Source of the DNA: Chloroflexota bacterium
GTDB lineage: Bacteria; Chloroflexota; JAHJIN01
Direction: 5' to 3'
Assembly: GCA_018823415.1 (NCBI GenBank)
Contig: JAHJIN010000454.1
Location: 1 to 64,000 of the forward strand
Length of the DNA stretch: 64,000 nucleotides
In this document: positions 1-64,000 of the stretch, piece after piece
Position numbering within the stretch: the first letter of the stretch is position 1
How the letters are laid out: every line of letters starts with the position of its first letter
Made by a program: the position numbers and the translations under genes
The notes under the pieces: generated by a model
What the model saw: the letters and a program-made list of their open reading frames with translations, nothing else
The model's database searches: none
What the model was told of the DNA's origin: nothing

Positions 1-339
1 GCCTCGATCCAGGTGGCCTTGCACGACGCCAGCGCCGTCCAGTTCAAAGACGACCTGCTGCACGAGATCCACCGCACCAAGGCCCGCGGCCTCATCCTGG
101 ACCTCACCGCCATGGACGTCGTGGACAGCTTCCTGGGCAAACTCATCGGCGACGTGGCCGAAATGGCCGGCCTGATGGGCACCACCGTGGTCATCACCGG
201 CCTGCAGCCCGCCGTGGCCATTACCCTGGTCGAACTGGGCCTCGAACTGCCCGGCGTGGTCACCGCTCTCAACCTGGAAAAGGGCATGGCCCATCTGCGC
301 CGGGCGCTGCTGGCCGAAGAGGAGGCCGGCGATGCCTGA
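1..339 (+). CDS. rsbS: RsbS-like STAS-domain protein (5' end outside window)
   Basis: STAS-domain antagonist of the partner-switching/stressosome type, cytoplasmic. The frame is open from base 1, so the true start lies upstream. The body matches RsbS: a hydrophobic strand, then DVVDSF, whose serine is the usual RsbT phosphorylation site, then the GLQPAVAITLVELG segment and an ALNLEKGMAHL C-terminus. In the family RsbS binds RsbR proteins and holds RsbT until it is phosphorylated. Its stop overlaps the rsbT start (ATG at 332), implying translational coupling. A GTG at 13 could initiate, but family length argues for an upstream start. Confidence 0.87.
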   Translation, partial: ASIQVALHDASAVQFKDDLLHEIHRTKARGLILDLTAMDVVDSFLGKLIGDVAEMAGLMGTTVVITGLQPAVAITLVELGLELPGVVTALNLEKGMAHLRRALLAEEEAGDA

Positions 340-730
340 ACAACGGGTGCCCATCCGCAGTGACCTGGACATCGTCAACGCCCGCGTGGCTGGCCGCGAA
401 CTGGCCCGCGCCCTGGGCTTTGGCGTCATCGACCAGGCCCGCGTGGCCACCGCTATCAGCGAGCTGGCGCGCAACATCGTGCTCTATGCTGGCAGCGGCG
501 TGGTGGTCCTGAACCAGATCCACGACGGCCGACGGGTGGGTCTGGAGGCCGTGTGCATCGACGCGGGCCCGGGCATCGCCGACATCGAGCTGGCGCTGCG
601 TGACGGCTATTCCACCTCGCACGGCCTGGGCATGGGTCTGCCCGGCACCCGGCGCCTGATGGACGAGTTCGAGATCGAAAGCGCGCCGGGCCAGGGCACC
701 CGCGTCACCATCCGCAAGTGGCAGCGTTAA
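332..730 (+). CDS. rsbT: RsbT-like serine kinase of the GHKL family
   Basis: Switch kinase of 132 aa, the normal RsbT length. Visible GHKL motifs are the N-box (AISELARNIVLYA), the G1 box (DAGPGI) and the G2 box (GLGMGLPG). RsbT phosphorylates RsbS and RsbR and, once released, activates a downstream phosphatase or other target. It starts inside the rsbS stop region and is followed closely by the phosphatase gene, giving the classical S-T-X order. The final target is not in the window; the hybrid kinase downstream is a candidate by position only. Confidence 0.88.
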   Translation: MPEQRVPIRSDLDIVNARVAGRELARALGFGVIDQARVATAISELARNIVLYAGSGVVVLNQIHDGRRVGLEAVCIDAGPGIADIELALRDGYSTSHGLGMGLPGTRRLMDEFEIESAPGQGTRVTIRKWQR

Positions 731-732
731 CC

Positions 733-1344
733 ATGACCCACTCGCATCTGCACTATGGGATGGTGTGCCGGCCCAAGCTCACGCATACGGTCTCTGGCGA
801 CACCTATGTGATCCAAGAAACACCCGAGACGGCGCTCATTGCCGTGATCGACGGACTGGGCAGCGGGGTAGACGCCGCCTACGCCGCCAACCAGGCCAAA
901 GAACAGGTGCAAATCTGGGCGCACGCGCCGTTGACCGATATCCTGCAGGTGTGCCACGAACATCTGCGGAGCACGCGCGGTGCGGTCATGGCTATCATGC
1001 GCCTCGACTGGGCCGCGGCGAGCATGACATACGCCGGGGTGGGCAATATTGGCATCCAGGTGGCGAGCGCGGCCCACGACATCAAACCCATTTCGCGCAA
1101 TGGCATCGTGGGCCATCGCCTGCCCAAGATCCAAGAGTTTAGCTACCCCTATACGCCGGGCGACCTGTTTGCCCTGTATTCGGATGGCGTATCGAGCCGT
1201 TTTAGCCTGAGCAACTATTCCCATCACCCGTGGGAGACCGATCTGCAAACACTGGCCGAACAAATCGTGGCCGATTTTGGCAAAGATCAAGATGACGTGG
1301 CCTTGATATTGGCCCAGGAACCGACCGATTTCGGTGAGGAATGA
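733..1344 (+). CDS. PP2C-type (SpoIIE/RsbX-like) serine phosphatase
   Basis: Small PP2C-family phosphatase of 203 aa, as expected for RsbX, which resets the stressosome by dephosphorylating RsbS/RsbR. Metal-binding acidic motifs are visible: VIDGLGSG near the N-terminus, LYSDGVSSRF in the middle and DDVALILA near the C-terminus. The ATG at 733 is preferred over a GTG at 718 because the latter would lie inside rsbT. The stop overlaps the upstream edge of the next gene, so the cluster is a tight operon. An RsbU-like role is less likely because there is no N-terminal RsbT-binding domain. Confidence 0.8.
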   Translation: MTHSHLHYGMVCRPKLTHTVSGDTYVIQETPETALIAVIDGLGSGVDAAYAANQAKEQVQIWAHAPLTDILQVCHEHLRSTRGAVMAIMRLDWAAASMTYAGVGNIGIQVASAAHDIKPISRNGIVGHRLPKIQEFSYPYTPGDLFALYSDGVSSRFSLSNYSHHPWETDLQTLAEQIVADFGKDQDDVALILAQEPTDFGEE

Positions 1345-1348
1345 TGCC

Positions 1349-4300
1349 ATGAGCAATCTACTAGAACGCTGGCTGCACGAACACGACGAAACGACCCTCC
1401 AGCGCTGGACGCAGATGGTCGAGGAACGCCATCTGTCCCATTACCAGGGTCTGGCGGATTACGAGTTGCAGCGCGAGTTGTTGCCCTTTTACGAATGCAT
1501 CGCCGCAGCCATCGTGCGCGACACGGCGCCGGCCGAGGCCCAGCTTGAGGATTGGATCCTGGGCCAACGATTGTACCGGCAGATCCAACTGGGCGAATTG
1601 CTCCAGGTTGCGGCTATGCTCAAGTCGGCCGTCTGGCACGATCTGGTAGAAGGCAGCGACTCGTACCACTCGTTGCAGGCCGGCCAGCGACTAGAGGTGA
1701 TATTCGACCAAGCCATCATTTCACTGGCGACCTTGTTTACCCAGGCCATTGAGCAAACCCTGAACGAACGCCTGCACGAGGCGGAATTCATGACCCAGTC
1801 TCTGGCGGCGGCGACCGAAGAGGCCGATCAATCCCTGCAACGCACACGAGTGCTCTATGCCGTGTCTCAGGCCCTATCCACCACCCTGGACCTGGGCGAG
1901 GTGTTGCAAGTGGCCGCGGCTCAGGCGGCCAAGGTGCTGCCGGGCGACGAGGCCGGCATCATCCTCTTTGACCTAGATCGTGGCACGGGCGAACTGGTGG
2001 CCGAAGAACCCCCGCGCCCTGATCCGCAGCCAGCGCCCCTATGGTTCGAACTGGACCAGTTGCCAGAATTGGCCGAGTTCGCCCGTCTGGCCCTCACCGC
2101 CCCACTCACCGAGATCCAACGCTGGCCCCTGCTGGCATACCTGCGCGAGTTGCTCACCGCGCGCGACACGTATCCGCTGCTGCTGATCCCGTTAATCGTG
2201 CACGGCGAGATCGTGGGCGTGATCTATGTGGGAGCATTCGCCGAGATGGTCTCGCTCGGTGACGACGAATTGCAGATGGCCCAGACGCTCGCCAACCAGA
2301 TCGCCGGGGCCATTGAAAACGCCAAGCTCTACCAGGCCGTGCGCGACTCGGAGGCCATCCTGGGCCGGCGCGTGCGAGATCGCACGCAGGAACTGGCCCA
2401 GGAAAAGGAACGCGTCGAGTTTCTGTATGCCATCGCCAGCGAAACCAGCGCCAGCCTGGACCTGCACCTGATCCTCAATCGCACCTTGGAAATCGTCACC
2501 CAGGTCGTGGGAGTGGAGCAGGGCGCCATCATGCTGCTGGATCGCGAGACGGATCACCTGGTATGCCGGGCTGCCATGGGCGGGGGAAGCATGCTGGACC
2601 TGGGCGACGTGATCCCCTTTCGCCTGGGTGAAGGCATTGTGGGCTGGGTGGCTCAGCATCGCGAACCCACGCTGGTGACCGATGTCACGCAGGATGCGCG
2701 CTGGATCCAGGTACCCGGGCATGAGGTGTCTTATCACTCCTACATAGCTGTACCCATCATCACGGGCGGTGAGGTGCAAGGCGTCCTGACCCTGGCACAT
2801 CCCAAGAGCGACTATTTCACCGAAGATCACATCCGCCTGTTGACTGCCGTAACCCAGGAGTTGGGATCGGCCGTTCACAATGCCGAGCTGTATCGCTATG
2901 TACAGTCGCAAACGGATCGACTGGGACGTTTGTTGGCGCTACAAGAGGCCGAAGCTTCCAAGACCCGCTCTATTCTGGAAAGCATCGCCGATGGCGTGGT
3001 CTTTAGTGATGCAGATGGTCAGATCGTGTTGACCAACGTCGCAACCGAAGAGATCCTGGGTACGCCAGCGGCGCAGATGCAGGGGCGCGACGTTCGCGAC
3101 CTGGTACTCCTGGCCGAGCCGGAAGACCGGCCAGTGTGGCTGGCGGTCCTGGACACGTTGATGGCCAGTCGCAACCGAGGCGCGGTAGAAACGGCCGCCG
3201 AACGCCTGACGCTGCGGATCGCCAACCGCGTCGCCAACGTCCATCTGAGTCCAGTAGTGACCGGGACCAACCAGGTCGGCGAGGTCCTGTTTCTGGGCGT
3301 GGTCATGGTCTTTCGCGACGTGACCCGGGAAACCGAGGCCGACCGTCTCAAGAACGAGTTCGTTGCCACCGTGTCGCACGAATTGCGCACGCCGCTCACG
3401 TCGATCCGTGGCTATGTGGACCTGATCCTGGATGGCGACGTGGGCGATGTGTCGGACGACGTGAGCGAATACCTCCAGGTAGTCAAGAGCAACAGCAACC
3501 GACTCACCGCCCTCATCAACAACCTGCTGGACATCTCGCGCATCGAAGAGGGCCGCACGCGTTTTGACCTGGCGACAGTTGATGTGGCAGCCCTGGCGCA
3601 GGATGCCGCGGAGCGATTCCGCGCCGAGGCCGAGGAAAAGAATCTGATGCTGCGGGTCTCGGTGCCGGTCGAACCGCTGATCGTCCAGGCCGATACAACC
3701 AAGCTGGTGCAAGTGCTCGACCACCTGATCAGCAATGCCGTCAAATATACTCCTCCGGCCGGCGAGGTGACGGTGACCGTGCAGGCGCACGGCAACCGGG
3801 TCCAACTCGACGTGACCGACACCGGGATCGGCATAGCCCCCCAGGACCAGGACAAGCTGTTCACTCGCTTTTTCCGGGCCGAGCATCCGGACGTCGAGTT
3901 TGCCGGCGGCACCGGCCTGGGGCTGTCCATCGCCAAGGCCGTGGTCGAGGCGCACGGCGGCAAGATCTGGGCAGCTAGCCCCGGCTCCGGACAGGGCAGC
4001 ACCTTTAGCTTTACGATCCCTCTGACCGCAGAAGCCCAATCACAGGCCCTGGCCGACGGCGATATTGGTCCCGCTGCGGCTGCCCCGCCCCCGGACCGGC
4101 GGCGCCTGCTGGTGGTGGATGACGACCGCGACATCATTCGCCTGCTATACAATCGCTTGCAGCGCGATGGCTATCTGGTAGACACGGCCACCAGCGGCCC
4201 AGAGGCCCTGCGCCGGGTAGCAGAATCGGCCCCCGACCTGGTCTTGCTGGACATCCTGATGCCCGAGATGGATGGCGGCACGGTATTGGAGAGACTCAAG

Positions 4301-4819
4301 GCCGATCCAAGCACAGCCAACATCCCGGTGGTCGTTCTGTCCATTGTAGATGACCAGCGCCGGTTTCTGATGCTGGGCGCCACCGAATACCTCACCAAGC
4401 CATTCGATGAAGGGCAACTGGAAAAGGTGATTAGCGAAGTGCTGGGACAGGCCGGGCGCGTGCTCATTGCCGACGATGATCCGGACATTGTGATGCTGCT
4501 CCAGCGCGTTTTGCAGCGTCGGGGCTTTGAAACCCTCGTTGCCGGAGACGGGGAAGCGGCCCTGGCCCAGGCCCATGGCGAGCCGCCCCCCGACCTGATC
4601 CTACTGGATTTGCGCATGCCCCAGTTGGACGGTTATCAGGTATTGGAGCGCCTGCGTGAAAACCCCGCCACCCACGCCATCCCGGTGATGATCATCACCG
4701 GCGCCGCGCCAGATCTGGCCGAGAAACGCCAGCGCAGCCTGGCGCTGGGCGCGTCACAGTTGGTGCTCAAACCCATCGACATCGAGACACTGGTATCCGA
4801 GATTCGGCGACTGGTCTAA
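1349..4819 (+). CDS. Hybrid sensor histidine kinase: RsbR-like N-terminus, GAF-GAF-PAS-HisKA-HATPase-REC-REC
   Basis: Large cytoplasmic hybrid kinase (1156 aa) with no convincing membrane segment. The N-terminal ~150 residues are helical and resemble the RsbRD/globin-like sensor domain of RsbR proteins (inferred from pattern). Then come two GAF regions (about 160-330 and 360-515), a PAS region (~540-650), HisKA with the phospho-histidine near residue 677 (SHELRTPL), HATPase_c (DTGIGI, GGTGLGLS), and two receivers with acceptor aspartates near D968 (LLDILMPEMDG) and D1087 (LLDLRMPQLDG). There is no DNA-binding output domain. The ATG at 1349 is favoured over an upstream GTG. Its position directly behind rsbS-rsbT-phosphatase suggests it is wired to that switch, which is inference. 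Confidence 0.88.
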   Translation: MSNLLERWLHEHDETTLQRWTQMVEERHLSHYQGLADYELQRELLPFYECIAAAIVRDTAPAEAQLEDWILGQRLYRQIQLGELLQVAAMLKSAVWHDLVEGSDSYHSLQAGQRLEVIFDQAIISLATLFTQAIEQTLNERLHEAEFMTQSLAAATEEADQSLQRTRVLYAVSQALSTTLDLGEVLQVAAAQAAKVLPGDEAGIILFDLDRGTGELVAEEPPRPDPQPAPLWFELDQLPELAEFARLALTAPLTEIQRWPLLAYLRELLTARDTYPLLLIPLIVHGEIVGVIYVGAFAEMVSLGDDELQMAQTLANQIAGAIENAKLYQAVRDSEAILGRRVRDRTQELAQEKERVEFLYAIASETSASLDLHLILNRTLEIVTQVVGVEQGAIMLLDRETDHLVCRAAMGGGSMLDLGDVIPFRLGEGIVGWVAQHREPTLVTDVTQDARWIQVPGHEVSYHSYIAVPIITGGEVQGVLTLAHPKSDYFTEDHIRLLTAVTQELGSAVHNAELYRYVQSQTDRLGRLLALQEAEASKTRSILESIADGVVFSDADGQIVLTNVATEEILGTPAAQMQGRDVRDLVLLAEPEDRPVWLAVLDTLMASRNRGAVETAAERLTLRIANRVANVHLSPVVTGTNQVGEVLFLGVVMVFRDVTRETEADRLKNEFVATVSHELRTPLTSIRGYVDLILDGDVGDVSDDVSEYLQVVKSNSNRLTALINNLLDISRIEEGRTRFDLATVDVAALAQDAAERFRAEAEEKNLMLRVSVPVEPLIVQADTTKLVQVLDHLISNAVKYTPPAGEVTVTVQAHGNRVQLDVTDTGIGIAPQDQDKLFTRFFRAEHPDVEFAGGTGLGLSIAKAVVEAHGGKIWAASPGSGQGSTFSFTIPLTAEAQSQALADGDIGPAAAAPPPDRRRLLVVDDDRDIIRLLYNRLQRDGYLVDTATSGPEALRRVAESAPDLVLLDILMPEMDGGTVLERLKADPSTANIPVVVLSIVDDQRRFLMLGATEYLTKPFDEGQLEKVISEVLGQAGRVLIADDDPDIVMLLQRVLQRRGFETLVAGDGEAALAQAHGEPPPDLILLDLRMPQLDGYQVLERLRENPATHAIPVMIITGAAPDLAEKRQRSLALGASQLVLKPIDIETLVSEIRRLV

Positions 4820-4890
4820 CAAGCCACCACAACCAACCCCTGCCCAACGCGCTGCTCACATGGATACCAGGGCCGGGTTTTTTGTGCGCC

Positions 4891-4919
4891 TTGACAGCCA
4901 TTACTTGTTGCGGTATCAT
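4891..4919 (+). promoter_or_regulatory. Sigma-70 type promoter for the glycan locus
   Basis: TTGACA at 4891-4896, a 17-nt spacer, then TATCAT at 4914-4919. It lies 90 bp upstream of the first glycan gene, in the only sizeable gap after the hybrid kinase. The same hexamer pair and spacing recur before the SAM riboswitch at 41220. Confidence 0.66.
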
Positions 4920-4942
4920 AGACTACCCTGAGCACAAGATGA

Positions 4943-5974
<1,032 letters not shown>

Positions 5975-6041
5975 ATGCAGACAAGTCAATCTAGACACCT
6001 GGTCGATACGCCCAGAATGGGCTGGCGCCGCAAGGACACCC

Positions 6042-7508
6042 ATGCTGAAAAATGGACTCTATAATACGGCCGGCCTGATCGTGCGCATGGCCTTTGCCCT
6101 GGTGGTGGTTCCCCTCCTCATCCGCCTGGTGGGCCTGGAAGAGTATGGACTGTGGACACTGGCCTCAGCCGCCATTGGCCTGGTGGGGTTGGCAGAGGCC
6201 GGGCTTTCTGTGTCCACGACGGTTTTCGTGTCCCAAGACCTGGCGAACCACGACGACACCGGCGTTTCTGAGACTCTGACCGTGACCATGGGGGCTATCC
6301 TGCTGATGGCGACCTTGGCCGCGCTGGTACTGTGGCTGGGGGCCTCCACGCTGGTTGAACTCTTTCCCACCCTGGACCAGTCACAGCAACCGGTGGCAAT
6401 CAGGGCCTTTCAGATCGGGGCAGCAGTCGTTTGGATCCAGTTAGTGCAGCGCATATTCGTCAGCATGGAACAAGCACGCCAAAGATATGATGTGGTGAAC
6501 CTTTTGAGTGTGATGCAGATTATCGCCATCAACCTTGGCCTGGTGGTGGTAGCTGCGACAGGTGGACGGACGGTCGAATTAATAGTGTGGCAAGCGAGTG
6601 CAAGCGCAGGCATGCTAGTCATCCATGGACTGGTTACCTGGTACCTGTTTCACCACATCAAGCTGCGCCCCACGTGGAACCCCAACAGGGCCTATGCAGT
6701 GGCGCGTTACAGCGTACTCACGTGGGCGGTGTCTTTGAGCAGCGCCCTCTTTAGCCAGGCTGATCGCTTGATCGTGGGCGCGATGCTGGGTGTCGGTCCA
6801 CTGGGCCTGTATGCGGCCATTACGAACATCGTATCCAAAATAAGTACCGCTTCTGCAGCTTCCGTACAACCACTTCTTCCGGCCCTGAGTGCATTGACTG
6901 CCCCTGAGAGTATTCCACCACCCAGTCTACAACGGCATGTACGGCAAGCATCCCAGTTTAACGCCCTTGTCGCCCTGGGAATGGGCGGAGTATTTCTTGT
7001 GCTGGCTTCCGTAGCCATGCGCGTCATTTTACCAGACACCGTCACAGCAGAACAAATAGTGCTGTTTCGTTTGGCGGCCGTCATCTACGCCCTCTATTCG
7101 CTCAATGCCGTGGGCTATTATGCCCTCCTGGGAATGAAAGCGGCCGGCACATGCATGATCATCCAACTGACCAGCGCCGGCCTGGCTTTGTTGCTGATCG
7201 CAAACGGATCGGCGTCCTGGGGGCTCGCCGGCGCCATAGTGGGAAACGCCGGGTATCTCTTGACCTGGTCACTCGTATTCTTTGGGATGAGACGACTCGA
7301 GATCCCGGTCCATCTGTGGTTCACCTGGTCGAAATTCCCATTCGCCTGGTTCCTGGTCATGGCCTTGCTTAGTGTCATCTTGCCCGATCAAATGGTTCTT
7401 CAAATAGCGATTACTGCTGTGGCAGTGGGCATCCTGTGCGTCTGGTTTGCCATCGCCCAACAGGATCGCGTTTACCCGCTGTTTCAAAGACTGGTTGCCC
7501 GGCGGTGA
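6042..7508 (+). CDS. Polysaccharide flippase (Wzx/MATE-like)
   Basis: Integral membrane protein of 488 aa with about 12-14 hydrophobic helices and very few charged stretches, matching lipid-linked oligosaccharide flippases of the MOP superfamily. The N-terminus (AGLIVRMAFALVVVPLLIRL) and the segment SQADRLIVGAMLGVGPLGLYA are typical of the polysaccharide-biosynthesis family. The ATG at 6042 follows fcl by 67 bp. The stop overlaps the next gene's GTG start at 7505. It probably moves the undecaprenyl-linked repeat unit built by the neighbouring glycosyltransferases. Confidence 0.83.
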   Translation: MLKNGLYNTAGLIVRMAFALVVVPLLIRLVGLEEYGLWTLASAAIGLVGLAEAGLSVSTTVFVSQDLANHDDTGVSETLTVTMGAILLMATLAALVLWLGASTLVELFPTLDQSQQPVAIRAFQIGAAVVWIQLVQRIFVSMEQARQRYDVVNLLSVMQIIAINLGLVVVAATGGRTVELIVWQASASAGMLVIHGLVTWYLFHHIKLRPTWNPNRAYAVARYSVLTWAVSLSSALFSQADRLIVGAMLGVGPLGLYAAITNIVSKISTASAASVQPLLPALSALTAPESIPPPSLQRHVRQASQFNALVALGMGGVFLVLASVAMRVILPDTVTAEQIVLFRLAAVIYALYSLNAVGYYALLGMKAAGTCMIIQLTSAGLALLLIANGSASWGLAGAIVGNAGYLLTWSLVFFGMRRLEIPVHLWFTWSKFPFAWFLVMALLSVILPDQMVLQIAITAVAVGILCVWFAIAQQDRVYPLFQRLVARR

Positions 7509-8593
7509 ACAGCAACTTGGATGCCCATCTGCAAATCGATGATATAGGTACTAGTCGCCTGACCCCCCTGCTGGCTGATCTCCCGGCGCCTGTTGGCCGA
7601 ACTGGTTGGCCGTGGACCCAAGAGACCGCGCCCTTGCCCAACACCATGCCCAACGGCGCGCCCTGGCCTCTGGTCAGCGTCGTCACGCCCTCGTACAACC
7701 AGAGCCAGTTCATCGAAGAGACCATTCGCTCGGTGCTGCTGCAGGGCTATCCCAACCTGGAATACATGGTCATTGACGGTGGCAGTACAGATAACAGTGT
7801 AGAGATCATACGCAAATATGATCCGTGGCTGGCATATTGGGCGAGTGAGCCAGATAGGGGACAGTCCCACGCGATCAACAAGGGCTGGGAGCGATCGCGT
7901 GGCCAGGTTTTGGCCTATCTAAACTCGGATGACATCCTTGAACCAGACACACTGCATCGAGTGGTTAAGACTTTCCAGGCATCGCCAGAGGCGGCAGTGG
8001 TATATGGCGATGGTAACCTGGTAGATGGCGATGGACGATTGATCCGCAGGCTGGGAGCGCAAGACTATAACCGAGCCAACCTGATGCTGGTAGACTATAT
8101 CCACCAGCCGTCCGCTTTTGTGCGACGGAGCGCGTTCGAAAGTGTCGGGATGCTGGATGAATCTTTGCACATGTGCATGGACTATGAGTATTGGGTGCGA
8201 CTGGCCTTGGCGGGATTCAATATGATCTATCTACCAGAGGTTCTCTCGTCCGCACGATTGACACCCAATACCAAAACCGGGAGCCTGGCGTTGCGATTTC
8301 TGGACGATACGATGCGTGTCCTCGACACAGTGTACGAAAATGAACACGTGCCGGAGGATCTGCGCCGGGTCCGGAGTGCGGCCTATGGTCATGCGTGGCG
8401 CTTGGGCGGTGTACGTTACTTTGACGCTGGCAAGCGACATCTGGCAATAGCCGCTATGTTCAAGTCATTGCGCTGCAATCCCATCCCCGGCTACAAGTCT
8501 TGGGCAGTGATATTTCTGATCACCCTGCAGGCTGCATGTGGAGTACATTGGTGGTCACCACGCACAATGGAAAAGTGGGAATCGATCTCGTGA
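7505..8593 (+). CDS. Family 2 glycosyltransferase
   Basis: GT-A fold glycosyltransferase of 362 aa. After an N-terminal extension of about 55 residues (a proline-rich stretch containing GRTGWPW), the GT2 core begins at VSVVTPSYNQ. It shows IDGGSTDNSVEII, then the DxD-like region in LAYLNSDD, followed by the acceptor-side helix with CMDYEYWVRL. The GTG start at 7505 overlaps the flippase stop. An internal start near residue 47 is possible, but the extension looks like genuine protein sequence. The stop overlaps the next gene by one base (TGATG). Donor and acceptor are unknown. Confidence 0.83.
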   Translation: MNSNLDAHLQIDDIGTSRLTPLLADLPAPVGRTGWPWTQETAPLPNTMPNGAPWPLVSVVTPSYNQSQFIEETIRSVLLQGYPNLEYMVIDGGSTDNSVEIIRKYDPWLAYWASEPDRGQSHAINKGWERSRGQVLAYLNSDDILEPDTLHRVVKTFQASPEAAVVYGDGNLVDGDGRLIRRLGAQDYNRANLMLVDYIHQPSAFVRRSAFESVGMLDESLHMCMDYEYWVRLALAGFNMIYLPEVLSSARLTPNTKTGSLALRFLDDTMRVLDTVYENEHVPEDLRRVRSAAYGHAWRLGGVRYFDAGKRHLAIAAMFKSLRCNPIPGYKSWAVIFLITLQAACGVHWWSPRTMEKWESIS

Positions 8594-9528
8594 TGATCAG
8601 TGTGGTGGTACCAACTCGCAACAAAGGCGAGTCGATTGCTTGTCGGCTTCGATCTCTATTTCGTCAGACGCTAGCCCGGGACCGATACGAGATCATCGTG
8701 GTAGACAACGAATCGACCGACGACACCAGACAAGTATTGGCCCAACTAAGTTTGGAAGCCGAGAACTTGCGCTGGGTGACTGAACCGATACCGGGACGTG
8801 CTCGAGCGCGCAATCGCGGTATCCGCGAATCAGCTGGCGATCTGGTCGTGTTCCTGGACGACGACATCCAAGTGGGGACAGACCACCTCGAGCGCCATTT
8901 GGCGTATCACACCAAGTCAGAGCCCGTGACAGTGATCAGTCAGGTGGTAGACGTTTCCCCCACTCGCCCATCGTGGTTGCGGGACTATTTGCATGCTCGA
9001 CAGACCATCGGGGCGTCCCGATCAAAGAATCAAGACGTTCGTACCCCGCTGGGGCTCTATTTCACTACCGGAAACGTATCGTTGTTGCGTGACACATTAG
9101 AAAGCATAAGAATTGGCGACGGAAATTCGGCGCTCTATTTCGATCCGTCGTTGAACGTGCGTGAGGATGGCGATATGGGCTGTCGTCTCGTCAAGATGGG
9201 CGTACAGTTCCTATTTGCCGATGATATCGTGTGCTACCATAATCATCCGCGCGATCTTGACTCTCTATTGAAGAGAAGCTACGAGGTCGGTTATTCGACT
9301 GTGCGGTTGATCGAGAAACACCCCGAGTTGGCGGCGCACAACAGGCTGACCACCTCAATCAGGACGAATTCCAGTCTTCTGGTCGCATGTGTTGGTTTGT
9401 TCTTGCCAGCGTTTCTCATGCGCCCGCTATGGACGGAGCCATTTTACAAAATCATCGGAGGGCTATTGTTGCATCAAGCAAATCGTGGTTATCAAAGTGC
9501 TTGGCGCGAGAGGAAAATGTATCAATGA
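8593..9528 (+). CDS. Family 2 glycosyltransferase
   Basis: GT2 enzyme of 311 aa starting directly at the core (MISVVVPTRNKGES). Nucleotide-sugar binding motifs are VVDNESTDDT and the DDD at VFLDDDIQ; a later acidic ED (VREDGDMGCRL) fits the catalytic base region. The C-terminus is hydrophobic (LLVACVGLFLPAFLM) and may contact the membrane. The start is fixed by the one-base overlap with the preceding stop. Codon use shifts towards lower GC here compared with fcl. Confidence 0.81.
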   Translation: MISVVVPTRNKGESIACRLRSLFRQTLARDRYEIIVVDNESTDDTRQVLAQLSLEAENLRWVTEPIPGRARARNRGIRESAGDLVVFLDDDIQVGTDHLERHLAYHTKSEPVTVISQVVDVSPTRPSWLRDYLHARQTIGASRSKNQDVRTPLGLYFTTGNVSLLRDTLESIRIGDGNSALYFDPSLNVREDGDMGCRLVKMGVQFLFADDIVCYHNHPRDLDSLLKRSYEVGYSTVRLIEKHPELAAHNRLTTSIRTNSSLLVACVGLFLPAFLMRPLWTEPFYKIIGGLLLHQANRGYQSAWRERKMYQ

Positions 9529-9577
9529 GAACACCCCGCAGACAGGCACCGTCAGGTTCGCAACACGCTGACCGCTG

Positions 9578-11095
9578 ATGGGCACCATCTTGTTGCTGGT
9601 GGGTATCATGGGCGTCTCTTTCGCCATGGATAGCCCGCTAACCGGGTTGATCGCACTTGGAAGCATGGCCGTTCTGGCGGGTCCAGGTCTCGCCCGGATC
9701 GGGCTATACGGGCAGTTCCTTGTATTCTTGGGATTGTTGCAGATCTTTGTGTTTGCCATCAAAGTGAGCTATGGTACCGTCAACACCACGCTACTGGCAC
9801 TATTACCATCGGCTTTCGTCGGAGTGATGATCGTTCAGGTCGTCCTACTGATGGCCCGGGGCAAGTTACATTTGCGCTGGACGGTGATCGATCTGGGTGT
9901 AGTGGTGTTCTTTTTGCTAGACCTGTTGCAGGTGTTCAATCCTTATCTGAACATTCTGGGCGATCAGCAGTTCCTTAGCGTCGGGCTGCGAGGCTTTCAA
10001 CAGCGATCATTCCTGGGCCTGACGTACATGATCGCACGCGCTCTGATCCACTCTGAGCGACGGTTCACCAAAGTGGCCCGGATATTGGCCTACTCGGCCG
10101 CACTGAGTGGCTTCTACGCGCTATTCCAACAACTATTCGGGTTCGTCTTTTTAGAAGCCCTGCATCGCCAAGCCGTGATAGGTGACAATCTGCGGATCGC
10201 AACCATGTATGCTAGCCGTGCTGTGGGATTCCTTGGCTCGCCGTTCACATTTGGTTTGATGAGTGCGATGGGAATGTTGTGCGGCCTTTACCTGTTGCTG
10301 TCTGTGCCGCTCTCCTGGCGCGAACGATCCCTAGCAATAGCCAGTGTGCTCGTCAATGGCATGGGGATACTATTGTCCGGGTCGCGCAGCACGTATCTGG
10401 CCCTCATCCCAGCGATAGCTATCGTTGTGGTATGGCTACCTTGGAGGCGGTTGTTAGTTTGGGCATGGCAGGTACGTAAAGCGGTCGCGGTAACCACTGT
10501 GGCATTGATCATCCTGATCGTTCTGAGCCGCGACACACCTCCGTTGCAGTATGCCATCCGGCGCGTTGCCACGTTGACAGAGTTGCCCGGGCTCGTTTTG
10601 AATCCCGACGAGACCACCGACCTCAACTTTGCTTTGCGGCTCAAGCTAGCGACGGAGACCTGGCCGTTAATAGTGGACAACCCGTTTGGTTACGGATCCG
10701 GCATCTTTAATGGCGGCAGTAACCCGCAGGGTGTGATCAAGGTCAAGGGGTATGCTACCTGGATTGACAACGAGTTCAGCAGCGTGGCCCTCGAATTGGG
10801 TGTGCCCGGGTTGTTTCTCTTGCTGTCTATCGTTGCCATGTCAGTATGGCGATGTTGTCGAGTTGCACGCATCCCAGAGGCGCGCAACCGCGCGATCATC
10901 CTGATGGCACTGATCGTCGTCTGTCCCACTGCTGGCTTTGGCGGGCAGTGGTTGGCGGCATACCCGGCCAACGTGTTGTTCTGGGTCTTTGCGGGAATCA
11001 TTGCCGGCTTGCCCCTATCTGCTCCAACAGAGATCGCGCACACGGCCGCTGCTGGCCTGGAGGAAACCCCGAATGTCACGCTCATTCACGCCTGA
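9578..11095 (+). CDS. O-antigen ligase/Wzy polymerase-like membrane protein
   Basis: Protein of 505 aa with around 11-12 predicted membrane helices and one larger extracytoplasmic loop, roughly between residues 340 and 400, including FGYGSGIFNGG. This is the layout of the Wzy_C/O-antigen ligase family. A conserved-looking GSRSTYLAL motif lies in the middle. Ligase (WaaL) and polymerase (Wzy) cannot be told apart by sequence; with a flippase and two Wzz-like proteins nearby, a Wzy polymerase is the more economical reading. The stop lies 23 bases inside the next gene. Confidence 0.77.
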   Translation: MGTILLLVGIMGVSFAMDSPLTGLIALGSMAVLAGPGLARIGLYGQFLVFLGLLQIFVFAIKVSYGTVNTTLLALLPSAFVGVMIVQVVLLMARGKLHLRWTVIDLGVVVFFLLDLLQVFNPYLNILGDQQFLSVGLRGFQQRSFLGLTYMIARALIHSERRFTKVARILAYSAALSGFYALFQQLFGFVFLEALHRQAVIGDNLRIATMYASRAVGFLGSPFTFGLMSAMGMLCGLYLLLSVPLSWRERSLAIASVLVNGMGILLSGSRSTYLALIPAIAIVVVWLPWRRLLVWAWQVRKAVAVTTVALIILIVLSRDTPPLQYAIRRVATLTELPGLVLNPDETTDLNFALRLKLATETWPLIVDNPFGYGSGIFNGGSNPQGVIKVKGYATWIDNEFSSVALELGVPGLFLLLSIVAMSVWRCCRVARIPEARNRAIILMALIVVCPTAGFGGQWLAAYPANVLFWVFAGIIAGLPLSAPTEIAHTAAAGLEETPNVTLIHA

Positions 11096-12002
11096 TCAGA
11101 CCTGGACAAGTCGATTTTGCCCAGCCTGTTCATCTGTGGCGTCAAGACTCTCGTTTTACAAGGAGAACGTCCCGTTTGTCGAGTGCGTTGTCTGTAAAAC
11201 GGTATATGTAACGCCAACGCCGCCTCCTGATCTGTTGTCATCGTTATACCATGATCTGGGCATTGATTATTTTACGAATCCAACCAAGCTCGCTTCAGAT
11301 TTCAATCCACATCGTTACTGGCGCGAGTGCGCGACCATCCCTCATTGGGCAAGACATGGCAACCTGCTTGACGTGGGCTGTGCAACGGGGTCTTTTTTAC
11401 TGCACGCGCTCGAACTGGGTTTCACCAACGTGCGAGGTATCGATATATCTGCTCCTTCGATTGACTATGCTAATCGAGTAGTGGGCGGGAATGTTGCCAT
11501 ATGCGGCGATTTTCTTGCACAACCGTTTCAGCCTGAAGAGTTTGATCTAGTAACTCTGTGGGCAACACTCGAACATGTTGTCGAAACGGAGGCCTTTATT
11601 CGTGAATCTTGGCGTGTTCTCAAGAAACAAGGTCTGCTTTGTATCAGCGTACCGAATCGAAACGGCTTGTCCATGCGTATACTGGGACCCAAATACCATA
11701 TGGTAGGGCTAGAACATCTGAACTATTTCACACCGCGAGGGCTCGAGCGATTGCTGAAACGAAACAGCTTTGTCACGACGAGAATCCAGACCTCAAGTTT
11801 TAACCCCATCTCCTTCTGGAAAGATTATCAAGGACGTCATCTATCAGGTGAATTCGGGCGCGACGATCAGATCGCGGACCAGCAATCCCATGCAGTATTA
11901 CGCAAGCGTTGGGTGGTCCGACTGCTACAGCGGGCTGTGGAGCTTGGGGTAATCTGGTCGGAAACAGGCAATCTGCTCATCCTCACCGCACAGAAAGCGT
12001 GA
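11073..12002 (+). CDS. SAM-dependent methyltransferase with N-terminal zinc-ribbon
   Basis: Class I methyltransferase of 309 aa. The N-terminus has two CxxC pairs (CPAC near residue 16 and CVVC near 38) that look like a zinc ribbon. The SAM motif I is LLDVGCATGSF, motif II-like GIDIS follows, and VTLWATLEHV is the usual post-I region of the Methyltransf_11/23 family. Such proteins often methylate sugars in surface glycans; that role is inferred from context. The reading frame begins inside the Wzy gene (ATG at 11073). GC is markedly low: 25 G/C in the 60 bases from 11221 by my count. Confidence 0.81.
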   Translation: MSRSFTPDQTWTSRFCPACSSVASRLSFYKENVPFVECVVCKTVYVTPTPPPDLLSSLYHDLGIDYFTNPTKLASDFNPHRYWRECATIPHWARHGNLLDVGCATGSFLLHALELGFTNVRGIDISAPSIDYANRVVGGNVAICGDFLAQPFQPEEFDLVTLWATLEHVVETEAFIRESWRVLKKQGLLCISVPNRNGLSMRILGPKYHMVGLEHLNYFTPRGLERLLKRNSFVTTRIQTSSFNPISFWKDYQGRHLSGEFGRDDQIADQQSHAVLRKRWVVRLLQRAVELGVIWSETGNLLILTAQKA

Positions 12003-12014
12003 CTGGAGTCGTCA

Positions 12015-12962
12015 ATGCCAGCCATCAGTGTCGTGATTCTCAACTGGAACGGTAGAGAGCTTTTGCTGACCTGTTTGGCTTCGCTCGAAAAACAAACCTT
12101 TGGCGACTGGGAATTGATCGTGGTAGACAACGCGTCGGCCGATGGTTCACCCGAGTTGGTGCGCGAGCGATTTCCCAGGGCCCGGTTGGTGCTGCTGGAT
12201 CGCAACTATGGTTTTTGCGCTGGCAACAACCGGGGGACCGCGACAGCACAAGGACGCTATATCGTTTTCCTCAACAACGATATTGAAGCCGATCCTGGTT
12301 TTCTACAAGCCTTATTTGACGCGATCGAAGCCCACCCAGACGTGGGTTTCTGTGCCACTCGCATGCTGAGGTTCCGCGATCGATCGCGGGTGGACAGTTG
12401 TGGCATCGGCTTGCACATCGTGGGGAAAGGATATCAAATCGGCGCGGGCAAGATAAACGGAGCACAGTTTGACGAGATGCGCTACGTGTTTGGCGCCGCC
12501 GGTGGCGCTGCGCTTTACCGCCGGACCATGTTGGATGAGATTGGCTTGTTTGATGAAGATTTTTTCAGTCATGTCGAAGATGTCGATCTCGCCTGGCGCG
12601 CGCAACTGGCTGGCTATCACTGCTTGTATGTGCCTGGCGCCATTGTGTATCATGTAGGGGGAGCGACCAGTCGACGCATCCCCGAACAAGTCCTGTATCG
12701 CATCCAACGTAACATCACCTGGGCGTATCTCAAAAACATGCCCACCAGTTTGTTAATCGGTTTGGGGCCACTGCACGTTTTGTACTGTTGCTATTGGCTG
12801 TTGCGTGCGGCAAGCCGGGGACAGGGGGGGGTGGTGTTAAAAGCCAAGACGGATGCGATACGAGCGAGGTCATCTATCAAGGCCAAACGCCGCACGATTC
12901 AAAACAAGCGCAAACTCTCGACCAGGGCACTGTTAAAGCTTATGGGCTGGCATAGAGTATGA
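12015..12962 (+). CDS. Family 2 glycosyltransferase (rhamnosyltransferase-like)
   Basis: GT2 enzyme of 315 aa. Motifs are SVVILNWNGRELL at the N-terminus, VVDNASADGSPELV, LLDRNYGFCAGNNRG, and FLNNDIEADPGFL holding the DxD-equivalent. The segment FFSHVEDVDLAWRAQLAG is the acceptor-site signature common to dTDP-rhamnosyl and related transferases. Specificity cannot be assigned. It overlaps the next gene by four bases (ATGA), implying coupled translation. Confidence 0.83.
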   Translation: MPAISVVILNWNGRELLLTCLASLEKQTFGDWELIVVDNASADGSPELVRERFPRARLVLLDRNYGFCAGNNRGTATAQGRYIVFLNNDIEADPGFLQALFDAIEAHPDVGFCATRMLRFRDRSRVDSCGIGLHIVGKGYQIGAGKINGAQFDEMRYVFGAAGGAALYRRTMLDEIGLFDEDFFSHVEDVDLAWRAQLAGYHCLYVPGAIVYHVGGATSRRIPEQVLYRIQRNITWAYLKNMPTSLLIGLGPLHVLYCCYWLLRAASRGQGGVVLKAKTDAIRARSSIKAKRRTIQNKRKLSTRALLKLMGWHRV

Positions 12963-14122
12963 AAAGTGGGCTGAGTCGGTGGGCGTTGTTGATGGCTGTA
13001 CTCGCGTGTTTGGCAACCAGGTTACCTGACACGATGGATGCTATTGCCCGGAACCGGACCGCCCTGGCCTGGTTAAATGCCGCTGCTTCAAACGGGTATA
13101 CGGATGCCGAAAAACAATGCCTCACACCGATCCATGCTGTCCTGCTATACGTTCCGCGGGTTGTCAGCAAAGACCCCGCGAGCGAATCCCTGTTCGAGTG
13201 GGCTGAGAAACTTGCAACAGACAACCCCGAATACTGGAATGCGATAGCCAATCGCGCACCAGCATATTCACTAGAGGTCTGGAACGCGGAGTGGTCGTTG
13301 TTGGGATATGATGTCTTGGCTAATGGTAGCGCTGTCAGATTGTACTGGCAGTCTCCCGCGGTATACGTGAGACCCGCAGTTTTCACTACTAGAGAAGGCG
13401 AGCACACTCTAGCCGTGGGACAACGATTGTATCAGGATGTTTTTCTGGATCGCGGATCCGCCAGGAAGGAATCAGATGATCCGGTTGGAAGTAATTGCTG
13501 CCCAACGTATCCGAGCATTCTAGGACGGTTAGAGAGGTTGACCAAGAAACCGAGTCCACTGTACACCGGTCTCGCATTCTTTGAGGATCGCTTTTGTTTC
13601 TTTGGCGTCGTCTGGCCAGCCATAGATGGAGGGGATCTAGTATACAAGGATGCCAACATCATCGAGTACTCAAACGGGGCTTGGGTACTCGTTACCAAAC
13701 AAACACCTCCACTGGTCGACCTACTACCTCGCTGGGACCGGGTGCTTGCGGGGTGGTACCGCGCCAACGAGCAGACCACGGTCGCACTATCTAGCGATGG
13801 ACTGATCGTGACAGCGTCTGGCAACGACGCGGCCATTATCAGCCCGGAAATTCGAGTTGATGCTCGCCAGGCAAGTCGAGTGCTGGTGACAGCTAGGGCT
13901 ACACGCGGGAGTACGATGCAACTCTTTTGGACCACACTGAGGCAACCTGCTTTTGACGAATTGCCGAGCAGTGTACAGCGCTTGCGTGCCGATGGCGAAT
14001 GGCATACATACGAGTTTATCGTCTCCAAAAAGACAGAATGGCAAGGGGTCATCACACGGTTGCGGCTCGATCCTATGACCAGTCCCGGAGCGATAGATAT
14101 CGCCGCGGTACTCGTTCGATGA
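12959..14122 (+). CDS. Unknown membrane-anchored or secreted protein in the glycan cluster
   Basis: Protein of 387 aa that I cannot assign to a named family. The N-terminus (Lys/Arg followed by WALLMAVLACLA) looks like an uncleaved signal anchor or signal peptide. The middle is an extracytoplasmic-looking domain with Cys-Cys (SNCCPTYP). The last ~130 residues form a beta-rich module with GEWHTYEFIVS and LRLDPMTSPGAIDI, resembling carbohydrate-binding-like sandwich domains. It is coupled to genes on both sides (ATGA overlaps), so it probably belongs to the glycan pathway. A role in binding or modifying the exported polymer is a guess. Confidence 0.7.
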   Translation: MKSGLSRWALLMAVLACLATRLPDTMDAIARNRTALAWLNAAASNGYTDAEKQCLTPIHAVLLYVPRVVSKDPASESLFEWAEKLATDNPEYWNAIANRAPAYSLEVWNAEWSLLGYDVLANGSAVRLYWQSPAVYVRPAVFTTREGEHTLAVGQRLYQDVFLDRGSARKESDDPVGSNCCPTYPSILGRLERLTKKPSPLYTGLAFFEDRFCFFGVVWPAIDGGDLVYKDANIIEYSNGAWVLVTKQTPPLVDLLPRWDRVLAGWYRANEQTTVALSSDGLIVTASGNDAAIISPEIRVDARQASRVLVTARATRGSTMQLFWTTLRQPAFDELPSSVQRLRADGEWHTYEFIVSKKTEWQGVITRLRLDPMTSPGAIDIAAVLVR

Positions 14123-15219
14123 GCACCAAGATCCTTTTTTTGACCAGATATGATCGTTGTGGAGCTAGCAGTCGCTATCGTATCTATCAGTATCTGCCCT
14201 TTCTAGAGCAAGCTGGATTTGAAGGTGTAGTTCACCCCTTGTTCGTGGGCACTTATCTGCAACGGATCTACTCGGCCCAACCCCGCTATCGCCAACTGAT
14301 GAGCCAGGTGCCAGTTATCGCGCGCACACTGTTCGGTCGATGGCAATTGCTTGGGCGCGAGATTCAGAACTATGATCTGGTTTATCTACAATACGACGCC
14401 TTGCCATATCTGCCACTCGTACTGGAAAGAAGGGTGTTTGCACCGGGAGTGCGAGTTGTGGTAGATTACGATGATGCGGTACATATCAGCTATCAACAAC
14501 ACTCGAACTTTCTCGTGCGGCGGATATTGGGGGCCAAGATCCCCAACATCGTAAAGCAGAGTCATCAGGTTATCGTGGGCAACCGGCACTTGGCAGAATG
14601 GGCTGCCAATTTTAATCGCAATGTGAGGATCATCCCAACTTCGGTCGATCTCGAACGCTATCCCCTGGATCCAACCACCCGCTCCATGAATACCAGGCCC
14701 GTTATTGGCTGGATCGGCACACCGATCACCGCCAAGTATTTACAACTTTTAAAGAAACCACTGCAAGTCCTGCGAACCAGGCACGACTTTGTGCTGAAGG
14801 TAATCGGCGCACCGAACCTGGAGATGGACGGGATCACGATGATCCAAGTACCCTGGAGCGAGGCAAGCGAGGTCGAAGAACTGCACACATGCGACGTGGG
14901 TGTCATGCCTCTTCCTGATGATGTCTGGGCACGTGGCAAGAGTGCGCTCAAGTTGATCCAATACCTTGCCACAGGGATAGCCGCCGTAGCCTCGCCAGTA
15001 GGAGCCAATTGCGACGTGCTGCAAGATGGCGAGAACGGGCTGCTGGCTGGAACGGAGACCGAGTGGGTTGAAAAGATCGCGCTGTTGATCGAGAATCCTA
15101 CCTACCGCGAGCAACTGGCCCAGGCAGGCTATCGAACGGTTCAATCTCGCTATTCACTCCAAGCCAACGCGCCAAAGTGGATAGACATTTTGCGACAAGT
15201 CGTTTCAAATGAACCGTGA
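14119..15219 (+). CDS. Family 4-type glycosyltransferase (GT-B fold)
   Basis: GT-B enzyme of 366 aa. The N-terminal domain begins ILFLTRYDRCGASSRYRIYQ, a pattern of GT4-like enzymes acting on surface glycans. VVDYDDAVH and the inter-domain region IGWIGTPITAKYL follow. The C-terminal donor domain contains GVMPLPDDVWARGKSALK and LIQYLATGIAAVASPVG. The usual E-x7-E is replaced by an acidic/lysine arrangement, as in several related families. The start at 14119 overlaps the upstream stop. It is the last gene of the low-GC cassette; its end overlaps the first gene of the GC-rich pgl-like block. Confidence 0.8.
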   Translation: MSTKILFLTRYDRCGASSRYRIYQYLPFLEQAGFEGVVHPLFVGTYLQRIYSAQPRYRQLMSQVPVIARTLFGRWQLLGREIQNYDLVYLQYDALPYLPLVLERRVFAPGVRVVVDYDDAVHISYQQHSNFLVRRILGAKIPNIVKQSHQVIVGNRHLAEWAANFNRNVRIIPTSVDLERYPLDPTTRSMNTRPVIGWIGTPITAKYLQLLKKPLQVLRTRHDFVLKVIGAPNLEMDGITMIQVPWSEASEVEELHTCDVGVMPLPDDVWARGKSALKLIQYLATGIAAVASPVGANCDVLQDGENGLLAGTETEWVEKIALLIENPTYREQLAQAGYRTVQSRYSLQANAPKWIDILRQVVSNEP

Positions 15220-16408
15220 TCCCCAGGTGAGTCAACCCACCGTCGCCCACATCACCACGATAGACCGGTCCCTGCGCTATCTGCTTCTCAACCAGTTGCG
15301 CAGCATTCAAGAGGCGGGGTACCGGGTCGTGGGCATCTCGGCGGCGGGGCCGGATGTGCCCGTTATCGAGGCCGCCAGCGTGCGTCACATCGCCGTGCCC
15401 ATGACGCGCCGGTTCAGCCCACTGGCGGACCTGGCATCACTCGGGCGGCTCTACCGCGTCATGCGCCGGGAACGATTCACCGTCGTTCACACGCACACGC
15501 CCAAGCCGGGCCTGCTGGGCCAACTCGCCGCTCGCCTGGCCGGCGTGCCCGTCGTGGTAAACACGTTGCACGGGTTCTATTTTCACGAGCACATGCACCC
15601 GGCCCAGCGCCGGTTCTATATTGCCACAGAACGCATCGCCGCGCGCTGCTCTGACGTAATCTTGTCCCAGAACAGCGAAGACATCCACACCGCCATCCAG
15701 GAGGGCATTTGCTCACCAAGCCAGATTCGATACCTGGGTAACGGCATCGACGTGCAACGCTTTGACCCCGGTGCCATCGCCGCACCCGAGATAGCCCGCG
15801 TGCGCGCCGAGATCGGCCTGCCCGACGCCGCGCCGGTCGTGGGTTTCGTGGGCCGACTGGTGCAGGAAAAAGGATTGCTGGAGCTATTCGCGGTCATCCG
15901 TGAGGTGCAGAAGCAGATACCCGACGTACACCTGATCGTGATCGGGCGTGCGGACAATCAGAAACCAGATGCCATCACCCCGGCGGCGGCGCAAGCCTAT
16001 GGCGTAGCCGACATCTGTCATTTTGTAGGACAACGCCAGGACATGCCCGAGCTATACGCCCTGATGGACGTGTTTGTGCTGCCGTCGCACCGCGAAGGAT
16101 TCCCTCGTGCGCCCATGGAGGCGTCGGCCATGCAGGTGCCCTGCGTGGTTTCAGATGTCCGGGGCTGCCGGGAAGCCGTGCAGCCGGGCCGCAACGGCCT
16201 GCTGGTCCCATTAAGCGATGTGCCGGCCCTGGCCCGGGCCATCGTCGCGCTGCTGACCGATGGCGAACAGGCCCGGCACATGGGCGAGGCCGGGCGCCAC
16301 CTGGCCCTGGAACGCTTTGACGAGCGCCGAGTATTTGCCACGGTCAAGGCAGAATATGCCCGGTTGCTCCGGGAAAAAGGGCTGCCAGCGCCCATATCGT
16401 GTGAGTGA
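15209..16408 (+). CDS. pglA: PglA-like glycosyltransferase (GT4)
   Basis: GT-B glycosyltransferase of 399 aa with the E-x7-E motif intact (EGFPRAPME), a glycine-rich donor-domain start (VVGFVGRLVQEKGL) and a THTPKPGLLGQLAAR segment near residue 95 that is typical of the WbpH/PglA/CapM branch. In Campylobacter PglA adds GalNAc to undecaprenyl-diphospho-bacillosamine. The order here (A, C, D, E, F) supports the same pathway, but the transferred sugar is not provable. Base composition rises sharply at this gene. Confidence 0.75.
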   Translation: MNRDPQVSQPTVAHITTIDRSLRYLLLNQLRSIQEAGYRVVGISAAGPDVPVIEAASVRHIAVPMTRRFSPLADLASLGRLYRVMRRERFTVVHTHTPKPGLLGQLAARLAGVPVVVNTLHGFYFHEHMHPAQRRFYIATERIAARCSDVILSQNSEDIHTAIQEGICSPSQIRYLGNGIDVQRFDPGAIAAPEIARVRAEIGLPDAAPVVGFVGRLVQEKGLLELFAVIREVQKQIPDVHLIVIGRADNQKPDAITPAAAQAYGVADICHFVGQRQDMPELYALMDVFVLPSHREGFPRAPMEASAMQVPCVVSDVRGCREAVQPGRNGLLVPLSDVPALARAIVALLTDGEQARHMGEAGRHLALERFDERRVFATVKAEYARLLREKGLPAPISCE

Positions 16409-16415
16409 GGCATCC

Positions 16416-17024
16416 ATGTATCGTCGTTTTGGCAAACGGCTCTTTGATCTGACCCTGGCGGTGCCGGCCCTGATCGTGCTGGCCCCGGTGCTGGCATTGC
16501 TGGCCCTGCTGGTGCGCCACAAGCTGGGCACACCGGCCTTGTTCCGCCAGCAACGCCCCGGCCTCTATGGCCGGCCCTTCGTCCTGTACAAGTTCCACAC
16601 CATGACCAACGCGCGCGACGCCCGGGGCAACCTGTTGTCAAACGAGGAACGATTGACGCCTCTAGGCCGGCTCTTGCGCAGCACCAGCCTGGACGAGTTA
16701 CCGGAACTGGTCAACGTCCTCAAGGGCGAAATGAGCCTGGTAGGGCCGCGCCCGCTCTTGATCGAGTACCTGGACCGCTACACCCCGGGACAGGCTCGCC
16801 GCCATGATGTCCGGCCCGGCATCACCGGCTGGGCCCAGATTCATGGGCGCAACGCCATCTCGTGGGAGCACCGGTTCGTCCTGGACGTATGGTACGTGGA
16901 TCATCAATCGCTATGGCTCGACATCCGCATCCTGTGGCAAACCATTGGCAAGGTCATTGCCCGAACAGACATCAACGCCGAGGGACACGTTTCGATGCCC
17001 AAATTCATGGGGACCCAGCAATGA
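16416..17024 (+). CDS. pglC: PglC-like initiating phosphoglycosyltransferase
   Basis: Monotopic polyprenol-phosphate sugar-1-phosphate transferase of 202 aa. A single N-terminal hydrophobic re-entrant helix (LFDLTLAVPALIVLAPVLAL) is followed by the PGT core: FRQQRPGLYGRPF, the catalytic Asp-Glu dyad in SLDELPELVNV, and LVGPRPLL. It should start glycan assembly by transferring a phosphosugar, probably N,N'-diacetylbacillosamine phosphate, to undecaprenyl phosphate at the inner membrane. The length equals Campylobacter PglC, without the N-terminal domain of WbaP-type enzymes. It overlaps the next gene at 17021 (ATGA). Confidence 0.84.
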   Translation: MYRRFGKRLFDLTLAVPALIVLAPVLALLALLVRHKLGTPALFRQQRPGLYGRPFVLYKFHTMTNARDARGNLLSNEERLTPLGRLLRSTSLDELPELVNVLKGEMSLVGPRPLLIEYLDRYTPGQARRHDVRPGITGWAQIHGRNAISWEHRFVLDVWYVDHQSLWLDIRILWQTIGKVIARTDINAEGHVSMPKFMGTQQ

Positions 17025-17671
17025 ACGATCGGATTATTGTCTATGGTGCCGGCGGCCACGCCAAGATCGTCCTGGCGACCTTGGAGGCCCAGGGCTTGTA
17101 CCAGATCGCGGGCCTGCTAGATGACAACCCGCAGCGGCACGGCGCCAGGGTCTATAGCTACCCGGTCTTGGGCGGCCGTGAGCAACTGGCGCCCCTGCGG
17201 GAACAGGGGGTTTGCTGGGCCATTGTGGCCGTGGGCGACAACCAACGCCGTGCCAACCTGACTCGCCGTTTGGAGGAACACGGTTTCCAACTGGCCTCTG
17301 CGATCCACCCCACAGCGACCTGCCTGCGCGGATCGCATATCGGCGCGGGCGCGATGGTATTGGTCAATGCCTTTGTGGGAGCCGATGTCATCGTGGGCGA
17401 GGGCACTCTTGTGAACGTGGGGGTGTCGATTGGGCATGATAGCTTGGTCGGCGCGTTTGCCCAGTTGACCCCTGGCGCGCGACTGGGCGGCAATGTCCGG
17501 GTGGGCGACTTTTCTTTCATCGGCATGGGCGCCTCGGTACTGCCCCAGGTGACAATTGGGCGATACGTCATCATCGGGGCCAATGCCGTCATCACCGGGG
17601 ACCTGGCAGATGGCGTGACGGCCGCGGGCGTCCCGGCCCGCACCATCGACCGAAGGGCGACACCCTCATGA
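17021..17671 (+). CDS. pglD: PglD-like sugar N-acetyltransferase
   Basis: Left-handed beta-helix acetyltransferase of 216 aa. The N-terminal Rossmann-like domain begins IVYGAGGHAKIV, the hallmark of the NeuD/PglD family. The C-terminal half has hexapeptide repeats (around GAGAMVLVNAFVGADVIVG) with the catalytic-type His in VSIGHDS. In the pathway it acetylates the 4-amino group of UDP-4-amino sugar using acetyl-CoA. It overlaps both neighbours by four bases. Confidence 0.82.
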   Translation: MNDRIIVYGAGGHAKIVLATLEAQGLYQIAGLLDDNPQRHGARVYSYPVLGGREQLAPLREQGVCWAIVAVGDNQRRANLTRRLEEHGFQLASAIHPTATCLRGSHIGAGAMVLVNAFVGADVIVGEGTLVNVGVSIGHDSLVGAFAQLTPGARLGGNVRVGDFSFIGMGASVLPQVTIGRYVIIGANAVITGDLADGVTAAGVPARTIDRRATPS

Positions 17672-18867
17672 GCGATCCCATTCCCATGTCTGGGCCAGAC
17701 CTGACGCCGGCCGAAATCGAGGCCGTGACGGCGGTGCTACACACTCCGCACCTCAGCTTTGGCCCGCGCCTCACCGAGTTTGAGACGCAACTGGCCGCCT
17801 ACGTGGGCGCCCGGCACGCCGTGGCCGTCTCCAGCGGCACGGCCGGCTTGCATCTAGTCGTCATCGCGGCCGGCGTGCGCGACGGCGACCTGGTCATCAC
17901 CACGCCATTTTCCTTTATCGCCTCGGCCAACTGTATCCTCTACGAGCGTGGCATCCCGGTGTTTGTAGACGTGGACCCGGTCACCGGCAACATGGACCCG
18001 GCCCTGGTCGCCGAGGCCGTGCACGACATCGCGCATAGCCCGCCGACCGCCAACCGCTGGCTGCCGCACGCCTTGCGCAGTCAACCGGCGGCGACCAGCG
18101 GTCGGCTAAAAGCCATCCTGCCCGTTCACGCCTTCGGCCAGCCGGCCGACATGGCCCCCATCCAGGATACCGCACGCCAGCACGGTTTGTCCGTGATCGA
18201 GGACGCCTGCGAGGCCCTGGGCGCAGCATACCAGGGCTGCCGGGCCGGCACGTTGGGCGATGCCGCCGTCTTGGCCTTTTATCCCAACAAGCAAATCACC
18301 ACCGGCGAAGGGGGCATGATCGTCACCGACAATGACGACTGGGCCGCGCTGTTTCGCAGCCTGCGCAACCAGGGCCGCGACGTGTTCGATGTCTGGCTCA
18401 ACCACACCCGGCTGGGCTACAACTATCGTCTGGACGAGATGAGCGCCGCCCTGGGCCTGGCCCAGCTGCAGCGCATCGACGAGTTGCTGGCCCGGCGCGC
18501 GCAGGTGGCAGCCTGGTACGACGAGCGCCTGTCCGAATTGGCATGGGTCAAACAGCCCGCCATCATCCCCACCACCACCCGCATGTCCTGGTTTGTCTAT
18601 GTGGTGCAGATCGAGCCGCCTACCAGCCGGGATGAGGTCATGCGTCGCCTGGCCGACGCTGGCATCCCCAGCCGGCCCTATTTCACGCCCATCCATCTTC
18701 AGCCCTTCTACCGCCAGCGATTCGGCTACCAACGAGGCGATTTCCCCGTCACCGAACACCTGGGCGACGTATCCCTGGCGCTGCCCTTTTCCAGCCGCAT
18801 GAGCCAGGCGCAGGTCGATCAGGTGTACGAGCAACTCCGGGCAGCCGGGCACGCTGCCGGTCATTGA
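17668..18867 (+). CDS. pglE: PglE-like DegT/DnrJ aminotransferase
   Basis: PLP-dependent sugar aminotransferase of 399 aa. Motifs: AVSSGTAGLHLVV (phosphate binding), VIEDACEALGA with the cofactor-contacting Asp, and the Schiff-base lysine at about K208 in AFYPNKQITTGEGG. The C-terminal NYRLDEMSAALGLAQL and PSRPYFTPIHLQP match the family. It would convert the UDP-4-keto-6-deoxy sugar made by the pglF product into the 4-amino sugar, the substrate of the upstream acetyltransferase. The length is normal. Confidence 0.83.
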   Translation: MSDPIPMSGPDLTPAEIEAVTAVLHTPHLSFGPRLTEFETQLAAYVGARHAVAVSSGTAGLHLVVIAAGVRDGDLVITTPFSFIASANCILYERGIPVFVDVDPVTGNMDPALVAEAVHDIAHSPPTANRWLPHALRSQPAATSGRLKAILPVHAFGQPADMAPIQDTARQHGLSVIEDACEALGAAYQGCRAGTLGDAAVLAFYPNKQITTGEGGMIVTDNDDWAALFRSLRNQGRDVFDVWLNHTRLGYNYRLDEMSAALGLAQLQRIDELLARRAQVAAWYDERLSELAWVKQPAIIPTTTRMSWFVYVVQIEPPTSRDEVMRRLADAGIPSRPYFTPIHLQPFYRQRFGYQRGDFPVTEHLGDVSLALPFSSRMSQAQVDQVYEQLRAAGHAAGH

Positions 18868-18875
18868 GGCCAGCC

Positions 18876-20741
18876 ATGTCCATCTTGCGTAACCGACACT
18901 TTTTGCTCATCGACCTGGCGCTGATCCCCGTCGCCGCCGCGGGCGCGTTTGCCTTGCGGCTGGACGCAGCAGGGATGTCGGCGTTCGTCCCGGCCGTGCT
19001 GCTCTTTATCGCCGTGGCACTGCCGGTCAAGCCGATCATCTTTCGCTGGTTTGGGCTATATGGCCGGTTCTGGCGCTATGCCAGCGTGGACGATCTCTTG
19101 ACCATTGTCGCAGCCACGGCGGCCAGCACGCTGGCGGTGGGCGCGCTGGTGTTGGGCCTGGCAGCGCCTCTCAGCGGCATCATCGTCCCGCGTTCCATTC
19201 CCTTCATCGACGGCCTGCTGACCTTGTGCCTGGTGGGAGGCACACGCTTTGTCGTCCGGCTCGCTGAGCAGCGGCGACAACACGAGCAACGCCTGCGCCA
19301 GACCAAAATCAAAAAACGCGTGCTGATCGTGGGCGCCGGCGACGCCGGGGCCATGATCGTCAAAGAGATGCACGCCAACCCGCAGTTGGGCCTGATCCCG
19401 GTAGGCTTTGTGGACGACGACGAACACAAGCAGGGCATGCGGATTCACGGGCGGCCGGTGCTGGGCAATCGGGAGCAATTGCCTAGGCTGGTACGCGCCC
19501 ATAGGGTGGACGAGGTAATCATTGCCATACCCACCGCGCCGGGCAGCGCCATCCGCGCGATTCTGACCGCGTGTCACCAGGCTAACGTGCCGGCGCGCAC
19601 GATCCCCGGCCTGTACGACATCTTGTCCGGCCAGGTCAGCGTGAATCAGATCCGCCAGGTAGACATCGAAGACCTGCTGCGGCGCGAACCGGTGCGCACT
19701 GATACGTCGGCCATTGGGGGCATGCTGCGCGGCCGGCGCGTGCTCGTCACCGGGGCGGGGGGGTCCATCGGCAGTGAGTTGTGCCGGCAAATCGCCCTGA
19801 GCGAGCCATCACACCTGATCCTGCTGGGCCACGGCGAACACAGCATCTTTGGCATCGCCAACGAGCTGCGCCGGCGATGGCCGGCCCTGCCGGTGACCCC
19901 GGCCATTGCCGATGTGCGCGACGCCGACCGGCTACGCTGCGTGTTTGCCGAACAACAGCCCGAGATCGTCTTTCACGCTGCAGCCCACAAGCACGTGCCC
20001 CTGATGGAGCAATCAGCCGCCGAAGCTGTCACCAACAACGTTCAGGGCACCGCCTATCTCTTGCACCACTGCGAAGCCCATCACGCCGCTCGCTTTGTGC
20101 TCATTTCCACCGACAAGGCCGTCAATCCCACCAGCGTCATGGGTGCCACCAAGCGCGTGGCCGAGCTGCTAGTGCAAGAAACGGCCCGGCGCAGCCAGCG
20201 ACCATACGTGACGGTGCGTTTTGGCAACGTGCTGGGCAGTCGCGGCAGTGTGGTGCCCATATTCCGCGACCAGATCGCCCGGGGCGGCCCGATCACCATC
20301 ACGCATCCCGAGGTCCGGCGGTATTTCATGACCATCCCCGAAGCCGTCCAGTTGGTCTTGCAGGCCGCTGTCCTGGGGCAAGGCGGCGAGGTGTTTCTGC
20401 TGGACATGGGCAACCCCATCCCCATCGTGGACCTGGCTCGCGACCTAGTGACCCTGTCGGGATTGCAAATGGGCGAAGACATCGAGATCGTATACACGGG
20501 CCTGCGGCCCGGCGAAAAGCTCTATGAGGAACTGTTTATCGCGGGCGAGGAATACACTCCCACTCCTCACGACAAGGTGTTTATCTCGCGCAACGGCGCG
20601 CAGGCCCGCGCTTGTCCCGTGAACGTGGCCCCGGCCGTGCGCGAACTGATCGCCCTGGCCCAGCAAGGCAGCGAGCGGCAGGTGCGAGCCAAACTATGCG
20701 AGATCGTGCCCGAATATAGGCCCGCCAGCGACGCCGGCTGA
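18876..20741 (+). CDS. pglF: PglF/CapD-like membrane-bound UDP-sugar 4,6-dehydratase
   Basis: Protein of 621 aa with four N-terminal membrane helices (within residues 1-120), a first nucleotide-binding region (VLIVGAGDAGAMIVKEM) and a C-terminal SDR dehydratase domain (VLVTGAGGSIGSELCRQI). The catalytic cluster STDKAVNPTSVMGATKR has Met where most SDRs have Tyr, as in PglF-type UDP-GlcNAc 4,6-dehydratases. The C-terminal GLRPGEKLYEEL is family typical. The ATG at 18876 is preferred to a TTG at 18864 that overlaps the previous stop. It supplies the first step of bacillosamine-type sugar synthesis. Confidence 0.86.
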   Translation: MSILRNRHFLLIDLALIPVAAAGAFALRLDAAGMSAFVPAVLLFIAVALPVKPIIFRWFGLYGRFWRYASVDDLLTIVAATAASTLAVGALVLGLAAPLSGIIVPRSIPFIDGLLTLCLVGGTRFVVRLAEQRRQHEQRLRQTKIKKRVLIVGAGDAGAMIVKEMHANPQLGLIPVGFVDDDEHKQGMRIHGRPVLGNREQLPRLVRAHRVDEVIIAIPTAPGSAIRAILTACHQANVPARTIPGLYDILSGQVSVNQIRQVDIEDLLRREPVRTDTSAIGGMLRGRRVLVTGAGGSIGSELCRQIALSEPSHLILLGHGEHSIFGIANELRRRWPALPVTPAIADVRDADRLRCVFAEQQPEIVFHAAAHKHVPLMEQSAAEAVTNNVQGTAYLLHHCEAHHAARFVLISTDKAVNPTSVMGATKRVAELLVQETARRSQRPYVTVRFGNVLGSRGSVVPIFRDQIARGGPITITHPEVRRYFMTIPEAVQLVLQAAVLGQGGEVFLLDMGNPIPIVDLARDLVTLSGLQMGEDIEIVYTGLRPGEKLYEELFIAGEEYTPTPHDKVFISRNGAQARACPVNVAPAVRELIALAQQGSERQVRAKLCEIVPEYRPASDAG

Positions 20742-20753
20742 CCCCGCACGCCG

Positions 20754-20808
20754 ACGCGCCCTGGAGACCAGACGCCATGCATATGGCATTCGTGTCTTCA
20801 GGGCGCGT
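20754..20808. repeat. Large intergenic stem-loop with nested palindrome
   Basis: Fifteen-base arms at 20754-20768 and 20794-20808 (ACGCGCCCTGGAGAC against GTCTTCAGGGCGCGT) pair with a single mismatch. The loop carries a second palindrome (GCCAT/ATGGC at 20774-20787). It sits between the convergent pglF-like and GT-C genes, where a bidirectional terminator is expected, but there is no T-run on either side. Confidence 0.7.
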
Positions 20809-20866
20809 CATATTCCCCTCGATCTACCTTCAACAACACTCAAGGGTGAGACTTGATAGCCGGCGC

Positions 20867-23614
20867 TCATTCCCTGGCCCAGGTAATGCGGTCCACCGCC
20901 ACGGCCAGGGTGCGCCGGTCCATGTTGTGGCCCAGGTACAAAAAGGCGTTGCCAGCCGGGGCCAACTCTAGCGCCGTGCCCGGAGCCGCTCCCTTGACGC
21001 CAATGATGGCGTGGGCGCGGTTTTCTGTGCCCTGCAAATCAGCCTTGGCCCCAATGGTACCCAGGGCCACCGTGGCCTCGGCCGAGAGGTTGCGCCCCCC
21101 GTCGATGCGCACCGCCACCACCACGATACGGCCATCGGGGATGCTGGCGATGTAATCGGCCAGGCGGTCGGATTCGGTGCGGCTGCCGGAGGTGTCGAAC
21201 CCGCGCCGGTCCAGCACCTCACCGGTGTCCTGGTCCAGCACCACCAGGTTGTAACCCTGGCGCTCGGTGCTAATGTCCAGGTCGGGGTCCTGACCAATGC
21301 CAATGTGGGCAAAGCCTCCTTCGCCGCCCACGCTGTTCACCTTGATGTCCACCGGCGTGCTCACGCCGGTCTCGCCAATGACAAAATCGCCGGGCACCCG
21401 GTCATATGGCGATTCGGCATAGGCAAACGCAAAGGTGACGGTATTCAGCGTAGGCTTGACGTAGGCGGCCGGCACGTGCAGGTCGTACGTCCCCCAGCCC
21501 GGCTGAAAATCGATGCGCCGGGATAGCGCGTGACCGTTCACCTGCACCGTGGCCGCCTGCGGCGGCGACCCCTCCCACGTGAACGGCGCAGCCACCACCG
21601 TGAGACGATAGTCGCCGGTCTCCCGGGCCGGCAGGAACACCTGCGCCTCGCGGGCGTCGGCCCAGTTGGCCGACACGTCTCCCAGGTTCTCTTCCCGAGC
21701 CCAGCCATCGCCCCGGTACATCTGGGTGCTCATCACGCCAAAATCCACGGTGACGGTGGTCGTGGGCGCCGGCTGAACCACGCGATAGGTGCGCACGCCA
21801 TCGGCGTCCTCGGAGAACAACTCCAGGGGCAGCACGTCCTCCAGGTACGTTTCGGTGGCGGCGTGGGTGTCCGCGTAGGGCAGTCGGCCGGGGATAGGCG
21901 GGTGCATCACCACGTAGCGAATGTCCAGCAGATACACCAACTCGCCGGCCAGGGCCTTGTCAATGGCCCGCTGGTTCTGGTCCACGTCGCGGTACATCTC
22001 CAGGTCAATGATGGACTTGATAACCGGCAGCCGGGCGAAATACTCGAATTTAAAGTCCGGGTTGCGCGACGTGTTGCCCCCCAGGATGTGCTTGTGATGC
22101 ACCACCTGATAGTATTGCATTTGCGTGCGCTCGGCGCCCTGAGTGCCAAAGCTGTTCCGCCAGCCCAGGGGCAGTTGCAGAATGGCATATTCGGCAGGGT
22201 CCGACCCAATGTGCCAGTAGATGGGCGCCACGCGGGCGTCAGTGAGGGGCAACGGCACGGCCAGATGCTCAAAGACGATGAGGCCGGCGAGGAATAAGGG
22301 AAGCGCATAACGTACGGCGTGATGTGCCACCCGCAGGGATGATGTAGAACTCGAAATGCGTTTCACGAGCCAAAAGACGGCAAACGCCACCAACACCCCC
22401 AACGCCATCATCAGCGTAAGGCTGAACCGGTTGGGCGTACGATTGGCGTTGACGATTGGAATATAGTGCAAGAGGATAAACGGTAGCGGGACCGTCACCT
22501 CCAGGCCATCCAGGTCAAAGACCTGCTGGCCGCCCACGGTAAGCAGCGGCCCCAGCGCCAGCAACACCGACGCCACGGCCACCGTGATCCACAGCTTGAG
22601 TCGCCGGCGATAAACGATGGCGCCCACCAGGGCCAGCAAGGGCAGCACATAGCCCAGAAACACGGTATGGGTATCTTTGAACTGCAAATCCATCACCTGG
22701 GCCGTGCCGCCCCAGAAGGGATGCAGCGCCGTGGGCACAAACAGCCCCAGGGCATCGGCGGCCAGCCACTCGGCGCCGCCCCAACCCTTGAGGTTGTATC
22801 CCTGGGCCCGGGTCATCTCGCTCAAGATGGGAACCAGCAATGGCAGGTAGCCCACAAACGCCACCAGCGCGCCGGCCCCCAGTTGCACGACCTTGCGCAC
22901 ATTCAGCCGCCGCCACTCGAACAGCAGCACAGCCAGAGTCAGCAGAGCCAGGAACACGCCAAAGGTGTTCTCGCACAACAGGCACAGCAGGGCAAACACG
23001 CCAGCGAGCAAGGCATCACGCCAACGGCCCCGGCGCAACGTCTTGATGAGAAACAGCACATAGAATGGCAGCCATTCGCTGGACACCACATTGTAATGGC
23101 CCAGGCTGGCATACACAAACCGGCACGACGCAAAAGCATACACCATCCCGCCGATAAAGGCGGCCAGAGTGATCATACCTCCATCCCCTCGCAGGGAAGG
23201 GTCGGAAGAGTCATCGCGCAGCAGGTACCGTGCCAGGAGAAACGTGCCATAGCCGCTCAGGGCAAACGACAAGATGATAATGAGGTTGCTGATGGTGGGG
23301 ATGCTGAGAAACGACTGCAGAGGCAACGACACCACGTCGTTGAAAATACCCAGGGTATACAGGGCCAGGTTCACGCCCAGGGGATAAAAGGTATAGTTTG
23401 TGTGGAGCGGGCTGGCGCCCAGGTCAAAAATGGCGTATTTGAACCACCAAATGTTCCACAAAAAGGCATATTCGTCTACGTTACGGCCGGGCACGTGGGT
23501 GTTGATGCGTAACACCAGCGGCCAGGTGAGCGCCAGCGTCAACAGCACATAGGCGGCCAGAATTGCCGCGTGCCACACAATAGAACGAGATAGCGCTCGA
23601 CGCAACAGGGTCAT
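20867..23614 (-). CDS. GT-C-like multi-pass membrane protein, possible glycosyltransferase
   Basis: Membrane protein of 915 aa. About 12-13 hydrophobic segments fill the first ~480 residues; the remainder is a long soluble, beta-rich tail. The first extracytoplasmic loop after TM1 carries an acidic motif (NVDEYAF), as in GT-C transferases that use lipid-linked sugars. Later PNRFSLTLM and LPLGWRNSFG segments recur in large Chloroflexota membrane proteins of unknown function. The acceptor is unknown. Its position opposite the pgl-like block suggests glycan transfer outside the membrane. It ends convergently with pglF. Confidence 0.65.
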   Translation of the reverse strand: MTLLRRALSRSIVWHAAILAAYVLLTLALTWPLVLRINTHVPGRNVDEYAFLWNIWWFKYAIFDLGASPLHTNYTFYPLGVNLALYTLGIFNDVVSLPLQSFLSIPTISNLIIILSFALSGYGTFLLARYLLRDDSSDPSLRGDGGMITLAAFIGGMVYAFASCRFVYASLGHYNVVSSEWLPFYVLFLIKTLRRGRWRDALLAGVFALLCLLCENTFGVFLALLTLAVLLFEWRRLNVRKVVQLGAGALVAFVGYLPLLVPILSEMTRAQGYNLKGWGGAEWLAADALGLFVPTALHPFWGGTAQVMDLQFKDTHTVFLGYVLPLLALVGAIVYRRRLKLWITVAVASVLLALGPLLTVGGQQVFDLDGLEVTVPLPFILLHYIPIVNANRTPNRFSLTLMMALGVLVAFAVFWLVKRISSSTSSLRVAHHAVRYALPLFLAGLIVFEHLAVPLPLTDARVAPIYWHIGSDPAEYAILQLPLGWRNSFGTQGAERTQMQYYQVVHHKHILGGNTSRNPDFKFEYFARLPVIKSIIDLEMYRDVDQNQRAIDKALAGELVYLLDIRYVVMHPPIPGRLPYADTHAATETYLEDVLPLELFSEDADGVRTYRVVQPAPTTTVTVDFGVMSTQMYRGDGWAREENLGDVSANWADAREAQVFLPARETGDYRLTVVAAPFTWEGSPPQAATVQVNGHALSRRIDFQPGWGTYDLHVPAAYVKPTLNTVTFAFAYAESPYDRVPGDFVIGETGVSTPVDIKVNSVGGEGGFAHIGIGQDPDLDISTERQGYNLVVLDQDTGEVLDRRGFDTSGSRTESDRLADYIASIPDGRIVVVAVRIDGGRNLSAEATVALGTIGAKADLQGTENRAHAIIGVKGAAPGTALELAPAGNAFLYLGHNMDRRTLAVAVDRITWARE

Positions 23615-23652
23615 GGTCTCTCCATTCGGTGATTTGCGGTACAGCGTCTATG

Positions 23653-23718
23653 GCCATTTCTCGCTGCGCTCGAAATGGCGACCATCTCTTGATGGCTGGG
23701 CAGTTCCTTCGGAGCTGC
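23653..23718 (-). repeat. Two small stem-loops in the GT-C gene leader
   Basis: GCCATTTC at 23653-23660 pairs perfectly with GAAATGGC at 23672-23679. A second hairpin, GCAGTTCC/GGAGCTGC with one wobble, spans 23700-23718. Both lie between the promoter at 23786-23814 and the GT-C start, in an untranslated leader of about 165 nt. Confidence 0.5.
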
Positions 23719-23785
23719 GGCCCGAACGTCGGCATCACTGCACCAGATCGACAAAGCATTGTCGATGTCCCGCTCATTACCGTCT

Positions 23786-23814
23786 ATCTTATCATACCCG
23801 GCCCCGGCTGACAA
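23786..23814 (-). promoter_or_regulatory. Candidate promoter for the GT-C gene
   Basis: On the minus strand TTGTCA (23814-23809), a 17-nt spacer and TAAGAT (23791-23786). Five and four of six consensus bases match. It lies just downstream of the terminator of the BY-kinase operon, so it would give the GT-C gene its own transcript. Confidence 0.5.
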
Positions 23815-23826
23815 GCTTCACGACAC

Positions 23827-23859
23827 AAAAACGGGGAACCCGCGATGTGGGGTTCCCCG
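23827..23859 (-). terminator. Rho-independent terminator of the chain-length/BY-kinase operon
   Basis: Perfect nine-base stem CGGGGAACC/GGTTCCCCG (23832-23840 and 23851-23859). Read on the minus strand it is followed by TTTTT (23831-23827). It lies 35 bp beyond the stop of the BY-kinase gene. Confidence 0.87.
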
Positions 23860-23893
23860 CTGGCATGTACTGGTGTTGGCGCCGCGATCCTCA

Positions 23894-24589
23894 TCAGCCC
23901 TCGGCGTAATAGCTATAGGTGCCCCGGTCCAGCTTGGCGTTGTTCAGCACCGCGCCGATAATGTTGGCGTTGACCTTGGTCAGCAAGTCATAGGCACGGC
24001 GCGCCTGATCGCGCTTGGTCTTGCCGGCGCTGAGCACCACGAGCACGCCGTCCACCTTGGCCGAAAGCACGGCCGCATCCGTCACGGCAATAACCGGCGG
24101 TGTGTCAAAGATGATCAAGTCGGCCTCTTTTTTCAAGCGGGCGATGGCCTCGTCCATGCGGCGAAAGCCCAGCACGTCGGCCGGGTTGGGAGGCAACGGA
24201 CCGCTGGAGAGCAGGCGCAGGCCGGGAATGGCCGTGTATTGCAGCGGCAAATCCTCCTGGTTCTCCAACATCATGGTCGTAAGGCCCACCGCGTTGGGCA
24301 AGCCAAAGAGTCGGTGCTGGCTGGGCCGGCGCAGATCCGCGTCAACCAGTATCACCTGACTGCCAGACTGGGCAAAGGTAATCGCCAGGTTGGCGGCCGT
24401 AGTACTCTTGCCCTCCTGGGACCCGGTGCTGGTGATGAGAAAGGCTTCCAACGGCTTGTCCAAGCTGGAGAACTGGATATTGGTCCGCAGCGAGCGGTAC
24501 GCCTCGGCCACCGGCGAGCGGGGATGAGTAAACGTGACCAATCGCCCATCGAGGGCGTGAGATTCCTGCTGTTCGCTCTTGTCTGCCAA
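23894..24589 (-). CDS. BY-kinase (CpsD/CapB-like tyrosine autokinase)
   Basis: Bacterial tyrosine kinase domain of 231 aa. Walker A GSQEGKSTTAAN, Walker A' ILVDADLRRP and Walker B LIIFDTPPV are intact. The N-terminal VAEAYRSLRTNI is the usual oligomerisation motif. The C-terminal tyrosine cluster is short: three tyrosines in GTYSYYAEG. The start is a TTG at 24589, chosen because GAGGAGG stands about 6 nt upstream and no ATG exists between the preceding gene and the conserved core. It acts with the Wzz-like protein upstream to control polymer length and export. A terminator follows. Confidence 0.84.
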   Translation of the reverse strand: MADKSEQQESHALDGRLVTFTHPRSPVAEAYRSLRTNIQFSSLDKPLEAFLITSTGSQEGKSTTAANLAITFAQSGSQVILVDADLRRPSQHRLFGLPNAVGLTTMMLENQEDLPLQYTAIPGLRLLSSGPLPPNPADVLGFRRMDEAIARLKKEADLIIFDTPPVIAVTDAAVLSAKVDGVLVVLSAGKTKRDQARRAYDLLTKVNANIIGAVLNNAKLDRGTYSYYAEG

Positions 24590-24614
24590 GAGATTCCTCC
24601 TCGTTTCTCTACGA

Positions 24615-25451
24615 TCAGTCGTCGAACGACGCGTCGTTTGACGGCTTGCTGCCAAAGATGCGCCGCCGGGCGCGTTGGGCACCGCTGGTGGCCCGCCCCA
24701 CACCGCCTTCTACCTTGCCGCCGATGCCCTCGCGCATGGTGCTGACGCCGGCCTTGACCTCGGCGGCACCGGTTTCACGATCCGCCAGGGTCACAGGATT
24801 GATGGTCGGCACCAGAGCCAGCACGGTGAGACCCGGCACAAACCGCTCCACGTCCTGCGTGTTTTTGAGAGAATCGTCCAGGTACTCCAGGCCAAACGCG
24901 ATCACGACACCCAGCAATATCCCCAGGACGCCGCCAGCCAGCACGGTGGTGCGGGTCTTGGGGCTGTCCAGGGCCGACGGGCTGGCCGGCTCGTACACTG
25001 AGATTTCGACCCGGTCGCTGCGGGCGATCTCTTTTTGGCGCAGGGCGTGGGCTTCCACAAAGACCTTGGCCAGCGTATCGGCGATCCGGGGGGCCTGGTC
25101 CGCATCCCGATCATACACGTCGATCAGGAGGATGTAATCTTCGGGGATGGAACTGACGGTGATGTTGCCTTTGAGGCTCTCTACGCTGGTGTCCAGCCGC
25201 AACTCGTCCATGACGCGCACGATCAAGTCACGAGCCGTCACCTGCACGCTGTACTGGCGCAGCAGGTTGCCGGCGGCCAGGGTCAGGCCGTAATCACTCC
25301 GGGCCGGGACTACCAGCAACTTGATGCTGGAGCGGTAGATGGTCGGCTCGAACCGGGTATAGATATAGGCCCCGGCCGCGGTCATGGCGGCCACGAGGAT
25401 AATGATCCACCCCCGCTTGATGAGCACGCTCACATAGTCACGAATTTGCAC
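24615..25451 (-). CDS. Wzz/CapA-like chain-length determinant protein
   Basis: Inner-membrane protein of 278 aa with a TM helix near the N-terminus (WIIILVAAMTAAGAYIY) and one near residues 170-190 (VLAGGVLGILLGVVIAF), flanking a periplasmic domain; the second helix leads into FGLEYLDDSLKNTQDVE, the usual link to a BY-kinase. The C-terminal ~80 residues form a basic cytoplasmic tail. The GTG at 25451 has GGAGG eight bases upstream; a GTG at 25466 is the alternative. It is the transmembrane activator of the kinase encoded 25 bp downstream. Confidence 0.8.
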   Translation of the reverse strand: MQIRDYVSVLIKRGWIIILVAAMTAAGAYIYTRFEPTIYRSSIKLLVVPARSDYGLTLAAGNLLRQYSVQVTARDLIVRVMDELRLDTSVESLKGNITVSSIPEDYILLIDVYDRDADQAPRIADTLAKVFVEAHALRQKEIARSDRVEISVYEPASPSALDSPKTRTTVLAGGVLGILLGVVIAFGLEYLDDSLKNTQDVERFVPGLTVLALVPTINPVTLADRETGAAEVKAGVSTMREGIGGKVEGGVGRATSGAQRARRRIFGSKPSNDASFDD

Positions 25452-25489
25452 GTCGTGCACCTCCACAGGTCCAAGACCTGTTCAATCTG

Positions 25490-25810
25490 TTAGGCAGCGG
25501 ACTGTTGGCTGTATGTCGACCGTTCCTCCAGCCAGCGCTTGAACGAACGCGGGCTTTCGCCAGATGGCTGGCCCAACAGGATGTTTTCCACACTGATGTC
25601 TTCATCCAGGTCAGGCCAATGAATGCCTTCCCCTCTCCCGATCAGTCGCCAATTACTGCGCTCTTGAGAATCACCATACTGTAACCGTGGGTACCAGGCC
25701 ATAGGCACCAAAACCGTGCGGCCGTCAGCCAAGTCAACGGTCAACACATCTTCAGTAACGGCGACATGTTGGATTCTGGCTGCTTGTATTTCAACTGCCC
25801 AAGTACTCAT
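25490..25810 (-). CDS. DUF2442 family protein
   Basis: Small protein of 106 aa showing the DUF2442 pattern: VLTVDLADGRTVLVPMAWYPRL, then the Glu-Arg-x-Asn turn, RLIGRGEGIHWPDLDEDIS and NILLG. The function of the family is unknown; it commonly follows a DUF4160 gene, sometimes suggested to be a toxin-antitoxin-like pair. The start overlaps the DUF4160 stop region by 20 bases. The pair stands between two Wzz-like genes that would otherwise be adjacent. Confidence 0.83.
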   Translation of the reverse strand: MSTWAVEIQAARIQHVAVTEDVLTVDLADGRTVLVPMAWYPRLQYGDSQERSNWRLIGRGEGIHWPDLDEDISVENILLGQPSGESPRSFKRWLEERSTYSQQSAA

Positions 25811-26027
25811 ACCAACTCCTCAACAAATGCTCTCTATGTTCCTCTACGAGTCGCCGCATCCGATTGATCTCGTGGCTGCGAAAGCCACTGCTGTGTTGAA
25901 GCACGATTGGATCGAGCCAGAATTTGGCGACGTTCTCATCTCGTTCGACGTGAACGTGTGGTGGCTCGTCAGTGTCACCGGCGTAGAAAAAGAATCTGTA
26001 AGGACCGATGCGCAGTACGGTTGGCAT
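25791..26027 (-). CDS. DUF4160 family protein
   Basis: Protein of 78 aa matching DUF4160: MPTVLRIGPYRFFFYAGD, EPPHVHVERDENVAKFWLDP and a C-terminal helix EINRMRRLVEEHREHLL. The His-rich strand PPHVHV is the family hallmark. Biochemical function is unknown. It is encoded immediately before the DUF2442 gene with overlapping frames, so they are co-translated. The stretch is less GC-rich than the flanking Wzz genes, consistent with acquisition as a unit. Confidence 0.84.
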   Translation of the reverse strand: MPTVLRIGPYRFFFYAGDTDEPPHVHVERDENVAKFWLDPIVLQHSSGFRSHEINRMRRLVEEHREHLLRSWYEYLGS

Positions 26028-26088
26028 GGTCCAGGCTGAACGCTCTCTACCAAGTACGTTGTTTGTACGCCGGCGATCTGGCTGCCCT

Positions 26089-26790
26089 TCAATCGCGCCG
26101 GCCGCGCCCGGGCAGCCAGCCCCAGCGCCGCCGGGGGATCTGGCCCACCACCGTGTAGCCCAGGGCCTCGACCTCGGCGGCGTCGCGTACCGCATCGTCC
26201 AGATATTCCAGCAAAAAGGCCAGGGCCACGCCGGCCGCCAGCGCCAGCCCCACGCGGATGGGAATGTCCAGCTTGTCGCGAAGTCCGGCACTCACGGGAT
26301 ATACCGTGGCCTCATCGATGACGTGGACCTGCGCGTTCTCCGAGCCCAGTTGCGCGAGATAAGCAGCACTGTTCTCGCGCAATTCGGCCACGACGGCGTT
26401 GGCAATGGCCTGGGCGCCGGCCTCGTCGCCCCAGGTGACGGTGATGGTAAGGATGCGGTGGGTCTTACCGGCCATAGTGGCTCCAGCGATGCCCCCGGCC
26501 GGGAAGCCCACACGCTCGGACACGGCCTGGGTAAAAACCTGGCTCCGCACCACCTCCGACAGGTCGTCGGCCAGGTACTCGGAGGCCATCCAGGCATAGT
26601 AGCGGTCATAGGTATAGAACCGGTCAATGCCGTTTTCCGGCTGCACGCCCACGGTGAGGCGCACCGAGGCCACGTACACCGGCGGTGGGGCCGAGCTTAC
26701 CACCAGCGTCGTGGCCAGGGCCACCAACACCAGGAGGCCGACCAGCCACCAACGACGCATGATTATGTTCCAGTAGCGCCGCAACTCCAT
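26089..26790 (-). CDS. Wzz-like chain-length determinant protein
   Basis: Membrane protein of 233 aa with the Wzz layout: TM1 at about residues 15-33 (WLVGLLVLVALATTLVV), a periplasmic region containing NAVVAELRENSAAYLAQL, and TM2 near 183-203 (VGLALAAGVALAFLLEYLDD). VEALGYTVVGQIP follows, as in proteins coupled to BY-kinases. It may pair with the second Wzz-like protein encoded downstream. The leader carries a nested stem-loop and a promoter. Confidence 0.78.
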   Translation of the reverse strand: MELRRYWNIIMRRWWLVGLLVLVALATTLVVSSAPPPVYVASVRLTVGVQPENGIDRFYTYDRYYAWMASEYLADDLSEVVRSQVFTQAVSERVGFPAGGIAGATMAGKTHRILTITVTWGDEAGAQAIANAVVAELRENSAAYLAQLGSENAQVHVIDEATVYPVSAGLRDKLDIPIRVGLALAAGVALAFLLEYLDDAVRDAAEVEALGYTVVGQIPRRRWGWLPGRGRRD

Positions 26791-26838
26791 GCTGTTTCAC
26801 CCTAGCCTGGACAAGACCACTTCGCTAACAATCCAGAA

Positions 26839-26897
26839 CCAACCAGGTTGATGTTTCTGAAAATTCTTGCTCACTTTACGAGAATTTCACTGGTTGG
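26839..26897 (-). repeat. Nested inverted repeat in the Wzz leader
   Basis: Outer arms CCAACCAG (26839-26846) and CTGGTTGG (26890-26897) are perfectly complementary. Inside them GAAAATTCT (26859-26867) pairs with AGAATTTC (26881-26888) with one bulged base. The structure lies between the promoter and the start codon of the first Wzz-like gene, so it would form in the mRNA leader. Confidence 0.65.
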
Positions 26898-26911
26898 GCC
26901 TCAGCGCGTAA

Positions 26912-26940
26912 ATTGTACTCGAAAACGGGGGAATACGCAA
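26912..26940 (-). promoter_or_regulatory. Candidate promoter for the Wzz/BY-kinase operon
   Basis: Minus strand TTGCGT (26940-26935), a 17-nt spacer and TACAAT (26917-26912). The -10 matches five of six consensus bases. It sits just after the stop of the GT39-like gene and 120 bp before the first Wzz-like start. Confidence 0.55.
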
Positions 26941-26966
26941 GCCGCGCGGCGTACCGGGGATGCCGC

Positions 26967-28985
26967 TCAGGGCAGGATGGCGATGTCGCCGGGGAGCAGC
27001 AGGTAATCGAGTCCATCTGCGAGGCTCAGGAACGCGCCGTCCGGCCCCTGCACGCGCACGGCCAGGCGATACGCACCGGGTGGCGTGACCGGGTTCAGGT
27101 TCACGTCCTGCTCGTCGCGGACGATCTCGCCGACGGCCCACTGACTACTGGGGTAAAAGCGCATCATCTGGGTGGGACGTTCCAGGTTGCCGCCCCAGAT
27201 GCCGTTGCCACTCAACTCCAGGCGCGGCGTATAATCAGCGTCCAAAGGCGCGAGTGCCTGCCAATAGAGCGTGACGTGAATCCAATTACTGGGTGGGTGA
27301 AAGACGTCATCGGTAGGCCGGAGCTGGCTCTGGTCGATGCGATATCCCAGCAGGCGCAGCTTGCCGCCAAAGACAGCGTCGCAGGGGGAGACGGCGTCTG
27401 GCGGGAGGGCACTCGGTCGATAGCGAACCGCATAGGCCCGAAGCTGTGCCCCCACCGGGAACTGTTCCGTGACCACTGGCCAGCGCCGGCCCAGGTGCCC
27501 CTGCACGATGTGATTCGGGTCCACCACCTGCTCGTGGCTCTCTACAAACCAGACGGTGTCATACGCCTCCAGCCCCACCAGCGTGGGGGCAATGGCCGCC
27601 TCGCTTGCTATGGCGGCGCCAAAGGGATGAAACACCGGGCTGCGCCCCCCGTCGCGATAGTAATACTCAAATGGGATGTGGGCATAGTCCACCACGCAAA
27701 GCACGGCGTCGTGCGGCCCCTCGTGCTCGCGGACGTACTGGGCCAGGCTGCGCCAGTCTTCTTTGCGGTAGATGGGGTTGGCATTCTGGCCCAGGCCATA
27801 GAGAGAGCTCGCCACGGCTGCGCCGGCGACCAGCAGCGCCAGGCCGGCTACGCCAATACTCAACCAACCTTGCGCGGGCCGGCCAAACCTTCGCAAGGTG
27901 TCCACGCCCCGGGCCACCAGCAAATAGAACGGCGGCGCAAACGCGATGGCGTATTGCACGCCAAAGATGGGGTCGCGACGGCTCAATATCGCGATTTCGA
28001 AGAGGGGCACCACCAGCCACAGGACCAGCAGCACCAGGCCGCGCTGCTCGCCTCGGCGCGGCACCAGCCCCAATAGAAACAGCACGATAAAAGGGGCCAG
28101 CAGCAGCGCGAGAGCAAGTCCCTGCTCTGGCACGACACGCAGGCTCCACCCTTGCGCCAGCGCGATGACCATGTCCCACAGGGACGTGGCCTCCACCTCG
28201 GAGAAGGATTGGCCGCTGACCTGCCAGGCTCGCCAGGCCCAGGGCAGATAGGCCAGGCCGGCCGCGGCCCACGTGAGGAACGCCGGCACCAGGACCCGGC
28301 GATGCATCCGCCAGTAAGCCAGGGTAAACAGCACGTGGACTGGCACGATCAGCGCCGCGTAAAAGTGGGTATAGAGAGCCGCGATGGTGAGAAGGAGGTA
28401 GAGGAACCACGACCAGGCCCCCCTTCCCCACCCCACCCCCTCCCCTTCCCCCCAAAATTGGGGGGAAGGGGAGGGGCACGCGGAGCGCGGGGAGGGGTTA
28501 GGGGGCGACAGCGCTTGCCATAACGCATACGTGGCCGAGGTGGTGAGCAGGCCCAGGAGCGCGTACATGCGCACTTCTTGGCTATACCAGATGAGGAACG
28601 GGTTTACGATCACCAGCAACCCGGCGATTGCGCCTACCACCGGGCCAAACAACCGGCGCCCCAGGCCATAGACGGGCAGCACCAGCAACGTCCCCGCCGC
28701 GATAGAGAACGCCTTGAGTGCCCCCTCGCCGTCGCCAAATACCGACAGCCAGAGGTGCAGCGCCAGGTAATAGAGCGGCGGGTGTGGGTCGCCCGAGATT
28801 TGCAGGCCGCGCGACAGGGTTTCTTCCCAGGGAAGCCGGGCCCACCACCAGCTCATGGCCTCGTCCAGCCACAGGCTCTGGGCATCCCAGCGCCAGAGAC
28901 GCAGGAAGAGAGCCAGAAACGCGAGGCCCAGTGGCAGCCAGAGACCGGCCGTGGCGCGGATTCGCTGGCCCAACGTGTTCACCAC
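26967..28985 (-). CDS. GT39/ArnT-like membrane glycosyltransferase with repeat insertion
   Basis: Membrane protein of 672 aa with about 11-13 helices. The first extracytoplasmic loop has SLWLDEAMSWW and SGDPHPPLYY, the acidic/aromatic pattern of polyprenol-phosphate-sugar-dependent GT-C enzymes (GT39/PMT_2). The C-terminal ~200 residues are soluble and beta-rich. The start is one of two adjacent GTG codons (28985 or 28982) overlapping the preceding stop. Near residues 160-190 a proline- and glycine-rich stretch (PSPRSACPSPSPQFWGEG and following) is encoded by a palindromic element and does not look like family sequence. Substrates are unknown. Confidence 0.74.
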   Translation of the reverse strand: MVNTLGQRIRATAGLWLPLGLAFLALFLRLWRWDAQSLWLDEAMSWWWARLPWEETLSRGLQISGDPHPPLYYLALHLWLSVFGDGEGALKAFSIAAGTLLVLPVYGLGRRLFGPVVGAIAGLLVIVNPFLIWYSQEVRMYALLGLLTTSATYALWQALSPPNPSPRSACPSPSPQFWGEGEGVGWGRGAWSWFLYLLLTIAALYTHFYAALIVPVHVLFTLAYWRMHRRVLVPAFLTWAAAGLAYLPWAWRAWQVSGQSFSEVEATSLWDMVIALAQGWSLRVVPEQGLALALLLAPFIVLFLLGLVPRRGEQRGLVLLVLWLVVPLFEIAILSRRDPIFGVQYAIAFAPPFYLLVARGVDTLRRFGRPAQGWLSIGVAGLALLVAGAAVASSLYGLGQNANPIYRKEDWRSLAQYVREHEGPHDAVLCVVDYAHIPFEYYYRDGGRSPVFHPFGAAIASEAAIAPTLVGLEAYDTVWFVESHEQVVDPNHIVQGHLGRRWPVVTEQFPVGAQLRAYAVRYRPSALPPDAVSPCDAVFGGKLRLLGYRIDQSQLRPTDDVFHPPSNWIHVTLYWQALAPLDADYTPRLELSGNGIWGGNLERPTQMMRFYPSSQWAVGEIVRDEQDVNLNPVTPPGAYRLAVRVQGPDGAFLSLADGLDYLLLPGDIAILP
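28418..28505. repeat. 88-bp GC-rich palindromic element inside a coding sequence
   Basis: A perfect 17-bp inverted repeat (28437-28453 and 28460-28476, CCCCTCCCCTTCCCCCC and complement) around AAAATT is nested in outer imperfect arms (28418-28434 and 28489-28505, 13 of 17 pairs). It lies in frame in the GT39-like gene and encodes about 29 low-complexity residues. It has the look of a small dispersed palindromic repeat or MITE remnant. Confidence 0.8.
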
Positions 28986-29335
28986 TGTGAGGTCTGGCCT
29001 ATCGCCAGGGCAACCGGCAGCACCAGCAGCAGGCCACCCTGGGGGCTGTTCAGCCGGGGCAGGGCCTCCTGCGTCACCCGGACCACCTGATCGAGCTGTT
29101 TTTGGTCTTCCACATAGGCCACGAGCACGCGCTGGCGGCACTCTTCGCAGGCCAGGAAATCGTGGAGGACCGGGAACAAGGGCAGGTCGGCACGCGTGGC
29201 AGATTTGCGCACCACGTCACGCATCCCGGCGCTGTCGATGATCGTGATCTCGTCCACCCCAACATCCTGCCAGGCCGCCAGCACGTCTGGACTCTGTTCG
29301 ATGTCTCGCACCAACAACCACACCAGGTTGCCCAT
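28979..29335 (-). CDS. PII-like (ferredoxin-fold) small regulatory protein
   Basis: Protein of 118 aa. The layout, with a first strand NLVWLLVRDIEQ, helix VLAAWQDVGVDEITIIDSAGM, a variable loop, then RVLVAYVEDQKQLDQVVRVTQEAL, fits the beta-alpha-beta repeats of PII/NIL-type ferredoxin-like folds. A Cys-x2-Cys (ACEEC) lies in the mid region. It starts where the antiporter gene ends (TAATG) behind an AGGAGG site, and its stop overlaps the GT39 start. Small PII-like proteins often regulate the transporter encoded beside them; this is inferred here. Confidence 0.62.
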   Translation of the reverse strand: MGNLVWLLVRDIEQSPDVLAAWQDVGVDEITIIDSAGMRDVVRKSATRADLPLFPVLHDFLACEECRQRVLVAYVEDQKQLDQVVRVTQEALPRLNSPQGGLLLVLPVALAIGQTSQW

Positions 29336-30594
29336 TATGCCTCCTTTTTCTGGCCCGCATCACCACGCGCAAACAGCCATCGCAACAGGATGGGTGTCAG
29401 GATAGATGTGGCGAGCACCACCACGATCATCCCGGCAAAGACACTCTCGGTTACCAGGCCGGTCCCCAGGCCCACCGTCGCCACGATGAGCAGCACCTCG
29501 CCGCGCGGCGACATGCCCACGCCCAGCCGCAGCGATTCGCCCCAGGTCAGGCCGCCCAGGCGCCCTCCTGCGGCCCCGGCGATGATCTTGGATGTAAAGG
29601 CCACCGCCAGGATCGCCAGCACCAGGATCAGGTTGTTCACCCAGGTGGACGAATCCTGGAACAAGGCCCCGGCGTTGGCGGTGAGCCCAATGTTGACGAA
29701 AAACACCGGCATGAGCACGCTGTAGGTGAGGGTGTTCATGCCGGCCTCGATGCGGTTGCGCAAACGGCAGCGGTTGAACAGCACGCCGGCCAGAAAAGAA
29801 CCGGTAATGGCCGCCACGGCCCCCAGGGCCTCGGCTGCCCAGGCATAGACCAGCACCACCACAATGACCAACGACAATAAGCCCTGGCTGATGGGCAAAG
29901 CATCGACCTTGCGGGCCAGCCACGGCAGCAGCGGATAGCCAATAGCCACACCCACCACGAAAAAGAGCACCATGCGCGCCAGCACAACGAGCACGTCTAC
30001 CAGGCCACCGCCCGTCGCGCTAGGCGCTCCCGCGGTCGCAACCAGGGGCGCGACCACGGCCATAAACACCGACAGCAATAGGATCACCAGCACATCGTCC
30101 ACGATGGCCGCGCCCAACAAGGTCAAGCCCTCGCGTGAGCGCAACTGGTCCAGGTCCATCAGGGTTTGCGCCGAGATGCTGACGCTGGTGGCCGCCAGCA
30201 TGAGGCCCATGAACACGGCCGCCACCCAGTCAAAGCCCAGGGGCAGCACTACGCCGGCGCCCAGCAGCACCGGCACGATCACGCCCAGCACCCCGGTGAA
30301 CAGAGCCGCCCGGCCCAGCTTGGTGATCTCGTCCAGGTGGGCTTCCAGGCCGGCCATGAACATGAGAAAAATCACGCCCATTAGGCTGAGGAGTTCCACC
30401 AGTTCGTGGCTGGCCGGCGTGTCAAAAACGGGCCAATGCATTATGTTCAGTACGGTTGGCCCCAGCACCAGGCCGGCCAGGATGTCACCCAGCACGGCCG
30501 GCTGCCCCAGTCGCGAACTGACATAACCCGCCGCCTTGGCCACCGCGATGATAATGGCCAACAGCAATAACACAGCAAGCGTCTGTGATTCCAT
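29335..30594 (-). CDS. CPA2-type cation/proton antiporter (Kef/NapA-like)
   Basis: Membrane protein of 419 aa with about 12-13 helices. It has the Na_H_exchanger pattern: GQPAVLGDILAGLVLGP in helix 2, MFMAGLEAHLDEI, ATSVSISAQTL, AAIVDDVLVILLL with the paired aspartates of the ion site, and GMSPRGEVLLIVATVG near the end. There is no TrkA-N domain, so regulation may come from the PII-like protein encoded directly downstream. The ATG at 30594 is chosen over the further upstream start because it begins at the first helix. Confidence 0.84.
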   Translation of the reverse strand: MESQTLAVLLLLAIIIAVAKAAGYVSSRLGQPAVLGDILAGLVLGPTVLNIMHWPVFDTPASHELVELLSLMGVIFLMFMAGLEAHLDEITKLGRAALFTGVLGVIVPVLLGAGVVLPLGFDWVAAVFMGLMLAATSVSISAQTLMDLDQLRSREGLTLLGAAIVDDVLVILLLSVFMAVVAPLVATAGAPSATGGGLVDVLVVLARMVLFFVVGVAIGYPLLPWLARKVDALPISQGLLSLVIVVVLVYAWAAEALGAVAAITGSFLAGVLFNRCRLRNRIEAGMNTLTYSVLMPVFFVNIGLTANAGALFQDSSTWVNNLILVLAILAVAFTSKIIAGAAGGRLGGLTWGESLRLGVGMSPRGEVLLIVATVGLGTGLVTESVFAGMIVVVLATSILTPILLRWLFARGDAGQKKEA

Positions 30595-30663
30595 GATGAC
30601 TCGATTCTGGCTCGTTGGACAACGGCGCACGCGTGCGCCCGCAATCTGGTCAATCAGGGTGCT

Positions 30664-30692
30664 AGTATATCATTCTTGAAGCCATCGCGCAA
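30664..30692 (-). promoter_or_regulatory. Candidate promoter for the antiporter operon
   Basis: Minus strand TTGCGC (30692-30687), a 17-nt spacer and TATACT (30669-30664). It lies 70 bp upstream of the antiporter start and back-to-back with the PKD-protein promoter. Confidence 0.52.
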
Positions 30693-30711
30693 GATAGTAC
30701 CAATGTCCCTC

Positions 30712-30740
30712 TTGCCGATTGGTCGCCGGTCGGCTACAAT
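30712..30740 (+). promoter_or_regulatory. Candidate promoter for the PKD/glycosidase gene
   Basis: TTGCCG (30712-30717), a 17-nt spacer and TACAAT (30735-30740), 22 bp before the start codon. An AAAGGGG ribosome site follows at the right distance. Confidence 0.6.
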
Positions 30741-30761
30741 GAGGTTGAAAGGGGAATCGCC

Positions 30762-32951
30762 ATGAACACCTGCCATCGCCTGGGGATCGCATTGGGCGCG
30801 ATGCTGGCGCTGTTGGCCTTGACCGGCCTGGCGTTGGGCGCCCCAACCGCCGACCCGGATGCCCGGTTCACGCCCAGCGCCACCGACGTGTGCGTGGACT
30901 GGCCCATTACCCTGTTCAACCAATCCCAGGGGACCACGCCCATCACGTTTCACTGGTCCTTTGGCGATGGCCGCGAATCATGGGGCATCAGCCCCGTCTA
31001 CTCGTACACGACCGCCGGCACCTACACCGTGGTCCTCACCGCCACCAACGCCCTGGGCTCTGACGTGGCGACCGCCACCATTGGCGTGCGGCCCCGGCCC
31101 ACGGTCCTGTTTACCTACACCCCGGCCCTCATCTATATCAACACCGTGGTCCAGTTCCAGGATCAGAGCGCCGGCGAACCCACCGCCTGGACGTGGGACC
31201 TGGGCGATGGCACCATCATCACCGGGACGCCGGCCCCCACCCACACGTTCGCTGCCACCGGCGCGTTCTCGGTGGCCCTTGCCGCTGCCAACGAGTGCGG
31301 TCCCGACGTGCGGACTGCCCTGGTGCCGGTCGTGGCCGGCCTGCCGGTGCCCGATTTCACGCCCCGGGCCATCACCGTGGACGTGGGCATAACCGTGTGC
31401 TGGACCAATCACACCGTGGGCACGCCGCCCATTGCCTACGAGTGGGGTCTGGGCGACGGGATGACGACCACCGTCACCGCGCCCTGCCACGCCTACCTGA
31501 TCACCGGGACGCACGCTGTCGTACTGACGGCGACCAACGGTTATGGCACGACCATCGCCACCGGCACCGTGACCGCCATCGCCCGGCCCCCGCTGGCCGA
31601 CTTTGCGCCCCGTCACGCCAGCACCGGCCCCGGCTTTGCCGTGACCTGGGCCAACCACAGCACCGGCACGCTGCCCCTGGCCTACACCTGGGAGTTTGGC
31701 GATGGCGTCACTAGCACCGTGTCCAACCCATCGCACACCTATGCGCTCACCGGCACCTGGGGCCTCACCCTCACGGCCCGCAACGCCTACGGGACCGACG
31801 TGGTTACGGGCACCGTACGCGTAGAGCACCACGCCCTGTGCCTGCCTCTGGTACTGCGCGATTACAGCCCCCCGGTGCAGATCGAATATGGGGCCAACCT
31901 GGCCGATCTGGGAAACGCCGATTTGATGAACGACATCGGGTTCACGTGGGTCAAGGGGTTCCTGGAGTGGAAACGCGCCGAGCCATCCCCGGGCAACTAT
32001 TTCTGGGGCGACGTGGACAATGTGCTGGCGGTATGCAGCGCCCGCGATCTCAAGCTGCTCCTGCGCGTGGACCGCCCCCCGGCCTGGGCCAACGGCACCG
32101 GCGACACCGCGCCCCCCTACAACGCCGCCGACTATGGCGCTTTCATGGGCGCGTTGGCCGTCCACTGCCGGGGCCAACTGGACGGCATCGCCTACGAGGT
32201 ATGGAACGAGCCCAACCTGGAAATCGAATGGGGCGGCCAGCCGCCAGACCCGGCGCGCTATACCAGGCTGCTCAAGGCCGCCTATCCCCGCGTCAAGGCC
32301 GCCGACCCGGACGCCCGGATCGTGACGGCCGGCCTGGCGACCACCGGCGGCACACTAACCGGCAACAAGCTGACCACCACGGCTAAAGGCATGGCCTACA
32401 ACGACCTGCACTATATCCAGGCCATGTACAACGCCGGGGCCAAAGGTTATTTCGATGCGCTCGGCTCGCCCCCCTACGGGTTCGCCTATGCCCCGGCCCA
32501 CAGCCCCACGGACCCGGCCGTAAACGGCCTCTGCTTTCGCCGCGCCGAGCAGCAGCGCGCCGTCATGGTCGCCAACGATGACAGCGATACGCCCATCTGG
32601 CTCACCGAGTTTGGCTGGCTGCTGGACCCGGCCATCGACGGGCTAAATTGCAGCGGGTGGGGCAGTTGGCCCAGCCGGGAGTGGCAGATCGTCAACCCGC
32701 AAACCCAGGTCACCTATCTGGTAGACGCCTACGCCTACGCCAACCAGCATTGGCCGTGGATGGGCGTGATGTGCATGTTCAACCTGGACTTTGGGGCCGA
32801 TTACTACCAGGCTGGCTGCCCCAGCGCGTGGGCCATGTGCAACGAGATGCGCTACTATTCGCTGGTCTATCGCGCCAGCCCCTGCGACCCGGGCAACAGC
32901 CCCCGCCAGTTTCGGCCGGCCTACTGGGCCCTCAAAGCCATGCCCAAATAG
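30762..32951 (+). CDS. Secreted protein: four PKD domains plus clan-A glycoside hydrolase-like domain
   Basis: Exported protein of 729 aa. The signal peptide spans about residues 1-27 (LALTGLALGA). Four PKD repeats follow, each with an FGDG/LGDG-type turn and YTTAGTYTVVLTATN-like strand (about 35-110, 115-190, 195-270 and 275-350). The C-terminal ~360 residues form a TIM-barrel-like domain with VWNEPN (E483 as likely acid/base) and WLTEFGW (E616 as likely nucleophile), the arrangement of GH5/GH39-type enzymes. PKD domains usually mediate surface or polysaccharide contacts. The substrate is unknown. Confidence 0.82.
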   Translation: MNTCHRLGIALGAMLALLALTGLALGAPTADPDARFTPSATDVCVDWPITLFNQSQGTTPITFHWSFGDGRESWGISPVYSYTTAGTYTVVLTATNALGSDVATATIGVRPRPTVLFTYTPALIYINTVVQFQDQSAGEPTAWTWDLGDGTIITGTPAPTHTFAATGAFSVALAAANECGPDVRTALVPVVAGLPVPDFTPRAITVDVGITVCWTNHTVGTPPIAYEWGLGDGMTTTVTAPCHAYLITGTHAVVLTATNGYGTTIATGTVTAIARPPLADFAPRHASTGPGFAVTWANHSTGTLPLAYTWEFGDGVTSTVSNPSHTYALTGTWGLTLTARNAYGTDVVTGTVRVEHHALCLPLVLRDYSPPVQIEYGANLADLGNADLMNDIGFTWVKGFLEWKRAEPSPGNYFWGDVDNVLAVCSARDLKLLLRVDRPPAWANGTGDTAPPYNAADYGAFMGALAVHCRGQLDGIAYEVWNEPNLEIEWGGQPPDPARYTRLLKAAYPRVKAADPDARIVTAGLATTGGTLTGNKLTTTAKGMAYNDLHYIQAMYNAGAKGYFDALGSPPYGFAYAPAHSPTDPAVNGLCFRRAEQQRAVMVANDDSDTPIWLTEFGWLLDPAIDGLNCSGWGSWPSREWQIVNPQTQVTYLVDAYAYANQHWPWMGVMCMFNLDFGADYYQAGCPSAWAMCNEMRYYSLVYRASPCDPGNSPRQFRPAYWALKAMPK

Positions 32952-33002
32952 GCCGCATACCTGACAACACCAACCTTCCGCCGGTGCTAGCCCGCCGGAG
33001 GC

Positions 33003-36000
33003 TCACTCCATCGGCAGCCACACCGTAAACGTGCTGCCCTGCCCTTCCTCGCTTTCCACCTCGATGCGACCGCCATGATCCTGCAAGATTCCCAAGCTAA
33101 CGGACAATCCCAGCCCGGTGCCCTGGCCCACCGGTTTGGTGGTGAAAAAGGGCTCAAAAATGTGTGACAGGTGGCGGTCTGGTATACCCACCCCGGTATC
33201 CGCCACTCGTATCTGCACCTCATCTTCCACTCGCATGATACTCACGCCCAGCGTTCCCCCTTGCGGCATGGCCTGGATAGCATTGTTGATGAGGTTGAGG
33301 AATACCTGTTTCATGCGACTGACGTCCAATGACATCAAGGGCAGTCCGGTGGCATAGCTCTCGGTCACAACGATGTGGTTGTGTTCCAGTTGCTGGCGGA
33401 CGAGAGCCAGCGTTTCCTGTATCACCTGGTTGATGTCGGCCGGCTGCCGCTGAAACTCGCTCTGGCGGGCAAAATCCAACAGGCCGCGCACAATGTCACG
33501 AGCACGGACTGCCTCTTTCGCGATGACAGACAGGCCTTCTTCGACCAGCGTATCCGAACCCAGGTCCTTGCGCGACAGCAACTGGGCGAATCCCAGGATG
33601 CCAGTCAGGGGGTTGTTGATCTCGTGCGCTACACCGGCGGCCAACTGGCCGATGGCGGCCATCTTGGCTGCCTGAACAAGCTGGGCCTGCGTCCGTTTCA
33701 ATTGCTCGTAGGCTATTTGTGTCTCGGTAAAGAGCTGCGCATTGGCGATGGCGATGGCAGATTGATCGGCAAAAGCCAGGGCGATCTGTGCGTCACGGTC
33801 GGTGTAAAAACCCGGCTGCTCATTGTCCAGGTTCAACAAGCCAATGGCTCGGTTCTTTCGCGGGGCCACCAGGGGTACGCCCAGCCAGCAACGGATGTAT
33901 TCGCTGCCCGGCGCACGCTGCCAGCGTGCATCGGCGCTGGTGTCTGGGATCATGACCGGGCGCTGGCGTTCCAGCACCTCTTGTATGTGTCGCAAGGCCA
34001 CCACGCGCAATGGCGTCAAGATTTGCTCGTCGGAGCGAAACCCTCTTTGGGCCACGATGTCCAGCGTCAAATTGTCCAGGGCCAAATCATCTGCTGTATC
34101 CGATGCAACGTCGGCTACCAACATCACCGAGGCGCTGTCGTAGGCTACCACCCGGGCCAATTGCTCCAGAATGAGTTGTAAGACGTGCTCGCGGTCCAGG
34201 CTACTGTTCAGGGCGCTGGCCACCTCGCGCAGGGTCTCGGACAGGGCGCGTTGCTCGCGCTCGGCCTGAAAGAGCCGACCATTCTCCACGGCCACGGCCG
34301 CCTGGCGCCCCAGGAGATAAAGCAGGCGGATCTCGTCCCGGTTATACACGTCCCCGGAGAGCTTGGGCCCCAGGTTGTACAACCCGACCAATTCTGCGCC
34401 CACCACCAGAGGAATAACCAACTCGATACCATATCGTTCCAGGAAAGCCTGAGCCGTGGCCGGCAGGTGGTCTGGGATCTGCAAGCGCAACAGTGGGCGA
34501 CCCCGGCGGCGCAAGTGTTCGGCCAGCGGATGATCCGTGGGCAGGTTCGGATGCTCGTTGCGGCGGCCGGCCACGACAAACCATTGGCCATCTGGGTCGA
34601 GCACGGCCAGTATGCCCGACGCGATTTGCAGCCTATCTGGCAGTTCGCGCGTCAGCAGCACGGCCAACTGGTCCAGGTCGACGCTCGTGGACAGTTTCTC
34701 GCTCAACTCGGGCAACAGCCGCTGATAATCCAGCTTGGTGCGGTAAAAAGCGCGGTCGATCACTGCCTGTACGCGCCGTCGCAGGGGAGCAAAGGCCAAG
34801 GCCAGACCCAGCGCAGCGATGAATACTGCCAGCGTATCGTTTTGCCATTGCAACACCACCTGGACGGCCAGCGTCAACAAGGGCACCATGAGCAGATAGA
34901 CGCCGAGCATGATCGCCGTGAGCGTGCCATAGACCAGCGTGCGATTGATAATGATGTCAATGTCCCACAGCCGGTAGCGTAGGATAACGATGCCAAAGGT
35001 CAAGGGGATCATCACGGTGATGAGCGTGACAGCGGCAGGGGAAATGGGAGGGCGACCGGTCAGCATCAGCGGCAAGAGATAGCCCGGGAGCACCACCACC
35101 AGGGTCAGGCCGCCCATCCAGAGTATCCAGCGCATCTGGGCCCGGGTCACCGGGTCGCGGGCGTGGCGAACCGAACGAAAGACCAGATAGACAACCAGCG
35201 TTATCTGGGCGATTGCCACGGCCACAACCGCGCGATTGCTGATCTCCAGTGCCATGCTCCACGTGGGAGACAAGGCCATGACTGCCGCTATCGCCACGTA
35301 AAAAGATGCGTAAACGACAAGTGGTATCAATCGAGGAAACCGCTTTAACCACGGATGAGGGGCCGGGAAAACCAGGGCAAAGTAACAAATAGACGCATAA
35401 GTGACGCTAAAGGTGATGTGCTCCAGGGCAAAGTGAAACCAAAAAGGCCAACGCCAGGGCAAGATAGCGTATTGAAAATTGAAACCGTCACCCAGGTGTT
35501 GCAGCATGGTGGTCACGCAGATCAGCATGAGCAGGCGAGCTGTCAACTCGTGGGGCCGCTTCCAAAAGACAAAAGTGCCAATGGCAAAAAAGCTCAGCGC
35601 CACGATCAATTGCGGCATCCAGCGCATCAGGATAGCCGAGAAGGGAACAGGAGCCAGCCGGATCGGCAATGTTAGGCTTTGTCCCTCGCGCTGGATTTCG
35701 TAGGCTACGACACCGCCGGTGCGCCATTCCGGCCCGCGCGGGGCGCCGTCCAGCCATTCGTCCACGGTATGGGCCCCGGCCCGGACGATGAGGTCGCCTA
35801 CCTGCAAGCCGCCCTCGCGCGCTTCCAGCAACCACTGCACGCGGAACCCGGCCGGGTCAAAACTCTCCAGATCGCCGGTAGCCCCATCGGCCGGCAACCA
35901 GGCATAGAGGGCCAAAAACCCAATGGCAAGGAGGATACCGAGCACCCACAAGCCATACCAGACCCACTGATCGGCGAACCCGCTAGCTTTACGGAAGAGT

Positions 36001-36023
36001 TGGGAGTTGCGGTCGCTACCCAT
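33003..36023 (-). CDS. Membrane sensor histidine kinase with PDZ-like and GAF domains
   Basis: Kinase of 1006 aa. TM1 lies around residues 20-45, an extracytoplasmic PDZ-like segment (GGLQVGDLIVRAGAHTVDEW) at about 70-95, then about seven or eight further helices to residue ~410. Two GAF regions follow (about 440-590 and 610-770). HisKA has the phospho-His near H800 in AHEINNPLTG; HATPase_c shows DTGVGI and GTGLGLS. No receiver domain is present and no response regulator is adjacent. The C-terminal half closely resembles the kinase encoded just upstream, suggesting duplication of the kinase core. Confidence 0.85.
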   Translation of the reverse strand: MGSDRNSQLFRKASGFADQWVWYGLWVLGILLAIGFLALYAWLPADGATGDLESFDPAGFRVQWLLEAREGGLQVGDLIVRAGAHTVDEWLDGAPRGPEWRTGGVVAYEIQREGQSLTLPIRLAPVPFSAILMRWMPQLIVALSFFAIGTFVFWKRPHELTARLLMLICVTTMLQHLGDGFNFQYAILPWRWPFWFHFALEHITFSVTYASICYFALVFPAPHPWLKRFPRLIPLVVYASFYVAIAAVMALSPTWSMALEISNRAVVAVAIAQITLVVYLVFRSVRHARDPVTRAQMRWILWMGGLTLVVVLPGYLLPLMLTGRPPISPAAVTLITVMIPLTFGIVILRYRLWDIDIIINRTLVYGTLTAIMLGVYLLMVPLLTLAVQVVLQWQNDTLAVFIAALGLALAFAPLRRRVQAVIDRAFYRTKLDYQRLLPELSEKLSTSVDLDQLAVLLTRELPDRLQIASGILAVLDPDGQWFVVAGRRNEHPNLPTDHPLAEHLRRRGRPLLRLQIPDHLPATAQAFLERYGIELVIPLVVGAELVGLYNLGPKLSGDVYNRDEIRLLYLLGRQAAVAVENGRLFQAEREQRALSETLREVASALNSSLDREHVLQLILEQLARVVAYDSASVMLVADVASDTADDLALDNLTLDIVAQRGFRSDEQILTPLRVVALRHIQEVLERQRPVMIPDTSADARWQRAPGSEYIRCWLGVPLVAPRKNRAIGLLNLDNEQPGFYTDRDAQIALAFADQSAIAIANAQLFTETQIAYEQLKRTQAQLVQAAKMAAIGQLAAGVAHEINNPLTGILGFAQLLSRKDLGSDTLVEEGLSVIAKEAVRARDIVRGLLDFARQSEFQRQPADINQVIQETLALVRQQLEHNHIVVTESYATGLPLMSLDVSRMKQVFLNLINNAIQAMPQGGTLGVSIMRVEDEVQIRVADTGVGIPDRHLSHIFEPFFTTKPVGQGTGLGLSVSLGILQDHGGRIEVESEEGQGSTFTVWLPME

Positions 36024-36094
36024 GGATCAAACTCCTTTCTGGTGTTGGACGAACTGTTGCCGAACACCCACCTGTGCCCTGCTGCACCCCCGGG

Positions 36095-38620
36095 TCAGAC
36101 TCCTGGGTTCTTGGTGATCGTTGTCCCCGGTAGCCATACCGTAAACGTGCTGCCCTGCCCTTCCTGGCTTTCGATCTCGATGCGGCCCCCGTGATCCTGC
36201 ACGATCCCCAGGCTGATCGCCAGTCCCAGGCCGGTGCCCTGGCCGGCCGGTCGGGTCGTAAAAAAGGGCTCAAAGATATGTGCCAGGCTTTCGGCCGGGA
36301 TGCCCACCCCGGTATCCTGCACGCGCACCACCACCTCGTCGCCCACCTGCTCGCTGCTGATGGTCAGCACGCCGCCTTGCGGCATGGCGTGCAGCGCGTT
36401 GATGATCAGGTTGAGCAGCACCTGCTTGATCCGGCTGATGTCCAGCGGTACTGATGGCAGATCGGCCGCATAATGTTCCTCCACCTGAACCCCAGCCTTG
36501 CCCAGTCGCTGCCGCACCAGGGTCAGCGCCTCTTGCACCACCTGGTTGACATCTGCCGACTGGCGCTGAAACGGCGTCTGGCGTGCAAAATCCAGCAGCC
36601 CCCGCACGATCTGGCGGACGCGCCGCGCCTCGCTGGCGATGATGGTCACGCCAGGGCGCTGGGGATCGTCTGGGGCCATGTTTTTCAGCATCAGTTCGGC
36701 AAATCCCAGCACACTGGTCATGGGATTGTTGATCTCGTGGGCCACGCCAGCCGCTAGTTGCCCGATTGCCGCCAGCTTGGCCGATTGGATCAATTGGGCC
36801 TGGGTTTGCTTCAGTTGCTCATAGGCCACCTGGGTTTCGGTGAACAGGCGCGCGTTGGTCAAGGCCGCTGCGGCGTGGGCGGCAAAGACGCCCAACAGGT
36901 CGGCGTGCTCGGCGGTATAGAACCCAGGCGTGCGGCTATCCAGGCAGAGAAACGCCACCACCTGATCGCGCACCACGATCGGCGCCCCGATCCATGAGCG
37001 GATCCACGTTGAGGGCTCCAGGAGCGTCCATTCGGGCTCACTCGATGTATCCGCCACAATGTGTGGCTGGCGCGTGACAAACATCCGATGCAGGTTGGGC
37101 AAATCGGCCACAGACAAGCACAATGTGGCAAACTGATCCAGGGCTGCGCGGTCATAACCGCGCGATTGCGTGACCTGGGATTGGCCCGCGTCGATCCACA
37201 TGAGGTTGGCCGCATCATAAGGCACCACCTGACTGATCTGATCCAGCAATTGCTCCAACACCTCGTCCACGTCGAGAGTGGCCCCTAGCACCAGGCTGGC
37301 CCGGCGCAGCGCTTCCGCCTCCCGGCGCCGCCGGCCTTCGGCCTCGAACAGGCGTGCGTTCTCGATGGCAATGGCTGCATGGTCGGCAAAAGCTTGAGCC
37401 ACCACTGCTTCCCGTTCGCCATAGGCGCCGGCCTGCCGGCTATCGAGCGTGAGCGTGCCAATGACCCGGCCGCGCACCATCAGCGGCACCCCCATCCAGC
37501 CCCGGGCATAGCTGGTCCCTCCCCACCGGTGAAAATGCGCGCCAGCTTGGACATCGGGCAAATAGATGGGATGTTGGCTGCGTTGGATTTCCTGGTACAG
37601 TGGATCGTCCAGCGAATAAAGCTGTCCCACCACTTGTTCGGAGGTGGGGAACCCCCGCCCCGCGACGGCATACAGGCCGCCGAGTTCGTCCAGGAGCACG
37701 CCTGCGCTATCATAGGGAACCACCTGCTCCAGATGCACCAGGATGCGGTCCAGCACCTGGCTCAGGTCCAGGGTCGAGGTGAGAGCACTGGCGACCTCGC
37801 GCAAGGTCTCGGCCAACTCGCGCTGCTCGCGCTCGGCGACCAGCAGGCGCTCGCGCTCCCGGGCGGCCTGAACCTGCACGCTAATGTCGGTAAATACGGC
37901 CAACGTACCTACCAGGCGATCGCCCTCAAAGCGGGGGCTGCCGCTGATAAGCACGGGAACGCGCGCGCCGTCCCGGCGCAGCAATTCGACCTGGTAACGG
38001 TCGGCTTGACCTTGCAGGCGGCGCTCGTCAGCGGCCTGGATGACGGGCTGCTGGTCCGCCGGGACCACCAGCGTCCAGTGCTGGCCGATCAGGTCGGCCG
38101 GTTCATAGCCCAGCAACGCGGCGGCGGCCGGGTTGATAAAGGTGAAACAACCCGCCGCGTCCTGCACCGAGATGCCCTCGGCCATTTGCTGCACGATGCT
38201 TTCGTTGAATTCCTTTAGCCGGCGCAACTCGGTTTCGGCCTGCTTGCGCTCTGTCACATCACGCGCTATTCCACAAAAGCCCGTGGGGCGCCCCTCATCG
38301 TCGGCGATCAGCGAGACCGAGGTTTCGACGATGCGCATGGTGCCATCTGGGCGCACAATCACCCAATCGAACCCTTTGCTGGATTGGCCGGTTCGATACA
38401 CCCGATTAAAGGTGTCAAATACTCGCCGGGCGTTTTCGGCATCCATATATTGCCGGTTGTTCATGCCCATCATCTCTGATCGGGAATACCCCAAGAGGCG
38501 GCATAGCGAGTCGTTGAAAATGGTGAAATTACCAGCCAGGTCCACCTCGAAATAGCCATCTTCCAGGCTATCCAGGAGGCTGCGGTAACGTTGCTCGATG
38601 TAAGGCATTGGCCGATCCAT
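36095..38620 (-). CDS. Cytoplasmic PAS-PAS-GAF-GAF sensor histidine kinase
   Basis: Soluble kinase of 841 aa. Two PAS domains span about residues 10-130 and 140-260 ([15 protein letters not shown], and [15 protein letters not shown]), then two GAF regions (about 280-430 and 450-600), HisKA with the phospho-His near 628 ([10 protein letters not shown]), and HATPase_c ([15 protein letters not shown]). The ATG at 38620 has GAGG eight bases upstream; a GTG at 38629 is the alternative. No membrane segment or receiver is present. It is transcribed ahead of the related membrane kinase with a 71-bp gap. Confidence 0.85.
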
Positions 38621-38649
38621 ATTGTTCACCTCAATCCGCGTTTGACTCG

Positions 38650-38678
38650 ATCATCGCACATTTCAGCAGAACGGTCAA
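38650..38678 (-). promoter_or_regulatory. Candidate promoter for the kinase pair
   Basis: Minus strand TTGACC (38678-38673), a 17-nt spacer and GATGAT (38655-38650), 30 bp upstream of the kinase start. The -10 is only four of six. Confidence 0.4.
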
Positions 38679-38687
38679 GGGCACAGC

Positions 38688-38716
38688 TTGACAAACCCAG
38701 GGCCAGTGGTTACAGT
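38688..38716 (+). promoter_or_regulatory. Candidate promoter for the cysE leader
   Basis: TTGACA (38688-38693), a 17-nt spacer and TACAGT (38711-38716). Transcription from here would run through a hairpin with a T-rich tail before reaching the serine acetyltransferase gene, giving a leader of about 155 nt. Confidence 0.5.
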
Positions 38717-38781
38717 CGCCATGCACCCCATTGGCTGATGCCCAGCAAGGGTGGCAGGATGACGTTCCAGATTCACACACG

Positions 38782-38808
38782 GCCTCCGGCGCACCGGGGG
38801 CTGTTTTA
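38782..38808 (+). terminator. Terminator-like hairpin in the cysE leader
   Basis: GCCTCCGG (38782-38789) pairs with CCGGGGGC (38794-38801), one G-U wobble, followed by TGTTTTATT. It lies between the candidate promoter at 38688 and the gene start, so it could act as an attenuator. A perfect TATAAT at 38835-38840 downstream may be the -10 of a second promoter that bypasses it, but no good -35 precedes it. Confidence 0.55.
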
Positions 38809-38879
38809 TTCGTGCGGATGGTTGAAGAATAGTGTATAATTGGCCTGCAATCGATCCATCGCACCGTGAGGAGGTGGGA

Positions 38880-39812
38880 ATGTTTGAAATCGCCGTACCG
38901 CAGATCGACCAGGTGGTGCATGACATCCTGGATTCGTACCACCAACTGGGCGGCATAAATCACATCGGCGGGCCGAACCTGCCCTCCCAGCAGCGTATCG
39001 TGGACATCCTGCAAGCCCTGCGCTCGATCCTGTTTCCCGGCTATTACGAGCGGGACCCGGTGGACGAGACCACCCTGCTCTACCTGATCGGCGAGCGCGT
39101 GGCCTGGGTGTGCAAGAGCCTGACAGAAGAGATCACCAAAAGCCTGTGCCACGATTGCCGGCTGGAAAACCGCTGCGACCAGACTGCCGAGTGCGCTGAA
39201 AAGGCACGTCACATCGCGGACGATCTGGTGGGCGCGCTGCCAGCGATTCGCGCCCGGCTGCACCAGGACGTGCACGCCGCGCTGGACGGCGACCCGGCTG
39301 CCAAAAGCGAGGCGGAGGTCATTGTGGCCTACCCCGGGCTGACCGCTATCACCGCGCACCGGATCGCCCATTTCCTGTACGAGCGCCAGGTGCCGCTGCT
39401 GCCGCGTATCATGAACGAGTATATCCACCACCGGACCGGCATCGACATCCACCCGGGCGCGAACATCGGCAATTCTTTCTTTATCGACCACGGCACCGGG
39501 GTCGTGGTCGGCGAGACGACGATCATTGGCCGCAACGTCAAGATCTACCAGGGCGTCACGCTGGGCGCGCTCAGCGTCAAAAAGGCCCTGGCCCAGGAAA
39601 AACGGCACCCCACCATCGAGGACAATGTGACCATCTATGCCGGCGCGACGATCCTGGGGGGCAAGGCCGTCATCGGCCACGATTCCATCATCGGCGGCAA
39701 CGTCTGGCTGATCCGTTCCGTGCCGCCCTTTTCGCACGTGTACAATCCGGCCGTGTCCAGCGAACCCATCGTCGAGTCTAACAATCACGGCGCCGATTTC
39801 TATCAAATCTAG
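38880..39812 (+). CDS. cysE: Serine O-acetyltransferase (CysE/EpsC type)
   Basis: Makes O-acetylserine from serine and acetyl-CoA, the first step of cysteine synthesis. Protein of 310 aa: a helical N-terminal domain with a Cys-rich patch ([13 protein letters not shown]), then the hexapeptide beta-helix with [33 protein letters not shown] and [15 protein letters not shown]. The catalytic His/Asp region (IDHGTG) is intact. The length and N-terminal domain match the EpsC-like SerAT subgroup. The ATG at 38880 has GAGGAGG just upstream. It is followed by cysK. Confidence 0.9.
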
Positions 39813-39825
39813 CGAGGTATATCAT

Positions 39826-39903
39826 GTTCGAGGCGGACCAGGCACAGCCCCCTGCGGGCAGTCCGCCGCACAGAACGGGGACTGTGGTCCCCCGTGAACA
39901 CAT
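39826..39903 (+). repeat. Paired-hairpin leader element, copy A (upstream of cysK)
   Basis: Begins GTTCGAGGCGGACC and ends GTGAACA. Hairpin 1 is GGCGGAC/GTCCGCC with a 22-nt loop; hairpin 2 is ACGGGGAC/GTCCCCCGT around TGTG. The ends are near-complementary (ATCATGTTC and GAACACATGAT). It is followed by ACGAGGAGAAAA and the cysK ATG. A related copy in the same orientation relative to its gene lies at 59341-59400. Confidence 0.8.
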
Positions 39904-39922
39904 GATACGAGGAGAAAACCCC

Positions 39923-40825
39923 ATGTCGATACTGGATCGCATTGGCAACACCCCCCTGGTCCGCATCCAGCGGCTCTGCCCGCGCCCGGACGTGCACATC
40001 TGGGCCAAGGTGGAGATGTTCAACCCCGGCGGCAGTGTCAAGGACCGCATTGCCCTCAACATGATCGAGGCGGCCGAGCGGGACGGCCTGCTCCAGCCGG
40101 GTGGCACCATCGTCGAGCCTACCAGCGGGAACACCGGGATCGGGCTGGCGCTGGTGGGCGCGGTCAAGGGCTATCACGTGATCCTGACCATGCCGGAGAG
40201 CATGAGTGTCGAGCGGCGCAAACTCTTGCACGGCTATGGCGCCGAGCTGGTGCTGGTGCCGGCCGTCGGGGGGATGCGCGGGGCCATCGCGCAGGCCGAG
40301 GAATTGGTGGCCGAACACGGCTATTTCATGCCAGACCAGTTCCGCAACCCGGCCAATCCCCAGGCACACCGCCAGCACACTGGCCCCGAGATCCTGGCCC
40401 AGTGCCCGGACCCCATCGACTATTTCGTGGCCGGCATTGGCACCGGCGGCACGATCACAGGAGTGTCCGAGGCACTGCGCGCGTTTTTTCCCCACCTGCG
40501 CGTGATCGGCGTCGAGCCGACCGGCTCGCCGGTGCTCTCTGGCGGCCAAGCCGGCCCCCACAAGATCCAGGGCATTGGCGCCGGCTTTGTGCCCGACGTG
40601 CTCAACACCGACCTGCTCGACGAGGTGATCCCCACCACCAACGACGAGGCGTTCGAGATGGCCCGGCGGCTGGCGCGCGAGGAAGGGCTGCTGGTGGGCA
40701 TTTCCAGTGGCGCGGCGATGGCCGCAGCCCTCAAGGTGGCAGAGCGCGTCGAGGGGCCGACCACCATTGTCACCGTGCTGCCGGACACCGGGGAGCGGTA
40801 CCTATCGACCGCGTTGTTTGCATGA
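39923..40825 (+). CDS. cysK: Cysteine synthase (O-acetylserine sulfhydrylase)
   Basis: PLP enzyme of 300 aa converting O-acetylserine and sulfide to cysteine. The Schiff-base lysine is about K40 in NPGGSVKDRIA. The substrate loop PTSGNTGIGLA, the phosphate-binding GIGTGGTITG and the C-terminal GISSGAA are intact. Length and motifs are those of CysK/CysM rather than cystathionine beta-synthase (no CBS domains). The ATG at 39923 follows a GAGGAG site. The gene directly downstream starts 29 bp after the stop, so the pathway is an operon with cysE. Confidence 0.91.
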   Translation: MSILDRIGNTPLVRIQRLCPRPDVHIWAKVEMFNPGGSVKDRIALNMIEAAERDGLLQPGGTIVEPTSGNTGIGLALVGAVKGYHVILTMPESMSVERRKLLHGYGAELVLVPAVGGMRGAIAQAEELVAEHGYFMPDQFRNPANPQAHRQHTGPEILAQCPDPIDYFVAGIGTGGTITGVSEALRAFFPHLRVIGVEPTGSPVLSGGQAGPHKIQGIGAGFVPDVLNTDLLDEVIPTTNDEAFEMARRLAREEGLLVGISSGAAMAAALKVAERVEGPTTIVTVLPDTGERYLSTALFA

Positions 40826-40854
40826 GACGACAGTCGGCGCGAATCAGGAGTGCG

Positions 40855-41223
40855 ATGCGTCCGGACCTGAAAGTTTATCTGGGGCAACAAGTCACCGTCG
40901 TCGTGGACCGACCGCTGGGAAGCCGGCACCCGGACCACGCCATCTGGTACCCGGTGAACTATGGCTATGTCCCCGGCACCCTGGCTCCTGACGGCGAGCC
41001 CATCGATGCTTACCTGCTGGGCGTGTTCGAGCCGGTGCGGGAAGCCACCGGCGTCGTCATCGCCATTGTGCTGCGGGCTGATGACATCGAGGACAAACTG
41101 GTAGTGGCGCCGGCAGGGAAACACTATTCGGCGAGCCAGATCGAGGCCCTGATCGAGTTCCAGGAACGATTCTGGGACAGTCGAGTGGTGATTGCCGAAT
41201 CGTTGCCAGCAACCGAGATTTGA
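40855..41223 (+). CDS. Short inorganic pyrophosphatase-like protein
   Basis: Protein of 122 aa resembling the core of family I soluble pyrophosphatases: YPVNYGYVPGTLAPDGEPIDAYLLG corresponds to the family's YPxNYGxIPxT and DGDPxD motifs, split here by a conserved-looking turn. The usual family length is 160-200 aa, so the N-terminal strand and part of the metal site are missing or replaced. The ATG at 40855 has AGGAG four bases upstream; an ATG at 40822 overlapping the cysK stop is an alternative. Activity is not certain. Confidence 0.68.
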   Translation: MRPDLKVYLGQQVTVVVDRPLGSRHPDHAIWYPVNYGYVPGTLAPDGEPIDAYLLGVFEPVREATGVVIAIVLRADDIEDKLVVAPAGKHYSASQIEALIEFQERFWDSRVVIAESLPATEI

Positions 41224-41248
41224 CATTCGGCCCCGGATGTGGTATCAT
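41220..41248 (+). promoter_or_regulatory. Promoter for the SAM-riboswitch operon
   Basis: TTGACA (41220-41225), a 17-nt spacer and TATCAT (41243-41248). The -35 overlaps the stop codon of the pyrophosphatase-like gene. It is identical in hexamers and spacing to the promoter at 4891. Confidence 0.75.
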
Positions 41249-41285
41249 CTCGCCCAACAACTGAATAGCACGGGATGAGTACCAA

Positions 41286-41398
41286 TTCATCAAGAGAGGT
41301 GGAGGGACCGGCCCTGTGAAACCTCGGCAACCAGGTCGCGCAACAAGCGCGCCATGGTGCCAATTCCGGCAGACCCGCAGTGGGTTCTGGAAGATGAG
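41286..41398 (+). ncRNA. SAM-I (S-box) riboswitch
   Basis: Conserved S-box core: TCATCAAGAGAGGTGGAGGG at 41288-41307, then GACCGGCCC, TGTGAAACC, CGGCAACC, GGTGCCAATTCC and GGCAGA, closed by GATGA at the 3' side that pairs with the TCATC of P1. This aptamer binds S-adenosylmethionine, and in the common arrangement ligand binding favours the downstream terminator. The terminator at 41418 follows at the expected distance. It should shut off the metB-lysC-asd operon when SAM is plentiful. Confidence 0.95.
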
Positions 41399-41417
41399 TG
41401 CATTGCCAAGCTACGCG

Positions 41418-41455
41418 CGCCTCTTCAACCGGCAAACCCCTGAAGAGGCGTTTTT
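41418..41455 (+). terminator. SAM-riboswitch expression-platform terminator
   Basis: Perfect ten-base stem CGCCTCTTCA/TGAAGAGGCG (41418-41427 and 41441-41450) followed by TTTTT. A second stem, GTGGGG/CCCCAC, occurs at 41481-41499 in the remaining leader, with a T-rich stretch 6 nt after it; its role is unclear. The rest of the gap up to 41605 holds only the GAGGAG ribosome site. Confidence 0.92.
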
Positions 41456-41605
41456 GCTGCCTCTCCCCGTAAATAAGCTTGTGGGGTGAATAGCCCCACG
41501 CGTCTATTTTCGTTCTCGCGGGGTACGCTAGCGCGGGGGAGCCTCCTCTCTGATGATGCCCACCACATCACATGGTCGCCAGACGACCGGAGAGGAGACT
41601 TTTTT

Positions 41606-42784
41606 ATGCCCAACTTTTCGACACAGGCCGTGCACGCCGGCGAGGAACGTCCCAAACCCTACGGTGCACTGACCACCCCCATCGTCCAGACCTCCACATA
41701 TACCTTTGCCGACACGGCCGAGATCCTGGAGTTCATGCGCCACAAGGCCGCCGGCGACCCGCATGTGCGCGACGAGTATGGGCGCTACAGCAACCCCACA
41801 CAGAGTGCCGCCGAGATCAAGATCGCGGCCCTGGAAGGCGGCGAGCGCGCCGTGCTGTTTGCCAGCGGGATGAGCGCCATCACCACCTCGCTGCTGGCCC
41901 TGCTGTCCAGCGGCGACCACCTGATCATGGTCAGCGGCGTCTACCGCCGCACCAGCGAGTTCGCCCGTAGCTACCTGCCGCGCTGGGGGATCGAGACGAC
42001 CTTTGTGCCTATCGATGACCCGGCCGCGCTGGCGGCCGCCATCCGACCCACCACCCGCCTGATCCTGACCGAAACACCCACCAACCCCTACCTGCGGGTG
42101 ATGGACCTGGCGCGCCTGGTCGAGATCGCCGGCCCGCACGGCATCCTCACCGCTATCGACAGCACCTTTGCCACGCCTATCAACCTGTGCCCTCTGGCCC
42201 ACGGCCTCGACCTGGTGATCCACAGCGCCACCAAGTACCTGGGCGGCCACAACGACCTGCTGGCCGGGGCCGTCGTCGGCGCCGGCGAGATCATGGACCG
42301 GATCCTGGCGGCCCGGGGCGTGCTGGGCGGCGTAAGCAGCCCCCACGACGCCTACCTGCTGCTGCGCGGCCTCAAGACCCTCGACCTGCGCGTCCGGCGC
42401 CAGAACGAGACCGGGTTGCGCGTGGCCCGGTTCCTGGAAGGGCACCCGGCCATCCAGCGCGTCTACTACCCCGGCCTGCCCAGCCACCCGGACCACGAAA
42501 TCGCCCGGCGGCAGATGACCGGTTTTGGCGGCGTGGTCAGCTTTGAGGTCGCCGGCGACCTGGACCGGACGAGCCGCTTTATGGATCGCCTGCGCCTGCC
42601 CTACATCGGTCCCACGCTGGGCGGCGTAGAGAGCATCGCCCAGCAGCAAGCCATTTTCATCTCGCTCGACGCCGAGGAGCGCCGGGAGGCCGGCATCGCC
42701 GACAACCTGGTGCGCTATGCGCTGGGCATCGAAGACGCCGACGACATCATCGCCGACCTGGACCAGGCATTGGCGGGGATATAG
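41606..42784 (+). CDS. metB: Cystathionine gamma-synthase-like PLP enzyme
   Basis: Cys/Met-metabolism PLP enzyme of 392 aa. Schiff-base lysine about K210 in HSATKYLGGHND; EYGRYSNPTQ and ETPTNPYLRV are family motifs. The insertion MRHKAAGDPHVRDEYGRY resembles the cystathionine gamma-synthase group. It would join cysteine to an activated homoserine on the way to methionine. The riboswitch upstream supports a methionine role, but O-acetylhomoserine sulfhydrylase or a gamma-lyase cannot be excluded. The ATG at 41606 has GAGGAG upstream. Confidence 0.8.
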   Translation: MPNFSTQAVHAGEERPKPYGALTTPIVQTSTYTFADTAEILEFMRHKAAGDPHVRDEYGRYSNPTQSAAEIKIAALEGGERAVLFASGMSAITTSLLALLSSGDHLIMVSGVYRRTSEFARSYLPRWGIETTFVPIDDPAALAAAIRPTTRLILTETPTNPYLRVMDLARLVEIAGPHGILTAIDSTFATPINLCPLAHGLDLVIHSATKYLGGHNDLLAGAVVGAGEIMDRILAARGVLGGVSSPHDAYLLLRGLKTLDLRVRRQNETGLRVARFLEGHPAIQRVYYPGLPSHPDHEIARRQMTGFGGVVSFEVAGDLDRTSRFMDRLRLPYIGPTLGGVESIAQQQAIFISLDAEERREAGIADNLVRYALGIEDADDIIADLDQALAGI

Positions 42785-42805
42785 ACTAAAGACGGGAGGA
42801 GACGC

Positions 42806-44215
42806 ATGATCGTACACAAATTCGGCGGCACCTCGGTGGGGGACGCCAGGCGGTTCGCCAACGTGGCGGACATTGTCATCGAAAACCACCAGCAGGCCAA
42901 CGGGACGGTGGTCGTCGTCTCGGCGATGAGCGGCGTGACCAACCAGTTGATCGCCGGGGCGCGCGCCGCCGCCGAGGGCCGGGACACTGTTTATCGCGAG
43001 ATCAAGGCCGGGCTGCTGGCCCGGCACCTGGAGGCAGTGGAAGCGCTGCTGAACCACAGCCCAGAGCGGCTCGACGTGGGTGGGCTGGTGGAGGACCGGC
43101 TGCACGAGCTGGAGCGGCTCTACCGCAGCATCGCCGTGCTGGGCGAGCTGACCGCCCGGGGCCGCGACGTGGTGGCGTCCTTTGGCGAGCAGCTTTCGGT
43201 CAACATCCTGGCGGCCGTGCTGCGCGAGCGCGGCGTGCGGGCACAGGCCGTCAGTGCCACTGAACTGCTCGTCACGGACGACAACTTTGGCACCGCCGCG
43301 CCGCTGATGGACCAGACCCGCGCACGCTTGCAGCAGCGGGTCCGGCCCCTGGTAGAACGAGGCGTGATCCCAGTGATCACCGGCTATATCGGCGCGACCG
43401 AGCAGGGCGTGACCACCACCCTGGGACGCGGCGGCAGCGATTTCTCAGCCGCCCTCGTCGGCGCCGGGCTGGATGCCGATGCGGTGTGGATCTGGAGCGA
43501 CGTGGATGGCATCCTCACCGCCGACCCCAACGTCGTGCCCCAGGCCCGCACGCTGGCCGAGTTGTCCTACGTCGAGGCGGCCAACCTGGCCTATTTCGGC
43601 GCAGACGTGCTGCACCCCAAGACCATCCGCCCGGTCGTCGCCAGCGGCATCCCTTTGCGCATCCTCAACAGTTTCAACCCCACACACCCCGGCACGTGGA
43701 TCGTGGAAACGACAAACCCGGGCCGCGAGTTGCTGCCGGCCATCATTTCTACCGCCGGTCTGAGCCTGATCGCCATCGGCAGCCAGGACGATTCCTGGAC
43801 GCTGGACATGGCGACCCGAGCCTTGCAGCGTCTCAGCGAGGCAGCCGTGGACGTGCTCATGTTCTCCCAGTCCTTTTCCGAGCACAGCCTGAACCTGGTG
43901 GTACGTGAGCAAGATCAGGCCCACTGTTCCAAGATCCTCGGCCGCGAGTTTGAGAACGATGGGCCAAGCCCGACCTGCAACCTGGGAACCAAGGAGCAGG
44001 TGGCGACCATCTCGGTGGTGGGCGTGCCGGGCTGGAACGATACTGGGATTATCCCTCACGCCTTTGCCGCGCTGGGCAAACATGGCACCCGGGTCATCGC
44101 CGTGACCCAGGCCGCGACGGAACACAGTGTCTCGTTCTGCATCCCGGAAGAACAGATGGCAGACACGGTGCGTTACCTGCACCGCGAGCTAGGATTGGAG
44201 GGCCAAGATGAATAG
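42806..44215 (+). CDS. lysC: Aspartate kinase
   Basis: Monofunctional aspartokinase of 469 aa phosphorylating aspartate for lysine, threonine and methionine synthesis. KFGGTSVGD at the N-terminus is the kinase signature; [13 protein letters not shown] is the ATP site. The C-terminal two ACT domains (about 305-465) contain [12 protein letters not shown] and [16 protein letters not shown]. The length matches the ThrA/LysC class with a longer kinase domain than the 400-aa Bacillus type. It overlaps asd by eight bases. Confidence 0.87.
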
Positions 44216-45257
44216 GATTCCCGTGGGTATTCTGGGCGCGACGGGCACAGTGGGGCAACGTTTCGTCCAATTGCTGGACGACCATCCCTGGTTCCAGGTG
44301 ACGGCGCTGGCGGCGTCCGACCGCTCGGTGGGGCAACGGTACGCTGACGCCTGTCATTGGCTGCTGCCCACGCCCATCCCGGACGCCGCGCGCGACCTCG
44401 TCGTGCAGCCCATCGAGCCGGGTTTGGAGTGCCGTGTGGTATTCTCTGCGCTGCCCTCCGGGGTGGCCGGGCCGGTGGAGGAACGCTTTGCCCGGGCCGG
44501 GCACGCGGTCTGCTCCAATGCCGCCGCCCACCGCATGGACGCCGATGTGCCGTTGCTCATCCCGGAGGTCAATCCCGACCACACCGCGTTGATCGGTGAG
44601 CAGCGGCGGCGGCGTGGCTGGCAAGGCCTGGTCGTCACCAGCGCCAATTGCAGCACCACCCAGCTTGCACTGGCCCTCAAGCCCTTGCACGACGCCTTTG
44701 GCCTGCGCCGGCTCTCCGTGGTGACGATGCAGGCCGCGTCCGGCGCCGGCTACCCCGGCGTGCCGGCCCTAGACCTGCTGGATAACCTCGTCCCGTACAT
44801 TGGCGGCGAGGAGGAAAAGGTGGAGCAAGAACCACTCAAGCTGCTGGGCACGTTGGAGGGCGACCGAGTCGCGAGCGCGGCGTTCGTCGTCAGCGCGCAG
44901 TGCAACCGCGTGCCGGTGCGCGACGGGCACACCGAGTGTGTGTCCATCGAGTTTGCGCGCCAACCCGGCGCCGACGAGGTCATCGCCGCCCTAGAAGGAT
45001 TCCGCGGCCCGGCGGAGGCGGCGGACCTGCCCGGCTCCCCGGCCCATCCCATTGTCGTCCGCCGGGAGCCGGACCGGCCGCAGCCCGTTCGCGACCGCGA
45101 CGCGGGCCGGGGGATGTCGGTGGTGGTGGGCCGTGTGCGCCCCTGTCCGGTACTGCACACCCGGTTCGTGCTGCTGGGCCACAACACCGTGCGCGGGGCC
45201 GCCGGCGGGTCCATCCACAACGCCGAACTGCTGGTAGCCCAGGGGTGGGTGGCGTGA
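44208..45257 (+). CDS. asd: Aspartate-semialdehyde dehydrogenase
   Basis: NADP-dependent enzyme of 349 aa. The N-terminal GILGATGTVGQRFVQLL is the cofactor site and TSANCSTTQ carries the catalytic Cys at about residue 148. Motif details (QAASGAGYPGV, and the acidic GGEEEKVEQEPLKLLG segment) place it nearer the archaeal/fungal type than the E. coli type. It makes aspartate semialdehyde from the product of the preceding kinase. With metB and lysC it forms a SAM-controlled operon. Confidence 0.9.
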   Translation: MNRIPVGILGATGTVGQRFVQLLDDHPWFQVTALAASDRSVGQRYADACHWLLPTPIPDAARDLVVQPIEPGLECRVVFSALPSGVAGPVEERFARAGHAVCSNAAAHRMDADVPLLIPEVNPDHTALIGEQRRRRGWQGLVVTSANCSTTQLALALKPLHDAFGLRRLSVVTMQAASGAGYPGVPALDLLDNLVPYIGGEEEKVEQEPLKLLGTLEGDRVASAAFVVSAQCNRVPVRDGHTECVSIEFARQPGADEVIAALEGFRGPAEAADLPGSPAHPIVVRREPDRPQPVRDRDAGRGMSVVVGRVRPCPVLHTRFVLLGHNTVRGAAGGSIHNAELLVAQGWVA

Positions 45258-45266
45258 AACGTCAAA

Positions 45267-45314
45267 ACGTCAAACGTCATTCCAGAACTACACCTGACGA
45301 GTGACGTTTGACGT
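45267..45314. repeat. 13-bp inverted repeat after asd
   Basis: ACGTCAAACGTCA at 45267-45279 is exactly complementary to TGACGTTTGACGT at 45302-45314. The shorter motif ACGTCAAA is also repeated directly in the left part (from 45258). There is no T-run after it, so it is not an obvious terminator. Confidence 0.7.
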
Positions 45315-45340
45315 CTGACGCATTATGATAAGGCAGGAAA

Positions 45341-46468
45341 ATGTATACGACTTACGGCCTGACCTCTTTGCGCGAATTCCTGGGTGATTTCGTCGTCTAT
45401 CGCAACCTGGTGCCGGCGGACCCGCGCCTGCCGACGGTGGGCGAACTGCGCGAGTCTCTAGGTCTGGGCGACGGCGCCGTGCCCCGCAAGGCCGAGCCGG
45501 CATACGGGCGCGTGGTCACCGAGATGCTCCGGCGCGCGCGGGCACTCGACCGGCCGGGGACGGTCATCCGCCGACTCGTCTACATCGGCGATACCCGGTT
45601 GAACGACGGCACGGCGTTTCGCAACCTGTGCGCGGCCGGCCGGTGGCCCGGCTGGGCCTTTATCGGCCGGGACGAGATAGACCGGCCGCCGCAGGTGCAG
45701 ATAGAAGGCGCGCTCTATCTTGCCAATCGCTGGTCGGCGCTGCCCGGCTTTTTGCGTTTCCTGGAGAGCCAGGGGTTCGCGCTGGACCACGAGACAGCCG
45801 TGGTCATCGACGTGGACAAGACCGCCATCGGCGCGCGAGGCCGCAACGACCGGGTCATCGACCAAGCCCGGGTGGAGGGCGTCCAGCGCACGGTGGCGGG
45901 CCTGCTGGGGCCGGGCTTTGACGAGGCGGCCTTTTGCGCCGCCTACGATGAACTGAACCAGCTGGCGTACCACGCCTTTACCGCCGACAACCAAGATTAT
46001 CTGGCGTACACCTGCCTGGTGCTGGGGGCCGGGCTCCTGGCGCTCGACGCCCTGGTGCGCGAGGTCCAGGCCGGGTCCCTGCACAAATTCACGGACCTGA
46101 TCGCCCGGGTGGAGAGCCGCCGGGCCGAGTTGGCCCGGGCCGGGCTCGCAGCAGTCCACGACGAGGTGTGGCGCTGCGTCCAAGCCGGCGACCCCACGCC
46201 GTTCAAGGCGTTTCGCCGGCAAGAGTACCTGAGCACGGCGGCTCGCTTTGGCGCGCTGCCCGGTGCGCTGGCCGAAGAGGTGCTGGCGCAGCGCATCGCC
46301 ATCACCCAGGAGGTGCGGCAAGCGGCCGCCACGCTGCGCGAGCGCGGGGCGCTGGTGTTTGGCGTGTCGGACAAACCGGACGAGGCATCGCTGCCGGACG
46401 AGGCGCAGGCCCGGGCCGGGATGAGGCCCCTGCATCACCTGGAGACGGTAGCCGTCGGGGAGGCGTGA
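45341..46468 (+). CDS. HAD-superfamily-like protein with unusual motif order
   Basis: Protein of 375 aa that I cannot place in a named family. HAD motif I appears as VVIDVDKTA at residues 154-162. A GD-x4-D motif (YIGDTRLNDG), normally motif IV, is N-terminal instead (about 81-90). Near the C-terminus LVFGVSDKP fits motif II. This order suggests a circular permutation or a chance match. The middle is helical. It has no signal peptide or TM segment, so it is likely cytosolic. It starts at an ATG preceded by GGCAGG and follows the asd inverted repeat. Confidence 0.6.
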   Translation: MYTTYGLTSLREFLGDFVVYRNLVPADPRLPTVGELRESLGLGDGAVPRKAEPAYGRVVTEMLRRARALDRPGTVIRRLVYIGDTRLNDGTAFRNLCAAGRWPGWAFIGRDEIDRPPQVQIEGALYLANRWSALPGFLRFLESQGFALDHETAVVIDVDKTAIGARGRNDRVIDQARVEGVQRTVAGLLGPGFDEAAFCAAYDELNQLAYHAFTADNQDYLAYTCLVLGAGLLALDALVREVQAGSLHKFTDLIARVESRRAELARAGLAAVHDEVWRCVQAGDPTPFKAFRRQEYLSTAARFGALPGALAEEVLAQRIAITQEVRQAAATLRERGALVFGVSDKPDEASLPDEAQARAGMRPLHHLETVAVGEA

Positions 46469-46486
46469 GGCCGGAGCAACCAAGCA

Positions 46487-46515
46487 TTGCCTTCCGTGCC
46501 CTTTTGTGATACACT
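46487..46515 (+). promoter_or_regulatory. Candidate promoter for the radical SAM gene
   Basis: TTGCCT (46487-46492), a 17-nt spacer, TACACT (46510-46515). Both hexamers match four of six bases. Confidence 0.42.
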
Positions 46516-46550
46516 GAGGCAAACCCCCCCGGAAGGTGGCAGAACTCCCA

Positions 46551-47459
46551 ATGTCCTCGACTGTTGCGCACTATGAACCCGTCACGTGCAGGTCGCTGCT
46601 ACACCGCATCGACGTGAGCTATTTGCCGTTCCGGTGGGACATCAACCCCTACCGGGGCTGCGCCCATTCGTGCGTCTATTGCTTTGCCCGATACAGCCAC
46701 GAGTACCTAGGGCTGGATGCCGGGGTCGATTTCGAGCAACACATCCGGGTCAAGACCAACGCTGCCGAGGTGTTGCGCGGCGAATTGACCCGGCCGCGCT
46801 GGCGGCGCGAGATGGTCCACATCGGCGGGGTGTGCGATCCCTATCAACCGGCCGAGGCCCAGTATCGCATCACCCGGGGCCTGCTGGAGGTTTTGGCCGA
46901 GCACGGCAATCCGGTGACCCTGGGTACCAAGGGCGCGCTCATCGCCCGCGACGCCGATGTGCTGGGCGACCTGGCCCAGCGAACGCACGTCAGCGTGTTG
47001 TTCTCTATCGCCACCCTGGACACCGAGTTGGCCCGCAAGCTAGAACCGCACGCCTCGCCGCCGGCCCGGCGACTGGAGGCGATGGCAACCCTGGCAGCGG
47101 CCGGCGTGGTGGTGGGCGTGCTTCTCATGCCCATCTTGCCTCACCTTACGGACTCGGACGAGAGCCTGAATGCGGTGATCTGTGCCGTCCGCGATCACGG
47201 CGCGCGGTTTGTCATCCCCGGCGTGTTGGGCCTGCGCCGCAGCGCCCGGGAGCGATTCATGCCCTTTTTCCGCCGCGAGTTCCCGGCCCTGGCGCCGGCC
47301 TACGATCGGCTGTATAGCCGGTCGGCCACGCCGCCCCGCGACGTAAGCCGGCCCCTCTATGCGCGAGCCGTGGACCTATGCCACCGGGCCGGCGTCGCCA
47401 CCGACTATGCGTTTCCCATGCCACTGGAGGAGCCGCAGCAGCTCACTCTGGACCTGTGA
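46551..47459 (+). CDS. SPL/Rv2578c-family radical SAM protein
   Basis: Radical SAM protein of 302 aa with the 4Fe-4S motif CAHSCVYC near residues 38-45, in the context NPYRGCAHSCVYCFAR typical of the spore photoproduct lyase-like family. GGVCDPYQPAE and LGTKGALIARDADVL follow, both characteristic of the group. Function of the family is unassigned; it is not spore photoproduct lyase itself, being shorter and lacking its conserved C-terminal Cys. The ATG at 46551 is used; a GTG at 46536 is possible. Confidence 0.84.
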   Translation: MSSTVAHYEPVTCRSLLHRIDVSYLPFRWDINPYRGCAHSCVYCFARYSHEYLGLDAGVDFEQHIRVKTNAAEVLRGELTRPRWRREMVHIGGVCDPYQPAEAQYRITRGLLEVLAEHGNPVTLGTKGALIARDADVLGDLAQRTHVSVLFSIATLDTELARKLEPHASPPARRLEAMATLAAAGVVVGVLLMPILPHLTDSDESLNAVICAVRDHGARFVIPGVLGLRRSARERFMPFFRREFPALAPAYDRLYSRSATPPRDVSRPLYARAVDLCHRAGVATDYAFPMPLEEPQQLTLDL

Positions 47460-47511
47460 ACGTGGGCCAGGGTGCCCGGCCCCCGCATCCCCCCATTTCT
47501 GAGCGGAGAAC

Positions 47512-48027
47512 ATGGCGATGACATCAGCAGAAGAAGCCAGAGAGCACGGAGACCTACAGATCCGCACGAGCGTGCCCCGCCCCTGGGCAGTGACGGCGGT
47601 GGGGCTATTGCTATTGTTACAGGCAGCCGGGCTGGCTGCCCTGGGCATCATCCATTTTGTCCTGGTGTATTTTGCCGAGTTGCCGGCCCCCGTAGTGGAG
47701 TGGAGTGCCCCGCTATTACTCTCGGTGACGACCAGCCGGATCTATATGAGCATCATCTCTATCCAGTTAGCCATGCTGGCGATCATGGCCGCCATTGGCT
47801 TCTGGCGATTATGGCGCAACGCGTGGCTGACGGCCATGCTCCTGCAGGGATTGTGCCTTTTGTTGGCGCTCATCCTGTACTTTCATTCACGACCCGCCCT
47901 GGTTTATGTCATGATGTTCTACGGCATACTCATGGTGCTCTATCTGAACACCCAGGACGTACGAGCGACGTTTCAGTCCCGATCTACAGTCGCGGACGGC
48001 AAAGACCTCGTAGGGGGTGACGCATGA
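47512..48027 (+). CDS. Unknown four-helix membrane protein
   Basis: Protein of 171 aa with four hydrophobic helices (about residues 25-50, 68-95, 98-120 and 122-145) and short charged ends. No family recognised. An ATG at 47512 follows GAGCGGAGAA. It overlaps the Vps62-like gene by four bases (ATGA), so the two are probably made together; the helices may form a partner for that protein's C-terminal membrane part. Confidence 0.66.
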   Translation: MAMTSAEEAREHGDLQIRTSVPRPWAVTAVGLLLLLQAAGLAALGIIHFVLVYFAELPAPVVEWSAPLLLSVTTSRIYMSIISIQLAMLAIMAAIGFWRLWRNAWLTAMLLQGLCLLLALILYFHSRPALVYVMMFYGILMVLYLNTQDVRATFQSRSTVADGKDLVGGDA

Positions 48028-49877
48028 GCACCGCACAGGATCGGGCCTTGTTACGGCGTTTCGAACCCGTGATCCGATACACCCGGGGAGAGCGCTTTTT
48101 CCCCATGGATGTCGACACCTACGTACGTGCTTGCAGCCTGTGGGTGCAGCGACCAGATAAAGAGGTGACGTGCCTGATCCCAGATGACGAGCTGACGCTG
48201 GATGAACTGGCCCGGCCGCGCGCCAGTGGTTTCGGAACCGTATATTTCCTCAAGTTCATCGAACCGCTGGACATTCCCCAGTTGGCCGTGCACAATCTTC
48301 AGACCATGGGACGCGAGTTGATCCGGCGGGACTCGGAAAATGTGTTTCGCGCCGGGCGCGGGCGACTGGCGCGCGTTGGCTATGTGCCACGCTTTCTGGA
48401 CGCCTTGTTCTCGCTATCCCTGCTGGCGCGCGGGCGGGTGCCCGGCGATACCGCCACGGCCGCCGTCATCGAATACCAGCGCATCCTCGCCGCCCAGGAA
48501 CGCTATTGCTACTATGGGCGCGTCGTGCGCGACGGGCTGAATGGCTGGGTGGCACTCCAGTATTGGTTCTTTTACCCGTTCAACAACTGGCGTTCGGGAT
48601 TCTTTGGCGTCAATGATCACGAAGCCGATTGGGAGATGATCTATGTGTACCTCTCCGAGTCGGATGACGGTGACGTGTGCCCCGAGTGGGTCGCGTATGC
48701 TTCGCATGATTTTTCGGGCGACGACCTGCGCCGGCGCTGGGATGACCCGGAACTGGAAAAGGTAGGCGAGCATCCGGTGATCTATGCCGGGGCCGGGTCT
48801 CACGCCAGCTATTATACGCGCGGCGAATACATGACCGAGATCGAGCTGTCTTATCTGGCGCCACTGATCCGGTTGCTGAATCGATTGCGGCAGGTCTGGC
48901 AGCGGGCCGTGCCCCAGGATCAGAACCAGCCGGAGCAGCCGACAGGTCGAAACGCGCCCAACATTTTTCGGGTGCCTTTTGTGGACTATGCCCGGGGCGA
49001 TGGGCTGTCTATCGGCCCCGGGCAGACTCGGGAATGGGACGATCTCGGTCTGCTGAACCCCACACCCGCGTGGGCGACAAACTATCGTGGCCTGTGGGGG
49101 CTGTACGCGCGCGATCCGGTCTCGGGCGAGAACGCGCCGGCCGGCCCGCTATACAACCGCGATGGGACCGAGCGTCGCTCGTGGTGCGATCCCTTGGGTT
49201 GGGCCGGCCTGGACAAGCAGCCCCCGCCGGACGAGATCCGGGACCGGTTGCAGGAGCGACAAGCCGACATGCGCGCCCGCTGCGCCGAGCTGACCGCCAC
49301 CATAGCACAGAAAAGCCAAGAACTCGTGGGGCTGGGCGTGGAATCGGCGGCCACACAGGGGCGCCCCCATCTCGAAAAAGCGCACGCCGCGTACCGCAAA
49401 CAAATCACGACCCTCTCGAACGAGGTTGAAGAGTTGCGAACCCAGTTGGCCTCTTGTGAGGCCTTGCTGGAGGCGATGGACCTGTATGATGAGCAGATCA
49501 TGGCTGGGGAGCGCGGCCCGGCGCGGGCACATATTCGCCGGGCCCATCATCCGGCCTCGGATGACGACCTGCGCCTCAGGCGTTTTGCCGAGATGTGGGC
49601 AGCCATCAGTGTGGCGCTGATGACGCTGGGTTTCGTGGTACTGGTGGCGTTTTTTCGGGGGCATTTGGTCTTTGGGCTGGCAGCCATCATGTCGCTGTTC
49701 ATCTTTATCGAATCCGGTTTTCGGGGGCAATTGTCGCGCCTCGTCGCCAGTGTAACCATTGGGCTGGCGGTGGTATCAGCATTGGTGCTGCTATTCGAGT
49801 TCTTTTGGCTCATCGTTGTGCTGGTCGTGCTCATCGCCGGGAGCTATATCATGTGGAACAACCTGCGGGAGCTGTGA
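48024..49877 (+). CDS. Vps62-like domain protein with coiled coil and C-terminal membrane helices
   Basis: Protein of 617 aa. The middle contains the Vps62 (DUF946-like) core: YWFFYPFNNW, then HEADWEMIYVYL near 199-210, VAYASHDF and HPVIYAGAGSHASYY, the His/Asp/Glu-rich pattern of this eukaryote- and bacteria-shared family. A coiled coil follows at about 400-490, then four hydrophobic segments (about 525-615) end in a short basic tail. No bacterial function is established. It is coupled to the small membrane protein gene upstream. Confidence 0.72.
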   Translation: MSTAQDRALLRRFEPVIRYTRGERFFPMDVDTYVRACSLWVQRPDKEVTCLIPDDELTLDELARPRASGFGTVYFLKFIEPLDIPQLAVHNLQTMGRELIRRDSENVFRAGRGRLARVGYVPRFLDALFSLSLLARGRVPGDTATAAVIEYQRILAAQERYCYYGRVVRDGLNGWVALQYWFFYPFNNWRSGFFGVNDHEADWEMIYVYLSESDDGDVCPEWVAYASHDFSGDDLRRRWDDPELEKVGEHPVIYAGAGSHASYYTRGEYMTEIELSYLAPLIRLLNRLRQVWQRAVPQDQNQPEQPTGRNAPNIFRVPFVDYARGDGLSIGPGQTREWDDLGLLNPTPAWATNYRGLWGLYARDPVSGENAPAGPLYNRDGTERRSWCDPLGWAGLDKQPPPDEIRDRLQERQADMRARCAELTATIAQKSQELVGLGVESAATQGRPHLEKAHAAYRKQITTLSNEVEELRTQLASCEALLEAMDLYDEQIMAGERGPARAHIRRAHHPASDDDLRLRRFAEMWAAISVALMTLGFVVLVAFFRGHLVFGLAAIMSLFIFIESGFRGQLSRLVASVTIGLAVVSALVLLFEFFWLIVVLVVLIAGSYIMWNNLREL

Positions 49878-49937
49878 GATAATCAGCGGCGATGGCACGC
49901 CAGTCACCAAGGCAGAAGCCATGGTGTGAATGAACCT

Positions 49938-49966
49938 TTGGGGGCTACTGAAGGTATAGGTATAGT
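49938..49966 (+). promoter_or_regulatory. Weak promoter candidate
   Basis: TTGGGG (49938-49943), a 17-nt spacer and TATAGT (49961-49966), 47 bp before the next gene. Only the -10 is good. Confidence 0.32.
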
Positions 49967-50012
49967 ACGGCAACGCGTCATTGGCAATCCCGCAAGATGA
50001 GGTTGTTTTAGC

Positions 50013-51008
50013 ATGGGTGTGATCGCCACCCTGACATCTGGATTTGAAACGCTCAACCGCCGGCTGTGGCTGTTGGCGTTGCCTATGGCCCTGGACTTGC
50101 TCCTGTGGTGTGGCCCGCAGATCTCGGTCGCCCCGATTGTGCGGCACATTGCGGCCTTGTGGATCACGTCGCCGGCGACCCAAACGCTGGCACCGGACCA
50201 GATCGTGCCTCTGCGGCAGGGATTCGAGGATCTGGCCAAATCTATCAACCTGTTTGATCTGCTGGCGCTGTCGACGCCGGGGCGCGATGCCGCCTCGCGA
50301 TTTTTCACCGTGCTGCTGGTCAACATCCTGGAAGTGCCGGCGCTCACCATCATGCGCGACAAGAGCACCGCCGCGGCCCCGATCTCTATGCCGGCACTCG
50401 AGATCGGTGAACCGTGGCTGGCCCTGGCCTTGAGCGTGGGACTGCTGGGCCTGGGCCTGTTTTTGAGCACGGCCTTTTTGGGCCTGATGACCCAGATCGT
50501 CTGCGAGGACGAGATCCAGATTGGGGCGTGGCTGCGGAGCCTGGTACCCAATACGGCACGTTTGGGCCTATACCTGATCGTGGGAAGCGCGTTGTTATTG
50601 GTGCCATCGGCCCTGCTGCTGTCCCTCGCGATGCCGTTTTCGTCTTCAGACCCGGCCGCACTGGCTTTTCTACTGATCACGCCCTGGCTGTGGGTGGGCT
50701 TGTACCTGTTTTTCGCCCCAGCGGCCATGCTCGTCAACCAGGTCAACCCGTTTCGCGCCATGTGGTACAGCTTTAATATCCTGCGCACGGCTCCCTGGCA
50801 CGCACTGGGCGTGATCCTCTGCGTGACCGTGATCAAGGTAGGCTCGTTGTTGCTGTGGCAGCAATTGCTGGTGTGGCCCTGGGGCGTGGTGCTCGGTATG
50901 ATAGGCAATGCCTACGTGGGCACCGGCCTGATCCTGGCGGTTCTCCGGTTTTACCGGGATCACTATCGCCGATGGCAAGAGTGGGTGATGGCCGCCGGCC
51001 CAGGCTGA
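50013..51008 (+). CDS. Unknown polytopic membrane protein
   Basis: Protein of 331 aa with about six hydrophobic segments and a short N-terminal cytoplasmic stretch (LTSGFETLNRRLWLLALP). I recognise no named family; the layout resembles glycerophosphoryl-diester-phosphodiesterase-like membrane domains or DUF4013-type proteins, but that is not certain. The start follows AGATGAGG by about 10 bases. It is in its own gap, ends close to a convergent lipase gene, and has no enzymatic motif. Confidence 0.62.
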   Translation: MGVIATLTSGFETLNRRLWLLALPMALDLLLWCGPQISVAPIVRHIAALWITSPATQTLAPDQIVPLRQGFEDLAKSINLFDLLALSTPGRDAASRFFTVLLVNILEVPALTIMRDKSTAAAPISMPALEIGEPWLALALSVGLLGLGLFLSTAFLGLMTQIVCEDEIQIGAWLRSLVPNTARLGLYLIVGSALLLVPSALLLSLAMPFSSSDPAALAFLLITPWLWVGLYLFFAPAAMLVNQVNPFRAMWYSFNILRTAPWHALGVILCVTVIKVGSLLLWQQLLVWPWGVVLGMIGNAYVGTGLILAVLRFYRDHYRRWQEWVMAAGPG

Positions 51009-51034
51009 GAGGGCAAGGCCGACAGGATGACATG

Positions 51035-51071
51035 AAAAATCGGACCAACGCGGGGCGGCGTTGGTCCGATT
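51035..51071 (-). terminator. Terminator of the lipase operon
   Basis: Perfect 14-bp stem (AATCGGACCAACGC and complement, 51038-51051 and 51058-51071). Read on the minus strand the stem is followed by a T-run (GATTTTTC), so it ends the leftward transcript that includes the lipase. It also lies 30-60 bp after the stop of the rightward gene. Confidence 0.87.
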
Positions 51072-51091
51072 GTCGCGGTAGCTAGTTCGCA

Positions 51092-52450
51092 CTAGCCTGG
51101 CGGGGACGGCGTCACTACAAAGTAGGTGGTACGCTGTCGCCCCGCCGACACCAGGAGCGGCTCCAGCACCGTAGCCGTGAGCGTATAGTTGCCCGGGGCT
51201 CTCGGGGCCGCCACGTAACCCACGTACAAACCCTCCTCGGTCGGGTCGGCCTCCAGGATCACGCCGGCATCGGCATCATCTCCCACATGGGCCAGCACGC
51301 GAGCGTCCGGCACGGCCCGTTCGCCGTCCAGCAGTTGGACCTGCACCAAGATGGGCGCGGCGGGGGCATAGGCCATTTGGTCCAGCACGAGCTGGATCAC
51401 GGCCGCAGGGCGCGATTCCAGGCCGGCGTCGGACTCCAGTGCCCGGGTGCGCCGGCTGGTGAGCACGTGCCGCAGCCAACGCTGGGCATCGGGGTGCGTG
51501 AACAGCGACCCGTGCTCTTCGCTCACAAAATGCGCCCAGTCCTGCATCCCGTCCAGGATCGCCGAAGGCTCAGGCACACTCACGTCGCCGCCGGCGTGGT
51601 CGGGCGTAAAGCTCAGGTCTTGCCAGGCGTTCAACCCGCCGGGGCGTGCCTCCACCCGCAGCAGGGTCGACTGTCCATAGCCCACCCAGCACGTCATCAA
51701 CACCGGAAAATCGCCGGCCGCAGCCAGGTCTTGCTGGAACTCGTGGGCCAGGTCCACGCGCTCCTGATATTCGGCCGGCAACCAGCTTCGGTCGGCGTAA
51801 ATATCCAGGTGTTGCCCGTGTGGGTCCACCACAAATGGCCCCCAGGGCAAAATCTGGTAGGTAGACCCACAAGCCCGCAGCACGTCCTTGATGAGATCGG
51901 TCATGAACGTGCCCAGGACCGGGATATATGCGCCCTGGATAAAGGACTGGAAGCCCTGCGGTGCGCCGCGATGGGGCGTGCCAAAGGTGATGACGTGGTT
52001 CACGTGGCGGTGACCGTTCAGGCATTGCACATAATAGCGTGCCACCAGGCCGCCCAGGCTGTGACCGATGAGGGTGAACGGGACGTCTGGCCCCACGATC
52101 TTGCGCCATTTTGTCATGCGACGGGCCAACAACCGGGCGCTGGTGCGATTGTCCTGACGCCAGTCATAGGCAAAGGGAAACAGGTTCACTCCACGCTGAT
52201 AGCCCAGCTCTTTTTCCAGGAAATCCAGCAGACCCCCATAACCGGCCATCTCGATGATCCCTGGCACAATGACGACCTTTTCCACCACAGCCGTGGGGAC
52301 CAATCGCCGGCCGTCTGGATCGTCCGGGTGAAGGATGTGCGGCCGGGTGAGCAGGTCGCGCCAGTCGGGCCAGACCACATTCCCGTCCAACGACAACTCG
52401 GAGCCCATGATCCCTGGCAGAACCACCACCGGCGGCGCCTTTTCAACCAT
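51092..52450 (-). CDS. LCAT-like alpha/beta-hydrolase (lipase/acyltransferase family)
   Basis: Protein of 452 aa. VVVLPGIMGSELSL at the N-terminus, with the oxyanion-type Gly-rich turn, and the nucleophile Ser131 in LIGHSLGGLVARYYV fit the lecithin:cholesterol acyltransferase family; ITFGTPHRGAP is the conserved lid-side motif. The last ~80 residues form a beta-sandwich-like tail (QLLDGERAVPDARVLAHVGD), not part of the usual enzyme core. There is no clear signal peptide. It lies in an operon with the four-repeat membrane protein and a GGDEF protein. Substrate unknown. Confidence 0.8.
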   Translation of the reverse strand: MVEKAPPVVVLPGIMGSELSLDGNVVWPDWRDLLTRPHILHPDDPDGRRLVPTAVVEKVVIVPGIIEMAGYGGLLDFLEKELGYQRGVNLFPFAYDWRQDNRTSARLLARRMTKWRKIVGPDVPFTLIGHSLGGLVARYYVQCLNGHRHVNHVITFGTPHRGAPQGFQSFIQGAYIPVLGTFMTDLIKDVLRACGSTYQILPWGPFVVDPHGQHLDIYADRSWLPAEYQERVDLAHEFQQDLAAAGDFPVLMTCWVGYGQSTLLRVEARPGGLNAWQDLSFTPDHAGGDVSVPEPSAILDGMQDWAHFVSEEHGSLFTHPDAQRWLRHVLTSRRTRALESDAGLESRPAAVIQLVLDQMAYAPAAPILVQVQLLDGERAVPDARVLAHVGDDADAGVILEADPTEEGLYVGYVAAPRAPGNYTLTATVLEPLLVSAGRQRTTYFVVTPSPPG

Positions 52451-52531
52451 GTCTCTCCTCCTTTGGCAGATACCCCCTCCCTGGTCCTCCCCGACGCTGG
52501 GAGGGGCGTCTTTTTGGCTCGCGGCGGCCGA

Positions 52532-53353
52532 TTATTCCTGGTCCCACTGCTGAGCCTGGTTCAACAACCGGCGCATCTCCTGGCGCACCACCGGGTCGGG
52601 AATATCTTCCACGCGTTGGTAAGTCTTGCCGCCGATCTGGATGATCTTGACCTCTTCAACACCGCCAGCCTGCTCTGGCTCCAGGAGAATGGCTCGCACT
52701 TCTTCACGCAGGTCTGGGTCTGGAATGTCGTCCACGTCATAATAGGTCTGTCCTTCGATCTGGATCTCCAGGTCAAAGGCGATGCTGGCCCGGCCCAGCC
52801 GCAGCCCTTCCTGGCTGGTCAAGCGGCGCGCCTGGTCGGCCAAAAGGCGCACGCCTTCGCGCACTTGCGGGTCCTTGATCTCGGCCAGGTCATGATAGGT
52901 GCGACCATCCACCTCGATGGCGAACGGCTCACCCTGGTCGGTTACAAAGCTGGTGACCTGGCGGCGCCGCTGAGCATCGGCCTCGCCCAGCCACTTGATG
53001 CGTACCTCGTGGTCGGCCAAGGGGGACAAGGTGCCTTTTTGATTGTCTACCAGCGAGATCACCTGGCGCACCTCGCGCTGCAAGCGCGGATCGAGAATCT
53101 GCTCCGGCTCGGTATAGCGAATGCCGTTGACAATGATCTGCTGCTGCCCGTCGATCTGGGTCACGTTCACGGTATGGCTCTGGGTCATGCCGCGCATGAG
53201 GCCCCGGTACTGGGATCGCGAGCGGGCCTGGGTGCTGCGACCCAGGGATGACGTACGGCGGTCGCGCAGCCACACCAGTACGTACAGGGCCAGCAGGATG
53301 AAAATGGCTGTCAACAGCAAGATGATGACCAATTCGGCCAGGTTGAAATCCAT
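52532..53353 (-). CDS. Unknown protein: N-terminal membrane anchor and four internal repeats
   Basis: Protein of 273 aa. One TM helix (about residues 7-29) is followed by a basic linker. Four repeats then occur, each with an I-x-G-x-x-Y strand, an I-x-DP turn and an LR/VR-x-x-V-R helix: VNGIRYTEPEQILDPRLQRE, VDGRTYHDLAEIKDPQVREG, IEGQTYYDVDDIPDPDLREE and IGGKTYQRVEDIPDPVVRQE. No family recognised. The C-terminus is Gln-rich and acidic (QAQQWDQE). The pattern suggests a beta-alpha repeat scaffold facing the cytoplasm or periplasm. Confidence 0.72.
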   Translation of the reverse strand: MDFNLAELVIILLLTAIFILLALYVLVWLRDRRTSSLGRSTQARSRSQYRGLMRGMTQSHTVNVTQIDGQQQIIVNGIRYTEPEQILDPRLQREVRQVISLVDNQKGTLSPLADHEVRIKWLGEADAQRRRQVTSFVTDQGEPFAIEVDGRTYHDLAEIKDPQVREGVRLLADQARRLTSQEGLRLGRASIAFDLEIQIEGQTYYDVDDIPDPDLREEVRAILLEPEQAGGVEEVKIIQIGGKTYQRVEDIPDPVVRQEMRRLLNQAQQWDQE

Positions 53354-53376
53354 GATTCACCCTCCACGGATGATGA

Positions 53377-54315
53377 TCACGCGCGCGCGGGAGACCGGTG
53401 CGGTCGGGCCGATTTTTCCTGATACATGCGCTGGTCCGCCAGTTTCAGGGCCTCGGCCAGCGGAAGGCCGAGGCCACCGGTCGCCACGCCCACCGACAGG
53501 CTCAACGGCGGTCCCGGCTGCTGGCTGTTGTGATTCGCCAGCGCGTGCCGGATGCGCGCCGGGGCCTGGTTCGCGACAGCGGCATCGGCGCCAGGTAACA
53601 AGACCACGAATTCATCGCCCCCGGTACGGGCGATGACATCCTGGAGCCGAAACGTCTGCTTGAGCACCAGGGCGGTCCGGCACAACAAGTCATCGCCGGC
53701 GGCGTGGCCCAGGGTGTCATTGACCATCTTGAGCCCGTCTACATCGGCCACCACCACGCTCACCGGAAACGATTGTTCGCTCCCCCACTGGGCCAGTTGT
53801 GCTTCCAGGTAGGCGCGGTTGTACACGCCGGTCAGGTTATCATGCGTGCTTTCGTAGCGCAGTTGCTCCGCCATTTGCTCGCCCTCGGTCAGCCGCACCT
53901 GCAGCATGGCGTTCAACCGGCGCAGTTCGATCATGTCGGCAAAACGGGCGGTGGCGACAATGAGGGCGCGTTCCAGTTCTTGCGGGTCTGGCGGCTTGAC
54001 CAGGTACGCGCCAGCGCCGGCTGCGCTGGCCTGCTGCACCACCTCGGGCGAATCGTGGACGGTCAGCACCACCACCGGCGTGGGACAGGTGGACTGGATC
54101 TGGCGCGTGGCTTCCAGGCCATTCATTTCGGGCATATCCAGGTCCATGAGGATGGCATCGGGCCGCAGGCTGTGGGCCAGGTCCACGGCTTGTCGGCCAT
54201 TCTGGGCCTCGCCCACCACCACATAGCCCTGCTCTTCCAGGATCGACCGCAACCCCTGGCGGATCAGGGTGCTGTCTTCGGCGATGAGGACCCGGGTGGC
54301 GGGAGGTGCTTTCAT
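53377..54315 (-). CDS. Response regulator with GGDEF diguanylate cyclase
   Basis: REC-GGDEF protein of 312 aa. The receiver acceptor is D58 in ILMDLDMPEMNG; the late K in YLVKPP is also present. The output domain carries the signature GGDEF at 232-236 (ARTGGDEFVVLL), and the inhibitory I-site RLQD lies five residues before it, so it looks like an active, product-inhibited diguanylate cyclase. Start at an ATG (54315). It heads a leftward operon with the repeat protein and lipase and shares a divergent promoter region with tnaA. Confidence 0.9.
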   Translation of the reverse strand: MKAPPATRVLIAEDSTLIRQGLRSILEEQGYVVVGEAQNGRQAVDLAHSLRPDAILMDLDMPEMNGLEATRQIQSTCPTPVVVLTVHDSPEVVQQASAAGAGAYLVKPPDPQELERALIVATARFADMIELRRLNAMLQVRLTEGEQMAEQLRYESTHDNLTGVYNRAYLEAQLAQWGSEQSFPVSVVVADVDGLKMVNDTLGHAAGDDLLCRTALVLKQTFRLQDVIARTGGDEFVVLLPGADAAVANQAPARIRHALANHNSQQPGPPLSLSVGVATGGLGLPLAEALKLADQRMYQEKSARPHRSPARA

Positions 54316-54369
54316 GTCCGGCTTGCTCCATAAGTGGGCGCGTGTTCGTTCGCAGTGGATACAAGTTCA

Positions 54370-54398
54370 TTATAGCACACCGGGATGCTATTGTCACC
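54370..54398 (-). promoter_or_regulatory. Promoter of the REC-GGDEF operon
   Basis: Minus strand GTGACA (54398-54393), a 17-nt spacer and a perfect TATAAT (54375-54370). Its -35 overlaps that of the divergent tnaA promoter almost completely. Confidence 0.72.
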
Positions 54399-54420
54399 AG
54401 GGCTGGAACGTGGTAAACTA
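54392..54420 (+). promoter_or_regulatory. Promoter of tnaA
   Basis: TTGTCA (54392-54397), a 17-nt spacer and TAAACT (54415-54420). A GC-rich imperfect hairpin (GCGCG/CGCGC, about 54430-54453) lies in the leader. Confidence 0.58.
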
Positions 54421-54475
54421 GGGGCAAGCACGCGCGTCTCAGCGACGAGCGCGCATTAAACCAAGGAGGTGAATT

Positions 54476-55855
54476 GTGACATTGGTCCTGACAGAACCCT
54501 ATCGCATCAAGGTGGTGGAACCCATTCGGGAGACGACGCCGGCCGAGCGAGACGCGATCATTCGCGAGGCCGGCTATAACGTATTCAACATTCTGGCTCA
54601 AGATGTGACCATCGACCTGCTGACGGACAGTGGCACCTCGGCCATGAGCGACAACCAGTGGGCCGGGATGATGATCGGCGACGAGGCCTATGCCCGCTGC
54701 CGCAACTTTATCAACCTGGAGCACGTGGTCCGTGACGTGTTCGGGTTTCCCCACTTTGTGCCCACGCACCAGGGCCGTGCGGCCGAGCACGTGCTATTTC
54801 CCCTCGTGATCAAGACCGGCGACGTGGTGCCCTCTAACATGCACTTTGACACCACCTATGCCAACATTGCCACATCGGGCGGCCGGCCGGTCAATCTGGT
54901 CATCGACGAAGGTCTGGACCCGCAGGGCGAGCACCCCTTCAAGGGCAACATGGATGTGCTCAAGCTGGAGCGCCTCATCGCTGAGGTGGGCCGCGACCGG
55001 ATTCCCCTGGTCATGCTCACCATCACCAACAACAACGGCGGCGGCCAGCCGGTGTCGGTCGCCAATATCCGGGCCGTCCAGGCGGTCTGCCGGCAGCACG
55101 GCATCCCCTTTTTCCTGGACGCCTGCCGCCACGCCGAAAACGCCTATTTCATCCAGCAGCGCGAGCCCGGCTACCAGGACGTGCCGGTGCGCGACATCGT
55201 CCGACAGGTGTTTGACCTGGCCGACGGCTGCACCATGAGCGCCAAAAAAGATGGCCTGGCGAACATTGGGGGCTTTTTGGCCGTGCGCGACGTGGGCCTA
55301 TACGAGCGCATCTGCCAGCGGCTCATCCTCATCGAGGGGTTCCCCACCTATGGGGGGCTGGCCGGGCGCGACCTGGAGGCGATGGCCCGGGGCCTGCTGG
55401 AAGCCCTGGACGAGCGTTACCTGGCCTGGCGGATCGGGCAGGTGCGTTATCTGGCCGAGCGCTTGCAAGAGTACGGGGTGCCCATCCTGACGCCGCCGGG
55501 CGGTCACGCCGTCTACCTGGACGCGCGGCGATTCCTGCCACACATTCCCCAGGACCAGTTTCCGGCCCAGGCACTCGCGGTGGCACTCTATGCCGCCGGC
55601 GGCATCCGCGCCGTCGAGATTGGCTCGGTGATGAACGCGCACCAGGACCCGGATACCGGCGAGTGGGACTACCCGGCCCTGGAACTGGTGCGGCTGGCGA
55701 TCCCGCGCCGGGTCTATACCAACAGTCACATGGATTACGTGGCGGCCGTGGCCGGCGACCTGTATCGCCGGCGCGAGGAATTGCACGGCCTGCACATCGT
55801 CCATCAGGCGCCGTTTTTGCGGCACTTTACTGCCCGGTTCGAACCGGTGGCCTGA
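54476..55855 (+). CDS. tnaA: Tryptophanase (tryptophan indole-lyase)
   Basis: PLP enzyme of 459 aa that cleaves tryptophan to indole, pyruvate and ammonia. The Schiff-base lysine is K258, the second lysine of [20 protein letters not shown] near the C-terminus matches tryptophanase; the corresponding tyrosine phenol-lyase segment carries Met and Arg (MERG), so TPL is less likely. [13 protein letters not shown]-type and [15 protein letters not shown] segments are intact. The GTG start has AAGGAGGTG just before it. It would let the cell use amino acids and release indole, and is regulated from a promoter shared with a c-di-GMP gene. Confidence 0.88.
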
Positions 55856-55859
55856 CCGG

Positions 55860-56987
55860 TCACAGCAGCAGTTGGGCATCGCCCAGGCTGTAAAAGCGAT
55901 AGCCGGCCCGGATCGCCTCCTGGTACGACCGGCGGATCAGGTCGTGGCCGGCAAAAGCGCTCACCAGCAACAAGAGCGTGGACCGGGGCAGGTGAAAATT
56001 GGTGATAAGGGCATCCACCGCGCGAAAGCGATAGCCCGGCATGATAAACAGATCGGTGGCACCCTGGAACGCGGCGACTGTTTGCCAGCCGCACGCGCCT
56101 TCGCGACCGCAGGCAGCCTGCGCGGCAGTTTCCAGCACGCGCACGGCCGTAGTGCCCACGGCTACGATGCGCCGGCCCTCTAGCCGGGCCTGGTTGAGCC
56201 GCCGGGCCACGTTGGCGGTCAGCTCACACCACTCGGTGTGCATCTGGTGCTGGCTCACGTCCTCCTCGGCGATGGGCCGGAACGTGTCCAGCGAGATGTG
56301 CAGCGTCACCGTTTCGAACTGGACGTCCTGGCGGCGCAGGGCCAGCAGCAGGTCCGGCGTAAAGTGCAGGCCGGCCGTGGGTGCCGCCACTGACCCCGGG
56401 GTGTGGGCATAGACCGTTTGGTAGCGCGCCGGGTCGGCCAGCGGGGTGTGGATGTAGGGCGGCAGGGGCAGCACGCCCAGCGCATCCAGCAGGGGCAGGA
56501 TGGGCCGGTCGAATCGAACCACACGCCCGCCACTGGCCGGCGTTCGTGCGATGACCTGGGCCTCCACGTGGTCCCCGGCCGCGTCGGCAAAGGCCAGGCG
56601 GGTGCCCTCGCGGACGCGGCGGCCGGGCCGCACCAGGGCCTCCCAGGTCACGTCGTCGCGGGGGCGCAGCAGCAGCAACTCCACCTGACCGCCGGTGGGC
56701 ACCTTGTGACCGAACAGCCGCGCGTGGATGACCCGGCTCTCGTTGCCCACCAGCACATCGCCGGGCCGCAGGTACTCGCCCAGCTCGTAAAACCGGCAGT
56801 GCTCGATCTGGCCGGCGCCGCCATCACGGTCGCGGTCGCCATCGCGGTCGCCATCGCGATGCACCACCATGAGCCGGGCCGCATCGCGCGGCTCGATGGG
56901 CGTCTGGGCGATGAACTCGGGGAGTAGATCGTAGTCGAAATCGCTGGTTTTCAGAGGATCGGAGTCGGTCTTGACATTTCCGAACAT
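55860..56987 (-). CDS. queA: QueA: SAM:tRNA ribosyltransferase-isomerase
   Basis: Makes epoxyqueuosine in tRNA by transferring the ribosyl part of SAM. Length 375 aa with this start. Conserved SDFDYDLLPEFIAQTP at the N-terminus, LRPGDVLVGNESRVI, APTAGLHFT and ATDLFIMPGY are QueA motifs. After residue ~36 a low-complexity stretch HRDGDRDGDRDRDGG is encoded by a 12-bp tandem repeat. No start codon sits exactly at the conserved end; ATGs at 56987 and 57005 are candidates, neither with a clear ribosome site. Confidence 0.86.
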   Translation of the reverse strand: MFGNVKTDSDPLKTSDFDYDLLPEFIAQTPIEPRDAARLMVVHRDGDRDGDRDRDGGAGQIEHCRFYELGEYLRPGDVLVGNESRVIHARLFGHKVPTGGQVELLLLRPRDDVTWEALVRPGRRVREGTRLAFADAAGDHVEAQVIARTPASGGRVVRFDRPILPLLDALGVLPLPPYIHTPLADPARYQTVYAHTPGSVAAPTAGLHFTPDLLLALRRQDVQFETVTLHISLDTFRPIAEEDVSQHQMHTEWCELTANVARRLNQARLEGRRIVAVGTTAVRVLETAAQAACGREGACGWQTVAAFQGATDLFIMPGYRFRAVDALITNFHLPRSTLLLLVSAFAGHDLIRRSYQEAIRAGYRFYSLGDAQLLL

Positions 56988-56999
56988 TTGTGCTATTCT
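56971..56999 (+). promoter_or_regulatory. Upstream ssb promoter candidate, inside the queA 5' end
   Basis: TTGACA (56971-56976), a 17-nt spacer and TATTCT (56994-56999) on the plus strand, antisense to the start of queA. Confidence 0.45.
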
Positions 57000-57027
57000 A
57001 CTCATGCGAGAAGCGAATGGCCGTCGA

Positions 57028-57056
57028 TAGACAGACGGGCCGGGTTCGTGTATAAT
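57028..57056 (+). promoter_or_regulatory. Promoter of ssb
   Basis: TAGACA (57028-57033), a 17-nt spacer and perfect TATAAT (57051-57056). The leader of about 175 nt contains a small ATCCGA/TCGGAT stem before the AAAGGAG ribosome site. Confidence 0.68.
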
Positions 57057-57237
57057 AGGCCTAACCCGTAGGATTTTTGTACAATGAGCCAAGAATTTCC
57101 ACAAGCATCAACTTGGTTGGATCTGGCTTGGTAACGCAGCGACTTCATCCGAGTTAGACATCGGATTTCATGGCACATTTGCAGCAGCGTTGCATCATCG
57201 AGTACGATTAATACCATGCAGAGAAAGGAGCAGCAGA

Positions 57238-57660
57238 ATGTATCAGAAAATCATTATCGTGGGCAATCTTGGTCGAGACCCGGAGATGCGCTATACGCCA
57301 ACCGGCCAGGCCGTCACCAACCTGAATGTCGCCACCAATCGCCGCTGGGCAGATCGGGATGGCAATATGCAGGAAGAGACGATCTGGTTTCGGGTGAGCG
57401 TGTGGGGCAAGCAGGCCGAGTCGTGCAATCAGTACCTCTCCAAGGGGCGCGCCGTGCTGGTCGAGGGGCGACTACGCCCGGATCCGGCCACCGGGGGGCC
57501 GCGCGTCTATCAGCGTCAGGATGGCTCGTGGGGAGCCAGCTTTGAGATCAGCGCGCTATCGGTGCGCTTTTTGGGCGGCGGTCGCGGCGAGTCCACCGAA
57601 AGCCCCGATTTCGAGGGCGAGCCACCACCGGACCTGAACGAAGGCGAGTTGCCGTTCTAG
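57238..57660 (+). CDS. ssb: Single-stranded DNA-binding protein
   Basis: OB-fold SSB of 140 aa: IIVGNLGRDPEMRYTPTGQAV, then FRVSVWGKQAE and the strand VLVEGRL. The C-terminal acidic tail ends DLNEGELPF, the protein-interaction tip. It coats single-stranded DNA in replication and repair. The ATG at 57238 has AAAGGAG at the proper distance. A strong terminator follows. Confidence 0.93.
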   Translation: MYQKIIIVGNLGRDPEMRYTPTGQAVTNLNVATNRRWADRDGNMQEETIWFRVSVWGKQAESCNQYLSKGRAVLVEGRLRPDPATGGPRVYQRQDGSWGASFEISALSVRFLGGGRGESTESPDFEGEPPPDLNEGELPF

Positions 57661-57685
57661 CCATTCAACGGACCAGTCACAAGAG

Positions 57686-57712
57686 GGGGCGGGTGATCAC
57701 CCGCCCCTTTTT
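57686..57712 (+). terminator. Terminator of ssb
   Basis: Ten-base stem GGGGCGGGTG/CACCCGCCCC with loop AT, followed by TTTTT (57108-relative tail at 57708-57712). On the minus strand there is no T-run, so it serves ssb. Confidence 0.92.
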
Positions 57713-57719
57713 GCGTGTA

Positions 57720-58571
57720 TTACAGGCGCCGCTGGCGACCGCCATGCATGAGGCCTGGCTGGCACGTGCGGCAGAAATTGGTTTCGGACCGGCCGCCGCG
57801 CCCGTGCGTGACCTTGCTGACCGGGCTGCCGCAACGCGGGCAGGGCTGGCCGGCCTTGCCGTGCACGCTCAAGAAATCGCGCACCTCCACGTCAATGGCA
57901 TCCCCCACCCGCTCTCGCAGCGTCTCGATGGCTCCGGCGAGGGTGATTTGCACGGCCTCGTAGAGCTGGACCACCTCGTCGTCGCTGAGGCTGGGCCGCC
58001 GGCGAAACGGGTAGATGCCAGCCTGCCAGCAAATCTCGTCGGCATAGGCGTTGCCAATGCCGGCCACAAAGGACTGGTTGGTGAGAATGCCCTTGACCTC
58101 GCCGGTGTGCCGCCGCAATCGCCCGCGAAAGGCGTCCCGGGTCAGGGCCGGGTCGGTGGCGTCTGGCCCCAGGTCGGCCCAGCCCGGCACCCGGGTCAGA
58201 TCGCCCAACGGGGTGAGGTACACCTTGCCCATGTCCTTGGCGTCGTGGTAGCGCAGCTCGCAGCCGTCGGACAGGCCCAGCACCAGGGCGTCGCGGGATC
58301 GATGGCGCGATAACGGCTCGCCGTACCGGATGCGCCCGGCCAGCATGGGGTTGATGACCAGCGTGGTCTCATCGTCGAAGGGCAGGAGCAGGAACTTGCC
58401 CCGGCGGCCCACGTCGGTGAAGCGCCGGCCCACCAGTCGCTCGGCCGCATCGCCGCCCAGCAGATTGCGCACCACGAGGGGCCGGCGCACCTCCGCCGCC
58501 ACGATCTCGACGCCGGCGAGTCGTGGGGCCAGGACCTCGCGGATCACTTCCAGGTCCGGCAGCTCGGGCAC
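57720..58571 (-). CDS. mutM: Formamidopyrimidine-DNA glycosylase/endonuclease VIII-like
   Basis: Base-excision repair glycosylase of 283 aa. It begins MPELPDLEV, retaining the catalytic P2 and E3; the central NQSFVAGIGNAYADEI holds the helix-two-turn-helix, and the C-terminal zinc finger is CPRCGS ... FCRTCQ. It removes oxidised purines such as 8-oxoguanine. PELPDLEV rather than PELPEVE hints at an Fpg/Nei variant. It lies in the leftward operon just after the esterase gene. Confidence 0.86.
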   Translation of the reverse strand: MPELPDLEVIREVLAPRLAGVEIVAAEVRRPLVVRNLLGGDAAERLVGRRFTDVGRRGKFLLLPFDDETTLVINPMLAGRIRYGEPLSRHRSRDALVLGLSDGCELRYHDAKDMGKVYLTPLGDLTRVPGWADLGPDATDPALTRDAFRGRLRRHTGEVKGILTNQSFVAGIGNAYADEICWQAGIYPFRRRPSLSDDEVVQLYEAVQITLAGAIETLRERVGDAIDVEVRDFLSVHGKAGQPCPRCGSPVSKVTHGRGGRSETNFCRTCQPGLMHGGRQRRL

Positions 58572-58577
58572 GACCGC

Positions 58578-59324
58578 TTACACCCCGGCCCTTTCCCGCA
58601 CGTAATCCACCACCGTCTGGATCGTCGCATCGCTCTCGCAGTCGCGGAACATCTCGTGCTCTGTCACCTCGAACCAGACGAGGCGCTTCTGGTCCGGGGG
58701 CGTGCCGATGTTGTTATAGATGACCTCTGAGGCTTCCGGGGCGACGGTGGTGTCCTTGCGGCTGTGCATGATGAGGGCCGGGACGTGTATCTCCGGCAGG
58801 CGGCGGCGCACCGTCTTGATCAGGTCAAAGAGGGTAGAGACGGCGTCGGTGGGAGCCCAGGCATAGTTGGTGTCGTACTGAGCCAGCGCCGGGTCGGTAT
58901 AGACCGGGGGCATGTTCACCTTGTCTATGAGCCGGGTTACCAGGGGGGCCAGGAAGTGGAGAGGTCGCCCCGGCGCCAGGGGGTTCGCGAGCTGAATGGC
59001 CCCGGCGGCCACGATGATGCTGTCGACGACGTCTGGGTGATCCGCCGCCAGGGTCAGCGCCACCAGGCCGCCCAGGCTGTGCCCAAATACGATGGCCTTG
59101 TCGGCTTCTGTGAGCAGATCCTGTAAGGCCGCCTCGGCATCGGCCACCCAGTCCGTCCAGGCGACGCCGCGCAGGGCCTCCGGCGTCTCGCCGCCGTGGC
59201 CCCGCAGGACCGGCATGCGCGTGGGCAGGCCCAGCGCCTGGATAGGTGCTTCCACGCCGTTCACGCAGTCCAGGCTGGACGTGAAACCGTGCACGATGAG
59301 TACGCCATAAGGTTTTTTGGTCAT
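58578..59324 (-). CDS. Carboxylesterase/monoacylglycerol lipase-like hydrolase
   Basis: Alpha/beta-hydrolase of 248 aa. VLIVHGFTSS contains the oxyanion turn, the nucleophile is Ser83 in VFGHSLGGLVAL, the acid lies in MHSRKDTTV and the His in TEHEMF. The length and motifs fit bacterial carboxylesterases. The ATG at 59324 has ACGAGGAGAAA upstream, which is the tail of the repeat element that forms its leader. Substrate unknown. Confidence 0.83.
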   Translation of the reverse strand: MTKKPYGVLIVHGFTSSLDCVNGVEAPIQALGLPTRMPVLRGHGGETPEALRGVAWTDWVADAEAALQDLLTEADKAIVFGHSLGGLVALTLAADHPDVVDSIIVAAGAIQLANPLAPGRPLHFLAPLVTRLIDKVNMPPVYTDPALAQYDTNYAWAPTDAVSTLFDLIKTVRRRLPEIHVPALIMHSRKDTTVAPEASEVIYNNIGTPPDQKRLVWFEVTEHEMFRDCESDATIQTVVDYVRERAGV

Positions 59325-59340
59325 GGTTTCTCCTCGTCTA

Positions 59341-59400
59341 CTATGTTCACGGAGGACCACAGTCCCCGTGCCATGCGGCGGACTATGGTCCGCCTCGAAC
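59341..59400 (-). repeat. Paired-hairpin leader element, copy B (upstream of the esterase)
   Basis: Read leftward it starts GTTCGAGGCGGACC and ends GTGAACATAG. Hairpin 1 is GGCGGAC/GTCCGCC with a four-base loop; hairpin 2 is ACGGGGAC/GTCCTCCGT around TGTG. Copy A at 39826-39903 has the same parts with a longer first loop. The esterase's ACGAGGAGAAA ribosome site follows directly, as with cysK. Confidence 0.8.
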
Positions 59401-59430
59401 CAATATCACCACCTCGCTTTTGTCCCGCGA

Positions 59431-59805
59431 TTAGATCAGGCTCCCCAGCAGGATCAGGACGGACGCGGTGGTAAAGATCACCGGGCATAGCTTGAACGGC
59501 AGGTAGTTGACCTTGAATCCCGTGAACAGCGAGATGACGGATAGCGCATTGAGCATCACAAAGGTGAGCCAGTAGACGGCCTGCGAAACCGCGCTGGACT
59601 GGTCGATGAACGTGACGGTTGCGACGACGACGGCGATAAAGATCAGCGCTGCGCCCTCGATGATCCACTCCATGGTGATGATGCGCTTGTTGTCCGGCGA
59701 GATGTCCCCGAACCCCGCCACGATGGACCGGGTGGGAAACAGGTGCGCGATGCCCCAGAAGAGCAAAAAGCACGAACCCAGGTAGAGCAATATCTGATTG
59801 ACCAC
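59431..59805 (-). CDS. Small unknown membrane protein
   Basis: Protein of 124 aa with four hydrophobic helices (about residues 5-25, 42-65, 72-95 and 103-122). No family recognised. The GTG start at 59805 has GGAGGTGAACC just before it. It is the gene upstream of the esterase in the leftward run; the repeat element separates the two. Confidence 0.63.
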   Translation of the reverse strand: MVNQILLYLGSCFLLFWGIAHLFPTRSIVAGFGDISPDNKRIITMEWIIEGAALIFIAVVVATVTFIDQSSAVSQAVYWLTFVMLNALSVISLFTGFKVNYLPFKLCPVIFTTASVLILLGSLI

Positions 59806-59855
59806 GGTTCACCTCCAGATAACGATAGCGTATGATCTGGACCAGCCTCAGCCGA

Positions 59856-60290
59856 TCAGCGCCGGGCCGCGATCTGTTCCGCCAGCCAGCGGGCGTGGGC
59901 CTCTTCGTCGCGGAGGTGGCGCCGGAGCATGGCTACGGTTTCCTCGTCATTGATGGTCGCGATGTGGGCGCGATAGGCAGCGGTGGCGCGCTCTTCTTCG
60001 TCCAGGTCCAGTTGGAGCATCTGGGCTGCGCGGGCAAAACGGCTGGTAGCGGCGATGGCCCGGCCGGAGGCGGTGGTGAACTGGTCCATCGACTGTGGCT
60101 CGCCGCCCAGGTCCCGGATGCGCTGCGCCAGCTCGGCGGCGTGGCGCTCTTCTACCGCCAGGATCCCGGCCAAACCCCGGTTCAGGGCCTCGTCCGAGAT
60201 TGCCGCCACGTGGGCCTGGTAGATGAGAATGGCGTTCCACTCCAGGTGCAGGTCCTGGTTGAGCAACTCGACGACGTCGACCGGGCTCAC
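59856..60290 (-). CDS. Ferritin-like diiron/bacterioferritin-like protein
   Basis: Four-helix protein of 144 aa with the ferritin pattern: EWNAILIYQAH in helix 1, VEERHAAELA in helix 2, DEEERATAAYRAHIA in helix 3 and DEEAHARWLAEQ in helix 4, giving the E/H metal ligands expected of a diiron site. No heme or Fe-export signature is seen. The GTG start overlaps the stop of the STAND-like gene, so they are coupled. Confidence 0.78.
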   Translation of the reverse strand: MSPVDVVELLNQDLHLEWNAILIYQAHVAAISDEALNRGLAGILAVEERHAAELAQRIRDLGGEPQSMDQFTTASGRAIAATSRFARAAQMLQLDLDEEERATAAYRAHIATINDEETVAMLRRHLRDEEAHARWLAEQIAARR

Positions 60291-61909
60291 GGTTTCCCTT
60301 TCTGCCGCTGGCGCAATTCCTGGGCCTGGCGCTGGTAATCAGCCACGGCCTCGTGATCGTTGGCCTGGCGGGCCAGTTGGCTCAACTGGTCCAGGGCCAC
60401 GATCTCCTGGGCCACATCACCCAGTCGCTGAAAGATGGAGCGAGCATATTCCAGCTCGCGGCGCGCGCTGGCGCGCTCGCCCATATCTTGCAGGAGAATC
60501 GCCAGGTTGCCGGTAAAGGCCGCCGCGTCCCAGTCTTCGCCTTCGGTCTGAGCCGCCCAACGGGCTTGCTCCAACCGCCGGCGCAACTCTTGCCAGTAGC
60601 CGTGCGTCCACAAAAAGCCTTCCTGATTGCCCCGGGTGGTGGCAGTCAAGGCCCAGGCATAGCCGCGCACCGCGGCGTGATCGTTTGCGTCCACCGCCCG
60701 GTCCATGCCCAGCAAGGCGTTGGCCCGCACGATTTCCAGCTCGTCAGGGCGGTTGCGATAGGCCAGGCAGTATGCCAGATACGAGGCGCGATGGGCGCGA
60801 TGGGCCACCGGTCGCTCGCCGGCGTATTCCAGAAGGGCCGAGGCGCTGAGGTAAAGGCGCGGGTGCAGGCGATAGCCCCAGTCGGACGCCGGCTCCACCA
60901 GCCCGCGCTCGGCCAGTCGTTGCAGCGCCGCGCTGACGGCGGCGGTGGGCGAGTCGCCGGGCGATAGATTGCCCAGCACTTGCGTGTGCCCGGCGGCGGT
61001 CAGCATGCCCACCACTTCGCTCACCGAGAACACGCCCGGGGCCAGTGCGCCCAACCAGCGCCACAGGCAGGCGTCAGCCGGCGCGCGGGTTTCGAGCATG
61101 GCGTAATTGGCGGCCAGGCACCGGGTCACCGGGTCTTTTGCGGCCTGCATGTGGCCGTCCTGGCGCAGCACATCCAGCCAGGGGCCGGGGTCGCGCAGAC
61201 GCGCCAATAGCGATTGCGGGCTATCCTGGGCGGCAGCTCGCGCGACCAGGGCCAGGGCCAGAGGCACGCCCTGCGCGTGTCGGGCCGCCGCGTCGGCAAA
61301 GGCATCTATCAGCACGCCGTCGCTCAACGAGGCCAGGAACTGCATGGCGATGCTGGTGGGCCATGCAGCCACAGGCTGGGGTATCACGCCCAGCATGGCA
61401 GCCACCGCCGGCTCGCTGGTGGTGACGAGAAGCGTGGCCCGGTCTGGCAGGGCCTGACATAGCACCTGGATACCTTCCATCCACACGGCCCGGGCCTCGT
61501 CCAGGACGACCAACAATGGAGGCTCCGTCTCGGCGCGCGCGAGTAGTATCTGCCGCAAGGCCTGGACTCGCTGGGCCGGGCCGGGCGCATAGCTGGCCGA
61601 TTGACCCAGGCGCTGCGCCCACGCAGACAGGATGGGCAGCGGGTTGCCGTTGGCGGTGAACAAGTCGGCCCACAGGGTAAGGCCGGACCAGTGCGCTGCC
61701 CAATGTGCGGCCAGGGTCGTGGTACCCAGGCCGCGCTGGCCCATCAGGATCAGTGGCCCCGGCGGGGTCTCTTTGGCCGCCAGCGAACGCCGCAGCACAT
61801 CCAACTCGGCCTGGCGGTCGAGAAAGGGGGCTACCGGCGGCGGGGGCGCGGCAACAACCTGGAGCCACGCCTCAATACGCGATTGGTCTACACGATCGGC
61901 TTTAGCCAT
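60287..61909 (-). CDS. STAND/NB-ARC-like ATPase with TPR-like C-terminus; Walker A lysine missing
   Basis: Protein of 540 aa. The N-terminal linker precedes FLDRQAELDVLRRSLAA, the usual start of STAND NTPases. The P-loop reads GQRGLGTTTLA (residues 57-67): the invariant Lys is Thr, encoded by ACC at about 61718. Walker B is intact in LLVVLDEA. The C-terminal region has helical TPR-like repeats (WAAQTEGEDWDAAAFTGNLA and following). NTP hydrolysis may therefore be lost. The gene is coupled to a ferritin-like gene and overlaps the URO-D gene. Confidence 0.76.
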   Translation of the reverse strand: MAKADRVDQSRIEAWLQVVAAPPPPVAPFLDRQAELDVLRRSLAAKETPPGPLILMGQRGLGTTTLAAHWAAHWSGLTLWADLFTANGNPLPILSAWAQRLGQSASYAPGPAQRVQALRQILLARAETEPPLLVVLDEARAVWMEGIQVLCQALPDRATLLVTTSEPAVAAMLGVIPQPVAAWPTSIAMQFLASLSDGVLIDAFADAAARHAQGVPLALALVARAAAQDSPQSLLARLRDPGPWLDVLRQDGHMQAAKDPVTRCLAANYAMLETRAPADACLWRWLGALAPGVFSVSEVVGMLTAAGHTQVLGNLSPGDSPTAAVSAALQRLAERGLVEPASDWGYRLHPRLYLSASALLEYAGERPVAHRAHRASYLAYCLAYRNRPDELEIVRANALLGMDRAVDANDHAAVRGYAWALTATTRGNQEGFLWTHGYWQELRRRLEQARWAAQTEGEDWDAAAFTGNLAILLQDMGERASARRELEYARSIFQRLGDVAQEIVALDQLSQLARQANDHEAVADYQRQAQELRQRQKGKP

Positions 61910-62900
61910 AGGTCTCCACAGCGCGACGCGCCACTTGCAGGTTTTCCGCTGGCACGGCGGGCGGCACCACGCACCCGGGGCCTATAATCAGCCGGCGGCC
62001 GCCGGTCTGCGTGATGGCGTCGTGAACCTGCGCTTCTATCTGGGCCGGCGTGCCTTCCATCAAGGTGTCCCACTCGTCCAGGCCGCCCAACACCGCGCCG
62101 CCGAATCGAGTCAGGGCCTCGGCCAGCGTCGGCGCGGTGCGGCGATCGTGCCAGTTGATGACCTGGATGTCCGGCCATGCCGCCACGCGGTCGAACAAGA
62201 TGTCCTGTCCGTGCACGTGGACCACGACGAGCGCGCCGCGCACCGCGTGCAGGATCATGCGGTCATAGGTCTCGCCAAACTCGGCGTATTCATCGGCGGT
62301 GAGCAGCTCGCGGGTGGCGCACTGGGTGGCAAAGAAAAGGCCGTCGGCGCCGGCGTCTAGACAGGCCCGGGCCAGGCGCACCGAGGTTTCGGTGATGACG
62401 CGCAGGCCGGCGTGCAGCGCAGCCGGGCTCTGGCGCAGATCCTCCAGGTACCGCGGGCCGGCCAGCTTTTTCGCCAGCGACAGCGGGCTGAAAACCGTGG
62501 CGATCACGGGCACCTGATCGTGGAGTACCTCGGTCAGGCCCCGCAGACCCTCCAGGACGATGCCGTTCATGCCCCGGCCAACCTGGAGCGATAGGGGTTG
62601 CAGACCTTCCCAGTCGGCTGGCCGATGGACCACACGCGACAGGTAATCGCGCGTGCCTTCGGGGCTGCCCTGAAACTCGGTTTCCACACCCCAGTCTTCG
62701 ACGGCATAGGACCCGGCCGGCGAGAATTTGACGAGGTCGCAATCATAGGTCTGTTGAAAATCCAGGTGCGCGCGGATCAGCCCATCCACGCTTTGATCCG
62801 CGTGGGGCCAATGGCGCCACAAGCTGATGGGCGTCCGATCGGTTTCGGCGCCCTGGAGTGTCGCCAGCAGGCGCTCGCGATGAGTCATTGCTCCAACCAT
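61902..62900 (-). CDS. Uroporphyrinogen decarboxylase-family (URO-D) protein
   Basis: TIM-barrel protein of 332 aa in the URO-D superfamily: TDRTPISLWRHW near the N-terminus, a central DAGADGLFFATQ, and FGGAVLGGLDE with IGPGCVVPP near the C-terminus. Because HemE, cobalamin methyltransferases (MtaA/CmuA-type) and uncharacterised paralogues share this fold, the substrate cannot be named; it lacks the classic HemE N-terminal RQAGR. Two ATGs (62900 and 62888) could start; AAAGGAG supports the first. Confidence 0.8.
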   Translation of the reverse strand: MVGAMTHRERLLATLQGAETDRTPISLWRHWPHADQSVDGLIRAHLDFQQTYDCDLVKFSPAGSYAVEDWGVETEFQGSPEGTRDYLSRVVHRPADWEGLQPLSLQVGRGMNGIVLEGLRGLTEVLHDQVPVIATVFSPLSLAKKLAGPRYLEDLRQSPAALHAGLRVITETSVRLARACLDAGADGLFFATQCATRELLTADEYAEFGETYDRMILHAVRGALVVVHVHGQDILFDRVAAWPDIQVINWHDRRTAPTLAEALTRFGGAVLGGLDEWDTLMEGTPAQIEAQVHDAITQTGGRRLIIGPGCVVPPAVPAENLQVARRAVETYG

Positions 62901-62912
62901 ACATCGTCTCCT

Positions 62913-63401
62913 TTACAAATGGGTCTGCAATTCGGCCACCAGCTCTCGATAGCGGGGGCCAGTGGGCCGCATCTGGATCTCGCGTCTGGTATCGCTGATG
63001 ATCGCCAGATCGATCCACAGGTGCTCGGGGGGCAATAGGTCCAAGGCCACCTCGGGCCACTCGATCACTGACACGCCCGGGCCATATAGGTATTCGTCCA
63101 GGCCCAGGCCCCAGGCCTCGGCGGCGCTTTCCAGCCGGTAGAGGTCGATATGATACAAGGTCAGGCGGCCGTTGGGATATTCGTTAATGAGAGCAAAAGA
63201 AGGGCTGGTCACCCATTGAGTGATCCCCAGCCCCTGGGCTATGCCCTGCGTCAGGTGCGTCTTGCCGGCCCCCAACTCGCCAGCCAGCAAAAACACGTCG
63301 CCAGGCCGCGCCAGATGCCCCAGGTGCACGCCTACCCGGCGCGTGTGCGCCACATCAGAGCTAATCAAGTCGAATGGGTACGAGCCAATCATGCGCACCA
63401 C
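62913..63401 (-). CDS. tsaE: tRNA threonylcarbamoyladenosine synthesis ATPase TsaE
   Basis: P-loop ATPase of 162 aa that supports t6A formation in tRNA. Walker A is GELGAGKTHLTQG; SPSFALINEYP and LYHIDLYRLES are TsaE signatures. Start could be GTG at 63401 or 63398 or ATG at 63392; the upstream sequence GAGG favours one of the GTGs. It is followed by the URO-D gene at 12 bp. Confidence 0.91.
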   Translation of the reverse strand: MVRMIGSYPFDLISSDVAHTRRVGVHLGHLARPGDVFLLAGELGAGKTHLTQGIAQGLGITQWVTSPSFALINEYPNGRLTLYHIDLYRLESAAEAWGLGLDEYLYGPGVSVIEWPEVALDLLPPEHLWIDLAIISDTRREIQMRPTGPRYRELVAELQTHL

Positions 63402-63410
63402 CGGGCCTCG

Positions 63411-63944
63411 TCACTCGGCTATGGTCAAAAAGAATTGGATGCGGGGCTTGTTCACAATGACCACGTTGGTGTCAAACTGGCGGCGGGGATCAAACATAAA
63501 GCTGATTTGCGGCACCGTGATCGGCACGAATGCATACGAGATCACATCAAAGATGCTGCGCAGCTTGGTGCCGCGCGCCAGGTGCAGCGCGCCGCGAATC
63601 TCGAATCCGGGCACCGTGGCAATGATGTCATAGCGCTGCTTGGGCACAAACTTGCGGGTGCGGTCGTGGATGGTTTCTGGCTCGGGTTCGTCGATGGGGA
63701 TCGCAAACAAAAGAGTGTTTTTGGCCACGCGCAGCGCCTCGGCAGCCAGGGGTTGCGGATATGGCAGCAAGAGCCGGTCCAGTTGCACGTTGGTCAGGTG
63801 CACAATCGACTCGTGGGGGTTGTTGAGCACATCGGTCACACGCTGCCCGCGAGGCACGCTCATGGTGCCCCGGGCCACATGATCGCTGGTAAACAACTCT
63901 ACCTGCACCGGAACATCGGCGCCAAAGCCAGACAGCAAGCTCAT
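63411..63944 (-). CDS. Unknown conserved-looking soluble protein
   Basis: Protein of 177 aa, mostly beta-rich. I recognise no family with confidence; VELFTSDHVARGTMSVPRG and IVHLTNVQLDRLL resemble a domain annotated as DUF6812 in some genomes, but I am unsure. No signal peptide or TM segment. It starts at an ATG with AAAAGGA upstream and a perfect -10 (TATAAT) nearby. It heads the leftward run with tsaE. Confidence 0.66.
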   Translation of the reverse strand: MSLLSGFGADVPVQVELFTSDHVARGTMSVPRGQRVTDVLNNPHESIVHLTNVQLDRLLLPYPQPLAAEALRVAKNTLLFAIPIDEPEPETIHDRTRKFVPKQRYDIIATVPGFEIRGALHLARGTKLRSIFDVISYAFVPITVPQISFMFDPRRQFDTNVVIVNKPRIQFFLTIAE

Positions 63945-63976
63945 GGTCCTTTTTCTCCGCGCGTGTTTGTGATCGT

Positions 63977-63982
63977 ATTATA
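63977..63982 (-). promoter_or_regulatory. -10 element of the leftward tsaE run
   Basis: Minus strand TATAAT at 63982-63977, 33 bp upstream of the unknown gene. Its -35 would fall beyond the window edge. Confidence 0.58.
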
Positions 63983-64000
63983 GCATACCGCTGGCCGGTG

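Follow-up and report, generated by a model that had tools for sequence, protein, structure and literature searches.

REPINs and BIMEs are multicopy, non-coding repeats that lie mostly outside genes and are built of two short hairpins with a conserved foot, set head to head, although single units also occur; inverted doublets are the REPIN arrangement (PMC3116915). A tetranucleotide beside a short hairpin also characterizes the GTAG- and CGTC-tagged REPs (PMC3733652) and the class 3 REP-like sequences with a CnGA foot (PMC6006769). GTAG repeats have been reported in Chloroflexi, and some REPs adjoin Y1 transposase genes (PMC3733652, PMC6006769). In REP and IS200/IS605 systems, the hairpin in single-stranded DNA and a guide tetranucleotide are read by the enzyme (PMC6006769). 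REPs are reported to lie for the most part close to the 3′ ends of the genes before them, with a variable gap to the gene that follows (PMC3733652). Mycobacterial MIRUs are described as seemingly mobile interspersed repeats at translation starts, with downstream translation kept (Supply et al. 1997, as cited in PMC12548453); they insert at start codons, with an internal ORF coupled to the next gene at −4 nt (PMC12548453).

The element described here, present in two copies (A and B) in the window (the whole 64,000-nt stretch of Chloroflexota DNA that was analysed), shares the REPIN features listed above, as well as the tetranucleotide beside a short hairpin. It differs from REPINs and BIMEs in its GYTC foot, its GGAC-TGTG-GTCC core, an outer stem whose sequence is free to vary and its position just 5′ of Shine–Dalgarno sequences (SDs) in its own genome, where no dedicated RAYT was found. 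The feet, GAAC or GAGC (read GTTC or GCTC), do not fit the GTAG, GTGG, CGTC or CnGA tags (PMC3733652, PMC6006769), and the distance that is fixed, unlike in published REPs, is that to the SD of the next gene. The closest parallel for this placement is the MIRU as portrayed in the account cited, likewise an interspersed repeat behind which the gene is still translated; here insertion is upstream of the SD, starts lie 14–31 nt beyond the element and no conserved internal ORF was seen. Judged by these analogies, the family unites REP anatomy with MIRU placement logic and is a full match to neither. We take it for a new form of miniature mobile DNA of the REPIN type, unusual in where it sits.

Copies A and B at their loci

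Both copies were found where an earlier note on this DNA had placed them (A, 39826–39899, plus strand; B, 59345–59400, minus strand), with the same start GTTCGAGGCGGACC, two hairpins in the same order and the same end GTGAACA that it had described. Their alignment spans both hairpins, the first hairpin of A having a longer apical loop than that of B. The note's statement that ACGAGGAGAAA follows GTGAACA directly needs correction, as six unshared nucleotides intervene (CATGAT in A, TAGTAG in B), followed by ACGAGGAGAAA and then ATG (A, 39923; B, 59324, minus strand). The near-complementarity of the ends ATCATGTTC and GAACACATGAT is seen in A and not in B. The genes behind the copies are indeed unrelated, encoding a cysK-type PALP enzyme (A) and an alpha/beta hydrolase (B; match to Hydrolase_4, E 4.8e-28). 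Copy A lies between a serine-acetyltransferase-like gene on one side and the cysK-type gene on the other, and its whole element has GCGAG to its left and GAGGAG to its right. The features at the two loci are as follows.

39817..39908, +, entire element of copy A, short arms included (GTATATCATGTTC...GAACACATGATAC), from the sequence and own-genome matches
39826..39869, +, copy A left unit: foot GTTC and hairpin with long apical loop (GGACCAGGCACAGCCCCCTGCGGGCAGTCC); match of unit model R1 at 39826-39869(-), E 0.002
39875..39899, +, right unit of copy A: foot GAAC and hairpin ACGG-GGAC-TGTG-GTCC-CCCGT, in which one base is unpaired; R1 match at 39875-39899(+), E 3e-4
39900..39908, +, copy A tail ACATGATAC, from foot to SD; its length of 9 nt is shared by most group I copies
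39909..39914, +, SD GAGGAG of the cysK-type gene, 9 nt from the copy A foot, from the sequence
39923..40825, +, cysK-type PLP enzyme gene (PALP, E 5.8e-83)
59345..59400, −, copy B, foot to foot (GTTCGAGGCGGACCATAGTCCGCC...GGGGACTGTGGTCCTCCGTGAAC); R1 matches at 59375-59400(+), E 3e-6, and 59345-59369(-), E 4e-4
59336..59344, −, copy B tail ATAGTAGAC, from foot to SD
59330..59335, −, SD GAGGAG of the hydrolase gene (gene start 59324, minus strand)

Minimum-energy folding gave one long hairpin for each copy (A, z −2.4; B, z −4.5), since each unit can pair not only with itself but also with its partner.

Two further observations concern the copy A neighbourhood. An in-frame ATG at 39824, with GAGG 6 nt upstream, opens a frame (39824–40825, plus strand) that reads through copy A into cysK, so that an N-terminally extended CysK would be possible. 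Just downstream of cysK, a SAM riboswitch (RF00162, 82.8 bits; 41284–41400, plus strand) lies upstream of a Cys/Met metabolism PLP enzyme gene (41486–42784).

Unit structure and distribution of the family

The unit is a 22-nt hairpin, N5-GGAC-TGTG-GTCC-N5′, with the tetranucleotide foot GARC (GYTC on the 5′ side). The full element comprises two units head to head (GYTC-hairpin...hairpin-GARC), and single units also occur. Own-genome BLAST matches display the doublet plan as GTTC-[stem]-GGACCACAGTCC-[stem′]-spacer-[stem]-GGACTGTGGTCC-[stem′]-GAAC, with the long apical loop CAGGCACAGCCCCCTGCGGGCA in some copies. The element has no coding capacity, nor was any internal ORF seen to be conserved; copy A and a few other copies are open frames continuous with the downstream gene.

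Outer stems vary (GAGGC, CCGCT, GGCGC, GCGAC, GTGAT and others) and stay paired. In 35 distinct units, whose rows had been pre-filtered for pairing, 72 double-sided changes were counted against 25 in shuffles, and no slid structure came near. A scan of exact cores without a pairing filter is the fairer covariation test, since those 35 rows were already selected for pairing: 80 of 100 distinct cores are followed, at a distance of exactly 5 nt, by GARC (GAAC or GAGC), and at least four of the five outer pairs are present in 64 of these 80, with 31 different outer stems. Because unit model R1 was built from an alignment with one base too many in five rows, A and B included, the covariation claim rests on a second alignment and on the filter-free scan. 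Outer stems thus covary strongly, and core, loop and foot are fixed. Complementarity of the ends beyond the feet is not general in the own-genome family (shuffle p = 0.19), and terminal inverted repeats beyond the feet were therefore rejected as a general feature.

The long apical loop GGCACAGCCCCCTGCGGG recurs elsewhere in the genome as the apex of palindromes with other stems (loci L023–L030; in L025, L026 and L028 at 1501–1521 each). These palindromes perhaps form a second REP-like family.

Further copies, for which the earlier note had suggested a covariance-model search, are present in the genome: a covariance model of the unit returned 44 matches at E ≤ 1, and A and B, used as BLAST queries, had tens of partial matches there. 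Curation left approximately 31 dispersed elements, about 16 of them doublets, a number drawn from pattern, BLAST and model searches that may be incomplete. Chance, which the note had thought unlikely to account for the shared orientation relative to translation, is ruled out for the likeness of A and B: there are 31 copies, and the tail-plus-SD pattern has nine matches (seven at elements) against none for a reversed control. Two near-identical loci (L007 and L033, on C221 and C409) each have the element before a nitrile-hydratase-like leader peptide gene; they are possibly paralogues, or else variants from different strains in this MAG, which is slightly contaminated (7.6%).

Beyond the own genome, a degenerate two-core exact-pattern scan of GTDB r220 yielded 17 stretches. 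Four Anaerolineae MAGs (E26_bin7, MAG-37, Zod_Metabat.614 and SuakinDeep_MAG45_1) account for 16. The remaining exact match, in Actinomadura (L110), was set aside as chance, as the GARC foot is absent. Feet are GAGC in E26_bin7 and MAG-37, and GAAC in the own genome and Zod; doublets also occur in the E26_bin7, Zod and Suakin MAGs. Those of E26_bin7 are embedded in elements of MITE-like form, whose terminal inverted repeats are clear (CTCAGTAGATCAC...GTGATCTACTGAG; for example CTCAGTAGATCACGATTT), with several different arm types around one core. Nucleotide BLAST of 60 same-phylum relatives gave no convincing copy. In a covariance-model search of 400 phylum genomes, the own genome alone reached E ≤ 1e-5; weaker carriers may be missed, because the prefilter passed just 19 candidates per genome to scoring. 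Among viral contigs, the single match (L114, an IMG/VR contig, 12744–12790) was rejected as a different palindrome array, composed of GGTGGGACTGTGGTCCCACC palindromes with a similar core and without the GARC foot.

Placement at Shine–Dalgarno sequences and flanking repeats

In 21 of the 31 elements, an SD and the start codon of a frame of at least 90 codons lie downstream in one and the same orientation, the start being 14–31 nt from the right foot. This bears out the position 5′ of start codons more strongly than could be known from two copies. At random positions, any start was found within 60 nt in 4.3% of cases and a start 17–33 nt away in 1.3%. The SD begins 5–20 nt from the right foot, and exactly 9 nt from it in nine cases, and TAC-RAGGAG recurs in group I copies. 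In every doublet with distinguishable units and a clear gene (approximately 12 independent doublets in two subgroups), the type of unit facing the SD is constant. Most elements lie between co-directional genes, the upstream gene ending shortly before the element. The downstream genes are unrelated and share no regulon (PALP, alpha/beta hydrolase, prephenate dehydrogenase, HlyD, GNAT, FtsQ, SIMPL, NHase-like leader, response regulator and DUF1232). Whether copies are always 5′ of starts, a question raised in the earlier note, has a split answer: the placement predominates in the own genome and is not shared by the units of E26_bin7 (4 of 34 upstream of starts) or MAG-37 (0 of 15), against a background of 6–8%.

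At several loci, the SD-containing sequence beside the start is repeated to the left of the element: CACGGAGGAG (C470), GGAGGAA (C308 and C586), AGGGAAG (C622), GGGGTAG-like (C174) and AAGGAGACTC/AAGGAGATTC (C559). Flank matches within a locus exceed those between loci (shuffle p = 0.0011; 20 elements, tested after the repeats had been noticed). Several copies, group I ones included, are without flank repeats. Because the repeats were noticed before the test and other copies do not have them, SD duplication is graded by subgroup: it is probable in one subgroup and unproven for the whole family.

The flank repeats suggest insertion at SDs. Variation of the SD from one locus to another, together with its repetition inside a locus, speaks for a pre-existing SD as the insertion site. 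Spacing of exactly 9 nt and a constant orientation are more readily explained by machinery that prefers such sites, or by an SD that the element itself brings. The siting may reflect either insertion that prefers SDs or the survival, between closely spaced genes, of such insertions only.

Proposed movement and competing explanations

The element family is real and dispersed, and it is probably mobile, as the earlier note had proposed; it lacks coding capacity, lies beside unrelated host genes and is dispersed in five genomes, in one of which (E26_bin7) its copies have terminal inverted repeats of a MITE-like kind. The likely identity, in our judgement, is a non-autonomous, REPIN-like miniature mobile repeat. 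An HUH/Y1, RAYT-like enzyme specific for single strands would recognize foot and hairpin in trans and move the doublet. An enzyme that reads a single-stranded DNA hairpin and a guide tetranucleotide would be expected to leave just this pattern, in which core, loop and foot are invariant and the stem varies but stays paired. Insertions would settle at the SDs of closely spaced genes, with SD duplication in several copies; we propose that the downstream gene keeps its ribosome-binding site, so that the insertion is tolerated. An effect on mRNA decay or translational coupling, if any, would be secondary. Target duplications are not an expected product of the Y1 enzymes that move classical REPINs, and the flanking repeats therefore fit the REPIN model awkwardly.

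None of the five Y1_Tnp genes in the own genome is flanked by element units, and a Y1_Tnp search of the carriers MAG-37 and Zod_Metabat.614 gave no match, with the caveat that MAGs are incomplete. In E26_bin7, one Y1_Tnp gene (L255) adjoins a row of variant GCTC-hairpin units (best E 1.5e-8), which may be a chance neighbourhood, given approximately 80 units and ten Y1 genes in that MAG. Separately, one own-genome Y1 locus (L168) has two copies of another palindrome (ACCCTCCCGCAGGTTT...AACCTGCGGGAGGGT; 1414–1447 and 2049–2082) and, going by its sequence, looks like a separate REPtron.

Two other kinds of mobile DNA would account for part of these data. A classical MITE moved by a DDE transposase, with 7–10-bp target duplications and the hairpin pair as mere interior, would explain the locus-specific flank repeats of 7–10 bp and the terminal inverted repeats in E26_bin7. 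We consider it unlikely, as own-genome arms outside the feet are not generally inverted repeats, in E26_bin7 the MITE-like arms differ around an unchanged core and no full-length IS with these ends was present among the own-genome BLAST matches. Alternatively, tail and RAGGAG could be part of the element, a mobile cassette that gives its SD to the next gene. The shared tail-plus-SD pattern, matched nine times with none in the control, and the recurrence of TAC-RAGGAG in group I speak for such a cassette, which is nonetheless improbable: SDs vary between copies (GAGGAG, GGGAGG, AAGGAG, GGAGGAA and GGGGTAG), several loci repeat their own SD on the left flank of that locus only, and copies in other genomes have no such end. 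Of the earlier suggestion of a mobile repeat carrying a ribosome site, the mobile part therefore stands and the carrying part is weakened, as the flank repeats favour insertion at the SD.

The note's other suggestion, a cis-regulatory RNA, would have the hairpin pair, as part of a leader or of mRNA between cistrons, set translation of the gene behind it, either through a bound protein or by acting on the neighbouring SD. The fixed SD spacing of 9–13 nt in a single orientation, the promoter-like TATAAT/TATACT sequences shortly before single-hairpin copies in C318 and C638, and stems kept by compensatory changes all agree with it, although compensatory change is equally expected under single-strand DNA recognition. 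With nothing in common among the downstream genes, no match at the element in Rfam 15 at gathering thresholds (the SAM riboswitch was the window's only match) and units in E26_bin7 and MAG-37 that for the most part do not precede starts, a regulatory leader RNA is very unlikely as an account of the family, which does not need it, and is possible for individual copies.

Returning to the REPIN-like reading, a bolder version of it, doubtful but worth stating, is that in this new GYTC-tag element the insertion machinery, and not selection alone, picks SDs in one orientation and duplicates them, so that the element would spread inside operons without silencing the next gene. In compact bacterial genomes, small mobile repeats must avoid breaking genes, and a fixed distance to the ribosome-binding site would show one way of doing so. 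GYTC adds a further tag class, distinct from those of the two published REP super-families, from a mostly uncultured bacterial class, and the question of the moving enzyme becomes testable.
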